From Desulfallas thermosapovorans DSM 6562 (GTDB lineage: Bacteria; Bacillota; Desulfotomaculia; Desulfotomaculales; Desulfallaceae), in assembly GCF_008124625.1 (NCBI RefSeq), contig NZ_VNHM01000010.1, positions 1 to 64,000 on the forward strand: a DNA stretch of 64,000 nucleotides, read 5' to 3'. The translations under genes and the position numbers were made by a program. Positions 1-64,000 of this stretch are shown piece by piece; within the stretch, counting starts at the first letter, position 1, and each line of letters begins with the position of its first letter. Under the pieces are notes generated by a model. That model made no database searches. It saw nothing but the letters and a program-made list of their open reading frames with translations, and was not told the DNA's origin.

Positions 1-7
1 CCATTTT

Positions 8-211
8 TTACCTTGCCGGATCGAAATGGACCCTGACTGGGTTATATACCTTAGCAATACCCGGTTCCACCTGCATCCAAAGGCCAGTTACCGAATTCGG
101 GTGGAATAAATATACTATACCTTGATCTTGTTTTAAGGACAAGTCCCTTAAGCAGTCAGCTATTTCCTGACTGCTTACTTTATGGTAAAAACAGCTGCCG
201 AAATACCGTGA
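8..211 (-). pseudogene. Short open frame, possible gene remnant
   Basis: The minus strand is open for 67 codons, bounded by stops at both ends, and ends in a protein-like tail (GLWMQVEPGIAK, then PVRVHFDPAR). There is no ATG near its 5' end and the only inner TTG lacks a good ribosome site, so it may be the eroded end of a gene. I do not recognise the family. The rest of positions 1-298 shows nothing else. Confidence 0.2.
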
Positions 212-298
212 TTATGTGAAAACTTGGGTTCGAATATGCTTGATTAATGTGCAAAATATTGGTTTAACCCCTCGTTTTTCAACTGCTCTATTTTGCAA

Positions 299-610
299 AT
301 GAGGTGCCGATTTAATTTGCTAATTCACATAATTGGCTTGTTAGGGGTAGTTTTTTTCGTCTTTATAGACTATCTAGTCAAATGGCTGGCGAAATACAAC
401 ATCTCGTTGGTTTCTTTCATTTTCACCTTCACCATGCTAGCCATTCTGGTTTTAAGCCTGGAAGTGCAACAAAAGATCATGGGCCGTGGTGACATGGAAC
501 TGCAAGATATTATAGCTGGTCTATGGGGCTTTCTAGTTCTGTTTGGTTTTTATTTAATCTACAGATTACTAACCAACCTGTGGGTAAAATCAAAAAGAAA
601 ACATAAATGA
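299..610 (+). CDS. Small three-helix membrane protein, unknown function
   Basis: About 103 residues, with three hydrophobic segments (roughly residues 7-28, 35-56 and 72-94) and a basic C-terminal tail (KSKRKHK) that is probably cytoplasmic. I chose ATG 299; an in-frame TTG lies at 293. Neither start has a clear ribosome site. No conserved motif or catalytic residue is visible and I do not recognise the family. It stands alone ahead of the DUF1540 gene. Confidence 0.5.
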   Translation: MRCRFNLLIHIIGLLGVVFFVFIDYLVKWLAKYNISLVSFIFTFTMLAILVLSLEVQQKIMGRGDMELQDIIAGLWGFLVLFGFYLIYRLLTNLWVKSKRKHK

Positions 611-748
611 TTATCACTAAGCATTTATTATTGACCTTCACAATTTATATTAACAAATATATGCAAATAAATCCAACAAATAAACTGTGGGCTTTGGGGA
701 ACACTAAATACAGAAATGAAATAATAAATTAAAGGAGTGATGCCAGTA

Positions 749-997
749 ATGAACCAACATATTCACTGTATTATTAATAATTGTCACTATTGGGAAAAAG
801 GCAACAAGTGTTCGGCTAATGAAATCCTAGTTGCTTCGGATGCCTTTGGAACAAATCAACCGGACAGTTTTGACGCCACCATGGCTAAACAATTAACCCC
901 CACAGCGGCTGATTCCTGCATGGCTACTTGCTGTAAAACTTTTGTCCCTAAGAACTCAGATAAAATCAATTCCGACAACATAACCAAAATGTCTTGA
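749..997 (+). CDS. DUF1540 domain protein
   Basis: A small protein of 82 residues with the spaced cysteines typical of DUF1540: an N-terminal CxxxxC-type pair (HCIINNCHYW), another Cys in KGNKCSANEI, and a C-terminal CMATCCKTF. These probably bind a metal. The family is common in spore-forming Firmicutes and its role is unknown. ATG 749 is preferred because AAAGGAG at 731-737 lies 11 bases upstream; GTG 737 and ATG 740 overlap or abut that site. A stem-loop follows at 1025-1061. Confidence 0.8.
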   Translation: MNQHIHCIINNCHYWEKGNKCSANEILVASDAFGTNQPDSFDATMAKQLTPTAADSCMATCCKTFVPKNSDKINSDNITKMS

Positions 998-1024
998 TAA
1001 AACAGCTTAAAACTAAAAACATGA

Positions 1025-1068
1025 ATACCACACTCGTTACCAATGGTAGCTTGTGTGGTATTTGTATT
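1025..1068 (+). terminator. Probable terminator after the DUF1540 gene
   Basis: ATACCACAC (1025-1033) pairs with GTGTGGTAT (1053-1061), with a second inner stem around GTTACC/GGTAGC. The run after it is T-rich but interrupted (TTGTATTTG), so strength is uncertain. Confidence 0.55.
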
Positions 1069-1184
1069 TGTATAATTTGTATGTGGCGGACGATATAATT
1101 AAAAATGAATCTTTACTTTGGTCCTTGATATTTAAAGAAGAAAATGATATATTAATTTTCGTGGGTAAAAGATAAGATTTATAT

Positions 1185-1268
1185 GCGGGCGTGGCGGAAC
1201 GGCAGACGCGCTGGACTTAGGATCCAGTGGGGCAACCCGTGGGGGTTCAAATCCCTTCGCCCGCACCA
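1185..1268 (+). tRNA. tRNA-Leu (anticodon UAG)
   Basis: A complete class II tRNA. The acceptor stem is GCGGGCG (1185-1191) pairing with CGCCCGC (1258-1264), followed by discriminator A and an encoded CCA (1266-1268). The anticodon stem CTGGA/TCCAG encloses loop CTTAGGA, giving anticodon UAG, which reads CUA and related leucine codons. A long variable arm and a T loop (GGTTCAAATC) fit tRNA-Leu. Confidence 0.97.
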
Positions 1269-1304
1269 AATAAAAAATTATCATGTACATTGCCAACATA
1301 AAAA

Positions 1305-1340
1305 CCCCTTTTGTGGCGTTTCGAACCATAAAAGGGATTA
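1305..1340 (+). terminator. Possible terminator of tRNA-Leu
   Basis: CCCTTTTGTGG (1306-1316) pairs with CCATAAAAGGG (1326-1336) around a nine-base loop. The downstream T content is modest, so termination is plausible but not certain. Confidence 0.4.
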
Positions 1341-1444
1341 TTTATTGTGGTTATATACTTGTTATATACCATTAAGAAATAGATGTCGCCTAGTTGACAG
1401 ATACCTTTTTTTTGGTATTATATTATAAACATATGCTCAATTGT

Positions 1445-1467
1445 TACCCCCGTGTGGGGTATTTTTT
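1445..1467 (+). terminator. Short GC stem with T-run in the gap before hdrC
   Basis: TACCCC (1445-1450) pairs with GGGGTA (1456-1461) and is followed by six T residues. It lies in the AT-rich, gene-free stretch 1269-1839. The rest of that stretch holds several TATAAT-like strings but no promoter I can single out. Confidence 0.45.
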
Positions 1468-1839
1468 CGCCATGCTCTCTCTAGCCGGCAAATGTATATT
1501 TATACATAAAAAATCCGCACTTTTACATTTAATTTCAATTTTTAAGAATTAATATAAAAAATAAGATTATTCTTTTCTTTTTAGACCAATTAACATATAA
1601 TTTAATTACGCCCAAACCGTCATTTCGTTTATATATTAATAGCGAAACTATAAATTAATATCATAGAACAAGTGTATACAATCAATAATATGACTTATTA
1701 TAAAACATAGTTCGTAAAATTTCTTAAAATTTTAAGCCATCTACATAATATATTCATTTTTTAAACGTTTGTAAAGAATTATTATTCATTAACCTTTTTA
1801 ATTATATTTTTTAATTTATTTACAGGAGGGGGGATTTAG

Positions 1840-2379
1840 TTGAGTTTCATTGATGCAGATAAAAGAAAATTTTTCAATGAAGTTAAGGAAAAAAGCAGGC
1901 AGCCCATTGAGCTTTGTTACCAATGTCAGAAGTGTGCTTCGGGTTGCATAGCAACGGGGTTTGCCGATTATTACCCCAATGAAATCATTCGCTTGGTGCA
2001 GCTTGGCCAAAAGGAGCGCGTACTAAATAGCTCCAGCATCTGGATTTGCTCTAGCTGTGAAACTTGTGGAGCACGTTGCCCCAATGGCATTAATACTGCC
2101 GAGGTAATGGATGCGTTAAAAGAGATGGCCATTGCTGCTGGCATGGTAAAGGAGAAAAATATTAATTTGTTCCATAACACCTTTTTAAACTCGGTGCGAT
2201 CCCACGGTCGGGTGCACGAAACCAGTATGATGGTCATTTATAAAATTAAAAGCGGCGATCTATTTTCAGATATGGATGTTGGATTGGAAATGTTCAGAAA
2301 GGGTAAATTGCCCTTATTTCCACATCGTATCAAGGCCAGGGGCAAAATTAAGGATATATTCAACAAAACCGCCCACTAA
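1840..2379 (+). CDS. hdrC: HdrC-like heterodisulfide reductase subunit C
   Basis: A 179-residue iron-sulfur protein with two [4Fe-4S] motifs, CYQCQKCASGC (near residue 26) and CSSCETCGARCP (near residue 70), the usual HdrC layout. HdrC passes electrons between HdrA and the HdrB active site. The start is TTG 1840 behind AGGAGGGGG at 1824-1832. It opens the order hdrC-hdrB-hdrA with short gaps, so the three are probably co-transcribed and form one soluble complex. Length is close to the family norm. The disulfide or other substrate in this organism is not known from sequence. Confidence 0.93.
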   Translation: MSFIDADKRKFFNEVKEKSRQPIELCYQCQKCASGCIATGFADYYPNEIIRLVQLGQKERVLNSSSIWICSSCETCGARCPNGINTAEVMDALKEMAIAAGMVKEKNINLFHNTFLNSVRSHGRVHETSMMVIYKIKSGDLFSDMDVGLEMFRKGKLPLFPHRIKARGKIKDIFNKTAH

Positions 2380-2434
2380 TGTTTAAAACCGGCAAGCTAT
2401 TTAACCAGCTATTAAAGGAAAGGAGTTACATAAA

Positions 2435-3289
2435 TTGAAACTTTCCTATTTTCCTGGATGCTCTTTGGGATCCACCGCTAAAGAATATGACAAGTCTGCT
2501 CGGATTGCCTGCCAAGCACTGGGTGTGGAGTTGGTAGAACTCAAAGACTGGGTTTGCTGCGGCGCTACCTCGGCCCACAGCACCAACCACTTGCTTTCAA
2601 TCGCTTTGCCGTCCCGCAACGTGGCTCTGGCCCAAGAGGCGGGCATGGATTTGGCCATACCTTGCTCGGCTTGTTATAGCCGGGTCAAAAAAGCTGATCA
2701 TGTTTTACGCCATGACGGTGAACTGCGCAAGGAAATTGAGAGCATTGTTGATTTTAAATATAACGGTAAAATTAATGTAGTATCACTGCTGGAGGCCTTG
2801 GTCAGCCAGGTAGGTGTTGAGGCCATCGCCAAAAAGGTACAAAAACCGCTTAAAGGTCTAAAGGTGGTTTGCTTCTATGGATGCCTGCTGGTCAGGCCGC
2901 CCGAAGTGACCAATTTTGACAATACTGAAAATCCCATGTCTATGGATAATATAGTTAAAGCTCTGGGCGCCGAGACCATACAATGGTCGTACAAAACGGA
3001 CTGCTGCGGGGCTAATTTGGGTTTAACCTCCACCAAAGTGGTACAAGGTATGGTTAACCGATTAATTGAAGCAGCTAAAGAAGTGGAGGCCATGGCTATT
3101 GTCACCGCTTGCCCGCTGTGCCAGTCCAACTTGGAAATGCGTCGCCAAGAAAGGGGCACCGAACTGCCGACCTTCTTTTTCACAGAACTAATTGGTTTGG
3201 CACTGGGACTGCCTGATGCAAAAAAATGGTTTAACCTGCATTTAATAAACCCCAACCCGCTGTTGCAATCATTGTCACTGGCGGACTAA
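2435..3289 (+). CDS. hdrB: HdrB-like heterodisulfide reductase subunit B
   Basis: A 284-residue protein with two CCG domains that bind the noncubane [4Fe-4S] clusters of HdrB. Visible ligands are WVCCGATSAH with CSACY in the first domain, and FYGCLL, TDCCGANLG and ACPLCQ in the second. HdrB is the site of disulfide reduction in methanogens; in sulfate reducers and acetogens the acceptor is often unknown. The start is TTG 2435 behind GGAAAGGAG. It lies between hdrC and hdrA. Confidence 0.93.
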   Translation: MKLSYFPGCSLGSTAKEYDKSARIACQALGVELVELKDWVCCGATSAHSTNHLLSIALPSRNVALAQEAGMDLAIPCSACYSRVKKADHVLRHDGELRKEIESIVDFKYNGKINVVSLLEALVSQVGVEAIAKKVQKPLKGLKVVCFYGCLLVRPPEVTNFDNTENPMSMDNIVKALGAETIQWSYKTDCCGANLGLTSTKVVQGMVNRLIEAAKEVEAMAIVTACPLCQSNLEMRRQERGTELPTFFFTELIGLALGLPDAKKWFNLHLINPNPLLQSLSLAD

Positions 3290-3309
3290 ATTTGTGATGG
3301 AGGTCTGTA

Positions 3310-6300
3310 TTGATTGTGAGTAAAAACAATTCCGATCGCAAAGATAAAGGCAAAATGGTGGGCTCCGTGCTAATAATCGGTGCGGGCATAAGCGGCATGC
3401 AGTCCGCCCTGGATTTGGCGGAAGTGGGGTACAAAGTTTATATTGTGGAGAAGTCGCCGGCGATTGGCGGGCGCATGCCCATGCTGGACAAAACCTTTCC
3501 CACCAACGACTGCTCCATGTGTATCCTTTCCCCCAAACTGGTGGAATGCGGGCGCCACCGCAATATAGATATATTAACCTGCTCGGACGTTATCGGACTA
3601 TCCGGAGAAGCCGGTAATTTTACTGTCCAGGTTAAAAAGCGTCCTCGCTACGTGGATCCTGATAAATGCGTGGGTTGCGGTTCCTGCTCCGAGGCTTGCC
3701 CGGTAAAGGTACCCAATGAGTTCAACCAGAACTTGGGCCATCGCAAAGCCATCTACAAGCTCTACCCCCAGGCGTATCCCAACGCCTACATGATTGACTC
3801 CACCAGATGCTTGAAGATGAAAAATCCCAAAGCCTGCGGCAAGTGTATCAAGGTTTGCCAGTCTAATGCCATTGATCACTCTATGCAGGAAGAAATAGTT
3901 TCTCTAAATGTAGGTGCAATCATACTGTGTACGGGCTACGACTTGGTTAATGCTGAACTCCGGGGCGAGTATGGTTACGGTGTATATGAAAACGTGCTCA
4001 CCAGCCTGCAGTTTGAACGCATGCTTAGTGCTTCTGGTCCTTACGAGGGTCACGTGCAAAAAGCAGATGGTACCACCCCCAAGAAAATTGCTTTTATCCA
4101 ATGCGTAGGCTCCCGGGATGTATCTTTATGCAATGGTTATTGTTCGTCTGTGTGCTGTATGTATGCCACAAAAGAGGCTGTTATTGCCAAAGAGCACGTA
4201 CCTGGCCTGGATACAACCATTTTTAACATGGATATTCGGGCTTTCGGTAAAGACTACGAAAAATATTACAACCGTGCCCAAAACCAGTCCAATGTACGCT
4301 ACATTAAAAGCATGATTTCATCGGTCAAGGAGTTGCCCAAGACCAAGGAATTACGGGTACGTTATCGCACACCTGAAGGAATGGTCGAAGAAGATTTTGA
4401 AATGCTGGTACTATCCGTAGGCTTAAAACCAACTCAGGAAGCCGTGGATTTAGCCGGAATATTGGGCATTAAGTTAAACGATTATAATTTCTGCCGTCTT
4501 GAGGAATTGTCCGGCGTACAAACTTCCCGGAAAGGGATTTACGTAGCTGGTGTCTTCAGCGGCCCCAAGGATATACCGGAGACCGTGATGCAGGCCAGCG
4601 CGGCCGCCGGAGACACAGCGGCCTTTTTGTCACCGGTACGAAATACCCAGGTAACCGAAATGGAATTTCCTGAAGAAAAGGATGTAACCGGGGAAGAACC
4701 ACGCATCGGGGTATTTGTATGTCACTGTGGTATAAATATCGCCAGCGTGGTGGATGTACCGGCAGTGGTGGAACATGTAAAGCAGTTGCCCCACGTGGTT
4801 TACGCAACAAATAGTTTGTATGCTTGCGCTCAGGATAGCCAATTGGCCATGAAGGAATTAATAGAAGAGCACAAACTTAACCGCATTGTGGTGGCCTCAT
4901 GCAGTCCCCGTACCCACAAGCCCCTGTTCCAAGAAACCATGAAGGAAGCAGGCCTCAATGCTGCTTTATTTGAAATGGCCAATATCCGGGACCAGTGCTC
5001 CTGGGTACACCAACAACAGCCCGAAAAGGCAACGGCTAAAGCCAAGGATTTGGTAAGTGCCGCCGTAGCTAAGGCAGCTACACTAAATGCTGCTAAAAAT
5101 GTAACTGTGGACGTAACCAACACTGCGCTGGTTATAGGCGGCGGCGTAGCCGGCATGACTTCAGCACTGAGCCTGGTAGAACAGGGCTATAAAGTACACT
5201 TATTGGAGAAGAGTGACCGATTGGGCGGCATGGCTTTACGTATTCACGAAGGTTTTAACGGTGAAAATATACCATCATTTCTACAGCAATTAATTAACAA
5301 AGTTAAAAACAGCTCTAATATAAACCTTTATACAGGTTGTGAAATAGAAGAAGTATCCGGCTATATCGGAAACTTTAAAACCAAATTGTCCACCGGACAA
5401 TTACTGGAACACGGTGTATCCATCATTGCCACCGGTGGCGATGAGGCTAAGCCCACCGAATATCTGTACGGCCAGGATAATCGAGTAATGACTCAGTTGG
5501 AACTGGATGAGGCTATCGTTAACAACGATCCCCGGGTCAAGTCTGCACAAAATATCGTGATGATCCAGTGTGTAGGCTCCAGAGAGGAAAACCGCCCCTA
5601 CTGTAGTCGCATATGCTGCACCAAGACCATGAAGCTAGCCCTCAAGATTAAGGAAATAAACCCCGACGTTTCAATTATTGTACTATACCGGGATATACGT
5701 ACTTACAGCTTTAACGAAGACTATTACCGGGAAGCCCGGGCCAAAGGCGTAATATTCTTCCGCTATGATGTGGATAACAAGCCCCAAGTGGAACTGGTGG
5801 GCCAAAACGGACAGAGTAAATTGCGGGTGACCGCCACCGACCATATTATGGGTGAGACGTACGCTATAGACGCCGACCTACTAACCCTGGCAGCGCCTAT
5901 AGCACCGGCTGAATCGAACCACCGTTTGTCCCAGTTGTTCAAGGTCCCCTTGAACCCGGACAATTTCTTCCAGGAAGCTCATATGAAGCTGCGCCCGGTG
6001 GACTTTGCTGCCGAGGGCATTTACATGTGCGGGCTGGCTCATGGCCCCAAGTCCATAGATGAGAGCATTTCCCAGGCCAAAGCAGCCGCAGGGCGGGCCA
6101 CCAGCATTTTAAGCCACGACAAGTTGGAATCAAAAGGCGTGGTGGCAGTGGTAAACCAAGATCTCTGTGCAGCCTGCTTGACTTGCGTGCGGCTGTGTCC
6201 GTTCAAGGCCCCACGCATCAACGAAAAACACCTGGCTGAGATAGAGGCGGTCATTTGTCAGGGTTGCGGCACCTGCGCCGGCGAGTGCCCCAACAAGGCC

Positions 6301-6390
6301 ATCACCCTGCAAAGTTACAGTCACAAGCAGCTAACAGCCCAGGTTAAGGGTATGTTTAACCAGTCATTTTCCAATTCTCCTTCGGCTTAA
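3310..6390 (+). CDS. hdrA: HdrA-like polyferredoxin flavoprotein with two flavin modules
   Basis: At 1026 residues this is much longer than a basic HdrA (about 650). Residues 1-450 form one HdrA module: GAGISG flavin motif near 23, CVGCGSCSEACP near 120, CGKCIKVC near 176, then a CVGSRD/CC patch. From about residue 470 a fuller HdrA begins with VCHCGINI, a second flavin motif GGGVAG near 607, a second CVGSRE/CC patch, and C-terminal ferredoxin motifs CAACLTCVRLCP (953) and CQGCGTCAGECP (984). HdrA flavins can bifurcate electrons. Start is TTG 3310 after GGAGG; GTG 3316 is an alternative. Confidence 0.93.
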   Translation: MIVSKNNSDRKDKGKMVGSVLIIGAGISGMQSALDLAEVGYKVYIVEKSPAIGGRMPMLDKTFPTNDCSMCILSPKLVECGRHRNIDILTCSDVIGLSGEAGNFTVQVKKRPRYVDPDKCVGCGSCSEACPVKVPNEFNQNLGHRKAIYKLYPQAYPNAYMIDSTRCLKMKNPKACGKCIKVCQSNAIDHSMQEEIVSLNVGAIILCTGYDLVNAELRGEYGYGVYENVLTSLQFERMLSASGPYEGHVQKADGTTPKKIAFIQCVGSRDVSLCNGYCSSVCCMYATKEAVIAKEHVPGLDTTIFNMDIRAFGKDYEKYYNRAQNQSNVRYIKSMISSVKELPKTKELRVRYRTPEGMVEEDFEMLVLSVGLKPTQEAVDLAGILGIKLNDYNFCRLEELSGVQTSRKGIYVAGVFSGPKDIPETVMQASAAAGDTAAFLSPVRNTQVTEMEFPEEKDVTGEEPRIGVFVCHCGINIASVVDVPAVVEHVKQLPHVVYATNSLYACAQDSQLAMKELIEEHKLNRIVVASCSPRTHKPLFQETMKEAGLNAALFEMANIRDQCSWVHQQQPEKATAKAKDLVSAAVAKAATLNAAKNVTVDVTNTALVIGGGVAGMTSALSLVEQGYKVHLLEKSDRLGGMALRIHEGFNGENIPSFLQQLINKVKNSSNINLYTGCEIEEVSGYIGNFKTKLSTGQLLEHGVSIIATGGDEAKPTEYLYGQDNRVMTQLELDEAIVNNDPRVKSAQNIVMIQCVGSREENRPYCSRICCTKTMKLALKIKEINPDVSIIVLYRDIRTYSFNEDYYREARAKGVIFFRYDVDNKPQVELVGQNGQSKLRVTATDHIMGETYAIDADLLTLAAPIAPAESNHRLSQLFKVPLNPDNFFQEAHMKLRPVDFAAEGIYMCGLAHGPKSIDESISQAKAAAGRATSILSHDKLESKGVVAVVNQDLCAACLTCVRLCPFKAPRINEKHLAEIEAVICQGCGTCAGECPNKAITLQSYSHKQLTAQVKGMFNQSFSNSPSA

Positions 6391-6411
6391 TAGGTTTTGA
6401 CAATTCAACAT

Positions 6412-6446
6412 AAAAAATCCTTTCGCTTTGCGGAAGGATTTTTTAT
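6412..6446 (+). terminator. Terminator of the hdrCBA operon
   Basis: AAAAAATCCTT(T)CGC pairs with GCGGAAGGATTTTTT around a three-base loop, giving a long stem ending in a T-run. It is nearly symmetric, so it could also work on the other strand. Confidence 0.9.
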
Positions 6447-6531
6447 TACCGGTAAATCCCATAAAATTCATGGCATGACGGTGCAGAAAGCCGGGCAAAT
6501 ATAAAATCAAACAAAAAAAAGGAGGATTTTA

Positions 6532-7089
6532 ATGGCCGCAGAACTAGGCGCACATGAAATAATGCAATTACATGAGGTTTTAACGGATACCATCGATGGT
6601 ATCAACCAATTTCAGCTCTACCGCCCCCATGTTCAGGATCCACAATTACGCTCAATATTGGATAATCAGATAAGCTTTATGACCCAAGAATATAACAATA
6701 TGGTTCAAACAGTACAGCAACAAAGAAAGAGCGAAGCAATTCCTTACCGCAGGATTAAAAACACAGCTCCGGAGTATGGATTAAAGAATCCTGCGCCAAA
6801 TGCCCCAAACCTCTCGGCAGATGAAATGGACGACAGGGACGTAGCCAGCGGTATGTTGGGATGTCATAAATCTTCAGCCATTCTTAAAATGACCGCTTCA
6901 CTGGAATTTGCTGACCCCACGTTAAGAAGGATGCTGCAGCAAAGCGCCATTAACTGCAGTGAACAATCCTTTGAAGTATGGAATTATATGAACCAAAAAG
7001 GTATGTATCAGGTTCCTACCATGAAACAAATGACCACCAGCACTATGATTAATTCCTTTGGTATGGCGCAAATGCCCCAGCTTAGCTAA
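6532..7089 (+). CDS. CotF-like spore coat protein
   Basis: 185 residues resembling the CotF spore coat family: a helical N-terminal part (ELGAHEIMQLHEVLTDTI) and a C-terminal part (LRRMLQQSAINCSEQSFEVW, then YMNQKGMYQVP). The family belongs to the outer layers of endospores and supports a sporulating host. Start ATG 6532 follows AAAAGGAGG with ideal spacing. It is a single-gene unit between two terminators. The assignment rests on pattern recognition, not alignment. Confidence 0.8.
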   Translation: MAAELGAHEIMQLHEVLTDTIDGINQFQLYRPHVQDPQLRSILDNQISFMTQEYNNMVQTVQQQRKSEAIPYRRIKNTAPEYGLKNPAPNAPNLSADEMDDRDVASGMLGCHKSSAILKMTASLEFADPTLRRMLQQSAINCSEQSFEVWNYMNQKGMYQVPTMKQMTTSTMINSFGMAQMPQLS

Positions 7090-7100
7090 GATGTCACCGA

Positions 7101-7137
7101 ATAAGGACAGCTCAGGCGGCTGTCCTTATTACATTTT
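7101..7137 (+). terminator. Terminator after the CotF-like gene
   Basis: A perfect 11-bp stem ATAAGGACAGC/GCTGTCCTTAT (7101-7111 and 7119-7129) with a seven-base loop, followed by TACATTTTTAT. Confidence 0.85.
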
Positions 7138-7248
7138 TATATATTTTTTATTGCTGAGTATAATTAGACCGTTCGGTAAATTTTAACTGACCAGTAGCAT
7201 AATAATTTTTTCAAGTTTTTGAACTCGTAAATCAAATTACGATTTTTA

Positions 7249-7806
7249 TTATTCTGCTTTAACCGGGTTGGCAGCATCCCAAGCGGCCTGGTAAACTATC
7301 AGATCCCGGTCGCTGAACAGTACAAACCTGATCAGCCGGGGTAGATCATAATTCTCTGCATGTTCCCGCACAGCGGATACGGCAATGGCTGCCGCTTGCT
7401 CTATGGGGTAGCGGTAAGCCCCGGTGCTGATGGATGGAAAGGCAATACTGGTGAGACCCTTTTCATGAGCCAGCCGAAGACTATTAAGGTAAGCATTCCT
7501 CAACAATGCCGCCTCGTTGTGACCACCACCGTGCCATACCGGTCCTACGGTATGAATAACATAACGGGCGGTTAAATTACCCCCACCGGTGATCACCGCC
7601 TGGCCGGTAGGGCACCCCCCCTGCCGGGCTCTGATTTCCTTGCACTCCTCCAGTATGCGGGGTCCGCCAGCCCGGTGAATAGCCCCGTCCACACCGCCGC
7701 CTCCCAATAAACTGGAATTGGCCGCGTTTACAATGGCATCGGTATCCTGCAGGGTAATATCCCCTCGTACCAATTCCACCCGGGTTTTGTTCACTGTGAA
7801 ACTCAT
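7249..7806 (-). CDS. Macrodomain protein, probable O-acetyl-ADP-ribose deacetylase
   Basis: A 185-residue single macrodomain of the YmdB/MacroD type. Family motifs are clear: GDIT near residue 15, IVNAANSSLLGGGGVDGAIH (residues 25-44), and the phosphate-binding loop PSISTGAYRYP. Members hydrolyse O-acetyl-ADP-ribose, a sirtuin product, and can remove mono-ADP-ribose from proteins. The start ATG 7806 has AGGAGG upstream. It is monocistronic. A sirtuin gene lies at 19.5 kb, so both halves of that NAD-derived pathway are present, though not adjacent. Confidence 0.92.
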   Translation of the reverse strand: MSFTVNKTRVELVRGDITLQDTDAIVNAANSSLLGGGGVDGAIHRAGGPRILEECKEIRARQGGCPTGQAVITGGGNLTARYVIHTVGPVWHGGGHNEAALLRNAYLNSLRLAHEKGLTSIAFPSISTGAYRYPIEQAAAIAVSAVREHAENYDLPRLIRFVLFSDRDLIVYQAAWDAANPVKAE

Positions 7807-8019
7807 TATAGTTACCTCCTATGCCAGAAATAGCATTATTTCACAATAATATAAACAATATTTGATATTCATACAACGCCCCAAGCCCCTCAGAGCACAA
7901 AACATTTTACGGACATAATGTCTAGACTATTGAAAAAGTATAGCGCACCCGTGTTTGCTTTATATTTACATTGAATGTACAATGAAACTATGCCGTAAAG
8001 TTAATCCATTGATTAATAG

Positions 8020-8163
8020 AGAAAGCGAAAAACAGTCGATGGCGATTATTTGACACCAGGTGGTGAAAATTATTGGAGCAAAACAACGGATACTGAACAC
8101 TATCACATAACCGGGCATTTTTTAAATAACCCACAAAAGGTACTGGATATACTTTTGGATTAA
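8020..8163 (+). pseudogene. Open tail without a start, likely gene remnant
   Basis: A 47-codon stretch after a stop reads like a protein C-terminus (DGDYLTPGGENYW ... HYHITGHFLNNPQKVLDILL) and ends at TAA 8161. No start codon with a ribosome site lies in it and stops precede it in all usable contexts. I do not recognise the parent family. The rest of the gene-free stretch 7807-8227 shows nothing further. Confidence 0.3.
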
Positions 8164-8227
8164 CAACCTATAAAAACTTATATATAAGAACAACGGCTAT
8201 AAAACTTAAAGGATGTGACCAATATTG

Positions 8228-8449
8228 TTGGAAAAAAAATCAGATGTTAAAGGAGTTTTATATAATCCTGAAACATACGAAGTTTGGGTTACCAGCCATT
8301 TCAATCTGCCCCTGCTGATGAAGGAATGGGCCTGACTATGCAAAAATAAAAAGGCCCAGGGCTGGACCTTTCTACCGGTGAGCGACGTACATGAGCAGCT
8401 CATCCAAATCGACGGTAAGTGGTATGTAAGAGAACAATACCGGCGCTAA
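8228..8449 (+). CDS. Small protein with in-frame TGA: candidate selenoprotein or disrupted gene
   Basis: From TTG 8228 (or 8225) the frame runs 73 codons to TAA 8447, broken only by TGA at 8333-8335 (codon 36). Both sides read as one protein: VLYNPETYEVWVTSHFNLPL before, and LCKNKKAQGWTFLP plus IDGKWYVREQYRR after. AAAGGATGTG at 8208-8217 is a good ribosome site. A hairpin lies 15 bases beyond the TGA (8351-8370, loop GGGC). The organism uses selenocysteine (see fdhA), but a CGA-to-TGA nonsense mutation explains the TGA equally well. The loop lacks the GGU seen in the fdhA SECIS. Function unknown. Confidence 0.5.
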
Positions 8450-8508
8450 TAAAAGCGGAAATCAGGCCTCGCCGGCGGGATCGACCACAGCGGTGAGCAC
8501 CACGCTGC

Positions 8509-8676
8509 CTATTTCTTGTGCATGATTTTTCTGGTTGCTACAGCACAAAATACACCCACAGCTACACCGGCAGTCATGCTTATACTTTCTGAAAGGACTG
8601 TTTCGGTGGCTAAAAGATAATAGGTGCCTACCGCTGCGAATACAGTTAACATCATTGGAAAAAAAGTTTTACTCAT
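8509..8676 (-). CDS. Small 55-residue membrane protein
   Basis: A short minus-strand gene. It starts at ATG 8676 behind AAGGACGG and ends at TAG 8509-8511. The product begins MSKTFFPMMLTVFAAVG and has two hydrophobic stretches (about residues 5-24 and 32-47) ending in a basic tail RKIMHKK. It probably spans the membrane twice. It lies downstream of thrC on the same strand with a stem-loop between them. I do not recognise it. Confidence 0.55.
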   Translation of the reverse strand: MSKTFFPMMLTVFAAVGTYYLLATETVLSESISMTAGVAVGVFCAVATRKIMHKK

Positions 8677-8712
8677 TTTTGACCGTCCTTAATAATAATA
8701 ACTACCCGACGG

Positions 8713-8739
8713 TAGCTCCCACCGACGTAGTGGGAGCTA
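8713..8739 (-). terminator. Stem-loop between thrC and the small membrane gene
   Basis: A perfect 10-bp stem TAGCTCCCAC/GTGGGAGCTA with a seven-base loop. On the minus strand it is followed by CCGTCGGG rather than a T-run, so it may be a processing or attenuating hairpin more than a classic terminator. Confidence 0.5.
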
Positions 8740-8767
8740 TCATCAATTGCAGATTTTTACTTTTCAC

Positions 8768-10291
8768 TTACAAGGACACTCTCATTCTTTTCCTTTTTAT
8801 TACAAAATCCAATACTGCATTAGGCATTTGATTGCTATCTACCACCGTGGTGTGCCGTACCGAACGCTCGGCAAGCCCGTTTAAACCCGGCGGCACAGGC
8901 AGGCCGCTAAATTCGGAAAGCATTTGCAGCAGCGCAAATTCATCCCGCCCTGCAGTCTGCTCTTCGTCTAAAAGCGCCCGGGCAACGCTGGCATTAAATT
9001 TAAAAGGACTGGCGGTGGAAAGCACCACGGTGGGCCGGTTGTCACCGGTGGTCCGCCGGTAGCGCTCGTAAACGTATAATCCTACTGCAGTGTGGGTATC
9101 CACTACATAACCATACCGGTGGTACGTTGACTTGATAGATGAGATGGTGGCAGTATCGTCAGCAAAATCCGACCAAAATATGGTCTGCACCCTTTCCCGG
9201 GTAATATCGTCCACCGTATACCGCCCTTTGGCTGTTAAATCGGCCATCCACTGCCGCACACGAAGGGCGTCATGATCAGTAAGTTCATACAATAATCGTT
9301 CCAGGTTACTGGAAATCAATATATCCATAGAAGGAGAAATGGTGCGTTTAAAAACACGGTTACGGTCATAGGTGCCACTGGTAATAAAATCAGTGAGCAC
9401 ATTGTTTTCGTTGGCGGCGCATACCAACCGGTGTACTGGCAATCCCATCTGTCTAGCATAAAACCCGGCCAGAATGTTGCCAAAATTACCCGTGGGTACT
9501 ACAAAGTTGACCTCATCACCGGGCTTTAACCGCCCCCGGGACAAGAGATCCGCATAAGCCGAAAAATAATATACTATCTGGGGCACTAACCGACCCCAGT
9601 TTATGGAGTTGGCCGAAGAAAACTTATAGCCGTGCTCCGCCACGGTTCGCTGCATGGTTGTGTCGCCAAATATGGCCTTAACACCGCTTTGGGTATCGTC
9701 AAAGTTGCCCCGCACGGCATAAACTCCCACATTGCCGCCTTCCTGGGTTACCATCTGCATTTTTTGTACTTCGCTGACTCCCTTTTCCGGGTAAAATACC
9801 ATAATGGCGGTGCCCGGGACATCTTTAAAACCCTCCAGAGCAGCTTTACCGGTATCCCCCGAGGTGGCTACTAAAATAAGGATGCCCGCGTTCTCACCGG
9901 TTTTTTTCATGGATTTGACCAGCAGGTGGGGCAGTATTTGCAGGGCCATATCCTTAAAGGCACAGGTAGGCCCATGCCACAGTTCCAGCACGTTTAACCC
10001 CTCGTCCAACTCAGCCAGCGGAGCCACCTCCGGGTGATCGAAACTGGCTGAGTTATAGGCGCAATCCACCGCTTTGCGTATTTGTTCCGTAGTAAAATCG
10101 GTCAAAAAAGGCTCCAGTATTTTAACAGCCCGTTGTTGGTAAGAAAGACGAGCCATGGTTTGAATATCTTCCGTAGACAACGTTATCCGCCGGGTAGGCA
10201 CGAATAGCCCGCCATCAGGGGCAATACCCATTTTTATGGCCCCTGCGGCGGGCACCGGATCGTATTTCCCCCTGGTACTTGCATATAACAT
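8768..10291 (-). CDS. thrC: Threonine synthase
   Basis: 507 residues, the long form of the PLP-dependent enzyme that turns O-phosphohomoserine into threonine and phosphate. The PLP lysine is K113 in HGPTCAFKDMALQ; the phosphate-binding region is ATSGDTGKAA and an NxGxx loop occurs at VPTGNFGNILAG. Start ATG 10291 has GGGAGGAA upstream. It is not next to other thr genes here. No T-box or other amino-acid leader is visible in the 170 bases upstream. Confidence 0.95.
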   Translation of the reverse strand: MLYASTRGKYDPVPAAGAIKMGIAPDGGLFVPTRRITLSTEDIQTMARLSYQQRAVKILEPFLTDFTTEQIRKAVDCAYNSASFDHPEVAPLAELDEGLNVLELWHGPTCAFKDMALQILPHLLVKSMKKTGENAGILILVATSGDTGKAALEGFKDVPGTAIMVFYPEKGVSEVQKMQMVTQEGGNVGVYAVRGNFDDTQSGVKAIFGDTTMQRTVAEHGYKFSSANSINWGRLVPQIVYYFSAYADLLSRGRLKPGDEVNFVVPTGNFGNILAGFYARQMGLPVHRLVCAANENNVLTDFITSGTYDRNRVFKRTISPSMDILISSNLERLLYELTDHDALRVRQWMADLTAKGRYTVDDITRERVQTIFWSDFADDTATISSIKSTYHRYGYVVDTHTAVGLYVYERYRRTTGDNRPTVVLSTASPFKFNASVARALLDEEQTAGRDEFALLQMLSEFSGLPVPPGLNGLAERSVRHTTVVDSNQMPNAVLDFVIKRKRMRVSL

Positions 10292-10398
10292 GAAAAATTC
10301 CTCCCGCCCAAAAAAAAATTGCTTTAGTTACTATTACATTAAACACCACAAAGCCATCTCAGTCAATCAAAGCAGAAAAAGCACAACCTAATTACATT

Positions 10399-10443
10399 TA
10401 AAATAGCCGGTGATCCTTACTCCAAGATCATCGGCTATTTTAT
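10399..10443. terminator. Long bidirectional-type terminator
   Basis: AAAATAGCCGGTGATC pairs with GATCATCGGCTATTTT around a ten-base loop, flanked by A and T runs. It closes the gene at 10466-10861 on the minus strand. Confidence 0.85.
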
Positions 10444-10465
10444 ATAGTTGCATTTTAATCCTCTC

Positions 10466-10861
10466 TCAGTGTTCTTGGCCTGCGGCGGGTTCCCATTTAC
10501 CGAACACCTGCCCGCAGCGACAGCCGTAAGTTACATAATGATAGTGTGGATTTTCCTCAATGCTTAATATACGCACATTACTTTTGTATGTATATATGTG
10601 TTCCCCACAACCGGGACAGTTATCTTCTTTAATAATGTGCCTGGCCTTAATCAAAGACCATTTAGGCTCTCTGGTGGCATAGACATAATAGTCGGCAAAG
10701 CTAAACTTAGTAATATGATAACGGTCCAATACGGCCCGGATGGTTTTGAGCATTATCTCCCGGGTTTTACCTGTTTGGGTTGAAAGAAACGTGTCAACGG
10801 CGGCTCTCATGACATGCTGGTCATCAACGGTGGGAAACTCCAGTACATTAGCGGTTTGCAT
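10466..10861 (-). CDS. Conserved-looking protein with zinc-ribbon-like tail
   Basis: 131 residues. The N-terminal half is probably helical (FLSTQTGKTREIMLKTIRAV). The C-terminal half has CPGCG and CRCGQ about 30 residues apart, which could bind zinc. No enzyme motif is visible and I do not recognise the family. The start ATG 10861 has GGAGGGC upstream. It is a single gene between thrC and the adenine deaminase leader. Confidence 0.6.
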   Translation of the reverse strand: MQTANVLEFPTVDDQHVMRAAVDTFLSTQTGKTREIMLKTIRAVLDRYHITKFSFADYYVYATREPKWSLIKARHIIKEDNCPGCGEHIYTYKSNVRILSIEENPHYHYVTYGCRCGQVFGKWEPAAGQEH

Positions 10862-10977
10862 TTTCTGCCCTCCATAAAAAACTAACTATATTTTACATTA
10901 TTAATTGACATTTTGGATAGATTTGATACATTGAAAACGATTTGCTAAATATTCAGGCATTAACCACCGGGGAGTGT

Positions 10978-11158
10978 TATAATTAATATGTTTAAAAAGA
11001 CTCTGCCATTCATCTTCAGATGTGTTCCGGCAGCAGCCGTTCACATTGTTGATATATTATAAAACGAAAGGAGCGAAAGCCTGGCCGGGAAAAATCTGTT
11101 GAGTTTTCAGCCCAATTTTGTAGAAGGCTGATTCAGTAAAAACCAGGCCAGGATATCC
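10978..11158 (+). promoter_or_regulatory. Promoter and structured leader of adenine deaminase
   Basis: An extended -10 (TGT then TATAAT at 10978-10983) lacks a good -35. Downstream, AAAGGAG (11067-11073) is a strong ribosome site 85 bases from the ade start. Between them CCTGGCC (11080-11086) pairs perfectly with GGCCAGG (11146-11152), enclosing a second hairpin TCAGCC/GGCTGA (11107-11112 and 11126-11131). Folding brings AAAGGAG near ATG 11159. From CTG 11081 a 16-codon frame is also possible. It matches no riboswitch I know. Confidence 0.5.
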
Positions 11159-12958
11159 ATGCAAAACTATCACAAACTACGTCCTATTAATCGAGATGAG
11201 CTATATAAATTAATTGCCACCGCCCGGGGCAAAGAACCCGCGGATTTTCTTATCAAGGGCGGTACGGTAATTAATGTTTATACCGGTGAATTAATGGTGG
11301 CCAATGTGGCGGTGAAAGGCCGACACATTGCTTACTTGGGCAACGACGACTGCATGGTGGGGGAAAACACAGAGGTGGTGGATGCTGCCGGTCAATACCT
11401 GTGCCCCGGCTATATTGAACCCCATGCCCATCCATTTCAAACTTATAATCCGGTTACCTTGGTGGAAAAAGTAATGACTTTGGGTACCACCACCCTGGTG
11501 TGCGATAATTTGTTCTTTTTTATGGCTATGAACGATGAAGAGTTGGCCAAGCTATGGCAGGAACTGGCCACATTGCCCGTGAAGCTACTGTGGAGCGCAC
11601 GCCTGGATCCCCAAACTTTTTCCCGGAGCAGGATGGAACGTTTTGACCCGCAAACTATTAAACGCTTGCTTAATTTTGTGATGGTACGACAGGTGGGAGA
11701 ACTTACCGACTGGCCGTCGCTGGTGGCGGGACGTGAACAAATGCTGGATAATGTCATAACGGCGGGCCGAATAGGTAAGCGGGTAGAAGGTCACGCACCG
11801 GGTGCTTCCGTGAGGACATTGAACGCGCTGGCAGCCGGGGGTGTTTCGGCGGATCATGAAAGCATCACCGGAGAGGAAGCCTTGCGCCGCCTGCGACTGG
11901 GTATGTACGCCACGTTAAGGCACAGCTCGTTGCGTCCCGATCTACCTCGACTGGTTAAAGAGTTATTGAGTGAAGGTGCGAACTTTTCACGAGTTATGAT
12001 TACCACCGATGGAGTAACTCCGCCCAGTATGAGACACGGTTTTACCGATGCTATTTTACGCCTGGCTATGCAGGCCGGCCTACCCCCGGTGGAAGCATAC
12101 CGCACAGCTACTTTAAATCCGGCCGTGTACTACGGCATGGACGATGAACTGGGCGGCATTGGGCCGGGCCGGTTGGCAGATATACTGTTCCTAAACAAGT
12201 TGGACAACCCAACCCCCGTTAAGGTAATGGCCGAAGGCAGGTGGGTAGCCGACGGCGGACGGCCACTGATCAAGCTGCCTGTACCCGCCTGGCAGGATTA
12301 CCATATTACCCCGGTCACCGGCACCACCGCCGGCCTAACACCTCGCGATCTAGTTCCAAAGGTGCGGGAAACAAAATCCACTACAGCATTTTTCCCGTTG
12401 ATGCATTTAGCTAACCCTGTGATAACCAGGCAGCGTGACATGGAACTGCCGGTACGAAACGGTTTCATTGACATAACCGGGCAGAAGGGGTTAATTTATG
12501 CCGCCCTTTTAAACAGAGATGGGGAATGGGTAACCAATGGCTTGTTAAGCGGCTTTGCCGATAATCTGGAAGGCATGGCCTGCTCAAATACAATAACAGG
12601 TGATATATTGGCCCTGGGCTACGACCCGTTTGCCATGCTACAGGCCGTAGTGCGTATGTATGACATGGGCGGTGGGCTTGTAATTACAGAAAAAGGCCAA
12701 AACATCTTTGAACTGCCCCTGCCTTTGGGGGGCATTATGAGCCCAGCACCTTTGGATGAACTAATTGACCGGTGCAGTACACTATACGAGATACTGGCCA
12801 AGCGTGGACACACCCATTACGATCTACTATATACACTGCTGTTCTTGTCAGCCACCCACTTGCCTGAAATACGCCTTTCGCCAGGTGGAGTAATATCTGT
12901 AAAAGATAAAAAAATTCTACTGCCGACAAGGAAACTGGGTAATAACATTCAATTATAA
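11159..12958 (+). CDS. ade: Adenine deaminase
   Basis: 599 residues of the AdeC amidohydrolase family, which deaminates adenine to hypoxanthine in purine salvage. Metal-binding motifs are in order: GYIEPHAHPF near residue 88, EGHAPG near 203, DHES near 223 and TTDGVTPP near 281. A C-terminal domain carries LLSGFADNLEGMACS. Length matches the family. The start ATG 11159 has only a weak site (CCAGG) close by; the strong AAAGGAG is far upstream across a hairpin. It is a single gene and no other purine genes are adjacent. Confidence 0.93.
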   Translation: MQNYHKLRPINRDELYKLIATARGKEPADFLIKGGTVINVYTGELMVANVAVKGRHIAYLGNDDCMVGENTEVVDAAGQYLCPGYIEPHAHPFQTYNPVTLVEKVMTLGTTTLVCDNLFFFMAMNDEELAKLWQELATLPVKLLWSARLDPQTFSRSRMERFDPQTIKRLLNFVMVRQVGELTDWPSLVAGREQMLDNVITAGRIGKRVEGHAPGASVRTLNALAAGGVSADHESITGEEALRRLRLGMYATLRHSSLRPDLPRLVKELLSEGANFSRVMITTDGVTPPSMRHGFTDAILRLAMQAGLPPVEAYRTATLNPAVYYGMDDELGGIGPGRLADILFLNKLDNPTPVKVMAEGRWVADGGRPLIKLPVPAWQDYHITPVTGTTAGLTPRDLVPKVRETKSTTAFFPLMHLANPVITRQRDMELPVRNGFIDITGQKGLIYAALLNRDGEWVTNGLLSGFADNLEGMACSNTITGDILALGYDPFAMLQAVVRMYDMGGGLVITEKGQNIFELPLPLGGIMSPAPLDELIDRCSTLYEILAKRGHTHYDLLYTLLFLSATHLPEIRLSPGGVISVKDKKILLPTRKLGNNIQL

Positions 12959-13124
12959 TCACTGTGTTTTAGGCACTGGAAAGTTACCCCCAGGACAGTG
13001 GATTCTGCAGGCTTGTAAAATTCCATAACACTATCCCGAAAATAGCGTCAGGTAATTTTCATCTTCTGCTGGTGCCGCGTTGGCGGCATGAGTGTCCAGT
13101 CATAAATAAATTTATTGTACTTTT

Positions 13125-13279
13125 TTGCAATTTATAAAAAAGCTGGTATACTAAAATTTATACAAATTCATAACTGGATAAGTTGAGTGAAAGGAGCAAA
13201 GCCTGGTCCTAATAAGGCGACTAATTACTATATAATTAACACATAGAAAGCAAGTCTCATAAACCAGGTGGTATCTAAT
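13125..13279 (+). promoter_or_regulatory. Promoter and structured leader of the GerW-like gene
   Basis: TTGCAA (13125-13130), 16 bases, then extended -10 TGGTATACT (TATACT at 13147-13152). The leader carries AAAGGAG (13190-13196) and CCTGGT (13202-13207) pairing with ACCAGG (13263-13268), with an inner GACT/AGTC contact. This is the same plan as the ade leader. AGGTGG at 13266-13271 is the near ribosome site and overlaps the pairing. The gene-free stretch 12959-13124 shows nothing else. Confidence 0.5.
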
Positions 13280-13609
13280 ATGCTGAGTAACGGCAAACTG
13301 GCCGAAATTCTATCCGGCTTAAAAAAAAATTCCTTTGATCATATGGTTTTGGGTAACCCTGTAACCGTGCAAGAGATCACATTATTACCCGTTTTATCTG
13401 TTTCCACCGCCTTTGGCGGATTCATCACACAACAGGGTACCGGTGGCGGGGGAATTCGCCTGGATCCCGTGGCGGTGGTGGCGGTAAAAAAAGACACGGT
13501 CGACGTTTTTTCATTACGCACAAATCAATCCACCAGCCCCCTGGAAAACATTGCTGCAATAATATCCGAAGCATTGTCAAACGAAACACCCGGCCAAGTT
13601 AATAATTAA
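13280..13609 (+). CDS. GerW (YtfJ) family sporulation protein
   Basis: 109 residues from ATG 13280, which has AGGTGG eight bases upstream (GTG 13268 also opens the frame). The family pattern is clear: GNPVTVQEITLLPVLSVS followed by a glycine-rich loop GTGGGGIRLDPVAVVAV and the strand VDVFSL. Family members are sporulation proteins; in Bacillus GerW is needed for proper spore germination. The glycine loop is shorter than usual. The next gene follows after a 12-base gap. Confidence 0.8.
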   Translation: MLSNGKLAEILSGLKKNSFDHMVLGNPVTVQEITLLPVLSVSTAFGGFITQQGTGGGGIRLDPVAVVAVKKDTVDVFSLRTNQSTSPLENIAAIISEALSNETPGQVNN

Positions 13610-13630
13610 CTATAAAAAGGAGTGAACAGG

Positions 13631-13993
13631 CTGGCCAATAAGTTGTGGTTATCCAACCACAACTTATTAAAAACAATGAAACCAGCTGAAAACATGGCCA
13701 ATATAGTAAACTTGGAGAACCTGCGCTTGGAAAAAATTTTGCGTGAACTGTATAATGCCCAGAAATGTACCTTTTTTCTGGAGGACGCAATGGGTAAAGT
13801 AATGGACAAATTCTCGCTATCTGAACAGCAAGCCATCGAACTTGCCAAGCTGCTTATGAAAAATGAACTTATCTCTTCTAAAACATTTTTGCCGGCAACA
13901 TTCCTGCGTCCCGAGTATATTCGCAGTTTCCCTATTATTCTTACCACCAAGGCTATAGCTTTACTTAAGGAAGGATCTACAGACCATAAATAG
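13631..13993 (+). CDS. Hypothetical protein, unusual start region
   Basis: About 120 residues, mostly helical and charged, with a possible winged-helix-like middle (LSEQQAIELAKLLMKNELI). I do not recognise it. The start is unclear. GTG 13622 overlaps the ribosome site AAAAAGGAG; CTG 13631 sits eight bases after it; TTG 13643 and ATG 13676 lie further on. A perfect 11-bp hairpin AAGTTGTGGTT/AACCACAACTT (13641-13666) follows the ribosome site. It lies 12 bases behind the GerW-like gene, so it is probably co-transcribed, and a terminator follows. Confidence 0.55.
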   Translation: MANKLWLSNHNLLKTMKPAENMANIVNLENLRLEKILRELYNAQKCTFFLEDAMGKVMDKFSLSEQQAIELAKLLMKNELISSKTFLPATFLRPEYIRSFPIILTTKAIALLKEGSTDHK

Positions 13994-14010
13994 TAATTAA
14001 CAGTAATTTA

Positions 14011-14037
14011 TCACCTTATTTTTAAGGTGTTTTTTTA
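14011..14037 (+). terminator. Terminator after the GerW-like pair
   Basis: CACCTTA/TAAGGTG stem around TTTT, then seven T residues. Confidence 0.85.
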
Positions 14038-14097
14038 TATAAAATAGACCTAACAAATTGTTCATTTTCCGGTATAATGGGTCAAAGGAGTGAAGCC

Positions 14098-15060
14098 ATG
14101 AAAAATGTTATCCAACGCCACTGGTTTACCACTGTGCGCTTCGATCCGCCCACCCCGTGCGGGGATACTATTTTAAATCATGCGGTTACAGAAGTTAACA
14201 CAGAGCAACTACAAACGACCTGGCAACCCAATAGGACAAACCATGCCCGGGTCGCGGAGTTGGACACAGGAAACAGGCAGCCGACCGGACAGCTCAATGC
14301 GCAAACCATGTACTGCGGTACTGACCGTGAAGTTGGAACCCGGTTACGGGTGGATTTGGTAAGTTTTAAAATCCTGGAAGCAACCCTGGAAAACCACTCT
14401 CCACCAGTGGCCATTACGGACATACCTCAAATACGTGGAATAGAAGCCTACCTAAAAAGCGGTCCGGCGCTTCGTGACGCACTGGCCCACTTGGATTATT
14501 TCCCGCGGGAACTGTTTGCGGAAACGATACGCGGCATTATACAAGCGGAAACATTTATATATAAAGAACGTGGTTTTGCTTCAGCCAGTGAATACAATGA
14601 ACACTGGAACAAGACCTTTGCCAATTCTTGCCGGTATTACAGCAATCTCAATAGAATTACTCAACGATGGGTAGATTATGCTGATTATATGCGTACCGGC
14701 AACCTTTTTAACAGGTATAAAACACAATCCGTCTATACACTAAATGATAAAGGCGGATATTTCATTGTCGCCACATTTTGTGATTCATTTCATGAATTAA
14801 GCGTCGAAATAGAAACAGACAAGGACCTGGTAATTACCAAAGCCAACGGCACGTTACTACGTGCACCGGATAATGTTTGCCGCGAAGCCACCTTCTTCCT
14901 GCAACAACTGCCAGGTCATAGCGCAGCCTCTCTTAATAAAAAGAAAATTGCTGTTCTGTTGGGCAAAGGAGAAGGCTGTGTGCATATTATTGACACGGTG
15001 TATGATGCACTGACGGCGGTTATTATGGCAAACCAGCGGCGTAGCAATTCAATCATTTAA
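14098..15060 (+). CDS. DUF2889-like protein
   Basis: 320 residues from ATG 14098, which has AAAGGAG seven bases upstream; ATG 14077 would place the start in front of that site. The middle contains CRYYSNLNRIT, in keeping with DUF2889 proteins of anaerobes, whose role is unknown. No membrane segment or catalytic motif is evident. The family call is from memory and tentative. It is a single gene. Confidence 0.55.
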   Translation: MKNVIQRHWFTTVRFDPPTPCGDTILNHAVTEVNTEQLQTTWQPNRTNHARVAELDTGNRQPTGQLNAQTMYCGTDREVGTRLRVDLVSFKILEATLENHSPPVAITDIPQIRGIEAYLKSGPALRDALAHLDYFPRELFAETIRGIIQAETFIYKERGFASASEYNEHWNKTFANSCRYYSNLNRITQRWVDYADYMRTGNLFNRYKTQSVYTLNDKGGYFIVATFCDSFHELSVEIETDKDLVITKANGTLLRAPDNVCREATFFLQQLPGHSAASLNKKKIAVLLGKGEGCVHIIDTVYDALTAVIMANQRRSNSII

Positions 15061-15245
15061 GTAGCCTTGTTTATGATTCGTCAATAAGGCTCACAACACG
15101 AAATAGCTATGGCTTCTACGATTTCTCCAAAATTATTTTAAGAGATTATATAAAATATTACACTAAATGGTAATATTTAACAGTGTCATTATCGTTTAAA
15201 TTTCGGTTTTCGAGGTAAAATAAGGTAAATTGAGGTGATGTTAAA

Positions 15246-15443
15246 ATGGGCCATAAAAAGATGGACTACCGGGTTAATTATCGTGATAACGGACAAATAA
15301 TCAGCATTGAAATAACCTGCTGTGGAAAACATATCGGTGAAATTCGCTATAAAAATGAAGAATCCAAACAATGTCCTTTTTGCGGGGCTGTGCATACCGT
15401 CAGAATCCAGCATAATCACTTTCACCTGACCCGCAGTGAATAA
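15246..15443 (+). CDS. Small protein with two cysteine pairs
   Basis: 65 residues. CCGKH in the middle and CPFCG about 22 residues later suggest a small zinc site. The ribosome site TGAGGTGATG lies just upstream of ATG 15246. The C-terminus is histidine rich (IQHNHFHLTRSE). I do not recognise the family. The next small gene starts 35 bases on, so the pair may be one transcript ending at the 15614 terminator. Confidence 0.6.
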   Translation: MGHKKMDYRVNYRDNGQIISIEITCCGKHIGEIRYKNEESKQCPFCGAVHTVRIQHNHFHLTRSE

Positions 15444-15477
15444 AGCAACTATGGCTTCACAAGGGGGGAAACGGTAG

Positions 15478-15615
15478 GTGGCTAAACCCGATAATGAAAA
15501 AGCCGGGGCGGGAAAACCCGGTGAGTTTTATAAACCTTACCGCATTAAGCCGGCGGAGGTATATGTAGAACTCAACCACAATGTATGCAATCCCAACAGT
15601 AAACCTACAAAATGA
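15478..15615 (+). CDS. 45-residue microprotein
   Basis: GTG 15478 follows AAGGGGGG at good spacing and runs 45 codons to TGA 15613. The product has an acidic/basic N-terminal half and then EFYKPYRIKPAEVYVELNHN, which looks constrained rather than random. It ends directly in a terminator whose stem overlaps the stop codon, which supports it being a real 3'-terminal gene. Family and role unknown. Confidence 0.5.
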   Translation: MAKPDNEKAGAGKPGEFYKPYRIKPAEVYVELNHNVCNPNSKPTK

Positions 15616-15639
15616 GCGGCCATGCGCCGCTCTTTTCTT
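15614..15639 (+). terminator. Terminator overlapping the microprotein stop
   Basis: GAGCGGC (15614-15620) pairs with GCCGCTC (15626-15632) around CATGC, followed by TTTTCTT. Confidence 0.85.
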
Positions 15640-15732
15640 GGGTGATAATTTAGCATTAATTCTTTTTTATCTCTAATAAGAAAAGGATTGCCTACCACCA
15701 CGCAGAATATAAAATAATGCGGAGGTGATTGT

Positions 15733-16140
15733 ATGGGTTTTATCCAAAGAATGGCTGATAGTGCCAAACAACTGGGCAACCGGGCTAAAGATTTCGGTGG
15801 CATAGCCGGTGACAAAGCCAGAGATATTACTAAAAAGTCCTCGGAACTAATTGAACTTACCAAAATGAAACATGAGTTGAGAAAAATGGAAAGGGAAATG
15901 GAAAATAACCTGGCCGGTATCGGAGCATTGTATTATCAACAACAATCAGGGCAGGACAGCATAGCGGAGGAATTACTACGGTTACTGGAGGCTACCAAGG
16001 AACTGGAAAAAGAAATGAAGGAACTGGAGGAACAAATTAACCAAATGCAACCCGAAGTACCCATTTGCAAAGACTGTAGCAAAGGGTTGCCCCCGGGCGG
16101 CAAGTATTGCAGCTACTGCGGCAAGCAAGTGGTGGATTAG
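15733..16140 (+). CDS. Coiled-coil protein with C-terminal zinc ribbon
   Basis: 135 residues. Residues 35-107 are highly charged and heptad-like (LEKEMKELEEQINQMQ), suggesting a coiled coil. The C-terminus has CKDCSKGLPPGGKYCSYCG, a zinc ribbon. Proteins of this design are common in Firmicutes and mostly unstudied. Start ATG 15733 has GGAGGTG upstream. It lies 32 bases ahead of the next gene and probably shares a transcript with it. Confidence 0.65.
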   Translation: MGFIQRMADSAKQLGNRAKDFGGIAGDKARDITKKSSELIELTKMKHELRKMEREMENNLAGIGALYYQQQSGQDSIAEELLRLLEATKELEKEMKELEEQINQMQPEVPICKDCSKGLPPGGKYCSYCGKQVVD

Positions 16141-16172
16141 GGACTACCACAATTAAAAGGGAGGTGGTAACA

Positions 16173-16421
16173 ATGGAACAGGATAAGGAACTGGAACTGG
16201 AGTTTTCTGAACAGACCCAGGCCATGATTGAAGAATTAAGCCGCAAAACCGGCCAACCCCCTGAAGTGGTGGTAGAAACTATTATCCATAATCACTTAAT
16301 GCATCAGGTACCCTTTATTGAAAAAAAAGCAGTCGAGTCCGGTAAAACCGTTCAGGAAATACTAAACCAACAATTTGTTCAGCTGATCGAATTTATGCTA
16401 AAACGCGATAGTTCAAAGTAA
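16173..16421 (+). CDS. Hypothetical 82-residue acidic protein
   Basis: The start ATG 16173 is set by GGGAGGTGG upstream. The product is helical and acidic at the N-terminus (MEQDKELELEFSEQT) and has a stretch resembling ribbon-helix-helix or antitoxin-like helices (MIEELSRKTGQPPEVVVETI). No toxin partner is seen. Function unknown. It closes the small operon beginning at 15733. Confidence 0.55.
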   Translation: MEQDKELELEFSEQTQAMIEELSRKTGQPPEVVVETIIHNHLMHQVPFIEKKAVESGKTVQEILNQQFVQLIEFMLKRDSSK

Positions 16422-16482
16422 AGCACAAAGCTGGCTGACTATAAATTAAGCATGTCACCATCATAGCCAATAATTGACATTT

Positions 16483-16522
16483 AAGCACCCCGGCATATAA
16501 GTTTAAAGCCGAGGTGCTTTGA
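16483..16522. terminator. Terminator between converging genes
   Basis: AAGCACCCCGGC pairs with GCCGAGGTGCTT (one mismatch) around a 13-base loop; A/T flanks let it serve both strands. Confidence 0.75.
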
Positions 16523-16553
16523 GCTACTTATAAATTAAATGTCAGTTTAATAA

Positions 16554-18506
16554 TTAAACCTGAAGATCCGCCAAATCTTTATACAGATCCAAAGCTTCGG
16601 GATTGGCCAGTGCATCTCGGTTTTCCACGGGCTCATTATGGATAATGTTGCGTACCGCCAGTTCAACCTTTTTACCGCTGATGGTGTAGGGTATATCCTC
16701 TACGGCAATGATTTTCGCAGGGACATGACGGGGCGTGGTATTCTCCCTGATGGTACTTTTAATTTTATTTACCAGCGCATCTGTAAGAATAACGTTCTCA
16801 GCCAATTTGACAAACAAAATTACCCGAACATCATTATCCCAATTTTGCCCCACCACCAGACTGTCCTTGATTTCCTCCAGTGACTCAACCTGGCGGTAAA
16901 TTTCCGCCGTCCCAATGCGCACCCCGCCCGGGTTTAAAGTAGCATCGGAACGCCCGTAGATAATAACGCCGCCGGTTTCAGTGATTTCAATATAATCACC
17001 GTGGTGCCATATATTTGGGTATACACTGAAATAAGCTTTTTTATATTTCACATTATTCTCATCATTCCAAAAATAGATGGGCATTGAGGGAAACGAAGCG
17101 ACGCAAGTTAACTCTCCTTTTTGTTTCAATAACGATTTTCCTTTACTATCCAAAGCCTCCACCCGCATGCCCAAGCCACGGCACTGCAGTTCCCCGGCAT
17201 AAACCGGGCCGATAGGATTACCCAGGGCAAAACAGGAAATAATATCGGTACCGCCTGATATGGAGGAAAGACAAACGTCCTGTTTTATATCACGGTATAC
17301 ATATTCAAAACTTTCCACCGATAACGGTGAGCCAGTGGACAATATTGCCTTAAGGGAGCTCAGGTCATAGGTCTGGCCGGGCTTGACCCCCTCTTTTTCC
17401 AAAGCTGCCAAGTATTTGGCACTAGTACCAAAAATAGAAATTTTCTCATCTTGAGCCAGCCGCCATAAAACACCGGGTTCGGGGTAGAAGGGAGAACCAT
17501 CGTAAAGCAGTACCGTGGCCCCCAGCGCCAACGAACTGACCAACCAATTCCACATCATCCAACCGCAGGTAGTAAAGTAAAAGATGGTATCCTCGCGTTT
17601 AACATCGGTATGCAGCTTGAGTTCCTTTAGGTGCTGCAGTAACGTGCCCCCGGCACCGTGCACAATACATTTGGGCACTCCGGTGGTACCGGAGGAATAC
17701 ATAATGTACAGCGGGTGATCAAAGGGCAGTTGGGCAAATTCTATTTCCTGTCCCGGTGTTGAAGAGAGGAAGTCATCAAAAAGTACCGCATTAGGCAATC
17801 CTGATAAATCGGGCTGTTCCTCAGTATATGGCACCACCACCACCTTTTCCACCGAGGGTATTTCTTTGATTATGTTGGCTACCCGGCCTAATGAATCGTG
17901 ACTCTTGCCGTTATAGTAATAGCCATTAGCTGTGAATAACACCCGGGGCTGAATTTGGCCAAACCGGTCCAATACCCCTTTAATACCAAAATCAGGCGAG
18001 CAGGAGGACCAGATGGCGCCCATGCTGGTGGCCGCCAGCATGGCGATAACGGTTTGGGCCATATTGGGCATAAAGCCGGCTATGCGGTCTCCGGCAGTGA
18101 TGCCCATTTCCTTAAGAGAGCAGGCCAGCCTGGCCACCTGATCATATAACTGAGCATATGTTATGCGCACCGGTTCACGTCCTTCACCCTTGAAGATCAA
18201 GGCAACGCGATCGTCACGATAGCGCAGCAAGTTTTCAGCAAAATTCAACATAGCACCGGAAAACCAGCGTGACGCCAGCATATCTTGTTGATCAACAACC
18301 ACCTCATCATATTGTCGTGAGAATTTCACCTCACCAAATTCCCACATGGAAGCCCAGAAATCAGCTGAATGATTAATGGACCAGTCATACAAAGCAGCAT
18401 AATCCCCAAAATTAAGGCCGTATTTTTTATTAACATAATTTATAAACGCCGTCATATTGGCCTTTTGTTTACGCTCTTCAGATGGAGACCAGAGTGGTGT
18501 TTGCAT
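16554..18506 (-). CDS. Acetoacetate--CoA ligase
   Basis: 650 residues of the acetoacetyl-CoA synthetase branch of the AMP-forming ligases: the N-terminal MQTPLWSPSEERK, the phosphate loop MYSSGTTGVPKCIVH, TTCGWMMWNW, and the C-terminal lysine motif YTISGKKVELAVR. It activates acetoacetate with ATP, feeding ketone-body-like or fatty-acid intermediates. Length matches the family. It is a single gene. The upstream gene-free stretch 18507-18814 is AT rich and shows no clear promoter or structure. Confidence 0.9.
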   Translation of the reverse strand: MQTPLWSPSEERKQKANMTAFINYVNKKYGLNFGDYAALYDWSINHSADFWASMWEFGEVKFSRQYDEVVVDQQDMLASRWFSGAMLNFAENLLRYRDDRVALIFKGEGREPVRITYAQLYDQVARLACSLKEMGITAGDRIAGFMPNMAQTVIAMLAATSMGAIWSSCSPDFGIKGVLDRFGQIQPRVLFTANGYYYNGKSHDSLGRVANIIKEIPSVEKVVVVPYTEEQPDLSGLPNAVLFDDFLSSTPGQEIEFAQLPFDHPLYIMYSSGTTGVPKCIVHGAGGTLLQHLKELKLHTDVKREDTIFYFTTCGWMMWNWLVSSLALGATVLLYDGSPFYPEPGVLWRLAQDEKISIFGTSAKYLAALEKEGVKPGQTYDLSSLKAILSTGSPLSVESFEYVYRDIKQDVCLSSISGGTDIISCFALGNPIGPVYAGELQCRGLGMRVEALDSKGKSLLKQKGELTCVASFPSMPIYFWNDENNVKYKKAYFSVYPNIWHHGDYIEITETGGVIIYGRSDATLNPGGVRIGTAEIYRQVESLEEIKDSLVVGQNWDNDVRVILFVKLAENVILTDALVNKIKSTIRENTTPRHVPAKIIAVEDIPYTISGKKVELAVRNIIHNEPVENRDALANPEALDLYKDLADLQV

Positions 18507-18814
18507 ATTCCCAATCCTCCCTGCGTGTAATTTATTAAATCTTCAGAATATTATAAGCAATTACTGTGCCATTAAAGGGTAATAATTAATATACAATAAA
18601 AATACCTTGTAAAAGCTTTTCACACACATTACATTAATAAACCGGATCAGTACAAAAACGTCGCTCAACTTATCAGGGGATTGTAAAAGTGTATATCTTT
18701 GTAAACTTATTGATATGCCCTAACCGTATTAAACATATTTATTAAATTAATATAATAACCGGTGCCAAAGGAATTTATCGGCCATCCCTCAACACCGGTA
18801 CAAATATCTTTTCT

Positions 18815-19249
18815 TTAAGCTGATTTGTCGCTGTCCATCATTTTTAGCATATTCCTGACCACATTAATATCGCTGCCGGTATATACCGCTTTAATAGGTC
18901 CGAATCTTTTTTGTCTGGCTTCATTTTTGGAAATCACCCGCAATCCGGGTACATCCATGCTTCGAGCCACCCGGTTGGCCCCGGGATACAGGAAAAATGT
19001 ACGCGGGGGATCAGTATTCTTAGTAATATGCAAAACCTTTTTGTTACCCGCCATATAAATTACCGCGTAATTGTCCTCGGTTTTTTTAAGCCTGGTTTCG
19101 CCCCGGTCCACCATTTCATCAACTAAAGCAACAATTCTTAAAAAAGCATCTGCATTCCGCTCAGGGGCGGAAACAGTATCTTTGGCTTGTTTTTCAGGTT
19201 TTGGGGCCAAACCGACCCGGCTTAACAGGTTATTAATAAATCCGGCCAC
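18815..19249 (-). CDS. Hypothetical protein
   Basis: 144 residues starting at GTG 19249 behind AAAGGAGGAAA. It is soluble, basic at the N-terminus (MAGFINNLLSRVGLAPKPEK), with a beta-rich middle (YAVIYMAGNKKVLHITK). No family motif is recognised. It is a single gene opposite the sirtuin gene. Confidence 0.55.
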   Translation of the reverse strand: MAGFINNLLSRVGLAPKPEKQAKDTVSAPERNADAFLRIVALVDEMVDRGETRLKKTEDNYAVIYMAGNKKVLHITKNTDPPRTFFLYPGANRVARSMDVPGLRVISKNEARQKRFGPIKAVYTGSDINVVRNMLKMMDSDKSA

Positions 19250-19461
19250 TTAGCTTTCCTCCTTTTGTAAATATTAATTGCATTTTCAACAAAAAACATA
19301 CTTTGTCCTGCCTGGCACAACATTGACAGCATAAAAATTTTTCATGATAATTACTGTATTGTAGGGATTATAACTTTTATTGTGGTCCGATAAACGTCAC
19401 CCGTGTTTTTATCACCGGCTTTTGCAGTTAGGCACCACCTAACGGGATGGAGGTTTTTGCT

Positions 19462-20214
19462 TTGTCGTATAATGAAAAAATTAAAAAAGTTGTCCGTTTA
19501 ATTAAAGAATCAAAGAAAACACTTGCTCTGACCGGGGCGGGGATTAGTACGGAGAGTGGTATTCCGGACTATCGAAGCCCGGGCACTGGGCTTTGGGAAA
19601 AACACGATCCTGCCAGAACAGCCAGCCTATCAGCATTGCGCAAAGATCCCGCCCGCTTTTACAATTACAACCTTGACCGCTGGACTGCCTATAGCCATGC
19701 CCAGCCCAACGCCGCCCATTACGCACTGGCCAGGTTGGAAAAAATGGGCCTGCTGGTTGGGGTAATTACCCAAAACATTGATAGCTTGCACGTGCGGGCC
19801 GGGGCCACCAGAGTTTGGGAAGTACACGGCCACCTGCGCACCTGCCACTGCATGGAATGCCGAGAGTCATATGGTTTTGATCAACTGGTATACAGTATTA
19901 GAAACGGTACCAATCCTCCACGCTGTGTCAAGTGCGGGGGCATTTTGCGGCCGGATGTGGTATTGTTTGAAGACCGGATGAACGAAGATTTCTACCAGGC
20001 TACCCAGGTGATATCAGGTTGCCAGCTCATGCTGGTGGTAGGCAGCAGTCTCACTGTATACCCCGTGGCCGGGCTTCCGGGCGTGGCAAGGGAAATTGTT
20101 ATCATTAACCGCACCCCTACCCCTTATGACGAAGAAGCCGCGGTAGTCATTCATGATAGTGCCGGGCAGGTTTTTCGGGATATTATGGTCGAGCTTGGAG
20201 AACCATTGCCTTAA
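19462..20214 (+). CDS. cobB: Sirtuin (Sir2) NAD-dependent protein deacylase
   Basis: About 250 residues with all Sir2 marks: GAGISTESGIPDYRS (NAD site), TQNID, the catalytic histidine in EVHGHL, two zinc CxxC pairs (CMEC and CVKC), and VVGSSLTVYP. It removes acyl groups from lysines using NAD. GGAGG at 19449-19453 points to TTG 19462; ATG 19447 lies upstream of that site. A likely target is the acetyl-CoA synthetase at 36.4 kb, whose C-terminal motif is the classic acetylation site (inference). Confidence 0.93.
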   Translation: MSYNEKIKKVVRLIKESKKTLALTGAGISTESGIPDYRSPGTGLWEKHDPARTASLSALRKDPARFYNYNLDRWTAYSHAQPNAAHYALARLEKMGLLVGVITQNIDSLHVRAGATRVWEVHGHLRTCHCMECRESYGFDQLVYSIRNGTNPPRCVKCGGILRPDVVLFEDRMNEDFYQATQVISGCQLMLVVGSSLTVYPVAGLPGVAREIVIINRTPTPYDEEAAVVIHDSAGQVFRDIMVELGEPLP

Positions 20215-20230
20215 AGAGACTGTTCGAAAA

Positions 20231-20329
20231 GTCCGCGCAAGTCCCACTTATAATCTCAAACGTTAGCCCAAGTAACAACAACCAATCACAAAACACCCAT
20301 CCGGGCAAATCCCATTTATAATTTCTACG
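20231..20329. repeat. Imperfect direct repeat, about 32 bp, two copies
   Basis: 20231-20262 and 20299-20329 share GCAARTCCCAYTTATAAT and similar flanks. They sit between the converging sirtuin and EEP-family genes. Origin unknown; possibly decayed mobile DNA. Confidence 0.4.
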
Positions 20330-20353
20330 CTGGCTGGCTTTTGCACTTTAATA

Positions 20354-21049
20354 CTACTTCGCATGAACAAGTTCCACAGCAGCTGCCAATGGTAAATGGT
20401 CCGATGCATGGCTGGTGAAAACTTTTGTTTCCGCCAACACCCAGTGGGTGGAATGGAATATGTAATCAATTTTATACTTGGGATAATCCGCCGGGAAAGT
20501 CAGCTCGGCATTGGATAGATCACAGGTCTGCAGCATGGTTTGCAACCGGTTAACCTCCCCATCGCCGGGCCTGGCGTTTAAGTCACCGCACAACAGCAGC
20601 GGGCCTGATACACCGCCAATGGTTTTTAATATTTGATCTACCTGTTTTAGCCGTTCCTGGCGACTTAATCCCAGGTGGGTGACTAAAAAAAATATTGATT
20701 TTCGTCCCAGCTTGATTTTCGTTAGAAGCAATCCTCTTTTTTGCCCCCTGCTGGGTAACAAGTAGTTCTGCCAGTTAATAATGGGGTATCGAGACAGTAC
20801 AGCGTTACCGAAACGGGCTATACATCCCCAGGTGACATTAGGCCCGTAGACATAATACATCCCCAGCATGCCGCCCAGTCTGGCTGCCTGGTTGGCAAAC
20901 CCGCTACGGGGATTAAAACAATCAACTTCCTGCAACCCGACTATGTCGGGCTTTATGCCGGCTATCGTGGAAGCCACTGCTTTTAATGAAACTTTACCAT
21001 TTACACCACGGCAGTTTCTTATGTTATAAGTAACTACGCATAATTTCAT
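20354..21049 (-). CDS. Endonuclease/exonuclease/phosphatase family protein
   Basis: 231 residues with the EEP fold signature: TYNIRNCRG at the start, GLQEVD near residue 39 (metal-binding Glu), THLGLS, CGDLNARPGD (catalytic Asp/Asn) and SHASDHLPL (catalytic His at the end). Such enzymes cleave phosphodiesters in DNA, lipids or nucleotides; the substrate cannot be read from sequence. There is no signal peptide, so it is probably cytoplasmic. Single gene. Confidence 0.85.
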   Translation of the reverse strand: MKLCVVTYNIRNCRGVNGKVSLKAVASTIAGIKPDIVGLQEVDCFNPRSGFANQAARLGGMLGMYYVYGPNVTWGCIARFGNAVLSRYPIINWQNYLLPSRGQKRGLLLTKIKLGRKSIFFLVTHLGLSRQERLKQVDQILKTIGGVSGPLLLCGDLNARPGDGEVNRLQTMLQTCDLSNAELTFPADYPKYKIDYIFHSTHWVLAETKVFTSHASDHLPLAAAVELVHAK

Positions 21050-21245
21050 ATAAACACCCTTATTTAAGCACCTTCCCTTTAAATATTAGTATGCAGAAAA
21101 TTTATCATAAAACACCGTATCGAAAATGTTATATATCAATAGTGCTCATCCCGTAAGGCTATAATTGGTTATAATGAATGATAATGTAGCATGAAAAATA
21201 GGTATTTGTCCCGTTGGGCGAAACCCTAAAGGAGAAATATTAAAA

Positions 21246-22268
21246 GTGAGTGTAACCATATTAAGTGTGGAAACATCATGTGATGAAACTTCTTCGGCAG
21301 TGTTAGTGGATGGTATTAATATAAAATCCAATATCATATCCTCCCAGGTAGACGTACACCGCAAATTTGGCGGCGTGGTACCCGAGGTGGCCTCCCGTAA
21401 GCATCTGGAGCTTATTAACCACGTTATTCAAGAAGCTCTGGATGAAGCCGGTATAGGATTTAACAATCTGGATGCCGTGGCCGTCACCTACGGGCCCGGA
21501 TTGGTTGGCGCATTGCTGGTGGGCGTTGCCGCCGCCAAAGCCATTGCCTTTGGATTAGACATACCCCTTATCGGCGTTAACCACCTGGAGGGCCACGTAA
21601 GCGCCAATTTTTTAGTAGAACCTCAACCGGAGTTTCCTGTAATCTGCCTGGTGGTGTCCGGTGGGCACACGGATTTGGTGCTAATTTCCGGCTATGGTCG
21701 TTACGAACTTTTAGGCGCCACCCGGGATGACGCAGCAGGTGAGGCATTTGACAAAGTAGCCCGTGTATTGGGCCTGGGTTATCCGGGTGGACCGCTAATT
21801 GACAATATGGCATTATCCGGCAATGATATGGCCATAGATCTGCCCCGTGCTTACCTGGCAGCAGATAGCCTTGATTTCAGCTTTAGCGGGCTTAAAACAG
21901 CAGTTATCAACTACCTGCACAGAGCTAATCAGAAAGGAGTGCCGGTAAATAAAGCGGATGTGGCGGCAAGTTTTCAACGGGCAGCGGTTGATGTATTGGT
22001 TGACAAAACACTACTGGCAGCCCAAAAGTGCCGTACAAAAACAATAATGCTGGCGGGTGGGGTGGCAGCCAACCGGTTGTTGAGACAAGAAATTACCTAC
22101 CGGGCTTCCCGGGAAGGCAGGCGAGTGATTTATCCACCTCCTGTTCTATGTACTGACAACGCCGCCATGATTGGCTGTGCAGCCTACTACAAATATTTGC
22201 AAAACGATTTCGCTCCCCTGACATTAAACGCAATGCCAAATTTATCTCTGGGTGAAGATCGCTACTAA
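21246..22268 (+). CDS. tsaD: tRNA N6-adenosine threonylcarbamoyltransferase TsaD
   Basis: 340 residues of the Kae1/TsaD/YgjD (Gcp) family, which transfers threonylcarbamoyl to A37 of ANN-decoding tRNAs with TsaB and TsaE. Motifs: SVETSCDETS at the N-terminus, the metal site HLEGH, VVSGGHTDLV, and AGGVAANRLLR. Start GTG 21246 has AAGGAGAAA upstream. TsaB/TsaE partners are not in this window. A DnaA-box cluster begins 20 bases after the stop. Confidence 0.96.
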   Translation: MSVTILSVETSCDETSSAVLVDGINIKSNIISSQVDVHRKFGGVVPEVASRKHLELINHVIQEALDEAGIGFNNLDAVAVTYGPGLVGALLVGVAAAKAIAFGLDIPLIGVNHLEGHVSANFLVEPQPEFPVICLVVSGGHTDLVLISGYGRYELLGATRDDAAGEAFDKVARVLGLGYPGGPLIDNMALSGNDMAIDLPRAYLAADSLDFSFSGLKTAVINYLHRANQKGVPVNKADVAASFQRAAVDVLVDKTLLAAQKCRTKTIMLAGGVAANRLLRQEITYRASREGRRVIYPPPVLCTDNAAMIGCAAYYKYLQNDFAPLTLNAMPNLSLGEDRY

Positions 22269-22288
22269 ACCAGGCCGCTCACAGCAAT

Positions 22289-22526
22289 CTATCCACATAA
22301 TAATCCACAGGATGGCAAACGGTGCTGTGGGTAAAAACTTTAACAACCTTTATTGTTAAACCACCAACCCTTGTGGTCCAAGTTTATTTGTATATCCGGA
22401 TTTACTTATTTTGCTGATTAATAGCATTTGTTTAAACAGCAACTTGTACTTATCCCTGTGGATAATGTGGATAAGTCTGTTAATAACTTGTTAGCAAGGA
22501 GTTTAGCCTGTGGGTTAAAATCCACA
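22289..22526. other. DnaA-box cluster downstream of tsaD
   Basis: Against the consensus TTATCCACA I count two perfect, directly abutting boxes on the minus strand (22457-22465 and 22466-22474), and one-mismatch boxes at 22289-22297 (+), 22301-22309 (+) and 22326-22334 (-). Weaker ones lie at 22509-22517 (-) and 22518-22526 (+). No gene lies in 22269-22757. There is no dnaA or dnaN nearby, so this is more likely a DnaA-binding control locus than the origin itself. Confidence 0.7.
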
Positions 22527-22757
22527 AATGCCATTAGAGGATAATAGCTATATACATTGCATATCTTTCCCAAAGCTTAGGGTATAGGTAGATATTTGCG
22601 GGTTAGACTTTTATTGAACAATAAGTTGTGCTATTCTTTTTATAATCACATGGCGAAAGTAACAAAAGAGTTGTACTGGTAAAAAGAGTATGAGAACATG
22701 CCACGGGAGAAATTTGTGGCCTCGCATTGAAATAAGTTATAAGAGGGGGCAAGTTAA

Positions 22758-23189
22758 ATGAAGGTAAAACAAATATCCGTCTTTTTAGAGAACAAGCACG
22801 GGCGCCTGGCCGAGGTAACCCGGATATTGGGAACTAACAACATTAACATCAGGGCACTATCAATCGCCGACACCACTGATTTCGGCATACTGCGATTAAT
22901 TGTCAGCTATCCAGATCAGGCATACCGGGTACTGAAGGAGTCCGGCTTCACCGTCAGCACCACTGATGTCATTGCAGTGGAAGTGAAGGATGAACCCGGC
23001 GGCCTGGCAGGAGTACTGGAAATACTACAGCAGGTAAATATCAATATCGAATACCTGTATGCATTTATACAGAAAGCCACCAACGCCGCCCTGGTGGTAT
23101 TTCGTGTGGAGCAACTGGACGAGGCCATCACAGTACTGCAAAAAAACAACATCAGCATACTATCCGGTAATCAGGTGTATAAGTTATAA
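22758..23189 (+). CDS. Tandem ACT-domain protein
   Basis: 143 residues made of two ACT domains: residues 1-70 ([19 protein letters not shown]) and 71-143 ([18 protein letters not shown]). ACT domains bind small ligands, usually amino acids. Stand-alone tandem ACT proteins are often found next to phenylacetate-CoA ligase-type genes in anaerobes, but none is adjacent here. The ribosome site AAGAGGGGG precedes ATG 22758. A small hairpin GCCAC/GTGGC lies in the leader near 22699-22719. Confidence 0.85.
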
Positions 23190-23215
23190 TAATAATTAAT
23201 TTTGAAACCTTATTC

Positions 23216-23248
23216 AAATCCTCCCGGTAGGGAAGGATTTATTTTTTG
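23216..23248 (+). terminator. Terminator after the ACT-domain gene
   Basis: AAATCCTCCC pairs with GGGAAGGATTT (one bulge) around GGTA, then ATTTTTTG. Confidence 0.85.
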
Positions 23249-23414
23249 TTCGGCGAAATAATGTATACAAACAAAAACGGATATTAATTCGCGTCATTTT
23301 CCATGAATTTACAGAATATTGTTTCATAATACGAGTCCGTTTTTTAAGGCTGGACTTCCGGTAATATTGTGAAAACGAAAAGTTAAATACACAATGTTTT
23401 TTGGAGGAATTAAC

Positions 23415-23996
23415 GTGTCCAAACTCGAATTAAGAAAAAATGTGATTGCCGGGCGCAATGCTATGGCACCACGTCAGTTGGCGGAAAAAAGCGCCGTTAT
23501 TGCCACCAAATTTCTAGCCCTGCCCGAATATCAACGCGCAGCCACGGTAATGGCTTACGTCGACTTTCGCAATGAAGTGCAGACTGCTTCCATCATTGAA
23601 AATGCATTACACCTGGGCAAAAGACTGGTGGTACCCATCACCGATGTGGCCAATAAAAGGTTGATACCGTCTCAGATAGTTAATTTCCCGGACGACCTCA
23701 CACCGGGCACCTGGGGTATTTTAGAACCAAAGCCCCAGTGTGTGAGGCCTGTGGAACCCGGGGAGATAGACCTGGTTATTGTACCGGGAGTGGCATTCGA
23801 CACTTCGGGTAACCGGTTAGGTTATGGGGGCGGTTTTTATGACCGTTTCCTGCCCCGGACCAAAGATGGTACAACACTGGTGTCTCTGGCCTTTGAGATG
23901 CAAGTCAGACCTAACGTTTACCCGGGCGAGCACGACGTACCAGTGCACATACTGATCACTGAGAGCAGAGTGCTGGATTTTCGTCCAAAAAGCTGA
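23415..23996 (+). CDS. 5-formyltetrahydrofolate cyclo-ligase
   Basis: 193 residues from GTG 23415, which has TTGGAGGAATT upstream (ATG 23394 lies before that site). Family marks are KLELRKNVIAGRNAM at the N-terminus, PGVAFDTSGNRLGYGGGFYD (residues 121-140) and the C-terminal VPVHILIT. It converts 5-formyl-THF to 5,10-methenyl-THF with ATP, feeding one-carbon metabolism. Placement just ahead of the formate dehydrogenase operon fits, though a 130-base gap suggests a separate transcript. Confidence 0.93.
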   Translation: MSKLELRKNVIAGRNAMAPRQLAEKSAVIATKFLALPEYQRAATVMAYVDFRNEVQTASIIENALHLGKRLVVPITDVANKRLIPSQIVNFPDDLTPGTWGILEPKPQCVRPVEPGEIDLVIVPGVAFDTSGNRLGYGGGFYDRFLPRTKDGTTLVSLAFEMQVRPNVYPGEHDVPVHILITESRVLDFRPKS

Positions 23997-24129
23997 AAAA
24001 TTCTTGCATTAATGTTATCAACACAATGCTCGTGTCCCAACGGTGCATATAACAACCAACCAATACCCGGCCGGAATTACCCGTCCGGGATAATGTAGTG
24101 TTTTTAATTAATGAGAGGAGGGAAATAAT

Positions 24130-24615
24130 TTGGCAGGTTGTAAATGCGAACAAACCCAAGAGTCCCAATATCAACGGTTGCAGGAGGTTTTCGAAAAGTA
24201 CCGTAACTTAAAGGGAGCTTTGATCCCTCTACTGCAGGAAGCCCAAGAAATCTTCGGTTACCTGCCCGGGGATGTAATGAAAAAAATCTCCCAGGAAGTT
24301 GGCGTCCCCTTCAGCAAAACATTCGGGGTGGCCACCTTTTATTCCCAATTTCATCTAAAACCCCGAGGACGCAATATAATCCGCATGTGCCAGGGAACCG
24401 CTTGTCACGTACGGGGTGCCGGCAAAGTATTTGACGCCGTATCCACAGATTTGGGCGTGGGCCGTAACGAAAGCACCGAGGATCTGCGTTATACATTGGA
24501 AACCGTGGCCTGCCTGGGCGCCTGCGGGCTTGCCCCCGTTATGATGGTTAATGACGATACCCACGGTCGCTTAACACCTGATAAAGCTGTAGCTATTGTT
24601 AAAAAATACGAGTAG
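24130..24615 (+). CDS. NuoE-like [2Fe-2S] subunit of the formate dehydrogenase complex
   Basis: 161 residues of the thioredoxin-fold NuoE/HydC type. The [2Fe-2S] ligands are in CQGTACHVRGAG and CLGACGLAPVM. It relays electrons between the flavin subunit and the rest of the complex. Start TTG 24130 lies behind GAGAGGAGGG. It is followed 16 bases later by the NuoF-like gene, then two NuoG/FdhA-type genes, the layout of soluble NAD(P)-linked, possibly electron-bifurcating formate dehydrogenases. A hairpin CCCGG/CCGGG lies upstream near 24065-24089. Confidence 0.92.
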   Translation: MAGCKCEQTQESQYQRLQEVFEKYRNLKGALIPLLQEAQEIFGYLPGDVMKKISQEVGVPFSKTFGVATFYSQFHLKPRGRNIIRMCQGTACHVRGAGKVFDAVSTDLGVGRNESTEDLRYTLETVACLGACGLAPVMMVNDDTHGRLTPDKAVAIVKKYE

Positions 24616-24631
24616 GAAGGAGGCCTAGCAA

Positions 24632-26584
24632 TTGAACAATCTACTGGATAAATGCTGTGATAAATGCACCCACGAGCCACAAAATCCCTGCCGGGACTTT
24701 ATCAAATGTATCAAAGAAGGCCCCATCTGCCATGATGACGCTGCCTGCCGGCAAAAGCGTCAAGATTTGCTGGCCGACATACACCTACCGGCAAACTCAG
24801 ATAAGAAAAATATACTTATTTGCGCCGGTACAGGCTGCACTTCTTCCGGTTCCAGAAAATTGGTGGATGTATTAAGGGAAGAACTACAGAAGCATAATCT
24901 TACCGATAAAGTAAAAATCACCATCACAGGCTGTCATGGTTTTTGCGAACAAGGCCCTTTGATGATTGTAGAGCCTGATAAAACCTTCTACGTACGGGTA
25001 CAAAATACTGATGTGCCTGAAATAGTGGAGCAAAACCTGATAGGCGGTCAAGTGGTTGAAAGACTGCTCTACAAAGATCCCACCACCGGCGAATTGGCCA
25101 AAACCTATAATGACGTGCCCTTTTACGCCAAACAGCAACGCCTCGTTCTGCACAACTGCGGCCATATCAACCCCGAGGATATAGCCGAATACATTGCCAA
25201 CGACGGATACGCCGGGTTTACAAAAGCTTTATTTGAAATGACACCCGAAGAAGTCATCGAAGATGTAAAAAAATCAGGTCTACGCGGCCGTGGCGGTGCC
25301 GGTTTCCCCACCGGTATGAAATGGGGCTTTGTACGCCAGGCACAGGGCGATAAAAAATACGTGGTTTGCAACGCCGACGAAGGTGACCCGGGTGCCTTTA
25401 TGGACCGCAGCGTGCTGGAAGGCGACCCCCACGCTGTACTGGAAGGTATGATGATATGCGGCTATGCCGTAGGTGCTGACGAGGGCTACATTTACGTGCG
25501 CGCCGAGTATCCACTGGCCATTGAACGGTTAAAAATTGCCATCGCCCAAGCCGAGCAATACGGTATACTGGGTGATAACATTTTTAATTCCGGATTCAAC
25601 TTCCATATTAAAATTAAAGCAGGCGCCGGTGCCTTTGTATGCGGTGAGGAAACCGCGCTGCTCACCTCCATTGAGGGTAACCGCGGTATGCCCAGGGTAA
25701 GACCGCCCTTCCCGGCCCAAAGCGGTCTATGGGGTAAACCCACCAACCTAAACAACGTGGAAACTTATGCCAACGTGCCCTATATACTGCGTAACGGTGG
25801 AGAAAACTATGCCAAGCTGGGCACTGAAAAGAGCCATGGTACCAAGATTTTTGCTCTGACCGGTAAAGTTAACAACACCGGTCTGGTGGAAGTACCCATG
25901 GGTATAACCATGAGGGATATTATTTTCACCATTGGAGGCGGCATTCAAAACGGCAAAAAATTTAAAGCCGTTCAGATTGGCGGACCTTCGGGCGGCTGTA
26001 TCCCGGAAGAAAACCTGGACCTGCCGGTGGATTATGATTCACTCACCGCAGCCGGAGCTATGATGGGCTCCGGAGGTCTGGTGGTTATGGACGAAACCAC
26101 CTGCATGGTGGATGTAGCCAGGTTTTTCCTCACCTTCACCCAATCCGAGTCCTGCGGCAAGTGCACACCCTGCCGGGAAGGCACCAAGCGTATGCTCGAG
26201 ATTTTAACCCGTATCTGTGATGGTGAAGGTAAAATGGAAGATTTGGACACCCTGGAACGCCTGGGCCGGGTGGTTAAAAACACTGCCCTTTGCGGGCTGG
26301 GCCAGACCTGCCCCAATCCCATTTTATCCACCTTGCGCTACTTTAAAGATGAATATATTGCCCATATCCAGGACAAGCGCTGTCCCGCCGGGGCTTGCAG
26401 TGCCCTTTTGGTATTCAAAATCGACCCTGAAAAATGCAAAGGCTGCGGCAAGTGCGCCAAGAACTGCCCCGCTGGAGCCATTACAGGTGAAAAGAAAGAG
26501 CCCCATGTTATCGATGTGTCCAAGTGTATCAAATGCGGTTCTTGCCTGCTGGGCTGCAAATTCGATGCAATATACAAAGCTTAA
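24632..26584 (+). CDS. NuoF-like NAD(P)H/FMN subunit with added ferredoxin domains
   Basis: 650 residues. Order: cysteine-rich N-terminus; thioredoxin-like [2Fe-2S] domain (CAGTGC, CHGFCEQGP); FMN and NADH site (RGRGGAGFPTGMKW near 217, GAFVCGEETALL near 335); [4Fe-4S] motif SCGKCTPCREG near 506; and two C-terminal ferredoxin clusters CKGCGKCAKNCP and CIKCGSCLLGC. This is the HydB/HylB layout of bifurcating hydrogenases and formate dehydrogenases. TTG 24632 follows GAAGGAGGC. It is the site where NAD(P) is expected to bind. Confidence 0.93.
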   Translation: MNNLLDKCCDKCTHEPQNPCRDFIKCIKEGPICHDDAACRQKRQDLLADIHLPANSDKKNILICAGTGCTSSGSRKLVDVLREELQKHNLTDKVKITITGCHGFCEQGPLMIVEPDKTFYVRVQNTDVPEIVEQNLIGGQVVERLLYKDPTTGELAKTYNDVPFYAKQQRLVLHNCGHINPEDIAEYIANDGYAGFTKALFEMTPEEVIEDVKKSGLRGRGGAGFPTGMKWGFVRQAQGDKKYVVCNADEGDPGAFMDRSVLEGDPHAVLEGMMICGYAVGADEGYIYVRAEYPLAIERLKIAIAQAEQYGILGDNIFNSGFNFHIKIKAGAGAFVCGEETALLTSIEGNRGMPRVRPPFPAQSGLWGKPTNLNNVETYANVPYILRNGGENYAKLGTEKSHGTKIFALTGKVNNTGLVEVPMGITMRDIIFTIGGGIQNGKKFKAVQIGGPSGGCIPEENLDLPVDYDSLTAAGAMMGSGGLVVMDETTCMVDVARFFLTFTQSESCGKCTPCREGTKRMLEILTRICDGEGKMEDLDTLERLGRVVKNTALCGLGQTCPNPILSTLRYFKDEYIAHIQDKRCPAGACSALLVFKIDPEKCKGCGKCAKNCPAGAITGEKKEPHVIDVSKCIKCGSCLLGCKFDAIYKA

Positions 26585-26635
26585 TTATTTAATTGGCTAA
26601 TGGCCCACTTTTTCAAGAAAAGGAGGGAAAAGAGA

Positions 26636-27556
26636 ATGTCCTATGTATCCCTGACCATAGATGGTATTAATATAAAAGTACCTAAAGGAACCACTGTTTT
26701 GGACGCAGCCCGGCAAGCAGGTATATTTATACCCACGCTGTGCCATGACCCTGCCATACCACGCTTCGGTGCTTGCCGCATCTGTGTGGTGGAGATTCCC
26801 GGTATGCGCAACCTGCCCGCCTCCTGCGTCACTGAATGCACCGAGGGCATGCAGGTGTTTACCGAGTCGCCGGCAGTAATAGAAGCCCGTCAAACCATAT
26901 TGGAACTGCTGCTGGCCAACCACCCCCAGGACTGTCTGACCTGCGAACGCAACGGCGACTGCCGGCTGCAGGATTATGCATTTCGCTACGGTGTTAAGGA
27001 ATCCGGCTTTACAGGTGAGCGTAAAAACTACCCGCTGGATGACTCTAACCCGTATATCATCAGGGATGCCAATAAATGCATATTGTGCGGGCGGTGCGTG
27101 CGCACCTGCAACGCCATCCCCGAGCGTAGCGTTATTGATTTCGGATACCGGGGTTTTGGTACCAAAATTGTTACCGCCATGGACACCCCGTTGGGCGAAT
27201 CCGACTGTGTGTACTGCGGCCGTTGCGTAACAGTATGCCCGGTGGGCGCCCTTACCTGGAAACCCATGGCCGGCAAAGGCCGTACCTGGGAAATGGCCCG
27301 GCAACAGGTTACCTGCACCTTTTGCGACAGCGGCTGCACCTTCGAAGTACTCAGCAAAAACGGTCAAAACATCGGTGTAGTACCCAAGGAACCAGGCAGC
27401 GGACGCCCATTGTGTTTAAAAGGACGGCTGGGCCTTGAACTGAAATACCTGGACAATCCACCCGCGCCGCAGCTTAAAAAAGGCGACGAGTTCGTGGAAG
27501 TATCCTGGGCCGAGGCTCTGGGACTGGAAGATATATTAAACAAACTGTCTAAATGA
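26636..27556 (+). CDS. Short NuoG-like iron-sulfur protein, paralogue of the FdhA N-terminus
   Basis: 306 residues from ATG 26636 (AAAAGGAGGG upstream). It matches the first third of the following FdhA closely: [2Fe-2S] domain (CHDPAIPRFGACRIC), CERNGDC cluster, and ferredoxin motifs CILCGRCVRTC and CVYCGRCVTVCP. It then keeps only the first molybdopterin-domain cluster (CTFCDSGCTFEV) and ends after VEVSWAEALGL. It is therefore a truncated duplicate lacking the catalytic domain. An electron-relay role is inferred. The frame is intact and well spaced in the operon, so it is unlikely to be a pseudogene. Confidence 0.88.
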   Translation: MSYVSLTIDGINIKVPKGTTVLDAARQAGIFIPTLCHDPAIPRFGACRICVVEIPGMRNLPASCVTECTEGMQVFTESPAVIEARQTILELLLANHPQDCLTCERNGDCRLQDYAFRYGVKESGFTGERKNYPLDDSNPYIIRDANKCILCGRCVRTCNAIPERSVIDFGYRGFGTKIVTAMDTPLGESDCVYCGRCVTVCPVGALTWKPMAGKGRTWEMARQQVTCTFCDSGCTFEVLSKNGQNIGVVPKEPGSGRPLCLKGRLGLELKYLDNPPAPQLKKGDEFVEVSWAEALGLEDILNKLSK

Positions 27557-27581
27557 TATCAAACAGAGGAAGGAGGGATAC

Positions 27582-30275
27582 TTGGCAGTGGAACAAGTTT
27601 CATTAACCATTAACGGTATATCCGTAACCGTCCCCAAAGGGACTACCGTGCTTGAGGCCGCCCAAAAGGCCGGGGTGTTTATCCCTACCTTTTGCCACGA
27701 CCCGGAGCTAACCAAATTCGGAGCCTGCCGCATGTGCGTGGTTGAAATACCGGGTATGCGCAACCTGCCCGCTTCATGCGTCACTGAAGCCACCGATGGC
27801 ATGATGGTGCACACCGATTCACCGGCGGTGCAGGAAGCAAGGAAAACCATACTGGAATTAATGCTGGCCAATCACCCCATGGACTGTCTCACCTGCGGCA
27901 AAAACGGGGATTGCCGTCTCCAAGATTATGCTTATATGTACGGAGTGAAAACAGAGCCATTCCAAGGTGAAAAGCATGGCTATACACTGGAAAACGATAA
28001 TCCTTTCATTATAAGGGATATGAATAAGTGTATACTGTGCGGCAAATGCGTACGCGCCTGTGCCGAAATTCAGGGTAAGAGCATCGTGGACTTTGCTTAC
28101 CGAGGCTTTGATGCTAAAATAACCCCGGCCATGGACGTACCCCTATCAGCATCCGAATGCGTATTCTGCGGCAACTGCGTGGCAGTATGTCCGGTAGGCG
28201 CACTTCAGGAGAAAGGACTACGGTCTGTAGCCCGCACCTGGGAAGTACAGAAAGTCAAAACCACCTGCCCCTATTGTGGAACAGGATGCAGCTTCGAGTT
28301 GAACGTTAAGGATAACAAGGTGGTGGGAGTTACCTCCTGCGACGGCGATGTCAACGGCCGGGCGTTGTGTGTAAAAGGTCGTTTCGGTTATGGTTTTATT
28401 CATCACCCTGATCGCCTGACCACGCCGCTCATTAAAAAGGACGGCGTATTCGTGGAAGCTTCCTGGGATGAAGCCATTGGCCTGGTGGCCGAAAAACTGG
28501 GACAAATCAAAGAACAGCACGGTGGTGATGCACTGGCAGTGCTCAGTTCCGCCCGGTGCACCAATGAGGAAAACTACCTGCTTCAGAAATTCACCCGCGC
28601 GGTGCTCGGTACTAACAATATTGACCACTGCGCCCGCCTCTGACACGCACCCACCGTCGCCGGTCTGGCGGCAGCATTTGGAAGCGGGGCGATGACCAAC
28701 AGTATTGATGAAATAGCCGGAGCTGATTTTATTTTGGCCATCGGTACCAACACCACGGAATCACACCCCATCATCAGTCTTAAGGCTAAAAAGGCCAGGC
28801 GCAGCGGTGCCACCCTGGTGGTGGTGGACCCGCGCCGCACCGAGATGGCGGAATTGGCCAACGTGCACATGCAGCTCAAGTCCGGTTCCGACATAGCACT
28901 GCTCAATGCCATGGCCAATGTCATCATTGAAGAGGAAATTTGGAATAAGGATTTCGTGGCTAATCGCACCGAAGATTTCGAAGCCCTTAAAGCAACTGTG
29001 GCAAAGTATACACCGGAATATGCCGAAAAAATCACAGGTATTAACGCCAAAACCATAAGGGAAGTAGCCCGGGGCTATGCCCAAGCGAAAAATGCCACCA
29101 TACTTTACACTATGGGTATCACCCAGCACATTTGCGGCACCCACAACGTATTTGCCGTGGCCAACCTGGCCATGTTGTGCGGGCATATTGGTAAAGAAAG
29201 CAGCGGTGTTAACCCGCTCAGGGGCCAAAACAACGTGCAGGGAGCATGTGACATGGGCGCGCTGCCCAACGTATATACGGGCTACCAGGCGGTGACCGTG
29301 GACGACAACCGGGCAAAATTCGCTAAAGCTTGGAACGTAGCGGAATTGCCCGCCCAGCCGGGCTTGACCGTGGGGGATATGCTGGATAAAGCCGGAACAG
29401 GTGAAGTAAAGGGTATGTATATCATGGGCGAAAATCCCGTACTTTCCGATCCCGACAGTAACCACGTAGTTCATGCCCTCAAAAAACTGGACTTTTTGGT
29501 GGTGCAGGACATCTTCCTCACCGAAACGGCTGCTCTGGCCGATGTGGTACTGCCCGCAGCCAGCTTTGCAGAAAAGGATGGCACCTTCAGCAACACTGAA
29601 CGCCGGGTACAGCGGGTACGAAAGGCCATTGACCCGGTGGGCAACGCCCGGGCGGACTGGCAGATTATCTGTGCGGTATCCACAGCCATGGGCTATCCCA
29701 TGCATTACGCCAGTACTGCGGATATATTTGATGAAATAGCTTCCCTGACCCCGTCCTATGCGGGTATATCTTACAGCCGGTTGGAGCAGGGCGGCATTCA
29801 GTGGCCTTGTCCCAACGCAGATCACCCAGGTACAACCTACCTGCACAAGGATACGTTTTCCCGCGGTTTAGGCAAATTCAACCCGGTGGAATATATCCCT
29901 CCGGCGGAAATTCCCGATACTGAATATCCGTTGGTGCTGAGCACCGGGCGGCGGCATTTCCACTATCACACCGGCACCATGACTCAACGCACCGGTGCAC
30001 TGGAATTACACTATGGCACCGAATACTTGGAGATTAGCCAAGCGGATGCTGCTACGTTGGGTGTAGCCGATGGAGACAATGTGCGGGTATTATCCCGCCG
30101 CGGCCAGGTGGAAGTAATGGCCCGAGTTACCGATGTGGTACCCAAAGGACTGGTATTTACTTCGTTCCATTTCCCGGCAGTGGCCATTAACAAACTGACC
30201 AACCCGGCCAAGGATCCGGTGGCTAAAATACCGGAACTGAAGGTATGCGCAGTAAAGGTGGAAAAAGCCTGCTGA
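27582..30275 (+). CDS. fdhA: Selenocysteine formate dehydrogenase catalytic subunit
   Basis: An 897-residue protein if TGA 28641-28643 is read as selenocysteine (U354). The upstream part ends DHCARL and the next codons read HAPTVAGLAAAFG, the conserved sequence around the active-site Sec of formate dehydrogenases. Domains: [2Fe-2S] (CHDPELTKFGACRMC), two ferredoxin clusters, CPYCGTGCSFEL near 228, molybdopterin domain, and C-terminal cofactor-binding domain (VLSTGRRHFHYHTGT). It oxidises formate or reduces CO2 at Mo or W. TTG 27582 follows GGAAGGAGGG. Automated callers would split it into two genes at 28643 and 28692. Confidence 0.95.
28641..28670 (+). promoter_or_regulatory. SECIS element with Sec UGA codon
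   Basis: UGA is followed 18 bases later by loop GGUCU (28662-28666) on stem CGCC/GGCG (28658-28661 and 28667-28670), with outer pairing possible. The same loop and spacing occur in E. coli fdhF as I recall it. It recruits SelB with Sec-tRNA. Confidence 0.88.
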
Positions 30276-30336
30276 TTCCGATATAAAACCGGGCTTAAAC
30301 TACCCCCGAAAAAATATAATATATTTACAACGTTAT

Positions 30337-30375
30337 AAAAAGCAGGCAATGTCTACCGGACAAGGCCTGCTTTTT
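30337..30375 (+). terminator. Terminator of the formate dehydrogenase operon
   Basis: AAAAGCAGGC (30337-30346) pairs with GCCTGCTTTT (30365-30374) and ends in a T-run. Confidence 0.88.
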
Positions 30376-30516
30376 GCTAAGCTATCTACAAGAATTATAA
30401 ACCTGTTCATTATTATAATATTTATAAAAGAAAATATAGGTTGACTTTTAAATATTTTTGAAAAATTTTAAAATCAAGAAGGATTGGCAAAACTTTTATA
30501 GAATTCTGTCATTAAA

Positions 30517-30534
30517 TGAATGACTAGTCACTCA
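30517..30534. promoter_or_regulatory. FadR-like (TetR-family) operator before the acyl-CoA ligase
   Basis: TGAATGACTAGTCACTCA differs at one position from the B. subtilis FadR/YsiA box as I remember it (TGAATGAMTANTCATTCA). The centre TGACTAGTCA is a perfect palindrome. It lies 23 bases upstream of the ligase start, suitable for repression relieved by acyl-CoA. Confidence 0.65.
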
Positions 30535-30556
30535 AAAAAATCCGGAGGTGCTGTTA

Positions 30557-32185
30557 ATGAATTCGGAAAAATTATGGTACAAAAGCTACTCCCCCAATGT
30601 ACGCCCGCATCTTGAGTACCCTGATTTAACAATGCCACAGTACTTGGAAAGGGCGGCAAAGGATTTCCCGGAACGGGATGCCGTTGTATTTGCCGGTGTC
30701 AGATTGCCTTATAAAATCCTGGCTGCCATGGTTAATCAATGTGCGGGGGCTCTGACAGATTTGGGTGTTAAAAAGGGTGATCGGGTGGCACTGATGGCCC
30801 CCAACTGCCCCCAGTACATACTGGGTTTTTTGGCGACCCTGAAAATCGGTGCCATTGTAGTCCAAGTCAACCCCATGTATGTAGAAAGGGAACTAGAGCA
30901 CATTTTAAACGACTCGGGAGCGGAAACGATTATTGCCTATGACGCCTTTTACCCGCGTATAAAAAATGTGCGCAGCATCACACCTTTGAAAAATGTAATA
31001 CTTTTTGCACTGGGCAGCCCCGCCGGCACCGCCGATGATAACGCTCTAAAAGCCGAAGAATTACTAACCAAATACCCGCCCCAATTTGAGCAAGCGCCTG
31101 TGGATATGGACAATGATGTGGCCGTATTCCAGTATACCGGGGGTACCACCGGTGTGTCCAAGGGTGCCATGCTGACCAATCGCAATATAACCGCCAACGC
31201 TATTCAGGTGGCCGAATGGTTTGAAACCTTGGAATACGGTAACGAAAAGGTACTCAGTGCATTGCCATTTTTCCATTCCTACGGCATGACCACATGCCTT
31301 AATTTAAGCATTATCAACGCAGCCACAATGGTCATTATGGCAAGATTCGACATCAAAGAATGCCTGGAATTGATCAAGCAAGAAAAACCAACCCTTTTCC
31401 CGGGTGTTCCCACCATGTATATTGCTGTAAACAATTATCCCAATGTTCAGGAATACGGCATTGACAGTATTAAGGGCTGCATAAGCGGCTCGGCCCCTCT
31501 GCCCGTTGAAGTTGCCGAACAATTTGAAAAACTGACCGGAGGTTTATTGGTGGAAGGCTATGGCTTGTCTGAAACTTCCCCGGTAACCCATTGCAATCCC
31601 ATGTTTGGCCGGCGCAAGACCGGCTCAATAGGTATTCCATTACCAGACACAGACTGCAAAATCATGGACCTGGAAACAGGGGAGCGAGAATTACCCCCGG
31701 GGGAATTAGGGGAACTATGCATTAGTGGACCACAGGTAATGAAGGGATACTGGAATATGCCGGAGGAAACCAACAAAACCCTGAGAAATGGCTGGGTATA
31801 TACCGGAGATATTGCCAAGATGGATGAGGATGGATACTTCTATATTGTAGACCGTAAAAAAGATATGATTATTGCAGGCGGGTATAACATCTATCCCAGG
31901 GACATTGAAGAAGTATTATTCGAACACCCCAAGGTGTTGGAAGCGGTGGTTGCCGGCGTGCCGGATCCATACCGCGGTGAAACGGTTAAGGCTTTCGTAG
32001 TACTAAAAGAGGGCCAACAGGCCACCGAAGAGGAAATAATTGAGTATTGCAAAGCAAACCTGGCCAGATACAAAGTGCCCAAACTGGTTGAATTCCGCCA
32101 CGAACTTCCCAAGACCATCGTTGGTAAAGTACTCCGGCGCACACTCAGGGAAGAAGAAATACAAAAACAAAAACAGCAGCAATAA
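30557..32185 (+). CDS. Long-chain-type fatty acid--CoA ligase
   Basis: 542 residues from ATG 30557, with GGAGGTG upstream (GTG 30548 is part of that site). It is an AMP-forming ligase: QYTGGTTGVSKGAMLTNRN (phosphate loop), YGLSETSPVTHCNP, the hinge YTGDIAKMDEDGYFYIVDRK split by family motif D/K, and C-terminal PKTIVGKVLRR with the catalytic lysine. It activates fatty acids for beta-oxidation. The FadR-like box upstream fits this role. It is a single gene with its own terminator. Confidence 0.9.
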   Translation: MNSEKLWYKSYSPNVRPHLEYPDLTMPQYLERAAKDFPERDAVVFAGVRLPYKILAAMVNQCAGALTDLGVKKGDRVALMAPNCPQYILGFLATLKIGAIVVQVNPMYVERELEHILNDSGAETIIAYDAFYPRIKNVRSITPLKNVILFALGSPAGTADDNALKAEELLTKYPPQFEQAPVDMDNDVAVFQYTGGTTGVSKGAMLTNRNITANAIQVAEWFETLEYGNEKVLSALPFFHSYGMTTCLNLSIINAATMVIMARFDIKECLELIKQEKPTLFPGVPTMYIAVNNYPNVQEYGIDSIKGCISGSAPLPVEVAEQFEKLTGGLLVEGYGLSETSPVTHCNPMFGRRKTGSIGIPLPDTDCKIMDLETGERELPPGELGELCISGPQVMKGYWNMPEETNKTLRNGWVYTGDIAKMDEDGYFYIVDRKKDMIIAGGYNIYPRDIEEVLFEHPKVLEAVVAGVPDPYRGETVKAFVVLKEGQQATEEEIIEYCKANLARYKVPKLVEFRHELPKTIVGKVLRRTLREEEIQKQKQQQ

Positions 32186-32201
32186 ATGGCGTCATCCAAA
32201 T

Positions 32202-32241
32202 AAAACCGGCGGGTCCGGTAGATTATGTCCCGCCGGTTTTT
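32202..32241. terminator. Terminator between the ligase and HD-GYP genes
   Basis: AAAACCGGCGGG pairs perfectly with CCCGCCGGTTTT around 15 bases. It serves the plus strand, and with its A-run possibly the minus strand too. Confidence 0.88.
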
Positions 32242-32255
32242 ATGATGTCCAGCGA

Positions 32256-33374
32256 TTAATAAAATAACTGTCGTCCTGTTTTGTTATCCATCAATTTGTT
32301 GAATTCATCATCATCGATGACGCTAACGATGGTCACGTTGGGGGTGGTAGATAAATCTAATTTCACCGGGTACTTCAATTTTTCATTTTCAGCTGTAAAC
32401 ATGATATTGACTACGGGGCACAGCGAAAAGCCTGGCCGGTTTTCCATAACTACACCAATTTCACCGGTACTTAGTTTTACCACACTACTTATGGGATAGG
32501 CCGCAACGTGATGTAAAAATGACTTTACTATATTGTAATCAAACATATAATCCCCAAAAGCAGATAACATTTCAAAGGCCTCATGGCATGGATAAGCTCT
32601 GCGGTATACCCTGTCTGCGGTTAAAGCATCGTACATATCCACCAACCCTACGATGGCGGCAAAATCATGAATCTGGCGTCCCGACAACCCATGGGGATAA
32701 CCGGATCCGTTATACCGCTCATGGTGCTGGAGCGCCACCAGCGCAGATATAGCATTAAAATGTCTGGCTTTTTTTAAAACTGAATAACCATATTCGGAGT
32801 GCTTTTTAATTATATCAAATTCTTCCGCCGTAAGCTTGCCGGGTTTATTAAGTATTTTTACGGGCACCAGGGTTTTACCCAAATCATGCATAATGGCACC
32901 CATGGCCAATTGTTTTAACGCGCTTTCATTATAACCCATCTTCAAACCGGTTATCAGGGCAAGGATACAAGTATTCACTGAATGACCAAAGGTATATTCA
33001 TCGGTACTGCGAATGTCCACCAAATTTACCATGATAGTGGGATTATCCAATAAATCATCCAATATATTATTTACTACCCGCTCCATTCCATCCAGGCCGC
33101 TGAGACTTCTGGTGTAATGAAAGTCATGAAATATTTTTTTAGTGTAATTAATAGCCCGATACCTGGTGTTATCCGAAACAACATCGTTGATTTCGACACC
33201 GGGTAATAAATCGTCATCAATATATACGGCCGGTATGTTTAATTTTTCAAGCTTTTTAATAAAGGTCGCCGTTAAAACAGTACCTGAAGCCAACAACATT
33301 TGCTGATTTGCGTTATATATCGGCCTGGCTATTTTCATGCCCGGTTTCAACCTGTATACGGCCAATTTTCGCAT
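32256..33374 (-). CDS. HD-GYP domain protein, probable c-di-GMP phosphodiesterase
   Basis: 372 residues. The N-terminal part (LAVYRLKPGMKIARPIYN) resembles the domain that often precedes HD-GYP. The HD-GYP core follows: HSVNTC, AMGAIMHDLGK (HD pair), HHERYNGSGYP (GYP loop), and DALTADRVYRRAY. These enzymes hydrolyse cyclic di-GMP. There is no membrane or receiver domain, so the input is unknown. C-terminal VVKLSTGEIGVVMENRPG is typical. Single gene. Confidence 0.9.
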   Translation of the reverse strand: MRKLAVYRLKPGMKIARPIYNANQQMLLASGTVLTATFIKKLEKLNIPAVYIDDDLLPGVEINDVVSDNTRYRAINYTKKIFHDFHYTRSLSGLDGMERVVNNILDDLLDNPTIMVNLVDIRSTDEYTFGHSVNTCILALITGLKMGYNESALKQLAMGAIMHDLGKTLVPVKILNKPGKLTAEEFDIIKKHSEYGYSVLKKARHFNAISALVALQHHERYNGSGYPHGLSGRQIHDFAAIVGLVDMYDALTADRVYRRAYPCHEAFEMLSAFGDYMFDYNIVKSFLHHVAAYPISSVVKLSTGEIGVVMENRPGFSLCPVVNIMFTAENEKLKYPVKLDLSTTPNVTIVSVIDDDEFNKLMDNKTGRQLFY

Positions 33375-33590
33375 GGAAAACCATCCTCACCACCGCAAAT
33401 GATATAACATAAGCTATTTTTATACATTTCTAATTAACCCAAAAACTTTTCTATGTTAATTTCCAAAATTCCTCCCAATTTTAGCATGATAAAAATAATA
33501 TACAGCACTATAATTGTAATTACCTCAAAATGTTATATAGTTATTTAAAGAACTACTGGCATTTAAAAGGAAGGGAAGAAAGAAGTAAAT

Positions 33591-34052
33591 ATGAGCTTTT
33601 CAACTGTTAAAAACCAGGTAAAAAAAGCATTACAAAGTGAAGATTTCAAATTATTGCTTAAACTGGGCGAACAACAAACCGGACGGGTGACCGGCGCTCT
33701 TTTTTCATTCCTATACAGTCTTGATGAAAAGCTTCGCCTGGGGGCTGTGCATGGGTTGGGCTTATTGACAGATAATATTGCACGCAAAGACCCGGAACGG
33801 GCCAGGATTATCATGCGCCGAATTTTTTGGGAGCTTAATGATGAATCAGGCGGTTCACTTTGGATTGCTCCTGAGGCCGCGGGCGAAATTATTTATTATC
33901 AACCGGAGCTTTTTCAGGACTATATATCTATACTTGCTACATTCCTGGACGACCCGGTACTTAAACCGGGGGTTATTAGAGCACTCAAACGCATTAAAGA
34001 GATACGTCCAGACCTTATAGAGACTGAAGTACCTGGCCTGAAACTGGATTAA
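33591..34052 (+). CDS. DVU0298-like HEAT-type protein
   Basis: 153 residues, all helical. The stretch RIIMRRIFWELNDESGG, then IAPEAAGEI, matches my memory of the DVU0298 family in sulfate reducers and other anaerobes, whose function is unknown. GGAAGGGAAG precedes ATG 33591. Single gene. Family assignment is moderately sure, function not known. Confidence 0.65.
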   Translation: MSFSTVKNQVKKALQSEDFKLLLKLGEQQTGRVTGALFSFLYSLDEKLRLGAVHGLGLLTDNIARKDPERARIIMRRIFWELNDESGGSLWIAPEAAGEIIYYQPELFQDYISILATFLDDPVLKPGVIRALKRIKEIRPDLIETEVPGLKLD

Positions 34053-34150
34053 CAACGATAAAACGCCTATACCCCACTACATTTCTCAATTACTGAATCT
34101 TTTGTCATTATAAGATGTTAAAACCACCACATAATTTAATCAGAATACTA

Positions 34151-34180
34151 TTGCGCAAATAATGTGAAACATGGTACAAT
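34151..34180 (+). promoter_or_regulatory. Probable sigma-A promoter of the Na/Pi cotransporter gene
   Basis: TTGCGC (34151-34156), 18 bases, TACAAT (34175-34180), about 85 bases upstream of the GTG start. Confidence 0.5.
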
Positions 34181-34265
34181 CTTCTTAATAAAAAATTAAT
34201 ATAGCATTAACAATTCCTTAACTTTATCATATTATCATTAATAATTCCCGGGGAGGTGTGGGAAA

Positions 34266-35969
34266 GTGGAATTATGGAAAACTGTGGTATTGGGATTACT
34301 GGGCGGCATGGGGTTGTTGCTTTATGGCATGTTTATCATGAGTGAGGGTCTTCAGAAAGTGGCCGGACACAGGCTCAGAAGTATCCTAAGCACACTTACC
34401 CATAATCGCTTTACAGCACTTATCGTGGGTGCGCTGGTAACAATGCTATTTCAAAGCAGCACCGCAACTACTGTAATTCTGGTGGGTCTGACCAGCGCAT
34501 CAATTATGTCTTTAAAACAAACCCTGGGGGTCATTCTGGGTGCCGATATAGGCACCACCGTAACCGCTCAGTTAATAGCACTTAAAGTTACTGAAATATC
34601 ATTACCCATTGTGGGTATCGGTGCCGCCATTATATTTTTCTCTAAACGGGATAAATACAAGCGGGTGGGACAGGTACTGTTGGGATTCGGTCTGTTATTT
34701 TTAGGGCTTAAAATGATTGCCGATACCATGCAGCCTTTAAAAGATGAACCCTTTTTTCGCCATATACTATTGAGCACCAGCGATTATCCGCTTTTAGCCG
34801 TTGCAGCCGCAGCTGTTTTCACCTTTTTAATACAAAGCAGTGCCGCGTCGGTGGGTATTATCATGGTTATGTCCATGCAGCATCTAGTATCGCTGCATTC
34901 CGCCATCTACCTTTTGTTAGGGGCAAATATCGGCACATCCTTTACTGCTCTTTTAACCAGTTTGGGCTCGTCCCGGGAGGCCCAGCGGGTGGCCACTGCA
35001 CATCTGCTTTTTAAACTATCCGGCGTTTTATTGATGCTACCTTTTGTCAACCAATTTGCCATATTAATGGCAAAGTTAACGGCGTCACCGGGTTATCAGG
35101 TAGCTAACGCCCATACTTTATTTAACATCGGTATCGCAATGGTATTCCTACCCTTTATTAAATATTTCGCCAAGTTGCTTGAAATAATTATTCCGGAGCG
35201 CCAAATGCCTTTAGATGAGCAACTTAAACCCAAATATCTGGATGATAAATTAATCAGTACACCCTCTATTGCCCTGGGGCTGGCTTCCAAAGAAATAAAC
35301 CACGCCGCCGACCAGGTATTTGATATGATCCAATCAATAATAAAAATTTTTGAAAAAAGCGATATAGAGCTTTTAGATAAAATTAATAAAAAAGAAGATT
35401 ATCTGGATGTACTGTGCAAGTCGATAACCAATTATTTGACCAGCGTTATGCGACAACCGTTGTCAAGGAAGGAATTTTACCGAAGCATGAGCCATATGCA
35501 TATAATTAACGATTTGGAGCACATAGGAGATATTATTGAAAAGGATATAACTTATATTGCCAGTTGCAAAATAACTCGACAATGTCAATTTTCCGATGCA
35601 GGCTGGGAAGAAATCAAGGAAATGCATCAGCGGTTGGGCGATTTAATGCGTATGGCCAACGTGGCCTTGGCATCCAACGACACTGAACTGGCCGGTGAAG
35701 CCCTTAAAAGATATCCCGAACTGGCCCGTATGGAAAGACGTTTGCGGGCACAGCACTTTAACCGGCTGAGGGATGGCACAACTCTATCTATTTCAACCAG
35801 CGCCCTACACCTGGATTTGATTAACTCCTTTTTACGTATCAGTGAACATATACGTAATATCTGCCACGAAATTATTCACCAGGGCAATGACGGCGATGTT
35901 ACTGACCATATTAACAAGGTTAACAAAACCCTATCCTGTGACGACTATGTTATGGCGATTAACAATTAA
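34266..35969 (+). CDS. Na+/phosphate cotransporter family protein with PhoU domain
   Basis: 567 residues. Two copies of the NptA-type repeat are visible, each with the QSST/QSSA signature: TMLFQSSTATTV and FLIQSSAASVGI. About eight membrane helices span residues 1-300, and a cytoplasmic PhoU-like helical domain follows from about 340. It probably imports phosphate or a related anion with sodium. GTG 34266 follows GGGGAGGTGTG. Single gene with promoter and terminator. Confidence 0.88.
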   Translation: MELWKTVVLGLLGGMGLLLYGMFIMSEGLQKVAGHRLRSILSTLTHNRFTALIVGALVTMLFQSSTATTVILVGLTSASIMSLKQTLGVILGADIGTTVTAQLIALKVTEISLPIVGIGAAIIFFSKRDKYKRVGQVLLGFGLLFLGLKMIADTMQPLKDEPFFRHILLSTSDYPLLAVAAAAVFTFLIQSSAASVGIIMVMSMQHLVSLHSAIYLLLGANIGTSFTALLTSLGSSREAQRVATAHLLFKLSGVLLMLPFVNQFAILMAKLTASPGYQVANAHTLFNIGIAMVFLPFIKYFAKLLEIIIPERQMPLDEQLKPKYLDDKLISTPSIALGLASKEINHAADQVFDMIQSIIKIFEKSDIELLDKINKKEDYLDVLCKSITNYLTSVMRQPLSRKEFYRSMSHMHIINDLEHIGDIIEKDITYIASCKITRQCQFSDAGWEEIKEMHQRLGDLMRMANVALASNDTELAGEALKRYPELARMERRLRAQHFNRLRDGTTLSISTSALHLDLINSFLRISEHIRNICHEIIHQGNDGDVTDHINKVNKTLSCDDYVMAINN

Positions 35970-36006
35970 AATAAGCCGGTTTCGGTTGTCGGGACCGGCT
36001 TATTTT
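35968..36006 (+). terminator. Terminator after the Na/Pi cotransporter
   Basis: AAAATAAGCCGGT pairs perfectly with ACCGGCTTATTTT (13 bp). The following gene-free stretch 36007-36428 holds an imperfect inverted repeat AATTCTACC/GGTAAGAATT (36298-36320) but no clear promoter. Confidence 0.88.
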
Positions 36007-36428
36007 AATGTGCTGCCGATTTACTTATTAAACCACTGTTCTTCATCCGCTCCCTGCCGGCGTATATATTCTTGAATCTAAACTAAACAGCCAAAATCAT
36101 CGCAGAACCATTCAACAGTTAAATAAAACCGTTTGCCTGAATTTTCTTAATTTTTTCACAAATAAGCATTATTATATATTTAGCTAAGCAATAAGTTATT
36201 GTGACCCTTTACATAGGGGGTACACCTCTTTACTAATGATTGAAAAACCTGAAGGGGGTGTTAATTTAACTGTTTTCATATCAATCTTGTCCTGTTTAAT
36301 TCTACCTAACGGTAAGAATTAACTCTATATTACTGTTTATAAAACGTTTAATTTACAGGGGAAATTAACTAAATAAAACCAATACTTGATTTTAATGCTT
36401 ATTTAAATTACATTAGGAGGTCGATTGT

Positions 36429-38456
36429 GTGTCCGAAAAGGTAAATGGTGGCGGAGCTCACTACGCAGTACACTGGCAAGAGGAACAATATGTTCATCCA
36501 CCGGCCAGTTTTATCGGTCAGGCCAATATGACTGATCCGGCAGTTTTTGAGCGGTTCAGTTTGGATAATTTCCCCGAATGCTTCAAAGAGTTTGCAGATT
36601 TGCTGGATTGGGACCAATACTGGCACACCACGCTGGACACCAGCGACGCCCCTTGCTGGAAATGGTTTGTGGGTGGTAAGCTAAACGCCAGTTATAATTG
36701 TGTGGATAGACATCTGGCCAAATATAAAAACAAAACGGCCATTCACTATGTGCCGGAACCCGAGGATGAACCCATTATCCACATGACCTACCAGGAACTC
36801 TATCGCAGAGTTAATGAAACTGCTGCTGTATTAAGGGACTTTTGTGGCCTGAAAGCGGGTGACCGTGTTACTCTACAACTGCCCATGACTCCGGAACTGC
36901 CCATTACCATGCTGGCCTGCGCCCGTTTGGGGGTCATTCATTCCCAGGTGTTTGCAGGTTTCAGCGGCCAGGCCTGCGGCGAAAGAATCTGGGATTCCGG
37001 AAGTAATATACTAATTACTATGGACGCCTATTATCGCAATGGTAAACTGCTTGATCACAAGGCTGTCGGTGACATAGCAGTTGAAGTGGCCAAAAAAGAA
37101 GGCCAACAAGTTGACAAAGTACTTATCTGGCAGCGTTACCCCGGCAAATATTCTTCCAATGCACCTCTGATTGAGGGCCGGGATTACTTTATGAACGACC
37201 TGCTGAAACAGTATGCCAGAACCATAGTGGAACCGGTTTCCATGCCGGCCGAAGGTATTCTATTTCTCATGTATACCAGTGGTTCAACAGGACGTCCCAA
37301 AGGAGTACAACACAGCATCGGCGGTTACCTGTCATATGTAGCCTGGATGTCCAAGGTTATCCAGGATATTCACCCTGAAGATGTATACTGGTGCATGGCG
37401 GACATCGGATGGATTACGGGGCACTCCTTTATAGTCTACGGGCCTCTTGCTATAGCTGCCAGTACCGTCATATATGAAGGGCTTCCCACATACCCGGATG
37501 CCGGAAGGGTATGGAGAATTGCCGAAGAACTTGGCGTCAATATATTCCATACATCACCTACGGCTATCCGCGGCTTCAGAAAATCCGGACCGGATGAGCC
37601 CGCCAAATACAATTATAATTTTAAACACATGACCACCGTGGGTGAGCCCATTGAACCTGAAGTTTGGAAATGGTACTACAATGTAGTGGGCAAAGGCAAA
37701 GCCGTCGTTGTCGACACGTGGTGGCAAACTGAAACCGGTGGCTTTTTGTGCAGCACGGTACCAGGCATTAGCCCCATGAAACCAGGTAGTGCCGGACCGG
37801 GGGTACCTGGTATTCACCCGGTAATCCTTGACAATGAAGGCAATGAAATTCCGGCCGGAGCAGGCAAAGCGGGTAACATCTGCATAAGAAACCCCTGGCC
37901 GGGGCTGATGCAGACTATCTGGAAAGACCGGGATCGCTATGTATCTACTTATTACGGGAAGTACTGTAAAGATCCGAACAGCAAAGACTGGCGGGATTGG
38001 CCGTATATGGCGGGGGACGCCGCCGTGGTATCCGCCGACGGTTATGTCCGTATACTGGGCCGTGTGGACGACGTTATTAACGTAGCGGGACACCGGTTGG
38101 GTACTAAAGAGATCGAGTCCGCCGCACTTACGATTGAGGAAGTAGCCGAAGCGGCTGTTATCGCAGCCAAGGATGAAATCAAAGGTACTGTGCCCGATTT
38201 GTATGTATCATTAAAACCCGGGTGCCAAGCCAGCGATGAACTGGCCGTCAAGATTTCCAACGCCGTATCTACAGTGGTGGGTAAGATTGCCCGTCCACGC
38301 AACGTGCATATTGTACCGGATATGCCTAAAACCCGCTCCGGTAAAATTATGCGCCGAGTCCTGGCATCTATATCCAACAGGGGAGATGTGGGCGACGTCA
38401 CTTCCCTGGCCAACCCCGACGTAGTGGAGAAAATCCGTAAGCAGGTACAAGGCTGA
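36429..38456 (+). CDS. acsA: Acetyl-CoA synthetase (AMP-forming)
   Basis: 675 residues, full length for Acs. Phosphate loop LMYTSGSTGRPKGVQH near residue 281, WWQTETGG near 438, hinge GRVDDVINVAGHRLGT, and C-terminal PKTRSGKIMRR with the lysine that is both catalytic and the usual acetylation site. It makes acetyl-CoA from acetate and ATP. GTG 36429 follows AGGAGGT. The sirtuin at 19.5 kb could reactivate it (inference). A small variation, HTSPTAIRGF for the more common YTAPTAIR, is seen. Confidence 0.94.
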   Translation: MSEKVNGGGAHYAVHWQEEQYVHPPASFIGQANMTDPAVFERFSLDNFPECFKEFADLLDWDQYWHTTLDTSDAPCWKWFVGGKLNASYNCVDRHLAKYKNKTAIHYVPEPEDEPIIHMTYQELYRRVNETAAVLRDFCGLKAGDRVTLQLPMTPELPITMLACARLGVIHSQVFAGFSGQACGERIWDSGSNILITMDAYYRNGKLLDHKAVGDIAVEVAKKEGQQVDKVLIWQRYPGKYSSNAPLIEGRDYFMNDLLKQYARTIVEPVSMPAEGILFLMYTSGSTGRPKGVQHSIGGYLSYVAWMSKVIQDIHPEDVYWCMADIGWITGHSFIVYGPLAIAASTVIYEGLPTYPDAGRVWRIAEELGVNIFHTSPTAIRGFRKSGPDEPAKYNYNFKHMTTVGEPIEPEVWKWYYNVVGKGKAVVVDTWWQTETGGFLCSTVPGISPMKPGSAGPGVPGIHPVILDNEGNEIPAGAGKAGNICIRNPWPGLMQTIWKDRDRYVSTYYGKYCKDPNSKDWRDWPYMAGDAAVVSADGYVRILGRVDDVINVAGHRLGTKEIESAALTIEEVAEAAVIAAKDEIKGTVPDLYVSLKPGCQASDELAVKISNAVSTVVGKIARPRNVHIVPDMPKTRSGKIMRRVLASISNRGDVGDVTSLANPDVVEKIRKQVQG

Positions 38457-38551
38457 TATAGTTTATATTTGAACAAAACAAGGTTATACTATCGGATTAA
38501 TTTTTGAACTATTCATTATTATCAGTTTATTCTGTCATTTAGGCGACATTG

Positions 38552-38583
38552 AGCAGACACCTAAAAGGGTGTCTGCTTTTTAT
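38552..38583 (+). terminator. Terminator after acsA
   Basis: AGCAGACACC pairs with GGTGTCTGCT, followed by TTTTATTT. The remaining bases to 38782 show no gene. Confidence 0.88.
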
Positions 38584-38782
38584 TTGTACTGGATACATGG
38601 AAAAGGAGACATGAGTACGTTATCCCACACCTGGATTTAATAACGAAATTCAGCCATTGTCACAAGCTACCTTCTTTTTTAATTAATAACTGCAGGAATA
38701 GTATTTATGCTGTCGAATATTAATTTTATGAAAACCAAATTTTAGAATATTAAAATTATTATTTGCAACGGGGGTAAAGGGT

Positions 38783-40117
38783 ATGCCTTCGAAAGAAAAC
38801 CCCGCTCACAGAGTATTAGCCTATTGGTTTGCAATATTCGCAGTTACACTGGCGATTATTTACCTGTGGCAGCCAAAACTTTATGCCGCGGCAGTCTTGT
38901 TAACCTGTGCCGCACTGCTGTCCGTATTAATTGCCATATTTATATTCACCCACCACCGGGGTACCAAACGCAGCCCCACTGATGAGCAATTGGATCCCAC
39001 GCTGCGTATTGCACATGAGACGTTGCCATTTTTACGCCGGGGTCTAAATGAAGAAACCGCCGCCAACACTGCCGAAATTATCCGCCGTACCGCCGATGTG
39101 GCGGCAGTGGCCATCACAGACCGGGAAAAGGTGCTCGCATATATTGGTGCCGGATCTGACCACCACAAGGCTGGCCGGCCCATCATGACCCTGGCCACCA
39201 GGGAAGTAATCCGCACCGGAGAAATAAAAATAGTGCGAGATGGTTACGGTCTGGACTGTCCTGTGTCGGGTTGCCCGTTACAATCCGCAGTAATTGTACC
39301 ATTACAGTGTAAAGATGAAATAGTAGGCACCGTCAAGCTATATCAAACCAAACAAGGTGAACTACCCCATGCCGTAGTAAAACTGGCTGTTGGAGTAGCC
39401 CAACTATTAGGTATGCAAATGGAACTGGCCGAAGTTGATCGCCAGGCTCAATTAGTTACCAAGGCAGAATTGGATGCGTTACAAGCTCAGATTAACCCGC
39501 ACTTTTTATTTAATACGCTGAATACCATTATAATGTTCAGCCGCACCAACCCTGAAACAGCCAGGCGCCTATTAATCCGACTGGCATCTTTTTTCCGCCA
39601 CGCCCTTAAAAGGCATGGGCATTTTAATACTTTAAAAGAGGAAATGGAATACCTGAACACGTATTTAATACTGGAACGGGCCAGGTTCAGAGATAAGCTG
39701 CGGGTAGTGCGTGAAATAGACAGTCAACTATTGGAATGTAAAGTGCCCGTATTAACAATCCAACCCCTGGTAGAAAATGCAATCAAGCACGGTATTTTAC
39801 CCAAACCTGGCCAGGGTACTGTGCAAATTTCCGCCAGCAAACATGATAATGAAATGCTTATTGTAATCAGAGATGACGGGGTGGGCATAGATACAGAACT
39901 ACAAACTAAAGTACTTACCCCCGGGTTCGGTTCGGGCAACGGGGTGGGCATGAGCAATGTGCATGAACGGCTTAAAGGTTTATATGGTCAAGATTACGGC
40001 TTGCGCATTGTCAGTGTACCCGGCGAAGGTACGTCCATATATGTTAGAATACCGCTGTCATCCAGCACGTTGGAAAGGGAGGGGGAGGCAATTGAAACTA
40101 AAAGCATTGATCGTTGA
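38783..40117 (+). CDS. LytS-type sensor histidine kinase
   Basis: 444 residues. Two membrane helices lie at about 12-30 and 35-55, then a GAF-like sensor domain (about 75-220) with CPVSGCP, then the His_kinase domain with QINPHFLFNTLNTI (phospho-His) and the ATPase site ENAIKHG, GVGIDTE, and GNGVGMSNVHERL. Unlike classic LytS it has only two helices. It overlaps the response regulator by 26 bases, so the two are a pair. The signal is unknown. ATG 38783 has GGGGGTAAAGG upstream. Confidence 0.9.
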   Translation: MPSKENPAHRVLAYWFAIFAVTLAIIYLWQPKLYAAAVLLTCAALLSVLIAIFIFTHHRGTKRSPTDEQLDPTLRIAHETLPFLRRGLNEETAANTAEIIRRTADVAAVAITDREKVLAYIGAGSDHHKAGRPIMTLATREVIRTGEIKIVRDGYGLDCPVSGCPLQSAVIVPLQCKDEIVGTVKLYQTKQGELPHAVVKLAVGVAQLLGMQMELAEVDRQAQLVTKAELDALQAQINPHFLFNTLNTIIMFSRTNPETARRLLIRLASFFRHALKRHGHFNTLKEEMEYLNTYLILERARFRDKLRVVREIDSQLLECKVPVLTIQPLVENAIKHGILPKPGQGTVQISASKHDNEMLIVIRDDGVGIDTELQTKVLTPGFGSGNGVGMSNVHERLKGLYGQDYGLRIVSVPGEGTSIYVRIPLSSSTLEREGEAIETKSIDR

Positions 40118-40865
40118 TGATGAATACCCCGCACGCCAGGAATTACGCTTCCTTTTGAACAGTTTCAACAATATTGAGATCGTCGGCGAAGCAGCTAATG
40201 CCCAGGAGGCTCTGGCACTGGTCAAGGCTTTGGATTACCAGGTAATTTTCCTGGACATATCCATGCCCGGCATGACGGGTTTGGAACTGGGGGCTGCCAT
40301 CCAAGAGTTACCCAAACCACCCCATGTTATATTCACAACTGCCTATGATGAGTTTGCATTAAAGGCATTCGAAGTCAATGCTGTGGACTACCTTTTGAAA
40401 CCGGTAGAACCAGGACGTCTCAAAAAAGCCATCGACAAGGTAATTAAGGCCTATCAAGAAGTGGCCGCCAGTAACGAGGAAAACAAGCCGGCGGAAACCG
40501 GGCGCAACAAGCCAAGCCCGACCCAGATTAAAATAGATCGTATCCCGGCGGAAAAAATGGGTAAAACTGTATTGGTGGCCGAATCAGATATTTTTTACGC
40601 CTTTACCGAGCAGGATTATATTTATATTAAAACCCATAATGATAAATTAATGACTCGTTTTACCTTAAAAGAATTGGAGGCCAGGCTCAACCCACAAGTA
40701 TTCTTCCGCACTCACCGCTGTTACCTGGTTAATTTACACAAGGTAAAGGAAATAGTGCCTTTTTTCAATGGCACGTATAACCTGGTGGTGGAGGATAAAG
40801 AACATAGTGAAGTACCTGTAAGCAGGGCACAGGCCAAGAAATTACGTAAAATATTAGGTTTTTAA
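40092..40865 (+). CDS. LytR/AlgR-type response regulator
   Basis: 257 residues from TTG 40092, just after GGGAGGGGGAGG. The receiver domain begins LKALIVDDEYPARQE, with the phospho-acceptor Asp in FLDISMPGMTG and the conserved Lys in DYLLKPVEPGR. After a linker, a LytTR DNA-binding domain follows (FRTHRCYLVNLHKVKEI). It overlaps the kinase gene and would act with it. Targets are not evident nearby. Confidence 0.92.
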   Translation: MKLKALIVDDEYPARQELRFLLNSFNNIEIVGEAANAQEALALVKALDYQVIFLDISMPGMTGLELGAAIQELPKPPHVIFTTAYDEFALKAFEVNAVDYLLKPVEPGRLKKAIDKVIKAYQEVAASNEENKPAETGRNKPSPTQIKIDRIPAEKMGKTVLVAESDIFYAFTEQDYIYIKTHNDKLMTRFTLKELEARLNPQVFFRTHRCYLVNLHKVKEIVPFFNGTYNLVVEDKEHSEVPVSRAQAKKLRKILGF

Positions 40866-40998
40866 CAGTATCGACAAAAACCTTGGAGAATCAAAGTTAA
40901 ACAAACCCCAGTATGGTAATCGAAAACCTTCCTTATTTCTTATTAACACGATACGTATATATACCAAATTACCAGTTAATAATATAAATACGGGAAGC

Positions 40999-41064
40999 GT
41001 GAAGTACAGGGACGGTTCACCTGCCTCCTGCTAAGGAAGCATTAGAACCGTCCCTGTGCTTCAC
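40999..41064. repeat. REP-like long inverted repeat
   Basis: Arms of 20 bp (40999-41018, 41045-41064; GTGAAGYACAGGGACGGTTC and its complement) with a single mismatch and a 26-base spacer. This palindrome type (ACAGGGACGGTTC) is, as I recall, a scattered repeat in many anaerobes, sometimes tied to RAYT transposases; none is present here. Confidence 0.75.
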
Positions 41065-41098
41065 CAATATCATATTGAATGGGGTGTTTTACATATAT

Positions 41099-41446
41099 AT
41101 GCAGGTAGTTTGGGAAATGCTCAGCGACCAAAAAATATGGGCGCTTTTGGGGGATGTAAACCGTACCATTGACAAGGATGTTATCCGACTAATGTTTATC
41201 GAACTGTTTAGCCGGCTTAAAGCCCTGGAGGAAGAAAACCTGGCTCTGCGTGTTTTATTAATAGAGGAAGGACTGGTTAATCAGGAACTGTTTAACTCTT
41301 TCAAAGAGGCGGTGCACGATTTCCTACAAATGAAAGGGGAGCAGGCTGCCCGGGAAAGTGATTTTTTTGCCAAATCAGGCGTATCCTTTCCCGAATGGGT
41401 GAACTTTAAATTAAATGGCCAGTTTAGTAAACCCATTGAACAATAG
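41099..41446 (+). CDS. Hypothetical helical protein
   Basis: About 115 residues, mainly helical, with a central acidic heptad-like stretch (LFSRLKALEEENLALRVLL) suggesting a coiled coil. The start is uncertain: ATG 41099 lies 12 bases after GGGGTG; TTG 41075 also opens the frame. It lies just after the inverted repeat. I do not recognise it. Confidence 0.5.
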   Translation: MQVVWEMLSDQKIWALLGDVNRTIDKDVIRLMFIELFSRLKALEEENLALRVLLIEEGLVNQELFNSFKEAVHDFLQMKGEQAARESDFFAKSGVSFPEWVNFKLNGQFSKPIEQ

Positions 41447-41701
41447 ATTTGTTCTACCAGCTAAACTGTTTTAGCACTTCCATTTGTACAATTACCTGCT
41501 TAATATGCAGGTTTTTCTTTTAGGACGTGGAATAGTTTGATGGAAATCTTTCTCTCGTTCATTACGCATTAACAGGTCAAGCAATACGATTGATCTTTTG
41601 AACCAGGTATCGTTTTATTTATGGGTAAACTTAATCCCAATGAATCAAAGAAAGCAATTTGTATGCAAAAGGATTATCAAATCTATACAGAAAGAGTTGT
41701 G

Positions 41702-42085
41702 GTGCAACATGGGATAATAGGTATTGGTACCGATATTATAGAAATTACCAGAATAGAAAAGGCTGCCCGCCGGAGGGAACGGTTCTTAAGACGTGTTTTT
41801 ACTTCCGGGGAAATTAACTTTTGCATGCGTCGCCGTAACCCCTGGCCCTGCCTGGCTGCCAGATTTGCAGCCAAAGAAGCGGTTTTTAAGGCATTGGGTA
41901 CCGGTGTTACCAACTGGCATGAAGTAGAGATCTGTGGCGGCGGTGACGGGCCTGTACAGGTGAAACTCACCGGAAACGCTTTACAGCATGCCAGGTCCGG
42001 ACAGGTGAGCACTGTTTTGCTGTCCATATCCCATAACCTGGGGCAGGCAGTGGCATTTGCCACAGCTATACACAAGGGAGAGTGA
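41702..42085 (+). CDS. acpS: Holo-[acyl-carrier-protein] synthase
   Basis: Family signature GIGTDIIEITRIEKA at the N-terminus and FAAKEAVFKALGTG in the middle, both metal and CoA sites. It attaches 4'-phosphopantetheine to acyl carrier protein. From GTG 41702 the protein is 127 residues, matching the usual length. In-frame ATG 41621 and 41663 and GTG 41699 would add a tail not typical of the family, and none has a strong ribosome site. Its stop overlaps the nnr start, a common pairing in Firmicutes. Confidence 0.92.
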   Translation: MQHGIIGIGTDIIEITRIEKAARRRERFLRRVFTSGEINFCMRRRNPWPCLAARFAAKEAVFKALGTGVTNWHEVEICGGGDGPVQVKLTGNALQHARSGQVSTVLLSISHNLGQAVAFATAIHKGE

Positions 42086-43677
42086 TGGATTTGCGGCTAG
42101 TAACTGCGCAGGAAATGAGCGCAATGGATCAAATGGCAATTAAGGAATATGGTATACCTGGTGTAGTATTGATGGAAAATGCCGGGCTTAAAGTGGCGGA
42201 ATTAGTTGCTACGCTTCTGGATGACCTAACTAGTAGTAATGTAATAGTCTTCGCGGGAAAGGGCAACAACGGCGGAGACGGCTTTGTGATAGCCCGGCAT
42301 TTATATAACCGGGGGGCGCAAGTACAGGTTTTTCTGGCCACGGAATTGGATAAAGTCAAAGGCGATGCACTGACCAACTTGAATATCTGGCGTAAAATGG
42401 GACAAAAGGTTTACCAAATTAATAAAAACAAAGACCTTAACCTGGTTAGACTAGCTTTAATAAAAGCGGACCTGGTGGTGGATGCTCTTTACGGTACGGG
42501 CTTTAAAGGTGTAATACGGGAAATGGCCCCCGTTATCGAGGCTGTTAACGCCAGTGGCAGGCCCGTAGTGGCCGTAGATATACCTTCGGGCTTAGAAGCC
42601 GACACAGGTCGAGCGGAAGGCCCCTGTATAAAAGCTGATCATACGGTGACCTTTGCCCTGCCCAAGGTAGGGCTGGTGTTGCCCAACGCCCGTCCATATG
42701 TGGGAAAACTGCATGTGGTTGACATTTCTATCCCCACCGGAATTACTTCGGGCAACCCTGGGAAAAAAGGCGAAGGCAATAGCAACAACCGCTATTTAAT
42801 CACAGACCAACTGGTGCGCAACTGGTGGCCCCGGCGTACAGGCAATGAACATAAGGGGAATTTCGGGCGGGTGCTGGTAATTGCAGGCTCCCGGGGCATG
42901 TCCGGGGCGGCAGTGCTGGCGGCCACAGCAGCAGCCCGGTCAGGTGCGGGTCTGGTTACTCTGGGGGTGCCCGCAGGAATCCATGACATTGCCGAGAACA
43001 AACTAACCGAGGTAATGACCTTCCCACTGCCTCAGACCGACCGGGGAACACTCAGTATATCTGCCCTGGAGGAAATCTTAGACCGGGCAAGCAACAGTGA
43101 TGTGTTGGCTCTCGGTCCTGGATTGGGCACAGGTCCGGATATTGCGGAACTGGTTAAGGAAGTGCTTTTACATTTAGAAAAGCCCTGCGTACTGGATGCT
43201 GACGCTCTAAACGCTCTAGCGGGTAAAACTGAACTTTTTAAGGCGGTGCGGCCAGATTTAGTACTTACCCCCCATCCGGGTGAAATGGCCCGGCTAACTG
43301 GACGCACCATTGAACAAATACAAAACGATCGGCTTGGTGTAACCGCCGAAAAAGCTGTGCAATGGGGAGTTGTGATAGCACTAAAGGGTGCCGGTACAGT
43401 GGTGGCTGGCCCGGATCGTACCCTCTATATCAATAACACAGGTAACCCGGGCATGGCTGCAGGCGGTTCGGGCGATATATTGACTGGTATGGTAGCAGGT
43501 TTTATAGCCCAAGGCCTGGAAGCTTTGCCTGCAACAGCCGCCAGTGTTTACCTGCACGGTTTAGCAGGCGATGCCGCCGCACGGCAAAAAGGTATGGCCA
43601 GCCTCCTGGCCGGCGATATGTTGGAGCAACTGCCCGTAGTATTTAAAGAGATGGAGCAAAAAAACCCGACATGTTAA
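42085..43677 (+). CDS. nnr: Bifunctional NAD(P)H-hydrate repair enzyme
   Basis: About 530 residues. The N-terminal YjeF_N epimerase domain has GKGNNGGDGFVIARH near 54; the C-terminal ADP/ATP-dependent dehydratase has TPHPGEMARL near 395 and GNPGMAAGGSGDILTGM near 455. Together they restore damaged NAD(P)HX. ATG 42085 overlaps the acpS stop (TGATG), so the two genes are translationally coupled. Confidence 0.95.
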   Translation: MDLRLVTAQEMSAMDQMAIKEYGIPGVVLMENAGLKVAELVATLLDDLTSSNVIVFAGKGNNGGDGFVIARHLYNRGAQVQVFLATELDKVKGDALTNLNIWRKMGQKVYQINKNKDLNLVRLALIKADLVVDALYGTGFKGVIREMAPVIEAVNASGRPVVAVDIPSGLEADTGRAEGPCIKADHTVTFALPKVGLVLPNARPYVGKLHVVDISIPTGITSGNPGKKGEGNSNNRYLITDQLVRNWWPRRTGNEHKGNFGRVLVIAGSRGMSGAAVLAATAAARSGAGLVTLGVPAGIHDIAENKLTEVMTFPLPQTDRGTLSISALEEILDRASNSDVLALGPGLGTGPDIAELVKEVLLHLEKPCVLDADALNALAGKTELFKAVRPDLVLTPHPGEMARLTGRTIEQIQNDRLGVTAEKAVQWGVVIALKGAGTVVAGPDRTLYINNTGNPGMAAGGSGDILTGMVAGFIAQGLEALPATAASVYLHGLAGDAAARQKGMASLLAGDMLEQLPVVFKEMEQKNPTC

Positions 43678-43861
43678 CTCAGTTTACAAAAAACAGTAGT
43701 TATTAAAGAATAGATTCCAGCAAAAATACTAACACCCGGGCATAAGCATGATAAAAACAAAAGATAATGCTACATGGTAGTTGTTACTACTCATATCATC
43801 ACATTACTTAATAGCTATCTTTTATCTAAAATGGCTTTTAAACTTCATGCGGAGGTACAAA

Positions 43862-45001
43862 ATGAATGAACATGCACCGGTATGGTTGGACATCAACATT
43901 GGCGCGCTGGCCCATAATATCAAACAATTAAAGAGTATCATTAGCCCACAGACAGAGCTAATGGCAGTGGTCAAGGCCAACGCCTACGGCCACGGTGCCG
44001 TGGAGGTGGCTCGAACAGCACTGGCCAGCGGAGCCACCCGTCTGGGCGTGGCCCGGGTTACCGAAGGAACCGAACTGCGCCAGGCGGGCATTGAGGCACC
44101 GGTGCTGGTGCTGGGGTATACCGTACCCGAAGATTATCCAGCCATATTAAACAACAGTCTGACCCAAACTATTTACGACTTGCGTACCGCCCGGGAGCTT
44201 TCCTCATTAGCCTCCCAGACCGGAAAAAAAGCGCTGGTACACATCAAAGTGGACACTGGTATGGGACGGTTGGGTTTTTTCCCGGACAACGACGGATTAA
44301 GGGATATTATCAACATTGCCAGGCTTCCTCACCTGGAATTGGAGGGCATTTTCACTCACTTCGCTTCCGCGGACTGCCGTGACAAAAGCTACGCTAATAA
44401 ACAATGGCACAGCTTTATGGAATTTATAGAACTGCTCACCCGTGAAGGATTGGAATTTCCCTTACGACACGCGGCCAACAGTGCCGCGCTGCTGGATATG
44501 CCGGAAACTCACCTGGATATGGTCCGGGCCGGTATTGCTGTATACGGCGTCAGCCCCGCAAGGGAAGTTGATATTAGCAAAGTACACCTGCAGCCCGTAA
44601 TGGCGGTCAAAGCCCGGGTGGCCCACGTTAAACGGGTGGCTGCAGGTTCCGGTATCAGTTACGGAGTAACTTATATTACACCCTCTTCTACAGTGGTAGC
44701 TACAATTCCAGCAGGGTATGCCGATGGCTATAACCGTTTGCTGTCATCAAAGGGTGAAGTGCTGATTCGCGGGCAAAAAGCGCCGGTGATCGGTCGTATT
44801 TGCATGGACCAGTTCATGGTGGACGCAGGACATCTGCCAGACCTAACACCCGGGGAAGAGGTAGTACTTATGGGCCGGCAGGGTAACGCAGAAATAACCG
44901 CTGACGAAATCGCTGAAAAAATTGGTACCATATCCTACGAAGTACTATGTGCCATGAACAGCCGGGTACCCAAACATTTTATAAAAGAACATGCTAAATA
45001 A
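43862..45001 (+). CDS. alr: Alanine racemase
   Basis: 379 residues from ATG 43862 (GGAGGTAC upstream). The PLP lysine is K38 in VVKANAYGHG; the catalytic tyrosine is in GSGISYGVTY (about residue 267), and GRICMDQFMVD follows. It supplies D-alanine for the cell wall. In Firmicutes it commonly follows acpS and nnr, as here. The gap of 184 bases before it holds no gene. Confidence 0.95.
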   Translation: MNEHAPVWLDINIGALAHNIKQLKSIISPQTELMAVVKANAYGHGAVEVARTALASGATRLGVARVTEGTELRQAGIEAPVLVLGYTVPEDYPAILNNSLTQTIYDLRTARELSSLASQTGKKALVHIKVDTGMGRLGFFPDNDGLRDIINIARLPHLELEGIFTHFASADCRDKSYANKQWHSFMEFIELLTREGLEFPLRHAANSAALLDMPETHLDMVRAGIAVYGVSPAREVDISKVHLQPVMAVKARVAHVKRVAAGSGISYGVTYITPSSTVVATIPAGYADGYNRLLSSKGEVLIRGQKAPVIGRICMDQFMVDAGHLPDLTPGEEVVLMGRQGNAEITADEIAEKIGTISYEVLCAMNSRVPKHFIKEHAK

Positions 45002-45035
45002 AATGTAAGAATGATTCTCTAACACCTTAAACGTG

Positions 45036-45076
45036 AAAAAGAACCTTCGGATTATTAGCCCAAAGGTTCTTTTTCG
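45036..45076. terminator. Terminator between converging alr and the polyferredoxin gene
   Basis: AAAAAGAACCTT pairs with AAGGTTCTTTTT around 15 bases; symmetric, so probably works for both strands. Confidence 0.88.
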
Positions 45077-45080
45077 ATAA

Positions 45081-45767
45081 TTAAGCCGCCATGTCGCAAG
45101 ACACAGTTTTATCTTTGTCAAAGGAAAGCGCTTTTTTGGGACAACTGTATACACACGAGAAACAACGCAGGCAGTCGCTACGTTCAAAGGCGTTATCCTT
45201 GTCAAATCCGCTGGGGTTCAGTTGCATGGGACATGATTTGGTGCAAATGCCACACGATACACAGCTGCTGCCGGTCCGGAGCGGTTGTTGACGCCGGGCT
45301 ATCCAGTGGGCCACTGTACCCATGGGGCATATGCGGCACCAGGTGCGGGGATGAATACCCCAACCCAGCAATATAGCTACCACCGTAGTTACAGTTAATA
45401 CCCTGACCATAGCCAACCCCATAGCCGGTATATCACCCCAGGCCAGATAAAACTGCACACCGATAACGGTAAAAATCAGTAGAACCATAAAGGTTCGTAC
45501 GGCCTCATTCTTAAAGAAAGCTGGAATAATAATTTTACGGCTGATAGGTCCCATGAATAAATCTAGAAAGGCACCCCGGGGACACATCCAATCGCACCAG
45601 TTACGCCCACGAAAAATAGAGAGACCAACCGCCCCAAGCATGCAGCCAAAAAGCAAAAAGCCCAACAAAGGGTAAAACCAACCGCTTATGGCCACCAGAG
45701 GCAACACCACCCAAGTGTAAGCCTGCAGCTTGGTCCTGCGCAATAAAGCTGCGTTAACTTTCATCAT
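45081..45767 (-). CDS. NapH-like membrane iron-sulfur protein
   Basis: 228 residues with about four membrane helices (residues 15-48 as a pair, 87-107 and 117-137). CDWMCPRG and CRICPMG are the paired loop motifs of NapH/NosR-type proteins. Two C-terminal [4Fe-4S] motifs follow: CVSCGICTKSCP and CLRCFSCVYSCP. Such proteins move electrons across or along the membrane to a partner reductase, which is not seen here. The start ATG 45767 or 45764 follows TTAAGGAGGA. Single gene. Confidence 0.88.
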   Translation of the reverse strand: MMKVNAALLRRTKLQAYTWVVLPLVAISGWFYPLLGFLLFGCMLGAVGLSIFRGRNWCDWMCPRGAFLDLFMGPISRKIIIPAFFKNEAVRTFMVLLIFTVIGVQFYLAWGDIPAMGLAMVRVLTVTTVVAILLGWGIHPRTWCRICPMGTVAHWIARRQQPLRTGSSCVSCGICTKSCPMQLNPSGFDKDNAFERSDCLRCFSCVYSCPKKALSFDKDKTVSCDMAA

Positions 45768-46026
45768 TAATCCTCCTTAACCTAGTATCCATATATTTGA
45801 TTATATTGATATTATAATATTAGTCAACTGTTTTTTATCTTACCTTACACTTTAATAAATTAATTCAGCGGGACAAATCAATACTTTATCATGCATAGCG
45901 TCAAAATATCATTTTCTATTACATCGTTAATAAACTATAAATATATAAAGGAATAATAAAATTTTTGCAGAAATAAGAAATAAGATAGTATTTGTACAGC
46001 AAGAGCTTTTAGTAAAAGGGGGGAGT

Positions 46027-46374
46027 ATGTTGGCAAGTCCGCGTTTAAAAGAACCAGGCCAAGGGGGAGCTTTATCCGGCGCGCGGGTACTGTCCTTTGT
46101 TTTTGTGGTGTTGACAGTAGGCTGTTCCGCTTGCCTCATTGCAATAATGGCCGGTGTGCCAGTAGGTTTCGCCAGTGCCATTGGTGGTGCAGTCGCTGGA
46201 GTAGTGGGATTTTTCATACTGGCGTTCGGTTCCCTGTATGAGGTAAAAACTATTACCTGTTCGGCATGCGGTCAAACTGACCAAACATTGAAACATATCG
46301 GCACATACAATTGTTTTAATTGCAGCACCAAATATTATGTTTACGATAGGGAAGTTAAGAGTATCAATGCTTAA
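46027..46374 (+). CDS. Small membrane protein with zinc-ribbon tail
   Basis: 115 residues. Two membrane helices lie at about 21-41 and 46-68, followed by a cytoplasmic ribbon CSACGQ and CFNCSTKYYVYD that probably binds zinc. AAAGGGGGGAG abuts ATG 46027; TTG 46030 is an alternative. Family unknown. Single gene with terminator. Confidence 0.6.
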   Translation: MLASPRLKEPGQGGALSGARVLSFVFVVLTVGCSACLIAIMAGVPVGFASAIGGAVAGVVGFFILAFGSLYEVKTITCSACGQTDQTLKHIGTYNCFNCSTKYYVYDREVKSINA

Positions 46375-46403
46375 AACTTAAAGATATCAAATTGCTTGCT
46401 CTG

Positions 46404-46429
46404 CCGCGGTTAAAACCGCGGTTTTTTTA
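46404..46429 (+). terminator. Terminator after the small membrane gene
   Basis: CCGCGGT (46404-46410) pairs with ACCGCGG (46415-46421) around TAAA, then seven T residues. Confidence 0.9.
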
Positions 46430-46546
46430 TTTTTTACGAAATACAGCAGCCTGAATGTTTTCACCAAAGACTTATTGATACTATTATTGAAAGTTGAACA
46501 TTTATCTGTGGGCTTCAACCGCCTTGCTTGTCCAATCCGATTTTGT

Positions 46547-46576
46547 TTGACACCCGGTTGATCCGGGTGATATAAT
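46547..46576 (+). promoter_or_regulatory. Strong sigma-A promoter with palindrome in its spacer
   Basis: Perfect TTGACA (46547-46552) and TATAAT (46571-46576) 18 bases apart. The spacer holds ACCCGG-TTGAT-CCGGGT (46552-46568), a perfect 6-bp inverted repeat in a place where a bound repressor would block RNA polymerase. It drives the leader of the ABC transporter. Confidence 0.75.
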
Positions 46577-46649
46577 GCGATTGAAAAAAAATATATTAGC
46601 CTGGGCAACTGGGTTGAGCAGAGTTTAGAAAAGTACGAGGAGAGCTTAG

Positions 46650-46702
46650 ATGAGCCGGAAACAGTATAACAGACCGGTACTCATTGTAGTGCCGGTTTTT
46701 AT
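46650..46702 (+). promoter_or_regulatory. Attenuator-like terminator and antiterminator in ABC transporter leader
   Basis: A terminator stem ACCGGTACT/AGTGCCGGT (46673-46681 and 46688-46696) ends in T5. The upstream ATGAGCCGG (46650-46658) can pair with CCGG and CTCAT (46674-46684), which would break the terminator. This mutually exclusive design is typical of riboswitches and other attenuators. I cannot match it to a known class. A 41-codon frame (46650-46775) behind GAGGAG also crosses it. Confidence 0.6.
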
Positions 46703-46917
46703 ATTTCTCCTCGCGTCCAAGGAGGTGCGTTTAATAAATCAGGATCCGCTTGATAAACAATATTATACGAAATAGGTATAAAACAGCGGTTATTTATTAG
46801 TTGGCTCATTAATTGGGCCTGTACCAGTATATTACTATTTACCACCCTTAAATTGCGTTGATAAAACTTACCTGACAAAGCACTGATGCTAGAAGCTAAA
46901 AACCAGGAGGAATTTAA

Positions 46918-47940
46918 ATGTTTACAAATATTTTCAATAAAAATATTATCTACATACTGGTGTCCTTATTGCTGCTTCTGGCCGCAACCGGTTGTGGCGG
47001 CAATGAACAGGCCGGTGTAAATGATTCCGACACTGACAGAGTATACCGAATAGGCGTCACCCAATTCGTAGATCACCCGGCATTAAACCTGGACCAGCAA
47101 GGATTTTTGGACCAAATGAAACTGGAAGGGTACATCGAAGGAGAAAATATACTGTATGATATTCAAAATTCCCAGGGCGATCACAACCTGGCCAAGACCA
47201 TTGCCGATAAATTCGTAGCCGATAAAGTGGATGCTATATTCGCCATTACCACACCCAGTTCCCAGGCAGCGGCCATGGCTACCAAAGGCACTGACATACC
47301 TGTAGTTTTTATAGCAGTTTCCGATGCAGTGGGATCGGGCCTGATTCAAGCCAATGATAAAGCCACCGGCACTAACATCACAGGAGTATATAGCGCCGAC
47401 CCCGTTGAACAGCAAATGGATCTCATCGGTGAATTCATTCCAGACATCAAACAGTTGGGGTTCATCTATAATGCCGGTGAAGCCAACTCGGTGAGCAATA
47501 TCAACCGGGCCAAAGAATATGTTGAAAGTAAGGGTTGGAATGTGGTGGAAGTTTCCGTGGCCAGCAGCAACGAAGTACAAGCAGCCGCCCAGTCCCTGGC
47601 CGGCAGGGTGGATGCGGTATTTGTACCCCAGGATAACACTGTGATTTCCGCGCTGGAGGCTTTGCTTAAAGAATTACAAGATAAAAATGTACCCCTCTTT
47701 ACCGGCGACACCGAGTCTGTAAGACGGGGCGCCGTGGCCACCGTTGGTAACGATGAATATGATTGCGGCGCTCAAGGTGCAACCATGCTGGCCCGGATAT
47801 TAAAGGGTGAAAAGGCGGGGGAAATCGTACCTGAAGAAATCCGGAAACGCACCTTGATGATCAACAAAACAGCGGCGCAAAATATTAATCTGGCAATTCC
47901 TCAGTCCGTACTGGACCGGGCCGATGAAATAGTAGAATAA
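46918..47940 (+). CDS. ABC transporter substrate-binding lipoprotein (TrpX-type family)
   Basis: 340 residues. A signal peptide (about residues 1-25) ends in lipobox LAATGC with the lipid-bearing Cys near 26. The mature part matches the ABC_sub_bind type (YRIGVTQFVDHP, IFAITTPSSQAAA, PVVFIAVSDAV). Members bind amino acids or other small ligands; the substrate is not clear. GGAGG precedes ATG 46918. It leads a three-gene importer operon under the leader at 46.6 kb. Confidence 0.88.
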   Translation: MFTNIFNKNIIYILVSLLLLLAATGCGGNEQAGVNDSDTDRVYRIGVTQFVDHPALNLDQQGFLDQMKLEGYIEGENILYDIQNSQGDHNLAKTIADKFVADKVDAIFAITTPSSQAAAMATKGTDIPVVFIAVSDAVGSGLIQANDKATGTNITGVYSADPVEQQMDLIGEFIPDIKQLGFIYNAGEANSVSNINRAKEYVESKGWNVVEVSVASSNEVQAAAQSLAGRVDAVFVPQDNTVISALEALLKELQDKNVPLFTGDTESVRRGAVATVGNDEYDCGAQGATMLARILKGEKAGEIVPEEIRKRTLMINKTAAQNINLAIPQSVLDRADEIVE

Positions 47941-47985
47941 TTTCACCGAACAAGCGTTTAAAACCACAGAAAGAAGTGAAGGTTC

Positions 47986-49026
47986 ATGGAAAGTGTACTG
48001 ATAACAGCATTGCAACAAGGTCTCATCTATGCCTTTATGGCATTGGGGGTACTGTTAACATTTCGACTGCTGGGCTTTCCCGACCTCACTGTGGAGGGTA
48101 CCTTTCCCCTTGGTGCAGCAGTTACCGCCCGAGCGGTAGTTGAGGGCATCGACCCGCTACTGGCGGTGCTGCTGGGTGCATTGTCCGGGGGCGCCGCGGG
48201 AGCAGCGACCGGGCTGATGCACACCAGGTTAAAAGTAAATAACATACTGGCGGGTATTTTAACCGCCAGTGCTATTTACACTGTTATGTTGCGCACCATG
48301 GGGCGCCCCAACACACCTCTTTTAAATCATGATAACGTATATGGCCAAATACTGGGCTGGTTCGGCCTCATTGAGTCAAATATAACAATAATACTGGTAC
48401 TGCTGTTGATCACCCTGGCAGCACGTGCATTGCTGGGCTGGTTTTTGGGCACCGATATGGGATTGGCCCTACGGGCCACCGGCAGTAACGAGCGCATGAT
48501 CAGGTCGTTGGGTGTCAACACCGACAATACCAAACTACTGGGTTTAGTTATTGCCAACGGTCTGGTGGGCTTGTCCGGTGCCTTAGCCTGCCAGTTCCAG
48601 GGCTTTGCCGATGTGGGTATGGGCATAGGCGTACTGGTTGCCGCCATTGCTTCGGTAATCCTGGGTGAGACTATTTTTGGCGGTCACCGCCTGGGACGAC
48701 TGCTTACCGGAGTCATCCTTGGCTCAGTGCTCTACCGGGGTCTACTGGCCCTGGGCTTGAGACTGGGCTTGCCTGCTGAGGACTTTAAACTAATGACAGC
48801 CGCACTGGTTCTGCTGGTGCTGGCCATGCCCAACATGGGAATAAGCCGGCGACTTGCCGCTGTCCGGCCAAGCACTGGTATTGGTAGCATTAAAAGGTTA
48901 TGGAGCCCCTTTAACCCGAACCGCACCGGAAAGGGTTCCGGCCTGGTAGGTAATCCCTCTGTACCAGGCAGAACTAACGGCTGCATCGGTACTGTTTCAC
49001 AGACGGGAAGGGGGGACGACAAATGA
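47986..49026 (+). CDS. ABC transporter permease
   Basis: 346 residues, about eight to nine membrane helices, of the branched-chain-amino-acid-type permease family: LTFRLLGFPDLTVEGTFPLG near the start and RATGSNERMIRSLGV, the usual loop touching the ATPase. The last 55 residues are polar and extended. It follows the binding protein by 45 bases and overlaps the ATPase gene by four bases. Confidence 0.9.
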   Translation: MESVLITALQQGLIYAFMALGVLLTFRLLGFPDLTVEGTFPLGAAVTARAVVEGIDPLLAVLLGALSGGAAGAATGLMHTRLKVNNILAGILTASAIYTVMLRTMGRPNTPLLNHDNVYGQILGWFGLIESNITIILVLLLITLAARALLGWFLGTDMGLALRATGSNERMIRSLGVNTDNTKLLGLVIANGLVGLSGALACQFQGFADVGMGIGVLVAAIASVILGETIFGGHRLGRLLTGVILGSVLYRGLLALGLRLGLPAEDFKLMTAALVLLVLAMPNMGISRRLAAVRPSTGIGSIKRLWSPFNPNRTGKGSGLVGNPSVPGRTNGCIGTVSQTGRGDDK

Positions 49027-49817
49027 TTACTTTGACCGGTATTGAAAAGTATTTCTTTCCGGGCACTCCCAATGAAATTAAAGCATTGAACAACATTAAC
49101 CTTGAAGTGGCCCGGGGTGATTTTATTACTTTAATCGGCAGCAACGGAGCAGGCAAATCCACACTGTTAAAGGCTATCGCAGGCGTCATTCCGGTGGATG
49201 ACGGGCATATCATAATTGGCGGGCGGGATGTCACCAGGCTGCCCGAGCACATGCGGGCAATGGAAATCGGACGCATTGATCAGGATCCCCTGGCCAGCAC
49301 AGCAGCAGAGCTTTCCATTGAGGAAAACTTGGCTATGGCCTTTCTGCGGGGAAAACGGCGTGGTCTTACCAGGGCTGTCACGACAAACCGGGTCAAGGAA
49401 TTTAGAGCTGCCCTCAAAGACATCGGTCTGGGTTTGGAGGAACGACTGAAAGTGCCCGTGGGCACATTGTCCGGCGGCCAGCGGCAGGCACTGGCACTGG
49501 TAATGGCCACCATTGCCCGGCCCAGACTGTTACTACTGGACGAGCACACAGCAGCCCTTGACCCCAAAGCCGCCCGTCTGGTTATGAATATCACGGAACG
49601 GGTGGTCAATCGCCATAATCTTACTACTCTAATGATCACCCACAACATGGAACAGGCGCTGCAGTTTGGCAACCGGTTAATCATGATGCACCGGGGCCGT
49701 ATTATTCTAGACATTGGAGCCGAAGAAAAAAGCAATCTAACGGTAGCTGATTTGGTGGCAAAATTTTCTTCGTGCAGCGGTACAGTATTTGCCGACGATC
49801 GGGTGCTGCTGGCCTGA
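49023..49817 (+). CDS. ABC transporter ATP-binding protein
   Basis: 264 residues. Walker A GSNGAGKST near 40, Q-loop region, signature LSGGQRQALAL near 149, Walker B LLLLDEHTAALDP near 169, and switch His in MITHNME. Its ATG overlaps the permease stop (ATGA). It powers import of the ligand captured by the lipoprotein. Confidence 0.95.
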   Translation: MITLTGIEKYFFPGTPNEIKALNNINLEVARGDFITLIGSNGAGKSTLLKAIAGVIPVDDGHIIIGGRDVTRLPEHMRAMEIGRIDQDPLASTAAELSIEENLAMAFLRGKRRGLTRAVTTNRVKEFRAALKDIGLGLEERLKVPVGTLSGGQRQALALVMATIARPRLLLLDEHTAALDPKAARLVMNITERVVNRHNLTTLMITHNMEQALQFGNRLIMMHRGRIILDIGAEEKSNLTVADLVAKFSSCSGTVFADDRVLLA

Positions 49818-49833
49818 CTGGTTTGTTTCCGTC

Positions 49834-50982
49834 TTATAACAGCGAGGCAATAACCGCCTTTTGAATGTTATTTGTCCCTTCAATCAAGGATAGCACCCGG
49901 GCATCCCGCAAATATTTTTCCACCGGCCAATCCTTTAGGTACCCGCGCCCGCCACAAATATCCATCGCCATCGCAGTTGCCTCCTGAGCGACCTGGCTGC
50001 CTGCTATCTTGGCCATTGATGACGCCATTGTATAATCCATATCGTTATCAATAAGCCAGCAGGCTTTCCACACCATCAACCGGGCTGATTCAATTTTGGC
50101 AGCCAGTTCCGCCAGGGCAAAGGAAACCGCCTGCTGGGTAAACACAGGCCGGCCAAACTGGTGGCGGCGTTTACTATACTGCAAGGCAAATTCATAAGCA
50201 GCCCGGGCTAACCCCACGCCAACGGCCCCGGCCAAGGCACGTCCCCGGTCAAAGGTTTGCATTAACAGCAGATACGCGCTACCCCGGGGGCCAATGGCCA
50301 ATTCACCGGGTACAGAAACGTCTTCTAGAATAAGTTTCGTTGTCCGTACATACTCAATACCCATTTTATCGTATACGGCACCTATTTTTAGCCCATTTAT
50401 ATCCTTAGGTATAATGATGGCCACAAGACTCGCCCTTTTACCTTTGGCATCAGTGGTGGCAAATAAAGTGGTAAAGTGAGCCAGGCCGCCGTTAATTACA
50501 AATTCCTTGACTCCGTTGATTACCCATTGATTATCCTTTCTGTATGCCTTGGTCGCAATGGCTGTAATATCCGACCCCGCTTCGGGTTCAGTGAGGGCGA
50601 ACGCGGCCAGGTGTGTTTTACCACAGGCCAGAGGCGGCAAAAATGTTTCTTTTTGTTTGGTGGAGCCGGCCAAAATAATTGGGCTGGCGGCATGTATATT
50701 GGCAGTAACCACAGTGGCCACGCTAGTGCACAAAGCGCCCAGTTCCTCAAGCACCAAGGCTGTGGAAAAATAACCCAACCCTCGTCCCCCATAATGCTGC
50801 GGTACGGTAGGGGTTAAAAGCTTATGCTCAGCCAAAGACGTAATTAGCCCATCAAAAAACAATTTTTCCCCTGCCTCACCGGATTGTTCCGCCGCAGGCG
50901 CCATCCACCCGCAGGCTAAAGCATTGACTTCCTCCAATAAAAGCTGTTGTTCAGAGGAAATATTAAAATTAACCACAGCCAT
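49834..50982 (-). CDS. Acyl-CoA dehydrogenase
   Basis: 382 residues with the family motifs AFALTEPEAGSD (FAD contact), RRHQFGRPVF, ICGGRGYLKDWPVEKYLRD and IEGTNNIQK, which includes the catalytic-type Glu. It oxidises an acyl-CoA to the enoyl-CoA with electrons leaving through ETF. Its ATG overlaps the last base of the XRE regulator gene, so the two are one operon. It is opposite in direction to the CoA ligase operon at 51.5 kb. Confidence 0.93.
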   Translation of the reverse strand: MAVVNFNISSEQQLLLEEVNALACGWMAPAAEQSGEAGEKLFFDGLITSLAEHKLLTPTVPQHYGGRGLGYFSTALVLEELGALCTSVATVVTANIHAASPIILAGSTKQKETFLPPLACGKTHLAAFALTEPEAGSDITAIATKAYRKDNQWVINGVKEFVINGGLAHFTTLFATTDAKGKRASLVAIIIPKDINGLKIGAVYDKMGIEYVRTTKLILEDVSVPGELAIGPRGSAYLLLMQTFDRGRALAGAVGVGLARAAYEFALQYSKRRHQFGRPVFTQQAVSFALAELAAKIESARLMVWKACWLIDNDMDYTMASSMAKIAGSQVAQEATAMAMDICGGRGYLKDWPVEKYLRDARVLSLIEGTNNIQKAVIASLL

Positions 50983-51419
50983 TAAACCTCCCTTTTCTTC
51001 AGCCAGGTAACAAAATCAATGATTAGTCTTTTCCCTTCGGGGGAAAGTGATTGATAATCAGATAACAATTTTTGCTCATCCATACTGAGGGCTACCCGCA
51101 CATCGGGGGACACAGTTGTTGATTGTATATTTACATCACAGTGGGTACCAACTCCAGTGAAAGGAACATTTAGCTTTTCACCGGAAGAACCATACAGGCC
51201 CGAGCTATTAAAATCACTGGAACTTAAAAAAAACTCAATGGGTTTGCCCAGTATCTCTGCTATATGTGCCAGTTGTGCGAGGTAGATCCTCCGTTTCCCC
51301 TTTTCATAATTGGACAGGGTGGACTGGGAACAGCCAATTTTCGCTGCCAACTGTTCTTGGCTGTATCCCGCCTGCTCCCTGGCCAACTGCAACTGTCTGC
51401 CAATTGATTTGTAACCCAT
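50982..51419 (-). CDS. XRE-family transcriptional regulator
   Basis: 145 residues from ATG 51419 (GGGGAT upstream; GTG 51431 also opens). The N-terminal HTH is clear: GRQLQLAREQAGYSQEQLAA, then KIGCSQSTLSNYEKGKRRI. The C-terminal half (from about 70) is a separate domain of unknown ligand. It is co-transcribed with an acyl-CoA dehydrogenase and divergent from a CoA ligase, so it probably controls this fatty-acid cluster. Confidence 0.9.
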   Translation of the reverse strand: MGYKSIGRQLQLAREQAGYSQEQLAAKIGCSQSTLSNYEKGKRRIYLAQLAHIAEILGKPIEFFLSSSDFNSSGLYGSSGEKLNVPFTGVGTHCDVNIQSTTVSPDVRVALSMDEQKLLSDYQSLSPEGKRLIIDFVTWLKKREV

Positions 51420-51491
51420 GTATATCCCCACTTTATCTTTTTTCTATTTTTTTAATTATCGTAATATTTTATATAATCCGATTAAAAACTA

Positions 51492-51543
51492 TTGAACTCA
51501 TTATTACAAATAGATATAATTATGTCAATTATTAATAATTAAC
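51492..51543 (+). promoter_or_regulatory. Promoter and candidate operator of the CoA ligase operon
   Basis: TTGAAC (51492-51497), 17 bases, TATAAT (51515-51520). Just downstream lies a 14-bp perfect palindrome AATTATTAATAATT (51527-51540), extended imperfectly to GTc...aAC. It would overlap the transcription start and could bind the divergent XRE regulator. Confidence 0.6.
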
Positions 51544-51573
51544 TGGTAAAACAACCACTTAAGGAGGCAAAGG

Positions 51574-53082
51574 ATGAATCTAATTGAAATATTAAACCGC
51601 AATGCCAGCAAATTCCCAAACAAGGACTGTCTTCGTTATAACGGCCAAGGAATAACTTTTGTCGAATTGCTCGCCCAAGCCGAGAAGTCCGCCGCAATAT
51701 TACAATCTTGGGGTGTAAACAAAGGTGATAAAGTTGCAATTATGAGCTACAACACGCCTGCATTCGTCATAGCATTTTATGGGGCGTTAAAAGCAGGAGC
51801 GGCAGTGGTTCCGGTTAACCATAAACTGGCCGCCCCGGAGATTAGCTACATACTGGAGCACAGTGAATCCAAGGTACTCTTTTTCGACGGTGCTTTGGGC
51901 GAAGTGGTAAGGAAAGTTCCGGTTCAGGCACGGATGGTGGCAATTGGTTCGGACGCCGAGGGATTTGACCGCCTTGAAAGAATTATGGACAACGCTCCGA
52001 ATTTTACACACATACCAATTGAGGATCATGATCCAGCCGAGATACTTTATACCTCCGGCACCACAGGTAAACCCAAAGGTTGCTTGCACAGCCACAAAAA
52101 TGTTGTTTTCGCCGGTATCACCGGAGCCCTGGCTGTAAAAATGGATGAACAAGACCGCCTGTTAATGGCCATGCCCATATGGCATTCCTCACCACTTAAT
52201 AACTGGTTTATAGGAGCACAATTTATTGGTGCCACTACTGTATTGCTACGCGAATATCACCCATTACACTTTTTACAAACCATACAGGAAGAAAAATGCA
52301 CAGTTTATTTTGGCGCACCCATCAGTTATATCATGCCTTTGCAAGTTATACCAAACTTTAGTGATTTCGATTTGTCATCCATGCGCTGTTGGATATATGG
52401 CGGCGGGCCAATTGCGGGAGACACAGCTATCATGCTAATGGAAAAATACCAAAGTAAAAATTTCTTCCAGGTATACGGCATGACTGAGGCCGGCCCAACG
52501 GGCACCGTGCTCTCCCCCCGGGACCAGATACGCAAAGCGGGTTCCATAGGATGTAATGCTCTGCCCGGCGCGGACCTGCGGGTGATGAAAAACGAAACGG
52601 AACATGCCTTACCGGGCGAAACAGGTGAAATTTGGCTCAATGGAGATAGTATTATGGCCGGGTATTACAAGAACCCTGGAGCTACCGCCGAGGCTTTTTA
52701 CAACGGTTGGTATAAAACCGGCGATGTAGCCCGGCTGGATGCCGATGGGTACTTATATATTGTAGATCGTACAAAGGATATGATTGTCACCGGCGGTGAA
52801 AATGTCTATTCCAAGGAAGTAGAGGACGCCATCGCCAGTCACCCTGCTGTAATGGAGTCCGCGGTTATCGGAAGACCACATCCTGAATGGGGTGAGACGG
52901 TAATAGCACTCGTAGTTTTAAAAACAGACACTACTATAAATGAAAAAGAGCTTAAAGAGTATTTATCCGAAAGATTGGCTAAATATAAAATACCGCGGGA
53001 AATTATTTTTACAGATTCGTTACCGCACACCCCTACAGGAAAAGTAAAAAAATTTGAACTCCGCGAACAATACAACAAATAA
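51574..53082 (+). CDS. Acyl-CoA synthetase (AMP-forming)
   Basis: 502 residues: LYTSGTTGKPKGCLHSHKN (phosphate loop near 163), YGMTEAGPTGT, YKTGDVARLDADGYLYIVDR split over the hinge, and the C-terminal lysine motif PHTPTGKVKKFELR. It belongs to the medium- or branched-chain acyl/aryl ligase group; exact substrate unknown. AAGGAGGC precedes ATG 51574. It leads an operon with the acyl-CoA dehydrogenase at 53166. Confidence 0.9.
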   Translation: MNLIEILNRNASKFPNKDCLRYNGQGITFVELLAQAEKSAAILQSWGVNKGDKVAIMSYNTPAFVIAFYGALKAGAAVVPVNHKLAAPEISYILEHSESKVLFFDGALGEVVRKVPVQARMVAIGSDAEGFDRLERIMDNAPNFTHIPIEDHDPAEILYTSGTTGKPKGCLHSHKNVVFAGITGALAVKMDEQDRLLMAMPIWHSSPLNNWFIGAQFIGATTVLLREYHPLHFLQTIQEEKCTVYFGAPISYIMPLQVIPNFSDFDLSSMRCWIYGGGPIAGDTAIMLMEKYQSKNFFQVYGMTEAGPTGTVLSPRDQIRKAGSIGCNALPGADLRVMKNETEHALPGETGEIWLNGDSIMAGYYKNPGATAEAFYNGWYKTGDVARLDADGYLYIVDRTKDMIVTGGENVYSKEVEDAIASHPAVMESAVIGRPHPEWGETVIALVVLKTDTTINEKELKEYLSERLAKYKIPREIIFTDSLPHTPTGKVKKFELREQYNK

Positions 53083-53165
53083 ATTAAATATTTAAAAAAT
53101 TAATCGGTTAAGCATTAGCTTTGGAATTTACAAGTTTTATAAAATAGAGTGAAAGGATAAATGCC

Positions 53166-54416
53166 ATGTTTGACTTTTTGTTAACCGAAGAACAGCTTAA
53201 ATTGCGCGATGAGGTTCGGGAACTGGTCAAGTGGGTACCCCGCCAAATGATACTGGATATGGACAAGGATAAAATTAAATTCCCCAAGGAATTTCTCCAG
53301 GAAGCCGGCCGCCGCAACCTGCTGGGCTGCCGGTACCCCAGGGAGTGGGGCGGGCGAGGGATGGACTGGGTAACCACCGCCATGGTGATGGAAGAAGTGG
53401 GCACCCTGGGCTATATTTTTGCCTGCACCTTTGGCGTAGGGGCGGAGCTGGTATGTGATGCTATCGTTCAGCATGGTACCGACGCACAAAAGGAGAAATA
53501 TGTTAAACCACTGTTGGCCGGTGAAATTTTTGCCGCCGAATGCCTCACCGAGCCCCGGGGCGGATCGGATTTCTTCGGCACCACCACCATGGCCGAGGAC
53601 AAAGGGGACCATTTCGTGTTAAACGGCCAGAAACGCTTTATCGTGGGAGCCGAAGGTGCCGATTATTTTCTGGTCTACGCCCGTACCGATCACGACCCCA
53701 AAACTCACCCTCACAAAGCACTGACCTGCTTCATTGTAGATCGCGGGCCGGGTGTCAACGTGGAATACCTTTACGGACTCATGGGCTGCCGGGGTGGTGG
53801 GGCCGGACGCATTGTATTTAAGGATGCCGTGGTACCAAAAGAAAATATAGTGGGCCAGCTTAACGGTGCCTATGCGGTATTCAACACCATGATGATACCC
53901 GAACGCCTGGGCACCGCAGCCATGACCATCGGCGCGGCCCGTCCTGCCCTGGATATAGCCACCCGGTACACTTCCCGGCGTAAAGCATTCGGACAGGTAA
54001 TCAACCAGTTCCAGGGCGTCAGCTTCCAGGTAGCGGAGGCCGCCATGCTGCTGGACGCAGCCCGGTCGCTGGTTTACGCCACCTGCCGCGCCGTGGATGG
54101 CGGGGTAAACACCAACCGTGTGCGCCGTATGGTCAGCGAAACCAAAAAATTTGTCACCGAATCCTGTCAGAAAGTAGCCCGCAACGCCATGCAGGTCATG
54201 GGCGGCATTGGCTATACCAACGTGTTTCCTGTGGAGCGCATTAACCGGGATTTGGGCCTTGCTTCCATCTGGACCGGTACCAGCGAAGTCATGGCCATGA
54301 TCACCGCCCACGAATGGTACCGGGAATACCATCAAGCCCAAAGCCAGTGCTCGGGCAGGGACCACGAGTTGGACGCCGCCGAGGCCACAGCAGCGGAAGA
54401 AAAAATATATGAGTAA
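53166..54416 (+). CDS. Acyl-CoA dehydrogenase, Thr at usual Glu position
   Basis: 416 residues with LTEPRGGSDFFG, RKAFGQVINQFQGVSF and QVMGGIGYTNVFPVERINRD. At the usual YEGT catalytic motif this protein reads IWTGTSEVM, with Thr where Glu normally sits. A subgroup of anaerobe enzymes appears to share this, so catalysis may use a different base or the substrate differs. The C-terminal tail is long and acidic. It follows the ligase gene by 83 bases. Confidence 0.88.
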   Translation: MFDFLLTEEQLKLRDEVRELVKWVPRQMILDMDKDKIKFPKEFLQEAGRRNLLGCRYPREWGGRGMDWVTTAMVMEEVGTLGYIFACTFGVGAELVCDAIVQHGTDAQKEKYVKPLLAGEIFAAECLTEPRGGSDFFGTTTMAEDKGDHFVLNGQKRFIVGAEGADYFLVYARTDHDPKTHPHKALTCFIVDRGPGVNVEYLYGLMGCRGGGAGRIVFKDAVVPKENIVGQLNGAYAVFNTMMIPERLGTAAMTIGAARPALDIATRYTSRRKAFGQVINQFQGVSFQVAEAAMLLDAARSLVYATCRAVDGGVNTNRVRRMVSETKKFVTESCQKVARNAMQVMGGIGYTNVFPVERINRDLGLASIWTGTSEVMAMITAHEWYREYHQAQSQCSGRDHELDAAEATAAEEKIYE

Positions 54417-54463
54417 CAAGAAATTAATCGCGCACATCAATTCCAGGGAATGATGGAATGGGA

Positions 54464-54497
54464 AAAAGCCCCGGAGGATTTTTCACCGGGGCTTTTG
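54464..54497. terminator. Terminator after the acyl-CoA dehydrogenase operon
   Basis: AAAAGCCCCGG pairs with CCGGGGCTTTT around 11 bases; A and T flanks fit both converging genes. Confidence 0.9.
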
Positions 54498-54499
54498 TA

Positions 54500-55018
54500 C
54501 TATCTTTGGTAAGTATTGTTAATTAGCCAGGTCAAACGTTCATCGCCATTTACCTGAATGAAATAATAATCTGGACTGTCATTTACCTTGAACATATACG
54601 GATACCCCTCATTGCCGGGCAATTTAAAATTACTGACCACCACGGACTTGTCCACATCCAAGGGATTGTAAGAACGTCCCAGAGCATCAATTAACTGTAC
54701 ATCATTTTGATTTATCTTTGCATCAGTAACCAAAACCAACCCCACAAATACCCGACCCGGTTCGGCAACAGCTCTATTATTTGACAAATCCACTGTATTG
54801 ATAAAAATGTTCTTACCACCCCGGACCTGATAATACTTTCCTTTTACTTCAACCTGCTCTCCCAGTGATACATATTGGTCCGGCAACTCCACCGTATGCC
54901 CGGTAACCCGGTCGCTGGTTTGGGTAGCCAACCAGTAGACAATAAAAAATACACCCGGCGCAAAGATTAAAAATATAAGCCATTTTCTTTTAGTTTGATC
55001 AGTTGTTTTACCGGACAT
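54500..55018 (-). CDS. Membrane-anchored protein with an outer beta domain
   Basis: 172 residues. A single N-terminal helix (about 13-31, WLIFLIFAPGVFFIVYWLA) anchors a mostly beta extracytoplasmic part. The layout resembles DUF4352-type proteins (VFVGLVLVTDAKIN, VQLIDALGRSYNP), but that is tentative. Start ATG 55018 has an AAAGGACTGG site. Function unknown. Single gene. Confidence 0.55.
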   Translation of the reverse strand: MSGKTTDQTKRKWLIFLIFAPGVFFIVYWLATQTSDRVTGHTVELPDQYVSLGEQVEVKGKYYQVRGGKNIFINTVDLSNNRAVAEPGRVFVGLVLVTDAKINQNDVQLIDALGRSYNPLDVDKSVVVSNFKLPGNEGYPYMFKVNDSPDYYFIQVNGDERLTWLINNTYQR

Positions 55019-55259
55019 TTTTCACCAGTCCTTTTCATCAGTGTAAATAATGTTACAATAACACCTGTTACAAATTATTGCTGGGAAAGCGTTATTTGTC
55101 AACCAACTCTAAATGAAAACATAACCGTATTACAGTTTATCTTAATGGGTTTTAATTAAAAGTAAAAAGTTTGCTAAAATAGTTTTACAGGAATAATATT
55201 CAAAAAAAGTGCCAGACTATTACTGTTCTCGCAATACTATTGCCGGAGGTGCAACATAT

Positions 55260-55448
55260 ATGCATGCAGAAGTAGACCAGGATCTTTGTATTAGCTGCGG
55301 GGCTTGTATAGATATCTGCCCTGATGTTTTTGATTGGAACAGTGATGAAAAAGCTCATTCCATAGTGGATGAAGTTCCCAGCGAATTGGAAGAGCAGGCT
55401 TCTGAAGCAGCCGAGGGATGTCCCACAGATGCAATAACCGTTAATTAA
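55260..55448 (+). CDS. Ferredoxin, single [4Fe-4S]
   Basis: 62 residues from ATG 55260 with GGAGGTG upstream; the longer frame to 55209 lacks a site. Cluster ligands are CISCGACIDICP near the N-terminus and the last Cys in GCPTDAITV. Acidic, as usual for soluble ferredoxins. It could exchange electrons with the Fdh, Hdr or other iron-sulfur complexes. It has its own terminator. Confidence 0.93.
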   Translation: MHAEVDQDLCISCGACIDICPDVFDWNSDEKAHSIVDEVPSELEEQASEAAEGCPTDAITVN

Positions 55449-55462
55449 TACTTTCTTTCCAT

Positions 55463-55500
55463 AGCACGGCTGTATTAATATTCAGCCGTGCTTTTTCTTT
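55463..55500 (+). terminator. Terminator of the ferredoxin gene
   Basis: AGCACGGCTG pairs perfectly with CAGCCGTGCT around 10 bases, then TTTTCTTTT. Confidence 0.9.
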
Positions 55501-55612
55501 TATAGCAAGTGCTATTTATCGGATCCTAAAGAGTTTTTTAGTCGCTTTACTGGCCAATTACCTGTAATTCAGCTATAATTAATGAAGTTATTTTATAGAA
55601 AGGAAAATACCA

Positions 55613-57883
55613 GTGAAAAGAACTCACCTCTGGGGTATACTTCTCATATCCATATTAACTATAGCGGTATGTATACTATGGCCGCCCGGTTCCTCCAAAA
55701 ACCAAATAATACAGCCTGTATATGGCTTGGGATTACCACAACCGAATAACATTGAATATACTAAAGAGCCCGGCCATATCTATCTGATCACAGTTGACCG
55801 GTTGGTATTACAAGACCTGGTAGATAATCCGGACCTGTTTAATGAAATAACCGGACAGGCAGCCTTGGGATTGATGAGTGTAGGTGTAGAGGGCGGCCTA
55901 ATACCGGATAATACTTATGCCTCCATAGGTGCCGGAGCCCCAATCAATGCCTCAGGTACCGCCCTGCACGGGTTAAATGCCTGGGAATTGCTGCAAGGCA
56001 TTCCGGCAAGTGAAATATACCAGCAGAGAACCGGACTTAACGCTCCCGCCGGTACCGTGCTGCAGTTGGATATAGCACGCATTAAAACATTAAATGCGGA
56101 AAGCCGCTATTCGGCTATCCCGGGCTTATTGGGCACAGTTTTGCAGGATAACGGCATCGCAGTATCCGTACTGGGTAATGCCGACAGCAGCGAAAAATCC
56201 GCCCGCCCGGCAGTGGCTCTGGCTATGAATAAGAACGGCCTGATTAAAGGCGGTGATGTGAGCGATAATCTGTTAGTAGATGACCCTTCTTTTCCAGGGG
56301 GACTGCGGACTGATTATGATAAATTACTGTCGATATTACTGGAATCCTATAAAAAACCAGGTTTAACCGTCGTAGAGTTGGGTGATTTGGAGCGATTGGA
56401 AAAATCAGGGGCCTATCTGGAGGAAAGCGTACTAAAATCTCAACGCCGGGAAACACTTAACAAGATAGCCTCTTTTATCACCCACATACTGGAGCAAATG
56501 GATGAGGAGCATGACATGCTGCTGATTATTTCACCCACACCCAGGGGTAATTATGTGCCCGGTACCAACTATTTAACCCCGGTGTTGGCCGTGCATAATT
56601 CGATTCAACCCGGCCTATTAACTTCACCAACCACCCGGCGGCCTGGGATTATCAAAAACACTGACCTGGCACCCACGATACTGGACTATTTTAATATAGA
56701 AGCACCGGCCAACATGTATGGTCGTCCGCTGCATACCATAGATACAGACCTGACTATTGCAACATTGTCAACAACATACGAGCAATTGGAACAAACTTAT
56801 CAATATCGATCTCCTGTGTTAAAGAATTATGTACTGGTATTGCTGATACTTGTATTGCTTTCCCTGGCGGCGGTTTTGCTGCCTCGCGCCAATGAATTAA
56901 TGAAGGTATTAAAACCGCTGCTACTGGCGGTAATGGCAGTGCCCATAACTTTGCTACTAATTACACTGCTGCCCCATAAAACACCCGAGTTGTTGATATT
57001 GGAAATAATTGTATTAACAATAGGCATTACGGCAGCCATTTATTTATGGCTGGCAAATCATAATCACGACCTGGACCCATTTATCATTATCAGCCTTACT
57101 ACATCATTATGTATTGTTGTCGACCTTTTTTTGGGAGCGCCATTGCAAAAAAATTCACTACTGGGCTACGACCCCATAGCGGGAGCCAGATTCTACGGGC
57201 TTGGCAACGAATACATGGGAGTACTGCTGGGCTCTACCATTATCGGCACCGCTGCTTTTATTGATCGTTTGTCCACCCGCCACCGCAAAACAATTATTGT
57301 CATAACCGGGCTATATTATTTAGTTACCTTGTATGCCATAGCAGCACCGGATAAAGGTACTAACGTCGGCGGCTCAATAGCGGGAGTTTTCGCATTTCTG
57401 GTTACCTTTTTATTACTGTTAGGTTTTAAATTCGACTTGAAGATAATCGCTAAAACGGCTGCTACCGTAAGTGTTTTTCTTCTGGCATTAATCTTTTACG
57501 ACCTACAGCGACCTACGGAAGGCCAGTCCCATATCGGTCGTACAGCTAACCTGATAATATACAACGGACCGGGTGAAATATTAAATATCATTTACCGCAA
57601 GGCAAGTATGAACATCAAATTGATCAAGTATACCATTTGGAGCAGGGTCTTTCTGGCCAGCCTGGTCAGTTTGGCAATCTTATTTTACCGTCCGGTGGGA
57701 ATAATGAAGCAGATATTTACCCGCTATACCAATCTGTATACAGGTTTCATCGGTGTAACCATCGCCAGCATCATGGCACTTATTTTCAATGACTCCGGTA
57801 TAGTGGCCGCAGCCACTGCCATGATATTTTGTGCGCCGCCGCTGCTTTATCTGGTCATTCGTACCCTGCGCCCCAACGTTTAG
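55613..57883 (+). CDS. Large membrane protein with alkaline-phosphatase-like outer domain
   Basis: 756 residues. A signal anchor (about 7-24) is followed by an extracytoplasmic domain to about 390 with hints of the alkaline phosphatase fold (YLITVDRL, LLIISPTPRGNY, TPVLAVH, TDLAPTILDYF). From about 405 on there are nine or ten membrane helices with the conserved loops GYDPIAGARFYGLGNEYMG and FNDSGIVAAAT. I have seen this two-part design in other Firmicutes but know no named function. It may modify envelope polymers or lipids (inference). GTG is possible at 55613; AAAGGAAAA precedes. Confidence 0.7.
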   Translation: MKRTHLWGILLISILTIAVCILWPPGSSKNQIIQPVYGLGLPQPNNIEYTKEPGHIYLITVDRLVLQDLVDNPDLFNEITGQAALGLMSVGVEGGLIPDNTYASIGAGAPINASGTALHGLNAWELLQGIPASEIYQQRTGLNAPAGTVLQLDIARIKTLNAESRYSAIPGLLGTVLQDNGIAVSVLGNADSSEKSARPAVALAMNKNGLIKGGDVSDNLLVDDPSFPGGLRTDYDKLLSILLESYKKPGLTVVELGDLERLEKSGAYLEESVLKSQRRETLNKIASFITHILEQMDEEHDMLLIISPTPRGNYVPGTNYLTPVLAVHNSIQPGLLTSPTTRRPGIIKNTDLAPTILDYFNIEAPANMYGRPLHTIDTDLTIATLSTTYEQLEQTYQYRSPVLKNYVLVLLILVLLSLAAVLLPRANELMKVLKPLLLAVMAVPITLLLITLLPHKTPELLILEIIVLTIGITAAIYLWLANHNHDLDPFIIISLTTSLCIVVDLFLGAPLQKNSLLGYDPIAGARFYGLGNEYMGVLLGSTIIGTAAFIDRLSTRHRKTIIVITGLYYLVTLYAIAAPDKGTNVGGSIAGVFAFLVTFLLLLGFKFDLKIIAKTAATVSVFLLALIFYDLQRPTEGQSHIGRTANLIIYNGPGEILNIIYRKASMNIKLIKYTIWSRVFLASLVSLAILFYRPVGIMKQIFTRYTNLYTGFIGVTIASIMALIFNDSGIVAAATAMIFCAPPLLYLVIRTLRPNV

Positions 57884-57970
57884 TTTTGGATTAAATGAAT
57901 AAGCAAAGTAGAGTAAAGCTGAGGTTTTGATTAAAAGGCAGTATTAAACAGTTAAAATCACAAGCATACA

Positions 57971-58008
57971 TAAAATATTGTTGACATTACAATATTTTAT
58001 GCTAAAAT
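57971..58008 (+). promoter_or_regulatory. speD promoter flanked by a perfect inverted repeat
   Basis: TTGACA (57981-57986), 16 bases, TAAAAT (58003-58008). The -35 lies inside the loop of TAAAATATTG (57971-57980) and CAATATTTTA (57990-57999), a perfect 10-bp inverted repeat. It is well placed as an operator. A second stem, GGCTGG/CCAGCC, lies in the leader. Confidence 0.65.
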
Positions 58009-58092
58009 TGAGTTTGGCTGGTATAAAGGTATCCACTTTGACTCTCTATCAGCCAGCCTTTAACAATATGCAAAAGGGGGAAGATAATAAGA

Positions 58093-58473
58093 ATGAAACC
58101 TTTGGGCCGCCATGTACTAGCTGAAATCTATGGATGTGAATACGATATTCTCAATGATATCGGCAAAGTTGAAAAAATTATGGTAAACGCAGCCCTTGAG
58201 GCAGGTGCCGAGGTAAGAGAATTTGTATTCCATAAATTCAGCCCGCAGGGGGTCAGCGGAGTGGTTGTAATATCAGAATCTCACCTGGCCATTCATACTT
58301 GGCCGGAGTTGGGTTATGCCGCCGTTGATGTTTTTACCTGCGGGGACAAGGTGGATCCCTGGGATGCGTGCAACTTCTTAACCGAGCAATTCTGCGCCAA
58401 GCATCTCACAGCTAAAGAGACAAAACGGGGCATACTTCCTGATATACCGCTTCAGGAAGCCGTAAATCTTTAG
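58093..58473 (+). CDS. speD: S-adenosylmethionine decarboxylase proenzyme
   Basis: 126 residues of the short bacterial (SpeH) type. The self-cleavage site is Glu62-Ser63 in [14 protein letters not shown]; the new Ser becomes the pyruvoyl group. CGDK and the C-terminal region are also typical. It supplies decarboxylated SAM for spermidine synthesis. No speE is in the window. AAAAGGGGGAAG precedes ATG 58093. Confidence 0.95.
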
Positions 58474-58512
58474 GAGGGATTTTTATTAGTACCAACTTAA
58501 GTGAAGATTAGC

Positions 58513-58558
58513 ATGACCTTGCTGTTTGGCCAACAAACGCAAGGTCATTGCTTTTTAT
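58513..58558 (+). terminator. Terminator of speD
   Basis: ATGACCTTGC pairs with GCAAGGTCAT, with an inner GTTTG/CAAAC stem, followed by TTTTTATT. Confidence 0.9.
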
Positions 58559-58641
58559 TGATAAATATACACTCACGGAAGGATATTTTATCGCGGCACC
58601 GAATATATAATTGTTTAAAGCAAAGGAGGCTGCCCCCACAT

Positions 58642-59421
58642 ATGCATATTTTTCATCATATCAGCGATGAACTGGAAAAAGTAAACAAGTTGATTTATAA
58701 AAATTTTTTTATCAGAACGGGTAATATTAATGATTATGTTAAGCAGGATTTCAATTATTTATATATTAATTTACGGCCTGCATTGGTGCTAATATGCCAC
58801 CGGTTGTTTAGCCCGGTAAATCAGCAAGCCGTTGCTCTGGCTGCCGTGCTGCAGTTTATTTTTATGGCTTCCCAGGTACACGTAAAACTATCGGAAAACA
58901 ACCCCGGACAGGAAGAACCTATAGATATCCGTACCGGTTATCAATTTCCCGTGCTGGTGGGGGACTACCTGTACGGCAAATTTTTTACCACTTTATGCGA
59001 CGCTGGTATTGTACACTACCTGAAAAATATGGCGGAGCTTATCTGCACTATCAATAAAAACGGTATTTTAATTCTAAAAAATCCAGACCTGGCCATCTCC
59101 AATCCGACGGCATACTTGGAAGCGATTCGCGGCGAATGTGCGGAACTGCTGGCTTGCGGTGCCTATTTAGGAGCCGATTTAGCCGGCGCTGACAGTGGCA
59201 GTAAGGATAAGTTATATCATTTCGGACTGAATTTGGGCATGGCCTTGGGATTGCTGTCAAGGGGTGCCCCGGCAAGACAGGTAAACCATTATGCCGCCAC
59301 AGCAGAGTCTATACTACAACACCTGCCCCCGGGTAAAGATAAAGAAAGCCTGCGGGATCTACTGGGTTTATTAACCACCGAAAACACCGAAGCTGAGCGC
59401 ATGGTACGCATGGTGGTATAA
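58642..59421 (+). CDS. Degenerate polyprenyl synthetase family protein
   Basis: 259 residues from ATG 58642 (CAAAGGAGG upstream). The fold is that of trans-prenyl diphosphate synthases: VLVGDYLYGKFF matches the stretch after the first Asp motif, and YLEAIRGECAELLACGAYLG matches the usual IxxKTA helix. But the first DDxxD is replaced by HVKLSENN, and the second by GLNLGMALGLLSRG with no Asp pair. It is therefore probably inactive as a synthase and might be a regulatory or partner subunit (inference). It stands alone here. Confidence 0.7.
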   Translation: MHIFHHISDELEKVNKLIYKNFFIRTGNINDYVKQDFNYLYINLRPALVLICHRLFSPVNQQAVALAAVLQFIFMASQVHVKLSENNPGQEEPIDIRTGYQFPVLVGDYLYGKFFTTLCDAGIVHYLKNMAELICTINKNGILILKNPDLAISNPTAYLEAIRGECAELLACGAYLGADLAGADSGSKDKLYHFGLNLGMALGLLSRGAPARQVNHYAATAESILQHLPPGKDKESLRDLLGLLTTENTEAERMVRMVV

Positions 59422-59929
59422 TTACATTTTATTACTTGGCCCCAAGTTTTTGTTATTTACTCATTATGAATTCAACCCTATGCTTACCGTGACAGCATAG
59501 GATAGGCATAAACTCAATACAATACAATTGCATAATTTACGGCAAGCGAGTATGTGACCCAGGCCTATACAGTGCTTTTGCACGATCCCTGGTGCCGGCA
59601 TATTACCCAGTGTATTACAACCCAGCGGGCCTACCTTATTTGGTATACCTGCTTTTTTTATCATTTTTACGCCTATTTCGATTATTCTTCCTGTGTAATT
59701 AATGTCAGCAATTTTATATTTTCAACAACCGTTATAAGCTGCCCGGCTCATTTTCAGATCCCCAACCATAACTCCGTGGGGATTTATTTTATGCGCTCCG
59801 TTGCGGCAAATATGTATACCGTGGTTTACATTTTCAAATATTTTTTCACTAATTATTTTTATTTGTGGTACAATAAATGCAAAAAGAGTGAATGTTCATT
59901 CATTTTCTTGTGTAACAAGGAGGCCCTCA
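59422..59929 (+). promoter_or_regulatory. Gene-free stretch with promoter and TGAATG palindrome
   Basis: No convincing gene lies in 59422-59929. Near its end, TTCACT (59845-59850), 18 bases, TACAAT (59869-59874) forms a fair promoter. Then TGAATG-TT-CATTCA (59889-59902) is an inverted repeat with the same half-site as the FadR-like box at 30517. It could place the downstream synthetase under a TetR-type regulator. Confidence 0.5.
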
Positions 59930-62083
59930 ATGAGTAACACGGATTTACAAAGCGATTTAAAAAGCCTGGTACCCCTTTTTAAACCTGAATCCATAGCCAT
60001 CATAGGAGCGTCCAGCAACCCCGCCAAACCCAGCGGTCAGCCGTTGGTGGCACTTACACAATGCGGCTTTAAAGGGCATGTATATCCGGTAAACCCTAAC
60101 TACCGTACTTTACTGGGTCTGCACTGTTACCCTTCGCTAACGGATATACCTGGTCCTGTCGATCTATGCATTATCGCAGTGCCTGCCCGCATGACTTTGA
60201 CCGCTCTGGAGGAATGCGCGGCAAAGGGTGTGCGGGGTGTAATAATATTTACTTCGGGATTTGCTGAAGTAGGGAATGAGGGCGCGATCATCCAACAGCA
60301 AATGACCGCTCTGGCCAGAAAAACCGGCATGCGTATCTGCGGACCCAACTGCATGGGCATTTTCAGTGCCCAAAACGCCTTAATGGCTAATTTTGCCGTA
60401 ACCGAACTGCCAGATAAAGTATTGGTACCTGATTACTTGGGGTTTATTAGCCAAAGTGGTGGCTTCGGGGTAGCCATTTATGAAATGATCAAAGAAAAAG
60501 GCTATGGCTTTAGTCATTTTGTTAGTACTGGTAATGAAGCGAATCTGGAGTTTTCCCACTACTTGGGTTATATGGCGGCCGATAACAAAACTAGAGTGAT
60601 TGGCGGCTACCTGGAAGGGCTCAAGGACGGGCAGAAGTTTTTGCAGGCAGCAGATATGGCTTTAGCAAATAATAAACCCGTAATGCTCATGAAAGCAGGT
60701 CGTTACCCGGCTTCCGCAAAGGCCGCTGCCTCTCATACCGGAGCGCTTGTGGGATCGGAAAAAGTATACAGCGCTGTTTTTAAGCAAAAGGGTATTATCA
60801 GGATAGATAACTTAGAAGAATTCTTGAATATGCTTTCAATAATGCATAGCGGTAAAATACCGTGCGGCAAAAGGATAGCCATACTGGCCACCTCAGGCGG
60901 TAGCGGCGTTATGCTGGCGGACAAATGCGCTCATTACGGACTGGATGTAGTTCCACTTCAGGAAGAAACTAGATTGGCCTTGGCGGCACTGCTGCCCGAT
61001 TTTGCATCCACCGCTAACCCTGTGGACATTACCTCGGCCATTATAACCCAACCCGGGTTGTTGGAACAATGCGCCCAAATAGTGATTAAAGACCCCGGGG
61101 TGGATATGATGATTGTGGCTTACTGGACCGAATTCGGAAACCGGAGTATTCTGAATCAAATGATCAGGGTTGAGCAAAGTACCAATAAACCGGTTTTCAA
61201 TTTGATTTGGGGTCCGGAAAAGGCGGCGCAAGAAGCCATGCACTACATGAACAACAATTTAATCCCCGCAGGCCGGGAAGTGGATTTCATTATTAAAAGT
61301 ATGGCCACACTGGCGGAATACCATATTTTTGTACAGTCCCGCAAGGAAACTACTATGTTGGGTCCGGAGATACCAATAAACGCCCGGGAAAAGGCGGCCG
61401 TCCTATTGAATAATTTAGGGCCCGGCACCAGGTTATCCGAACATACTGCCAAACAAGTGCTGCGCGCCTATGGCATACCCACAACCCGGGAACAACTGGC
61501 CACAACAATGGAAGAAGCCCTCGCGGCGGCTGAGACTATCGGCTATCCGGTGGTTATGAAAATAGAATCACCCGACATATTGCATAAGACTGATGCAGGG
61601 GGGGTATTATTAAACATCCGTACCCCTGAGGAAGTAACCACAGGTCTCCACCAATTACTGAATAATGCCCGGGTCTATAAAGCTGACGCGGACATCAAAG
61701 GCGTTCTGGTGCAGCAAATGCTACCTGACAATGGTATTGAAATGATTGTAGGTATTAGTAAAGACAGCACCTTCGGCTCCACAGTACTGGTGGGGTTAGG
61801 AGGCATCTTTGTGGAGGCACTAGAAGATGTGGCCCTCAGGGTAGCACCTGTATCACCGCTGGATGCCCAAGAGATGTTGTCCGAGCTAAAGGGTCAGCGC
61901 GTACTGGATGGCCTACGAGGGCGGTTACCTGCTGATAAACAGGCACTGTTGGATATTATCCAACGATTATCCCGCCTGGCCGTAGACTTTCCCCAAATCG
62001 CCGAATTGGACATTAACCCTCTTATTGTATTCCCCAAAGGCGAAGGGGCCTGCGCCGCCGACGCACTGATAGCCATGGAATAA
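59930..62083 (+). CDS. Acyl-CoA synthetase, ADP/NDP-forming (acetate--CoA ligase type)
   Basis: 717 residues from ATG 59930 (AAGGAGGC upstream). Order: CoA-binding domain (SIAIIGASSNPAKPSGQPL), succinyl-CoA-synthetase-like domains with the phospho-His in AAASHTGALVGS, then an ATP-grasp domain (TAKQVLRAYGIPTTREQLA, GYPVVMKIESPDILHKTDAG). It links acyl-CoA hydrolysis to ATP synthesis, or activates the acid. It is one chain, with alpha and beta parts fused. Single gene. Confidence 0.9.
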   Translation: MSNTDLQSDLKSLVPLFKPESIAIIGASSNPAKPSGQPLVALTQCGFKGHVYPVNPNYRTLLGLHCYPSLTDIPGPVDLCIIAVPARMTLTALEECAAKGVRGVIIFTSGFAEVGNEGAIIQQQMTALARKTGMRICGPNCMGIFSAQNALMANFAVTELPDKVLVPDYLGFISQSGGFGVAIYEMIKEKGYGFSHFVSTGNEANLEFSHYLGYMAADNKTRVIGGYLEGLKDGQKFLQAADMALANNKPVMLMKAGRYPASAKAAASHTGALVGSEKVYSAVFKQKGIIRIDNLEEFLNMLSIMHSGKIPCGKRIAILATSGGSGVMLADKCAHYGLDVVPLQEETRLALAALLPDFASTANPVDITSAIITQPGLLEQCAQIVIKDPGVDMMIVAYWTEFGNRSILNQMIRVEQSTNKPVFNLIWGPEKAAQEAMHYMNNNLIPAGREVDFIIKSMATLAEYHIFVQSRKETTMLGPEIPINAREKAAVLLNNLGPGTRLSEHTAKQVLRAYGIPTTREQLATTMEEALAAAETIGYPVVMKIESPDILHKTDAGGVLLNIRTPEEVTTGLHQLLNNARVYKADADIKGVLVQQMLPDNGIEMIVGISKDSTFGSTVLVGLGGIFVEALEDVALRVAPVSPLDAQEMLSELKGQRVLDGLRGRLPADKQALLDIIQRLSRLAVDFPQIAELDINPLIVFPKGEGACAADALIAME

Positions 62084-62521
62084 TAAATATATTTATATAT
62101 AAACAGCGCAGGAAAACTGATATGCTCCCCTTGTATTAGACAGTGGAAACAAAAAACTGTTTATAACGAGGAGGGGCTATTTTTACCCCCATAAAGCGAT
62201 AGTATCAGCACCCCCAAAAGCAGTAATTGAAAAATATTTTCGTGGTGAAAATTCGCTTGATGTTTTTGGCTACAAATACATTTTATATCCACAAGGTGTA
62301 ATTTATACAAAATTTTTTTCATATACATTGTCCTTGTTATCAACTTTTGATATCCTAAAAAATGATAATACGCATTGGTTATATTAACCACTTGGTAGCC
62401 TTTTTGTTCAGCACGTGTTAAAGGTTAGTGTTAAGGCAAATATAAATTACAACTTCTAGGTTAACTTAAATACGGGTGGAGGACCGCCTAGTTTAGCAAA
62501 TACGTCAAAACAGAGGTAAGT
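62084..62521 (+). promoter_or_regulatory. Gene-free leader of ktrB
   Basis: AT-rich with no convincing gene. Near the end CTAGG (about 62456-62460) can pair with CCTAG (about 62488-62492), enclosing ACGGGTGGAGGACCG. This faintly recalls part of a c-di-AMP (ydaO) riboswitch, which often controls ktr genes, but the full consensus is absent. Confidence 0.25.
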
Positions 62522-63835
62522 ATGTTAAAAAAAATAAAACCAGGACAATTCCTGCTTATCAGCTACGCATTAGTCGACTTAATGGGTACAATATTACTTA
62601 TGCTGCCACTTGCCTCCACTGAATCAGGGTCGACAAGCTTAATTGAGGCCTGGTTTACAGCCACCTCCGCCCTTACAGTAACCGGCCTTACAATAGTCAC
62701 CACAGCCAGCCACTGGACCACGTTCGGGCACGTGGTTATTATGGTGCTAATGCAAATAGGTGGTCTGGGCCTTATGGCCATAGCCACCATTACCTTAACC
62801 ATGCTGGGCCTGCGCATTCACCTGGGCCACCGTTTGTTGATTGCCCAGGACCGTAACTATTTTGATATGTACGGGGTTGTACGACTGGTACTTAATATTT
62901 TTGTATTGACTTTGTTTATAGAGGGCACAGGCGCGGCCTTGCTGGGCTTTCTTTTTCCCGATTTATGGGAAAACGGCCCCATCGAGGGCCTGTTATTCAT
63001 AACCTTCCATGCCATTAGCGCATTTAACGGTGCAGGTTTTGATCTAACCGGACAAAGCCTGGAACCTTACCGCTATAATATAGGAATCAACCTGGTGATA
63101 ATGACCATGATCACCCTGGGCAGCTTGGGTTACGTTGTTTTACAAGAGCTTTTTTTAGTGCGCAAATGGCACAGGCTCAGCCTGCACAGCCGCATGGTAT
63201 TACTGGTCACCGGTGCCATCATCCTGGTGGGTAGTATTTTTTATTTTGTCAGCGAATTTCATCGTACCCTGGCGGGAGCACCCTGGGCGGATAAAATTAT
63301 AATCAGTGTATTTCAAGCGGCAACCCGTACAGCCGGGTTTACCAACGTTCCGGTAACGGCCTGGAATGAACCATTTATATTTTTAATGATTATCATGATG
63401 TTCATTGGAGCCAGCCCGGGCTCCGTCGGCGGAGGTGTCAAGACCACCACCTTTGGCACGGTTGTACTGGCCGTTTGGTCCATTGTCCGGGGCAAAAAAG
63501 CAGTGGTGCTTTTTGAAAGGGAAATTGCCCAGGAAAGTGTGACTAAAGGTTTTACGGTAGTGGTTATGGCTGGTATGCTGGTTGTAGTCAGTACCTTGTT
63601 AATTATGACCGTAGAAGGTTTACCGTTTATGCCGGTATTATTTGAAGTAGTATCAGCCATGGCTACGGTTGGTTTATCCATGGGTATAACAACTCAATTA
63701 TCCCCCTTTGGGCTAATAGTGATCGGAATTTTGATGTTTGTGGGCCGCATTGGTATTTTAACAGTGGTGGTAGTACTGGCCGGTACAGAAAAGCGACGTT
63801 TCCAATATATGAAGGAAGATATCCTTATAGGTTAA
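62522..63835 (+). CDS. ktrB: KtrB-type potassium uptake channel subunit
   Basis: 437 residues, eight membrane helices in four M1-P-M2 repeats. Each pore loop keeps a filter glycine: TVTGLTIVT, FNGAGFDLTG, TRTAGFTNVP and ATVGLSMGIT. It conducts potassium, driven by sodium in Ktr systems, under control of KtrA. GAGGTAAGT precedes ATG 62522. The ktrA gene begins 58 bases later. Confidence 0.92.
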   Translation: MLKKIKPGQFLLISYALVDLMGTILLMLPLASTESGSTSLIEAWFTATSALTVTGLTIVTTASHWTTFGHVVIMVLMQIGGLGLMAIATITLTMLGLRIHLGHRLLIAQDRNYFDMYGVVRLVLNIFVLTLFIEGTGAALLGFLFPDLWENGPIEGLLFITFHAISAFNGAGFDLTGQSLEPYRYNIGINLVIMTMITLGSLGYVVLQELFLVRKWHRLSLHSRMVLLVTGAIILVGSIFYFVSEFHRTLAGAPWADKIIISVFQAATRTAGFTNVPVTAWNEPFIFLMIIMMFIGASPGSVGGGVKTTTFGTVVLAVWSIVRGKKAVVLFEREIAQESVTKGFTVVVMAGMLVVVSTLLIMTVEGLPFMPVLFEVVSAMATVGLSMGITTQLSPFGLIVIGILMFVGRIGILTVVVVLAGTEKRRFQYMKEDILIG

Positions 63836-63893
63836 CACGTCTTAATGTGCAAATGTCATATTAGAAAAAAAATCAAGTATTGGGAAGGTGCAA

Positions 63894-64000
63894 TTGACTG
63901 TGAAAAAATCTATACTGGTTATCGGTGTAGGCCGGTTCGGCCGGGGCGTCATTGAAGGGCTATATGACAGAGGACATGATATATTTGCCATTGATATTAA
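63894..64000 (+). CDS. ktrA: KtrA-type potassium channel gating subunit (partial)
   Basis: The window edge cuts this gene after about 36 codons. The visible N-terminus is an RCK/TrkA-N Rossmann start: SILVIGVGRFGRGVIEGLY, with the GxGxxG nucleotide loop. KtrA binds ATP/ADP or NAD and opens KtrB. TTG 63894 or GTG 63900 may be the start; GGGAAGGTG lies just upstream and fits GTG 63900 slightly better. Confidence 0.85.
   Translation, partial: MTVKKSILVIGVGRFGRGVIEGLYDRGHDIFAIDI

Follow-up and report, generated by a model that had tools for sequence, protein, structure and literature searches.

The intergenic region directly downstream of tsaD (gcp) in Desulfallas thermosapovorans DSM 6562 contains a cluster of DnaA boxes that exceeds chance expectation, recurs at the same address in distantly related Bacillota, keeps a fixed orientation relative to tsaD and is phased on the DNA helix. 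Probably it is an ancient element in the control of chromosome replication. The reading that we favor, and consider reasonably likely, is that of a non-oriC cluster whose place is orthologous to that of the gcp/ydiF cluster of B. subtilis and which would sequester (ATP-)DnaA and thereby restrain initiation. That DnaA binds this site, that it does so preferentially in the ATP form and that initiation is affected is what we infer from B. subtilis. The matter bears on what keeps initiation in check in Bacillota, where Hda, SeqA, datA and DARS are lacking.

DnaA boxes in the tsaD downstream gap

The window, a 64,000-nucleotide stretch of contig NZ_VNHM01000010.1, encodes TsaD on the plus strand at 21246–22268 (TIGR03723 equivalog, 436 bits, above the cut-off). 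The 3' end of the gene is followed by 489 bp without a gene-like ORF (22269–22757) and then by a plus-strand gene at 22758–23189, called ACT-domain-like on the basis of weak ncbifam matches to ACT-type regulatory proteins; this gene is not kept as a neighbor in other genomes. A box search of the gap recovered five DnaA boxes that are perfect or deviate at a single position, namely the two perfect abutting boxes and three one-mismatch boxes that a previous sequence-only reading had reported. The one-mismatch boxes are CTATCCACA (22289–22297, plus strand), TAATCCACA (22301–22309, plus strand) and TTACCCACA (22326–22334, minus strand). Both perfect boxes, at 22457–22465 and 22466–22474, read TTATCCACA on the minus strand. 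Together with a third, degenerate minus-strand box, TTATTAACA (22478–22486, one mismatch from TTATNCACA), they form the triple-box module TTATTAACA-GAC-TTATCCACA-TTATCCACA at 22457–22486, which has no mismatches to the module consensus derived from 58 loci. Two weak boxes with two mismatches each follow: TAACCCACA (22509–22517, minus strand) and AAATCCACA (22518–22526, plus strand). Sigma-70 promoter and terminator scans of the gap gave no hits and an Rfam search of the tsaD locus (L059) gave no match, and we therefore dropped a promoter, a terminator or a known RNA as the content of the gap.

The cluster stands out from its own genome. Not one of 3000 dinucleotide-preserving shuffles of the gap contained two or more perfect boxes, or five or more boxes with at most one mismatch. 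Across the whole genome (2.96 Mb, 48 contigs), where the background was assessed by pattern counts, the perfect box TTATCCACA occurs 74 times against 19 occurrences of the reversed motif (about fourfold commoner), and only four pairs of perfect boxes lie within 300 bp of each other. The remaining close pairs include one at the dnaA promoter and another within a gene, its boxes 231 bp apart. Clusters were scored in 242-bp places over 462 kb of the genome's own sequence, comprising the window and 20 further stretches, three of which had been picked because they hold box pairs; a score above 6 was reached at two places only, the tsaD gap and the gap upstream of yqeK-rsfS. Box counting and cluster ranking of the kind that the sequence-only reading had proposed thus found no similar density at random sites, be it in the 462 kb, with permuted motifs or in the shuffles. 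The genome encodes DnaA (TIGR00362 match), with dnaA on another contig than the cluster, and the tsaD gap is accordingly a non-coding site, away from dnaA, with several DnaA boxes beyond chance: a cluster outside oriC.

Two lesser observations concern boxes elsewhere in this genome. The next-highest score in the window falls within an acyl-CoA synthetase-like gene, where three boxes, one of them perfect, lie at 36560–36783. Perfect boxes are also found at similar offsets from the ends of four contigs (C7:63, C11:83, C18:83 and C34:119), which suggests a repeated, box-bearing element at assembly breaks.

Conservation at the tsaD address

In the window's order, 32 of 40 distinct loci have at least one perfect box no further than 700 bp from the tsaD stop codon, mostly in an abutting antisense pair. 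When 149 tsaD loci are pooled with 2.5 kb on either side, perfect boxes are nearly nil away from the region just 3' of the stop codon: their density is 4.6/kb at 0–100 bp and 4.1/kb at 100–200 bp past the stop, 1.3/kb in the third 100-bp bin, and approximately 0–0.3/kb beyond 300 bp and upstream. Permuted motifs at the same loci occur at approximately 0.01–0.05/kb. The orientation is strongly biased, with 133 of the 159 perfect boxes antisense to tsaD. The phylum sample and named loci from other classes likewise have clusters at tsaD, among them those of Bacillus, Amphibacillus, Planococcus, Lysinibacillus, Brevibacillus, Macrococcus, Kroppenstedtia, Saccharibacillus, Alkaliphilus, Sporomusa and Thermovorax; Bacilli, some Clostridia and Sporomusa are thus represented. 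When the class to which Bacillus sp. FJAT-49711 belongs was sampled separately, 17 of 29 readable loci had at least two TTATNCACA boxes within 900 bp. A B. subtilis TsaD sequence formed the first row of one search query as a probe only; the returned loci alone serve as evidence. The suggestion of the sequence-only reading that the position might be conserved in distant Firmicutes therefore proved real and stronger than guessed (149 loci; Bacilli, Clostridia and Sporomusa), and the contrary outcome, no conservation in relatives, does not hold in either the window's order or the phylum sample.

The distribution is uneven. No cluster was found at tsaD in the sampled Lachnospiraceae (0/16), Selenomonadaceae (0/3), Erysipelotrichaceae, one Streptococcus and non-Bacillota. 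Half of 192 Bacillota-wide loci have none, so the cluster is dispensable or has been replaced in those lineages. On a TsaD tree of the 192 loci its presence requires 29 changes, compared with at least 54 in 200 label shuffles; as the tree was built from TsaD itself with an uneven sample, this demonstrates retention rather than a dated origin.

The genes on the far side of the cluster vary by lineage and include an ABC-F gene (convergent, in many Bacilli) and genes for an ACT protein, 5-formyl-THF cyclo-ligase, ispD, lgt, a radical SAM protein and others, the names being read from the sequences rather than from profile scans. The distance between tsaD and dnaA ranges from 0.09 to 0.45 of the genome, which rules out that the address is set by a constant separation from oriC. 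Since both downstream genes and oriC distance vary, the cluster tracks tsaD and not a regulated gene or a chromosome position. A strict tie to sporulation is ruled out as well: Spo0A was found in 133 of the 149 genomes, and two genomes without it (G162 and G171) still have box clusters at tsaD.

Helical phasing of the boxes

Same-strand perfect TTATNCACA boxes lying 14–110 bp apart are phased at approximately 10.5–11 bp. The Rayleigh z is 42.7 for all loci (best period 11.0) and 41.9 for the Bacilli and named set (best period 10.75), values that are not to be read as probabilities because related loci are not independent. In a jitter control, in which each box was shifted by up to 5 bp, z reached at most 6.0, at 10.5 bp. 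Taken alone, the window's order and the phylum sample show weaker phasing (z of 16.6 at 11.0 bp and 3.9 at 10.5 bp). One address across Bacilli, Clostridia and Sporomusa, a fixed strand and helical phasing together argue that the tsaD cluster is under selection. Counting against the favored reading, one review gives the B. subtilis clusters no significant role (PMC5295017).

A 30-bp triple-box module with a second address

Aligning 58 loci on the box pair gave the antisense consensus GTTAT(T/C)AACA-GAC-TTATCCACA-TTATCCACA-G. The core is a 30-bp triple, TTATTAACA-NNN-TTATCCACA-TTATCCACA, which is always antisense to tsaD and has an invariant geometry, with spacings of 12 and 9. The deviating A of the degenerate first box is itself conserved, in 44 of the 58 loci. 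Conservation drops to background on either flank of the three boxes, and the information content of the 58 loci gives no sign of an unwinding region or of another factor's site beside them.

With up to three mismatches allowed, the module is present in 38 of 41 genomes of the window's order, while the reversed pattern has no occurrence in the 41. The rule (32/41) is a single copy at tsaD plus a single one at another place, and six genomes have the other copy only. The non-tsaD copies have an address of their own: 36 of 38 have comFC and/or csp/hpf as neighbors, and most are flanked by the two. In D. thermosapovorans, which has two copies in all, the second is at C11:36739–36768 (L321:2740–2769), between a ComF-family gene and csp-hpf. 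The phylum sample has the module in 74 of 149 genomes and at tsaD in 40 of the 149, in every case antisense, with none for the reversed control. The pattern was derived from tsaD loci, which accounts in part for its presence there; neither the comFC address nor the count of two copies entered into its derivation. No copy of the module turned up at dnaA in any genome of the order. In some genomes of the phylum sample (loci L294, L295, L296, L418 and L430) the second module lies not at comFC/hpf but upstream of an amino-acid transporter-like gene, and several of the second modules beside a transporter-like gene also adjoin fliS-type flagellar genes.

A full-text literature search for DnaA boxes together with gcp/ydiF, tsaD, comFC and hpf returned PMC4447404 alone for gcp and nothing pertinent for the other addresses; a description of the comFC-csp/hpf address was thus not found in the literature searched. 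The search covered few subscription papers, and an earlier description of the conservation may exist.

Proposed function and alternative explanations

The sequence-only reading had pointed to a B. subtilis DnaA-box cluster near gcp, and the literature bears this out. The gcp-ydiF gap is region 4 of the regions bound by DnaA in vitro; it has 10 sites, is among the strongest DnaA-binding regions and binds 16-fold more with ATP-DnaA than with ADP-DnaA at 55 nM (PMC4447404). It is one of the B. subtilis clusters outside oriC according to Okumura 2012, as cited in PMC13220808. The restraint of initiation that it had ascribed to these clusters is also documented, as deletion of all six non-oriC clusters leads to early initiation (PMC13220808, PMC5295017). 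The cluster described here resembles that of B. subtilis in lying directly 3' of tsaD/gcp, the address given in PMC4447404, and in comprising several DnaA boxes in non-coding DNA; it differs in its neighbor, the ACT gene instead of the convergent ydiF, the B. subtilis cluster being compared by description. Other Bacilli have the same antisense arrangement and spacings as the window's cluster, and the exact triple module, strongest in the window's order, is weaker there.

We propose that same-orientation boxes, all facing one side of the helix, seed the cooperative assembly of DnaA, with the 30-bp triple, a conserved degenerate box followed by two perfect abutting ones, as the core. By analogy with E. 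coli and B. subtilis, the degenerate first box would fit a site that (ATP-)DnaA occupies only when it binds cooperatively. Such an assembly would hold DnaA, probably mostly in its ATP form, leaving less for oriC and so restraining initiation. Counting against a sink, tsaD is near the terminus in both of the complete genomes from the window's genus, a position at which a titration site would have a low dosage. The B. subtilis regions are too few to define what makes a site favor ATP-DnaA (PMC4447404); the loci gathered here, numerous natural variants of a single site, offer material for this question.

We regard it as unlikely that the boxes are a DnaA-dependent transcription site, controlling either tsaD, by roadblock or antisense transcript, or the downstream gene. 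At certain clusters, sda among them, B. subtilis DnaA does act as a transcription factor (PMC4447404), the orientation toward tsaD is fixed, and the second address is upstream of csp/hpf. However, the downstream genes vary by lineage and are convergent in many Bacilli, the gap has no sigma-70-like promoter by our scan, and the boxes lie past the stop codon rather than at the tsaD promoter.

Rather improbable, too, is a DARS- or datA-like element that alters the nucleotide state of DnaA instead of merely holding it, the triple setting the geometry of the protomers. E. coli datA, DARS1 and DARS2 are likewise intergenic groups of DnaA boxes outside oriC at fixed gene addresses, and DARS is also built on a three-box core. 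The invariant spacings with a conserved non-consensus first box, and the fact that most genomes of the window's order have only two copies, would agree with such an element. Against it, conservation ends at the boxes, with no sign of a conserved IHF/Fis-type flank in the 58-locus alignment, and B. subtilis has neither datA nor DARS, nor is it known to have a regulator of the nucleotide state (PMC13220808). The cluster also differs from the E. coli elements in its neighbors, and no nucleotide-switch partner is known in Bacillota.

A broader form of the sequestration that we favor can be put forward tentatively, and we hold it to be possible but doubtful. Bacillota may have two ancient elements for DnaA assembly, locked to their addresses 3' of tsaD and between comFC and csp/hpf. 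The two would share one 30-bp module, of which most genomes in one order have just two copies per chromosome, and would work as a pair, as a DnaA sink or switch that times initiation, a Gram-positive counterpart of datA/DARS. The two addresses make a concrete pair of candidate elements.

That the boxes are a vertical relic or a chance pile-up without function is very improbable. The cluster is missing from many lineages, as such boxes might be, but the shuffles, permuted motifs, fixed orientation, phasing and nucleotide-level conservation all speak against it, as does the specificity control, the second high-scoring cluster of the genome. This cluster comprises six boxes at L062:10180–10338 (contig C12), upstream of yqeK-rsfS and downstream of a chemotaxis-receptor gene, partly with the same 9/12 spacing. 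The B. subtilis yqeG/sda cluster had prompted the idea of a conserved yqeK-upstream cluster, which was ruled out: among 24 genomes with a full yqeK, only D. thermosapovorans has it. Its absence from the 23 other relatives indicates that a cluster does not persist by inheritance alone.

The oriC of Bacillota (rpmH-dnaA-dnaN) likewise contains DnaA boxes, which flank dnaA on both sides. A second or relic replication origin at tsaD is nevertheless scarcely credible and was dropped, since the boxes, although dense, in one orientation and with more perfect copies than the dnaA-dnaN gap of the same genome, are neither next to dnaA nor at a strong GC-skew switch, have only background information content beside them in the 58 loci where an AT-rich unwinding region or period-3 DnaA-trio would lie, and coexist with a dnaA locus that has boxes of its own.

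Two further features were noted in passing. Downstream of rsfS on contig C12, a T-box leader (RF00230) with an overlapping tRNA match lies on the minus strand at L062:8454–8745. In the window, two adjacent and similar iron-sulfur genes at 26600–28643 are probably a tandem duplication of hydrogenase or dehydrogenase subunits.
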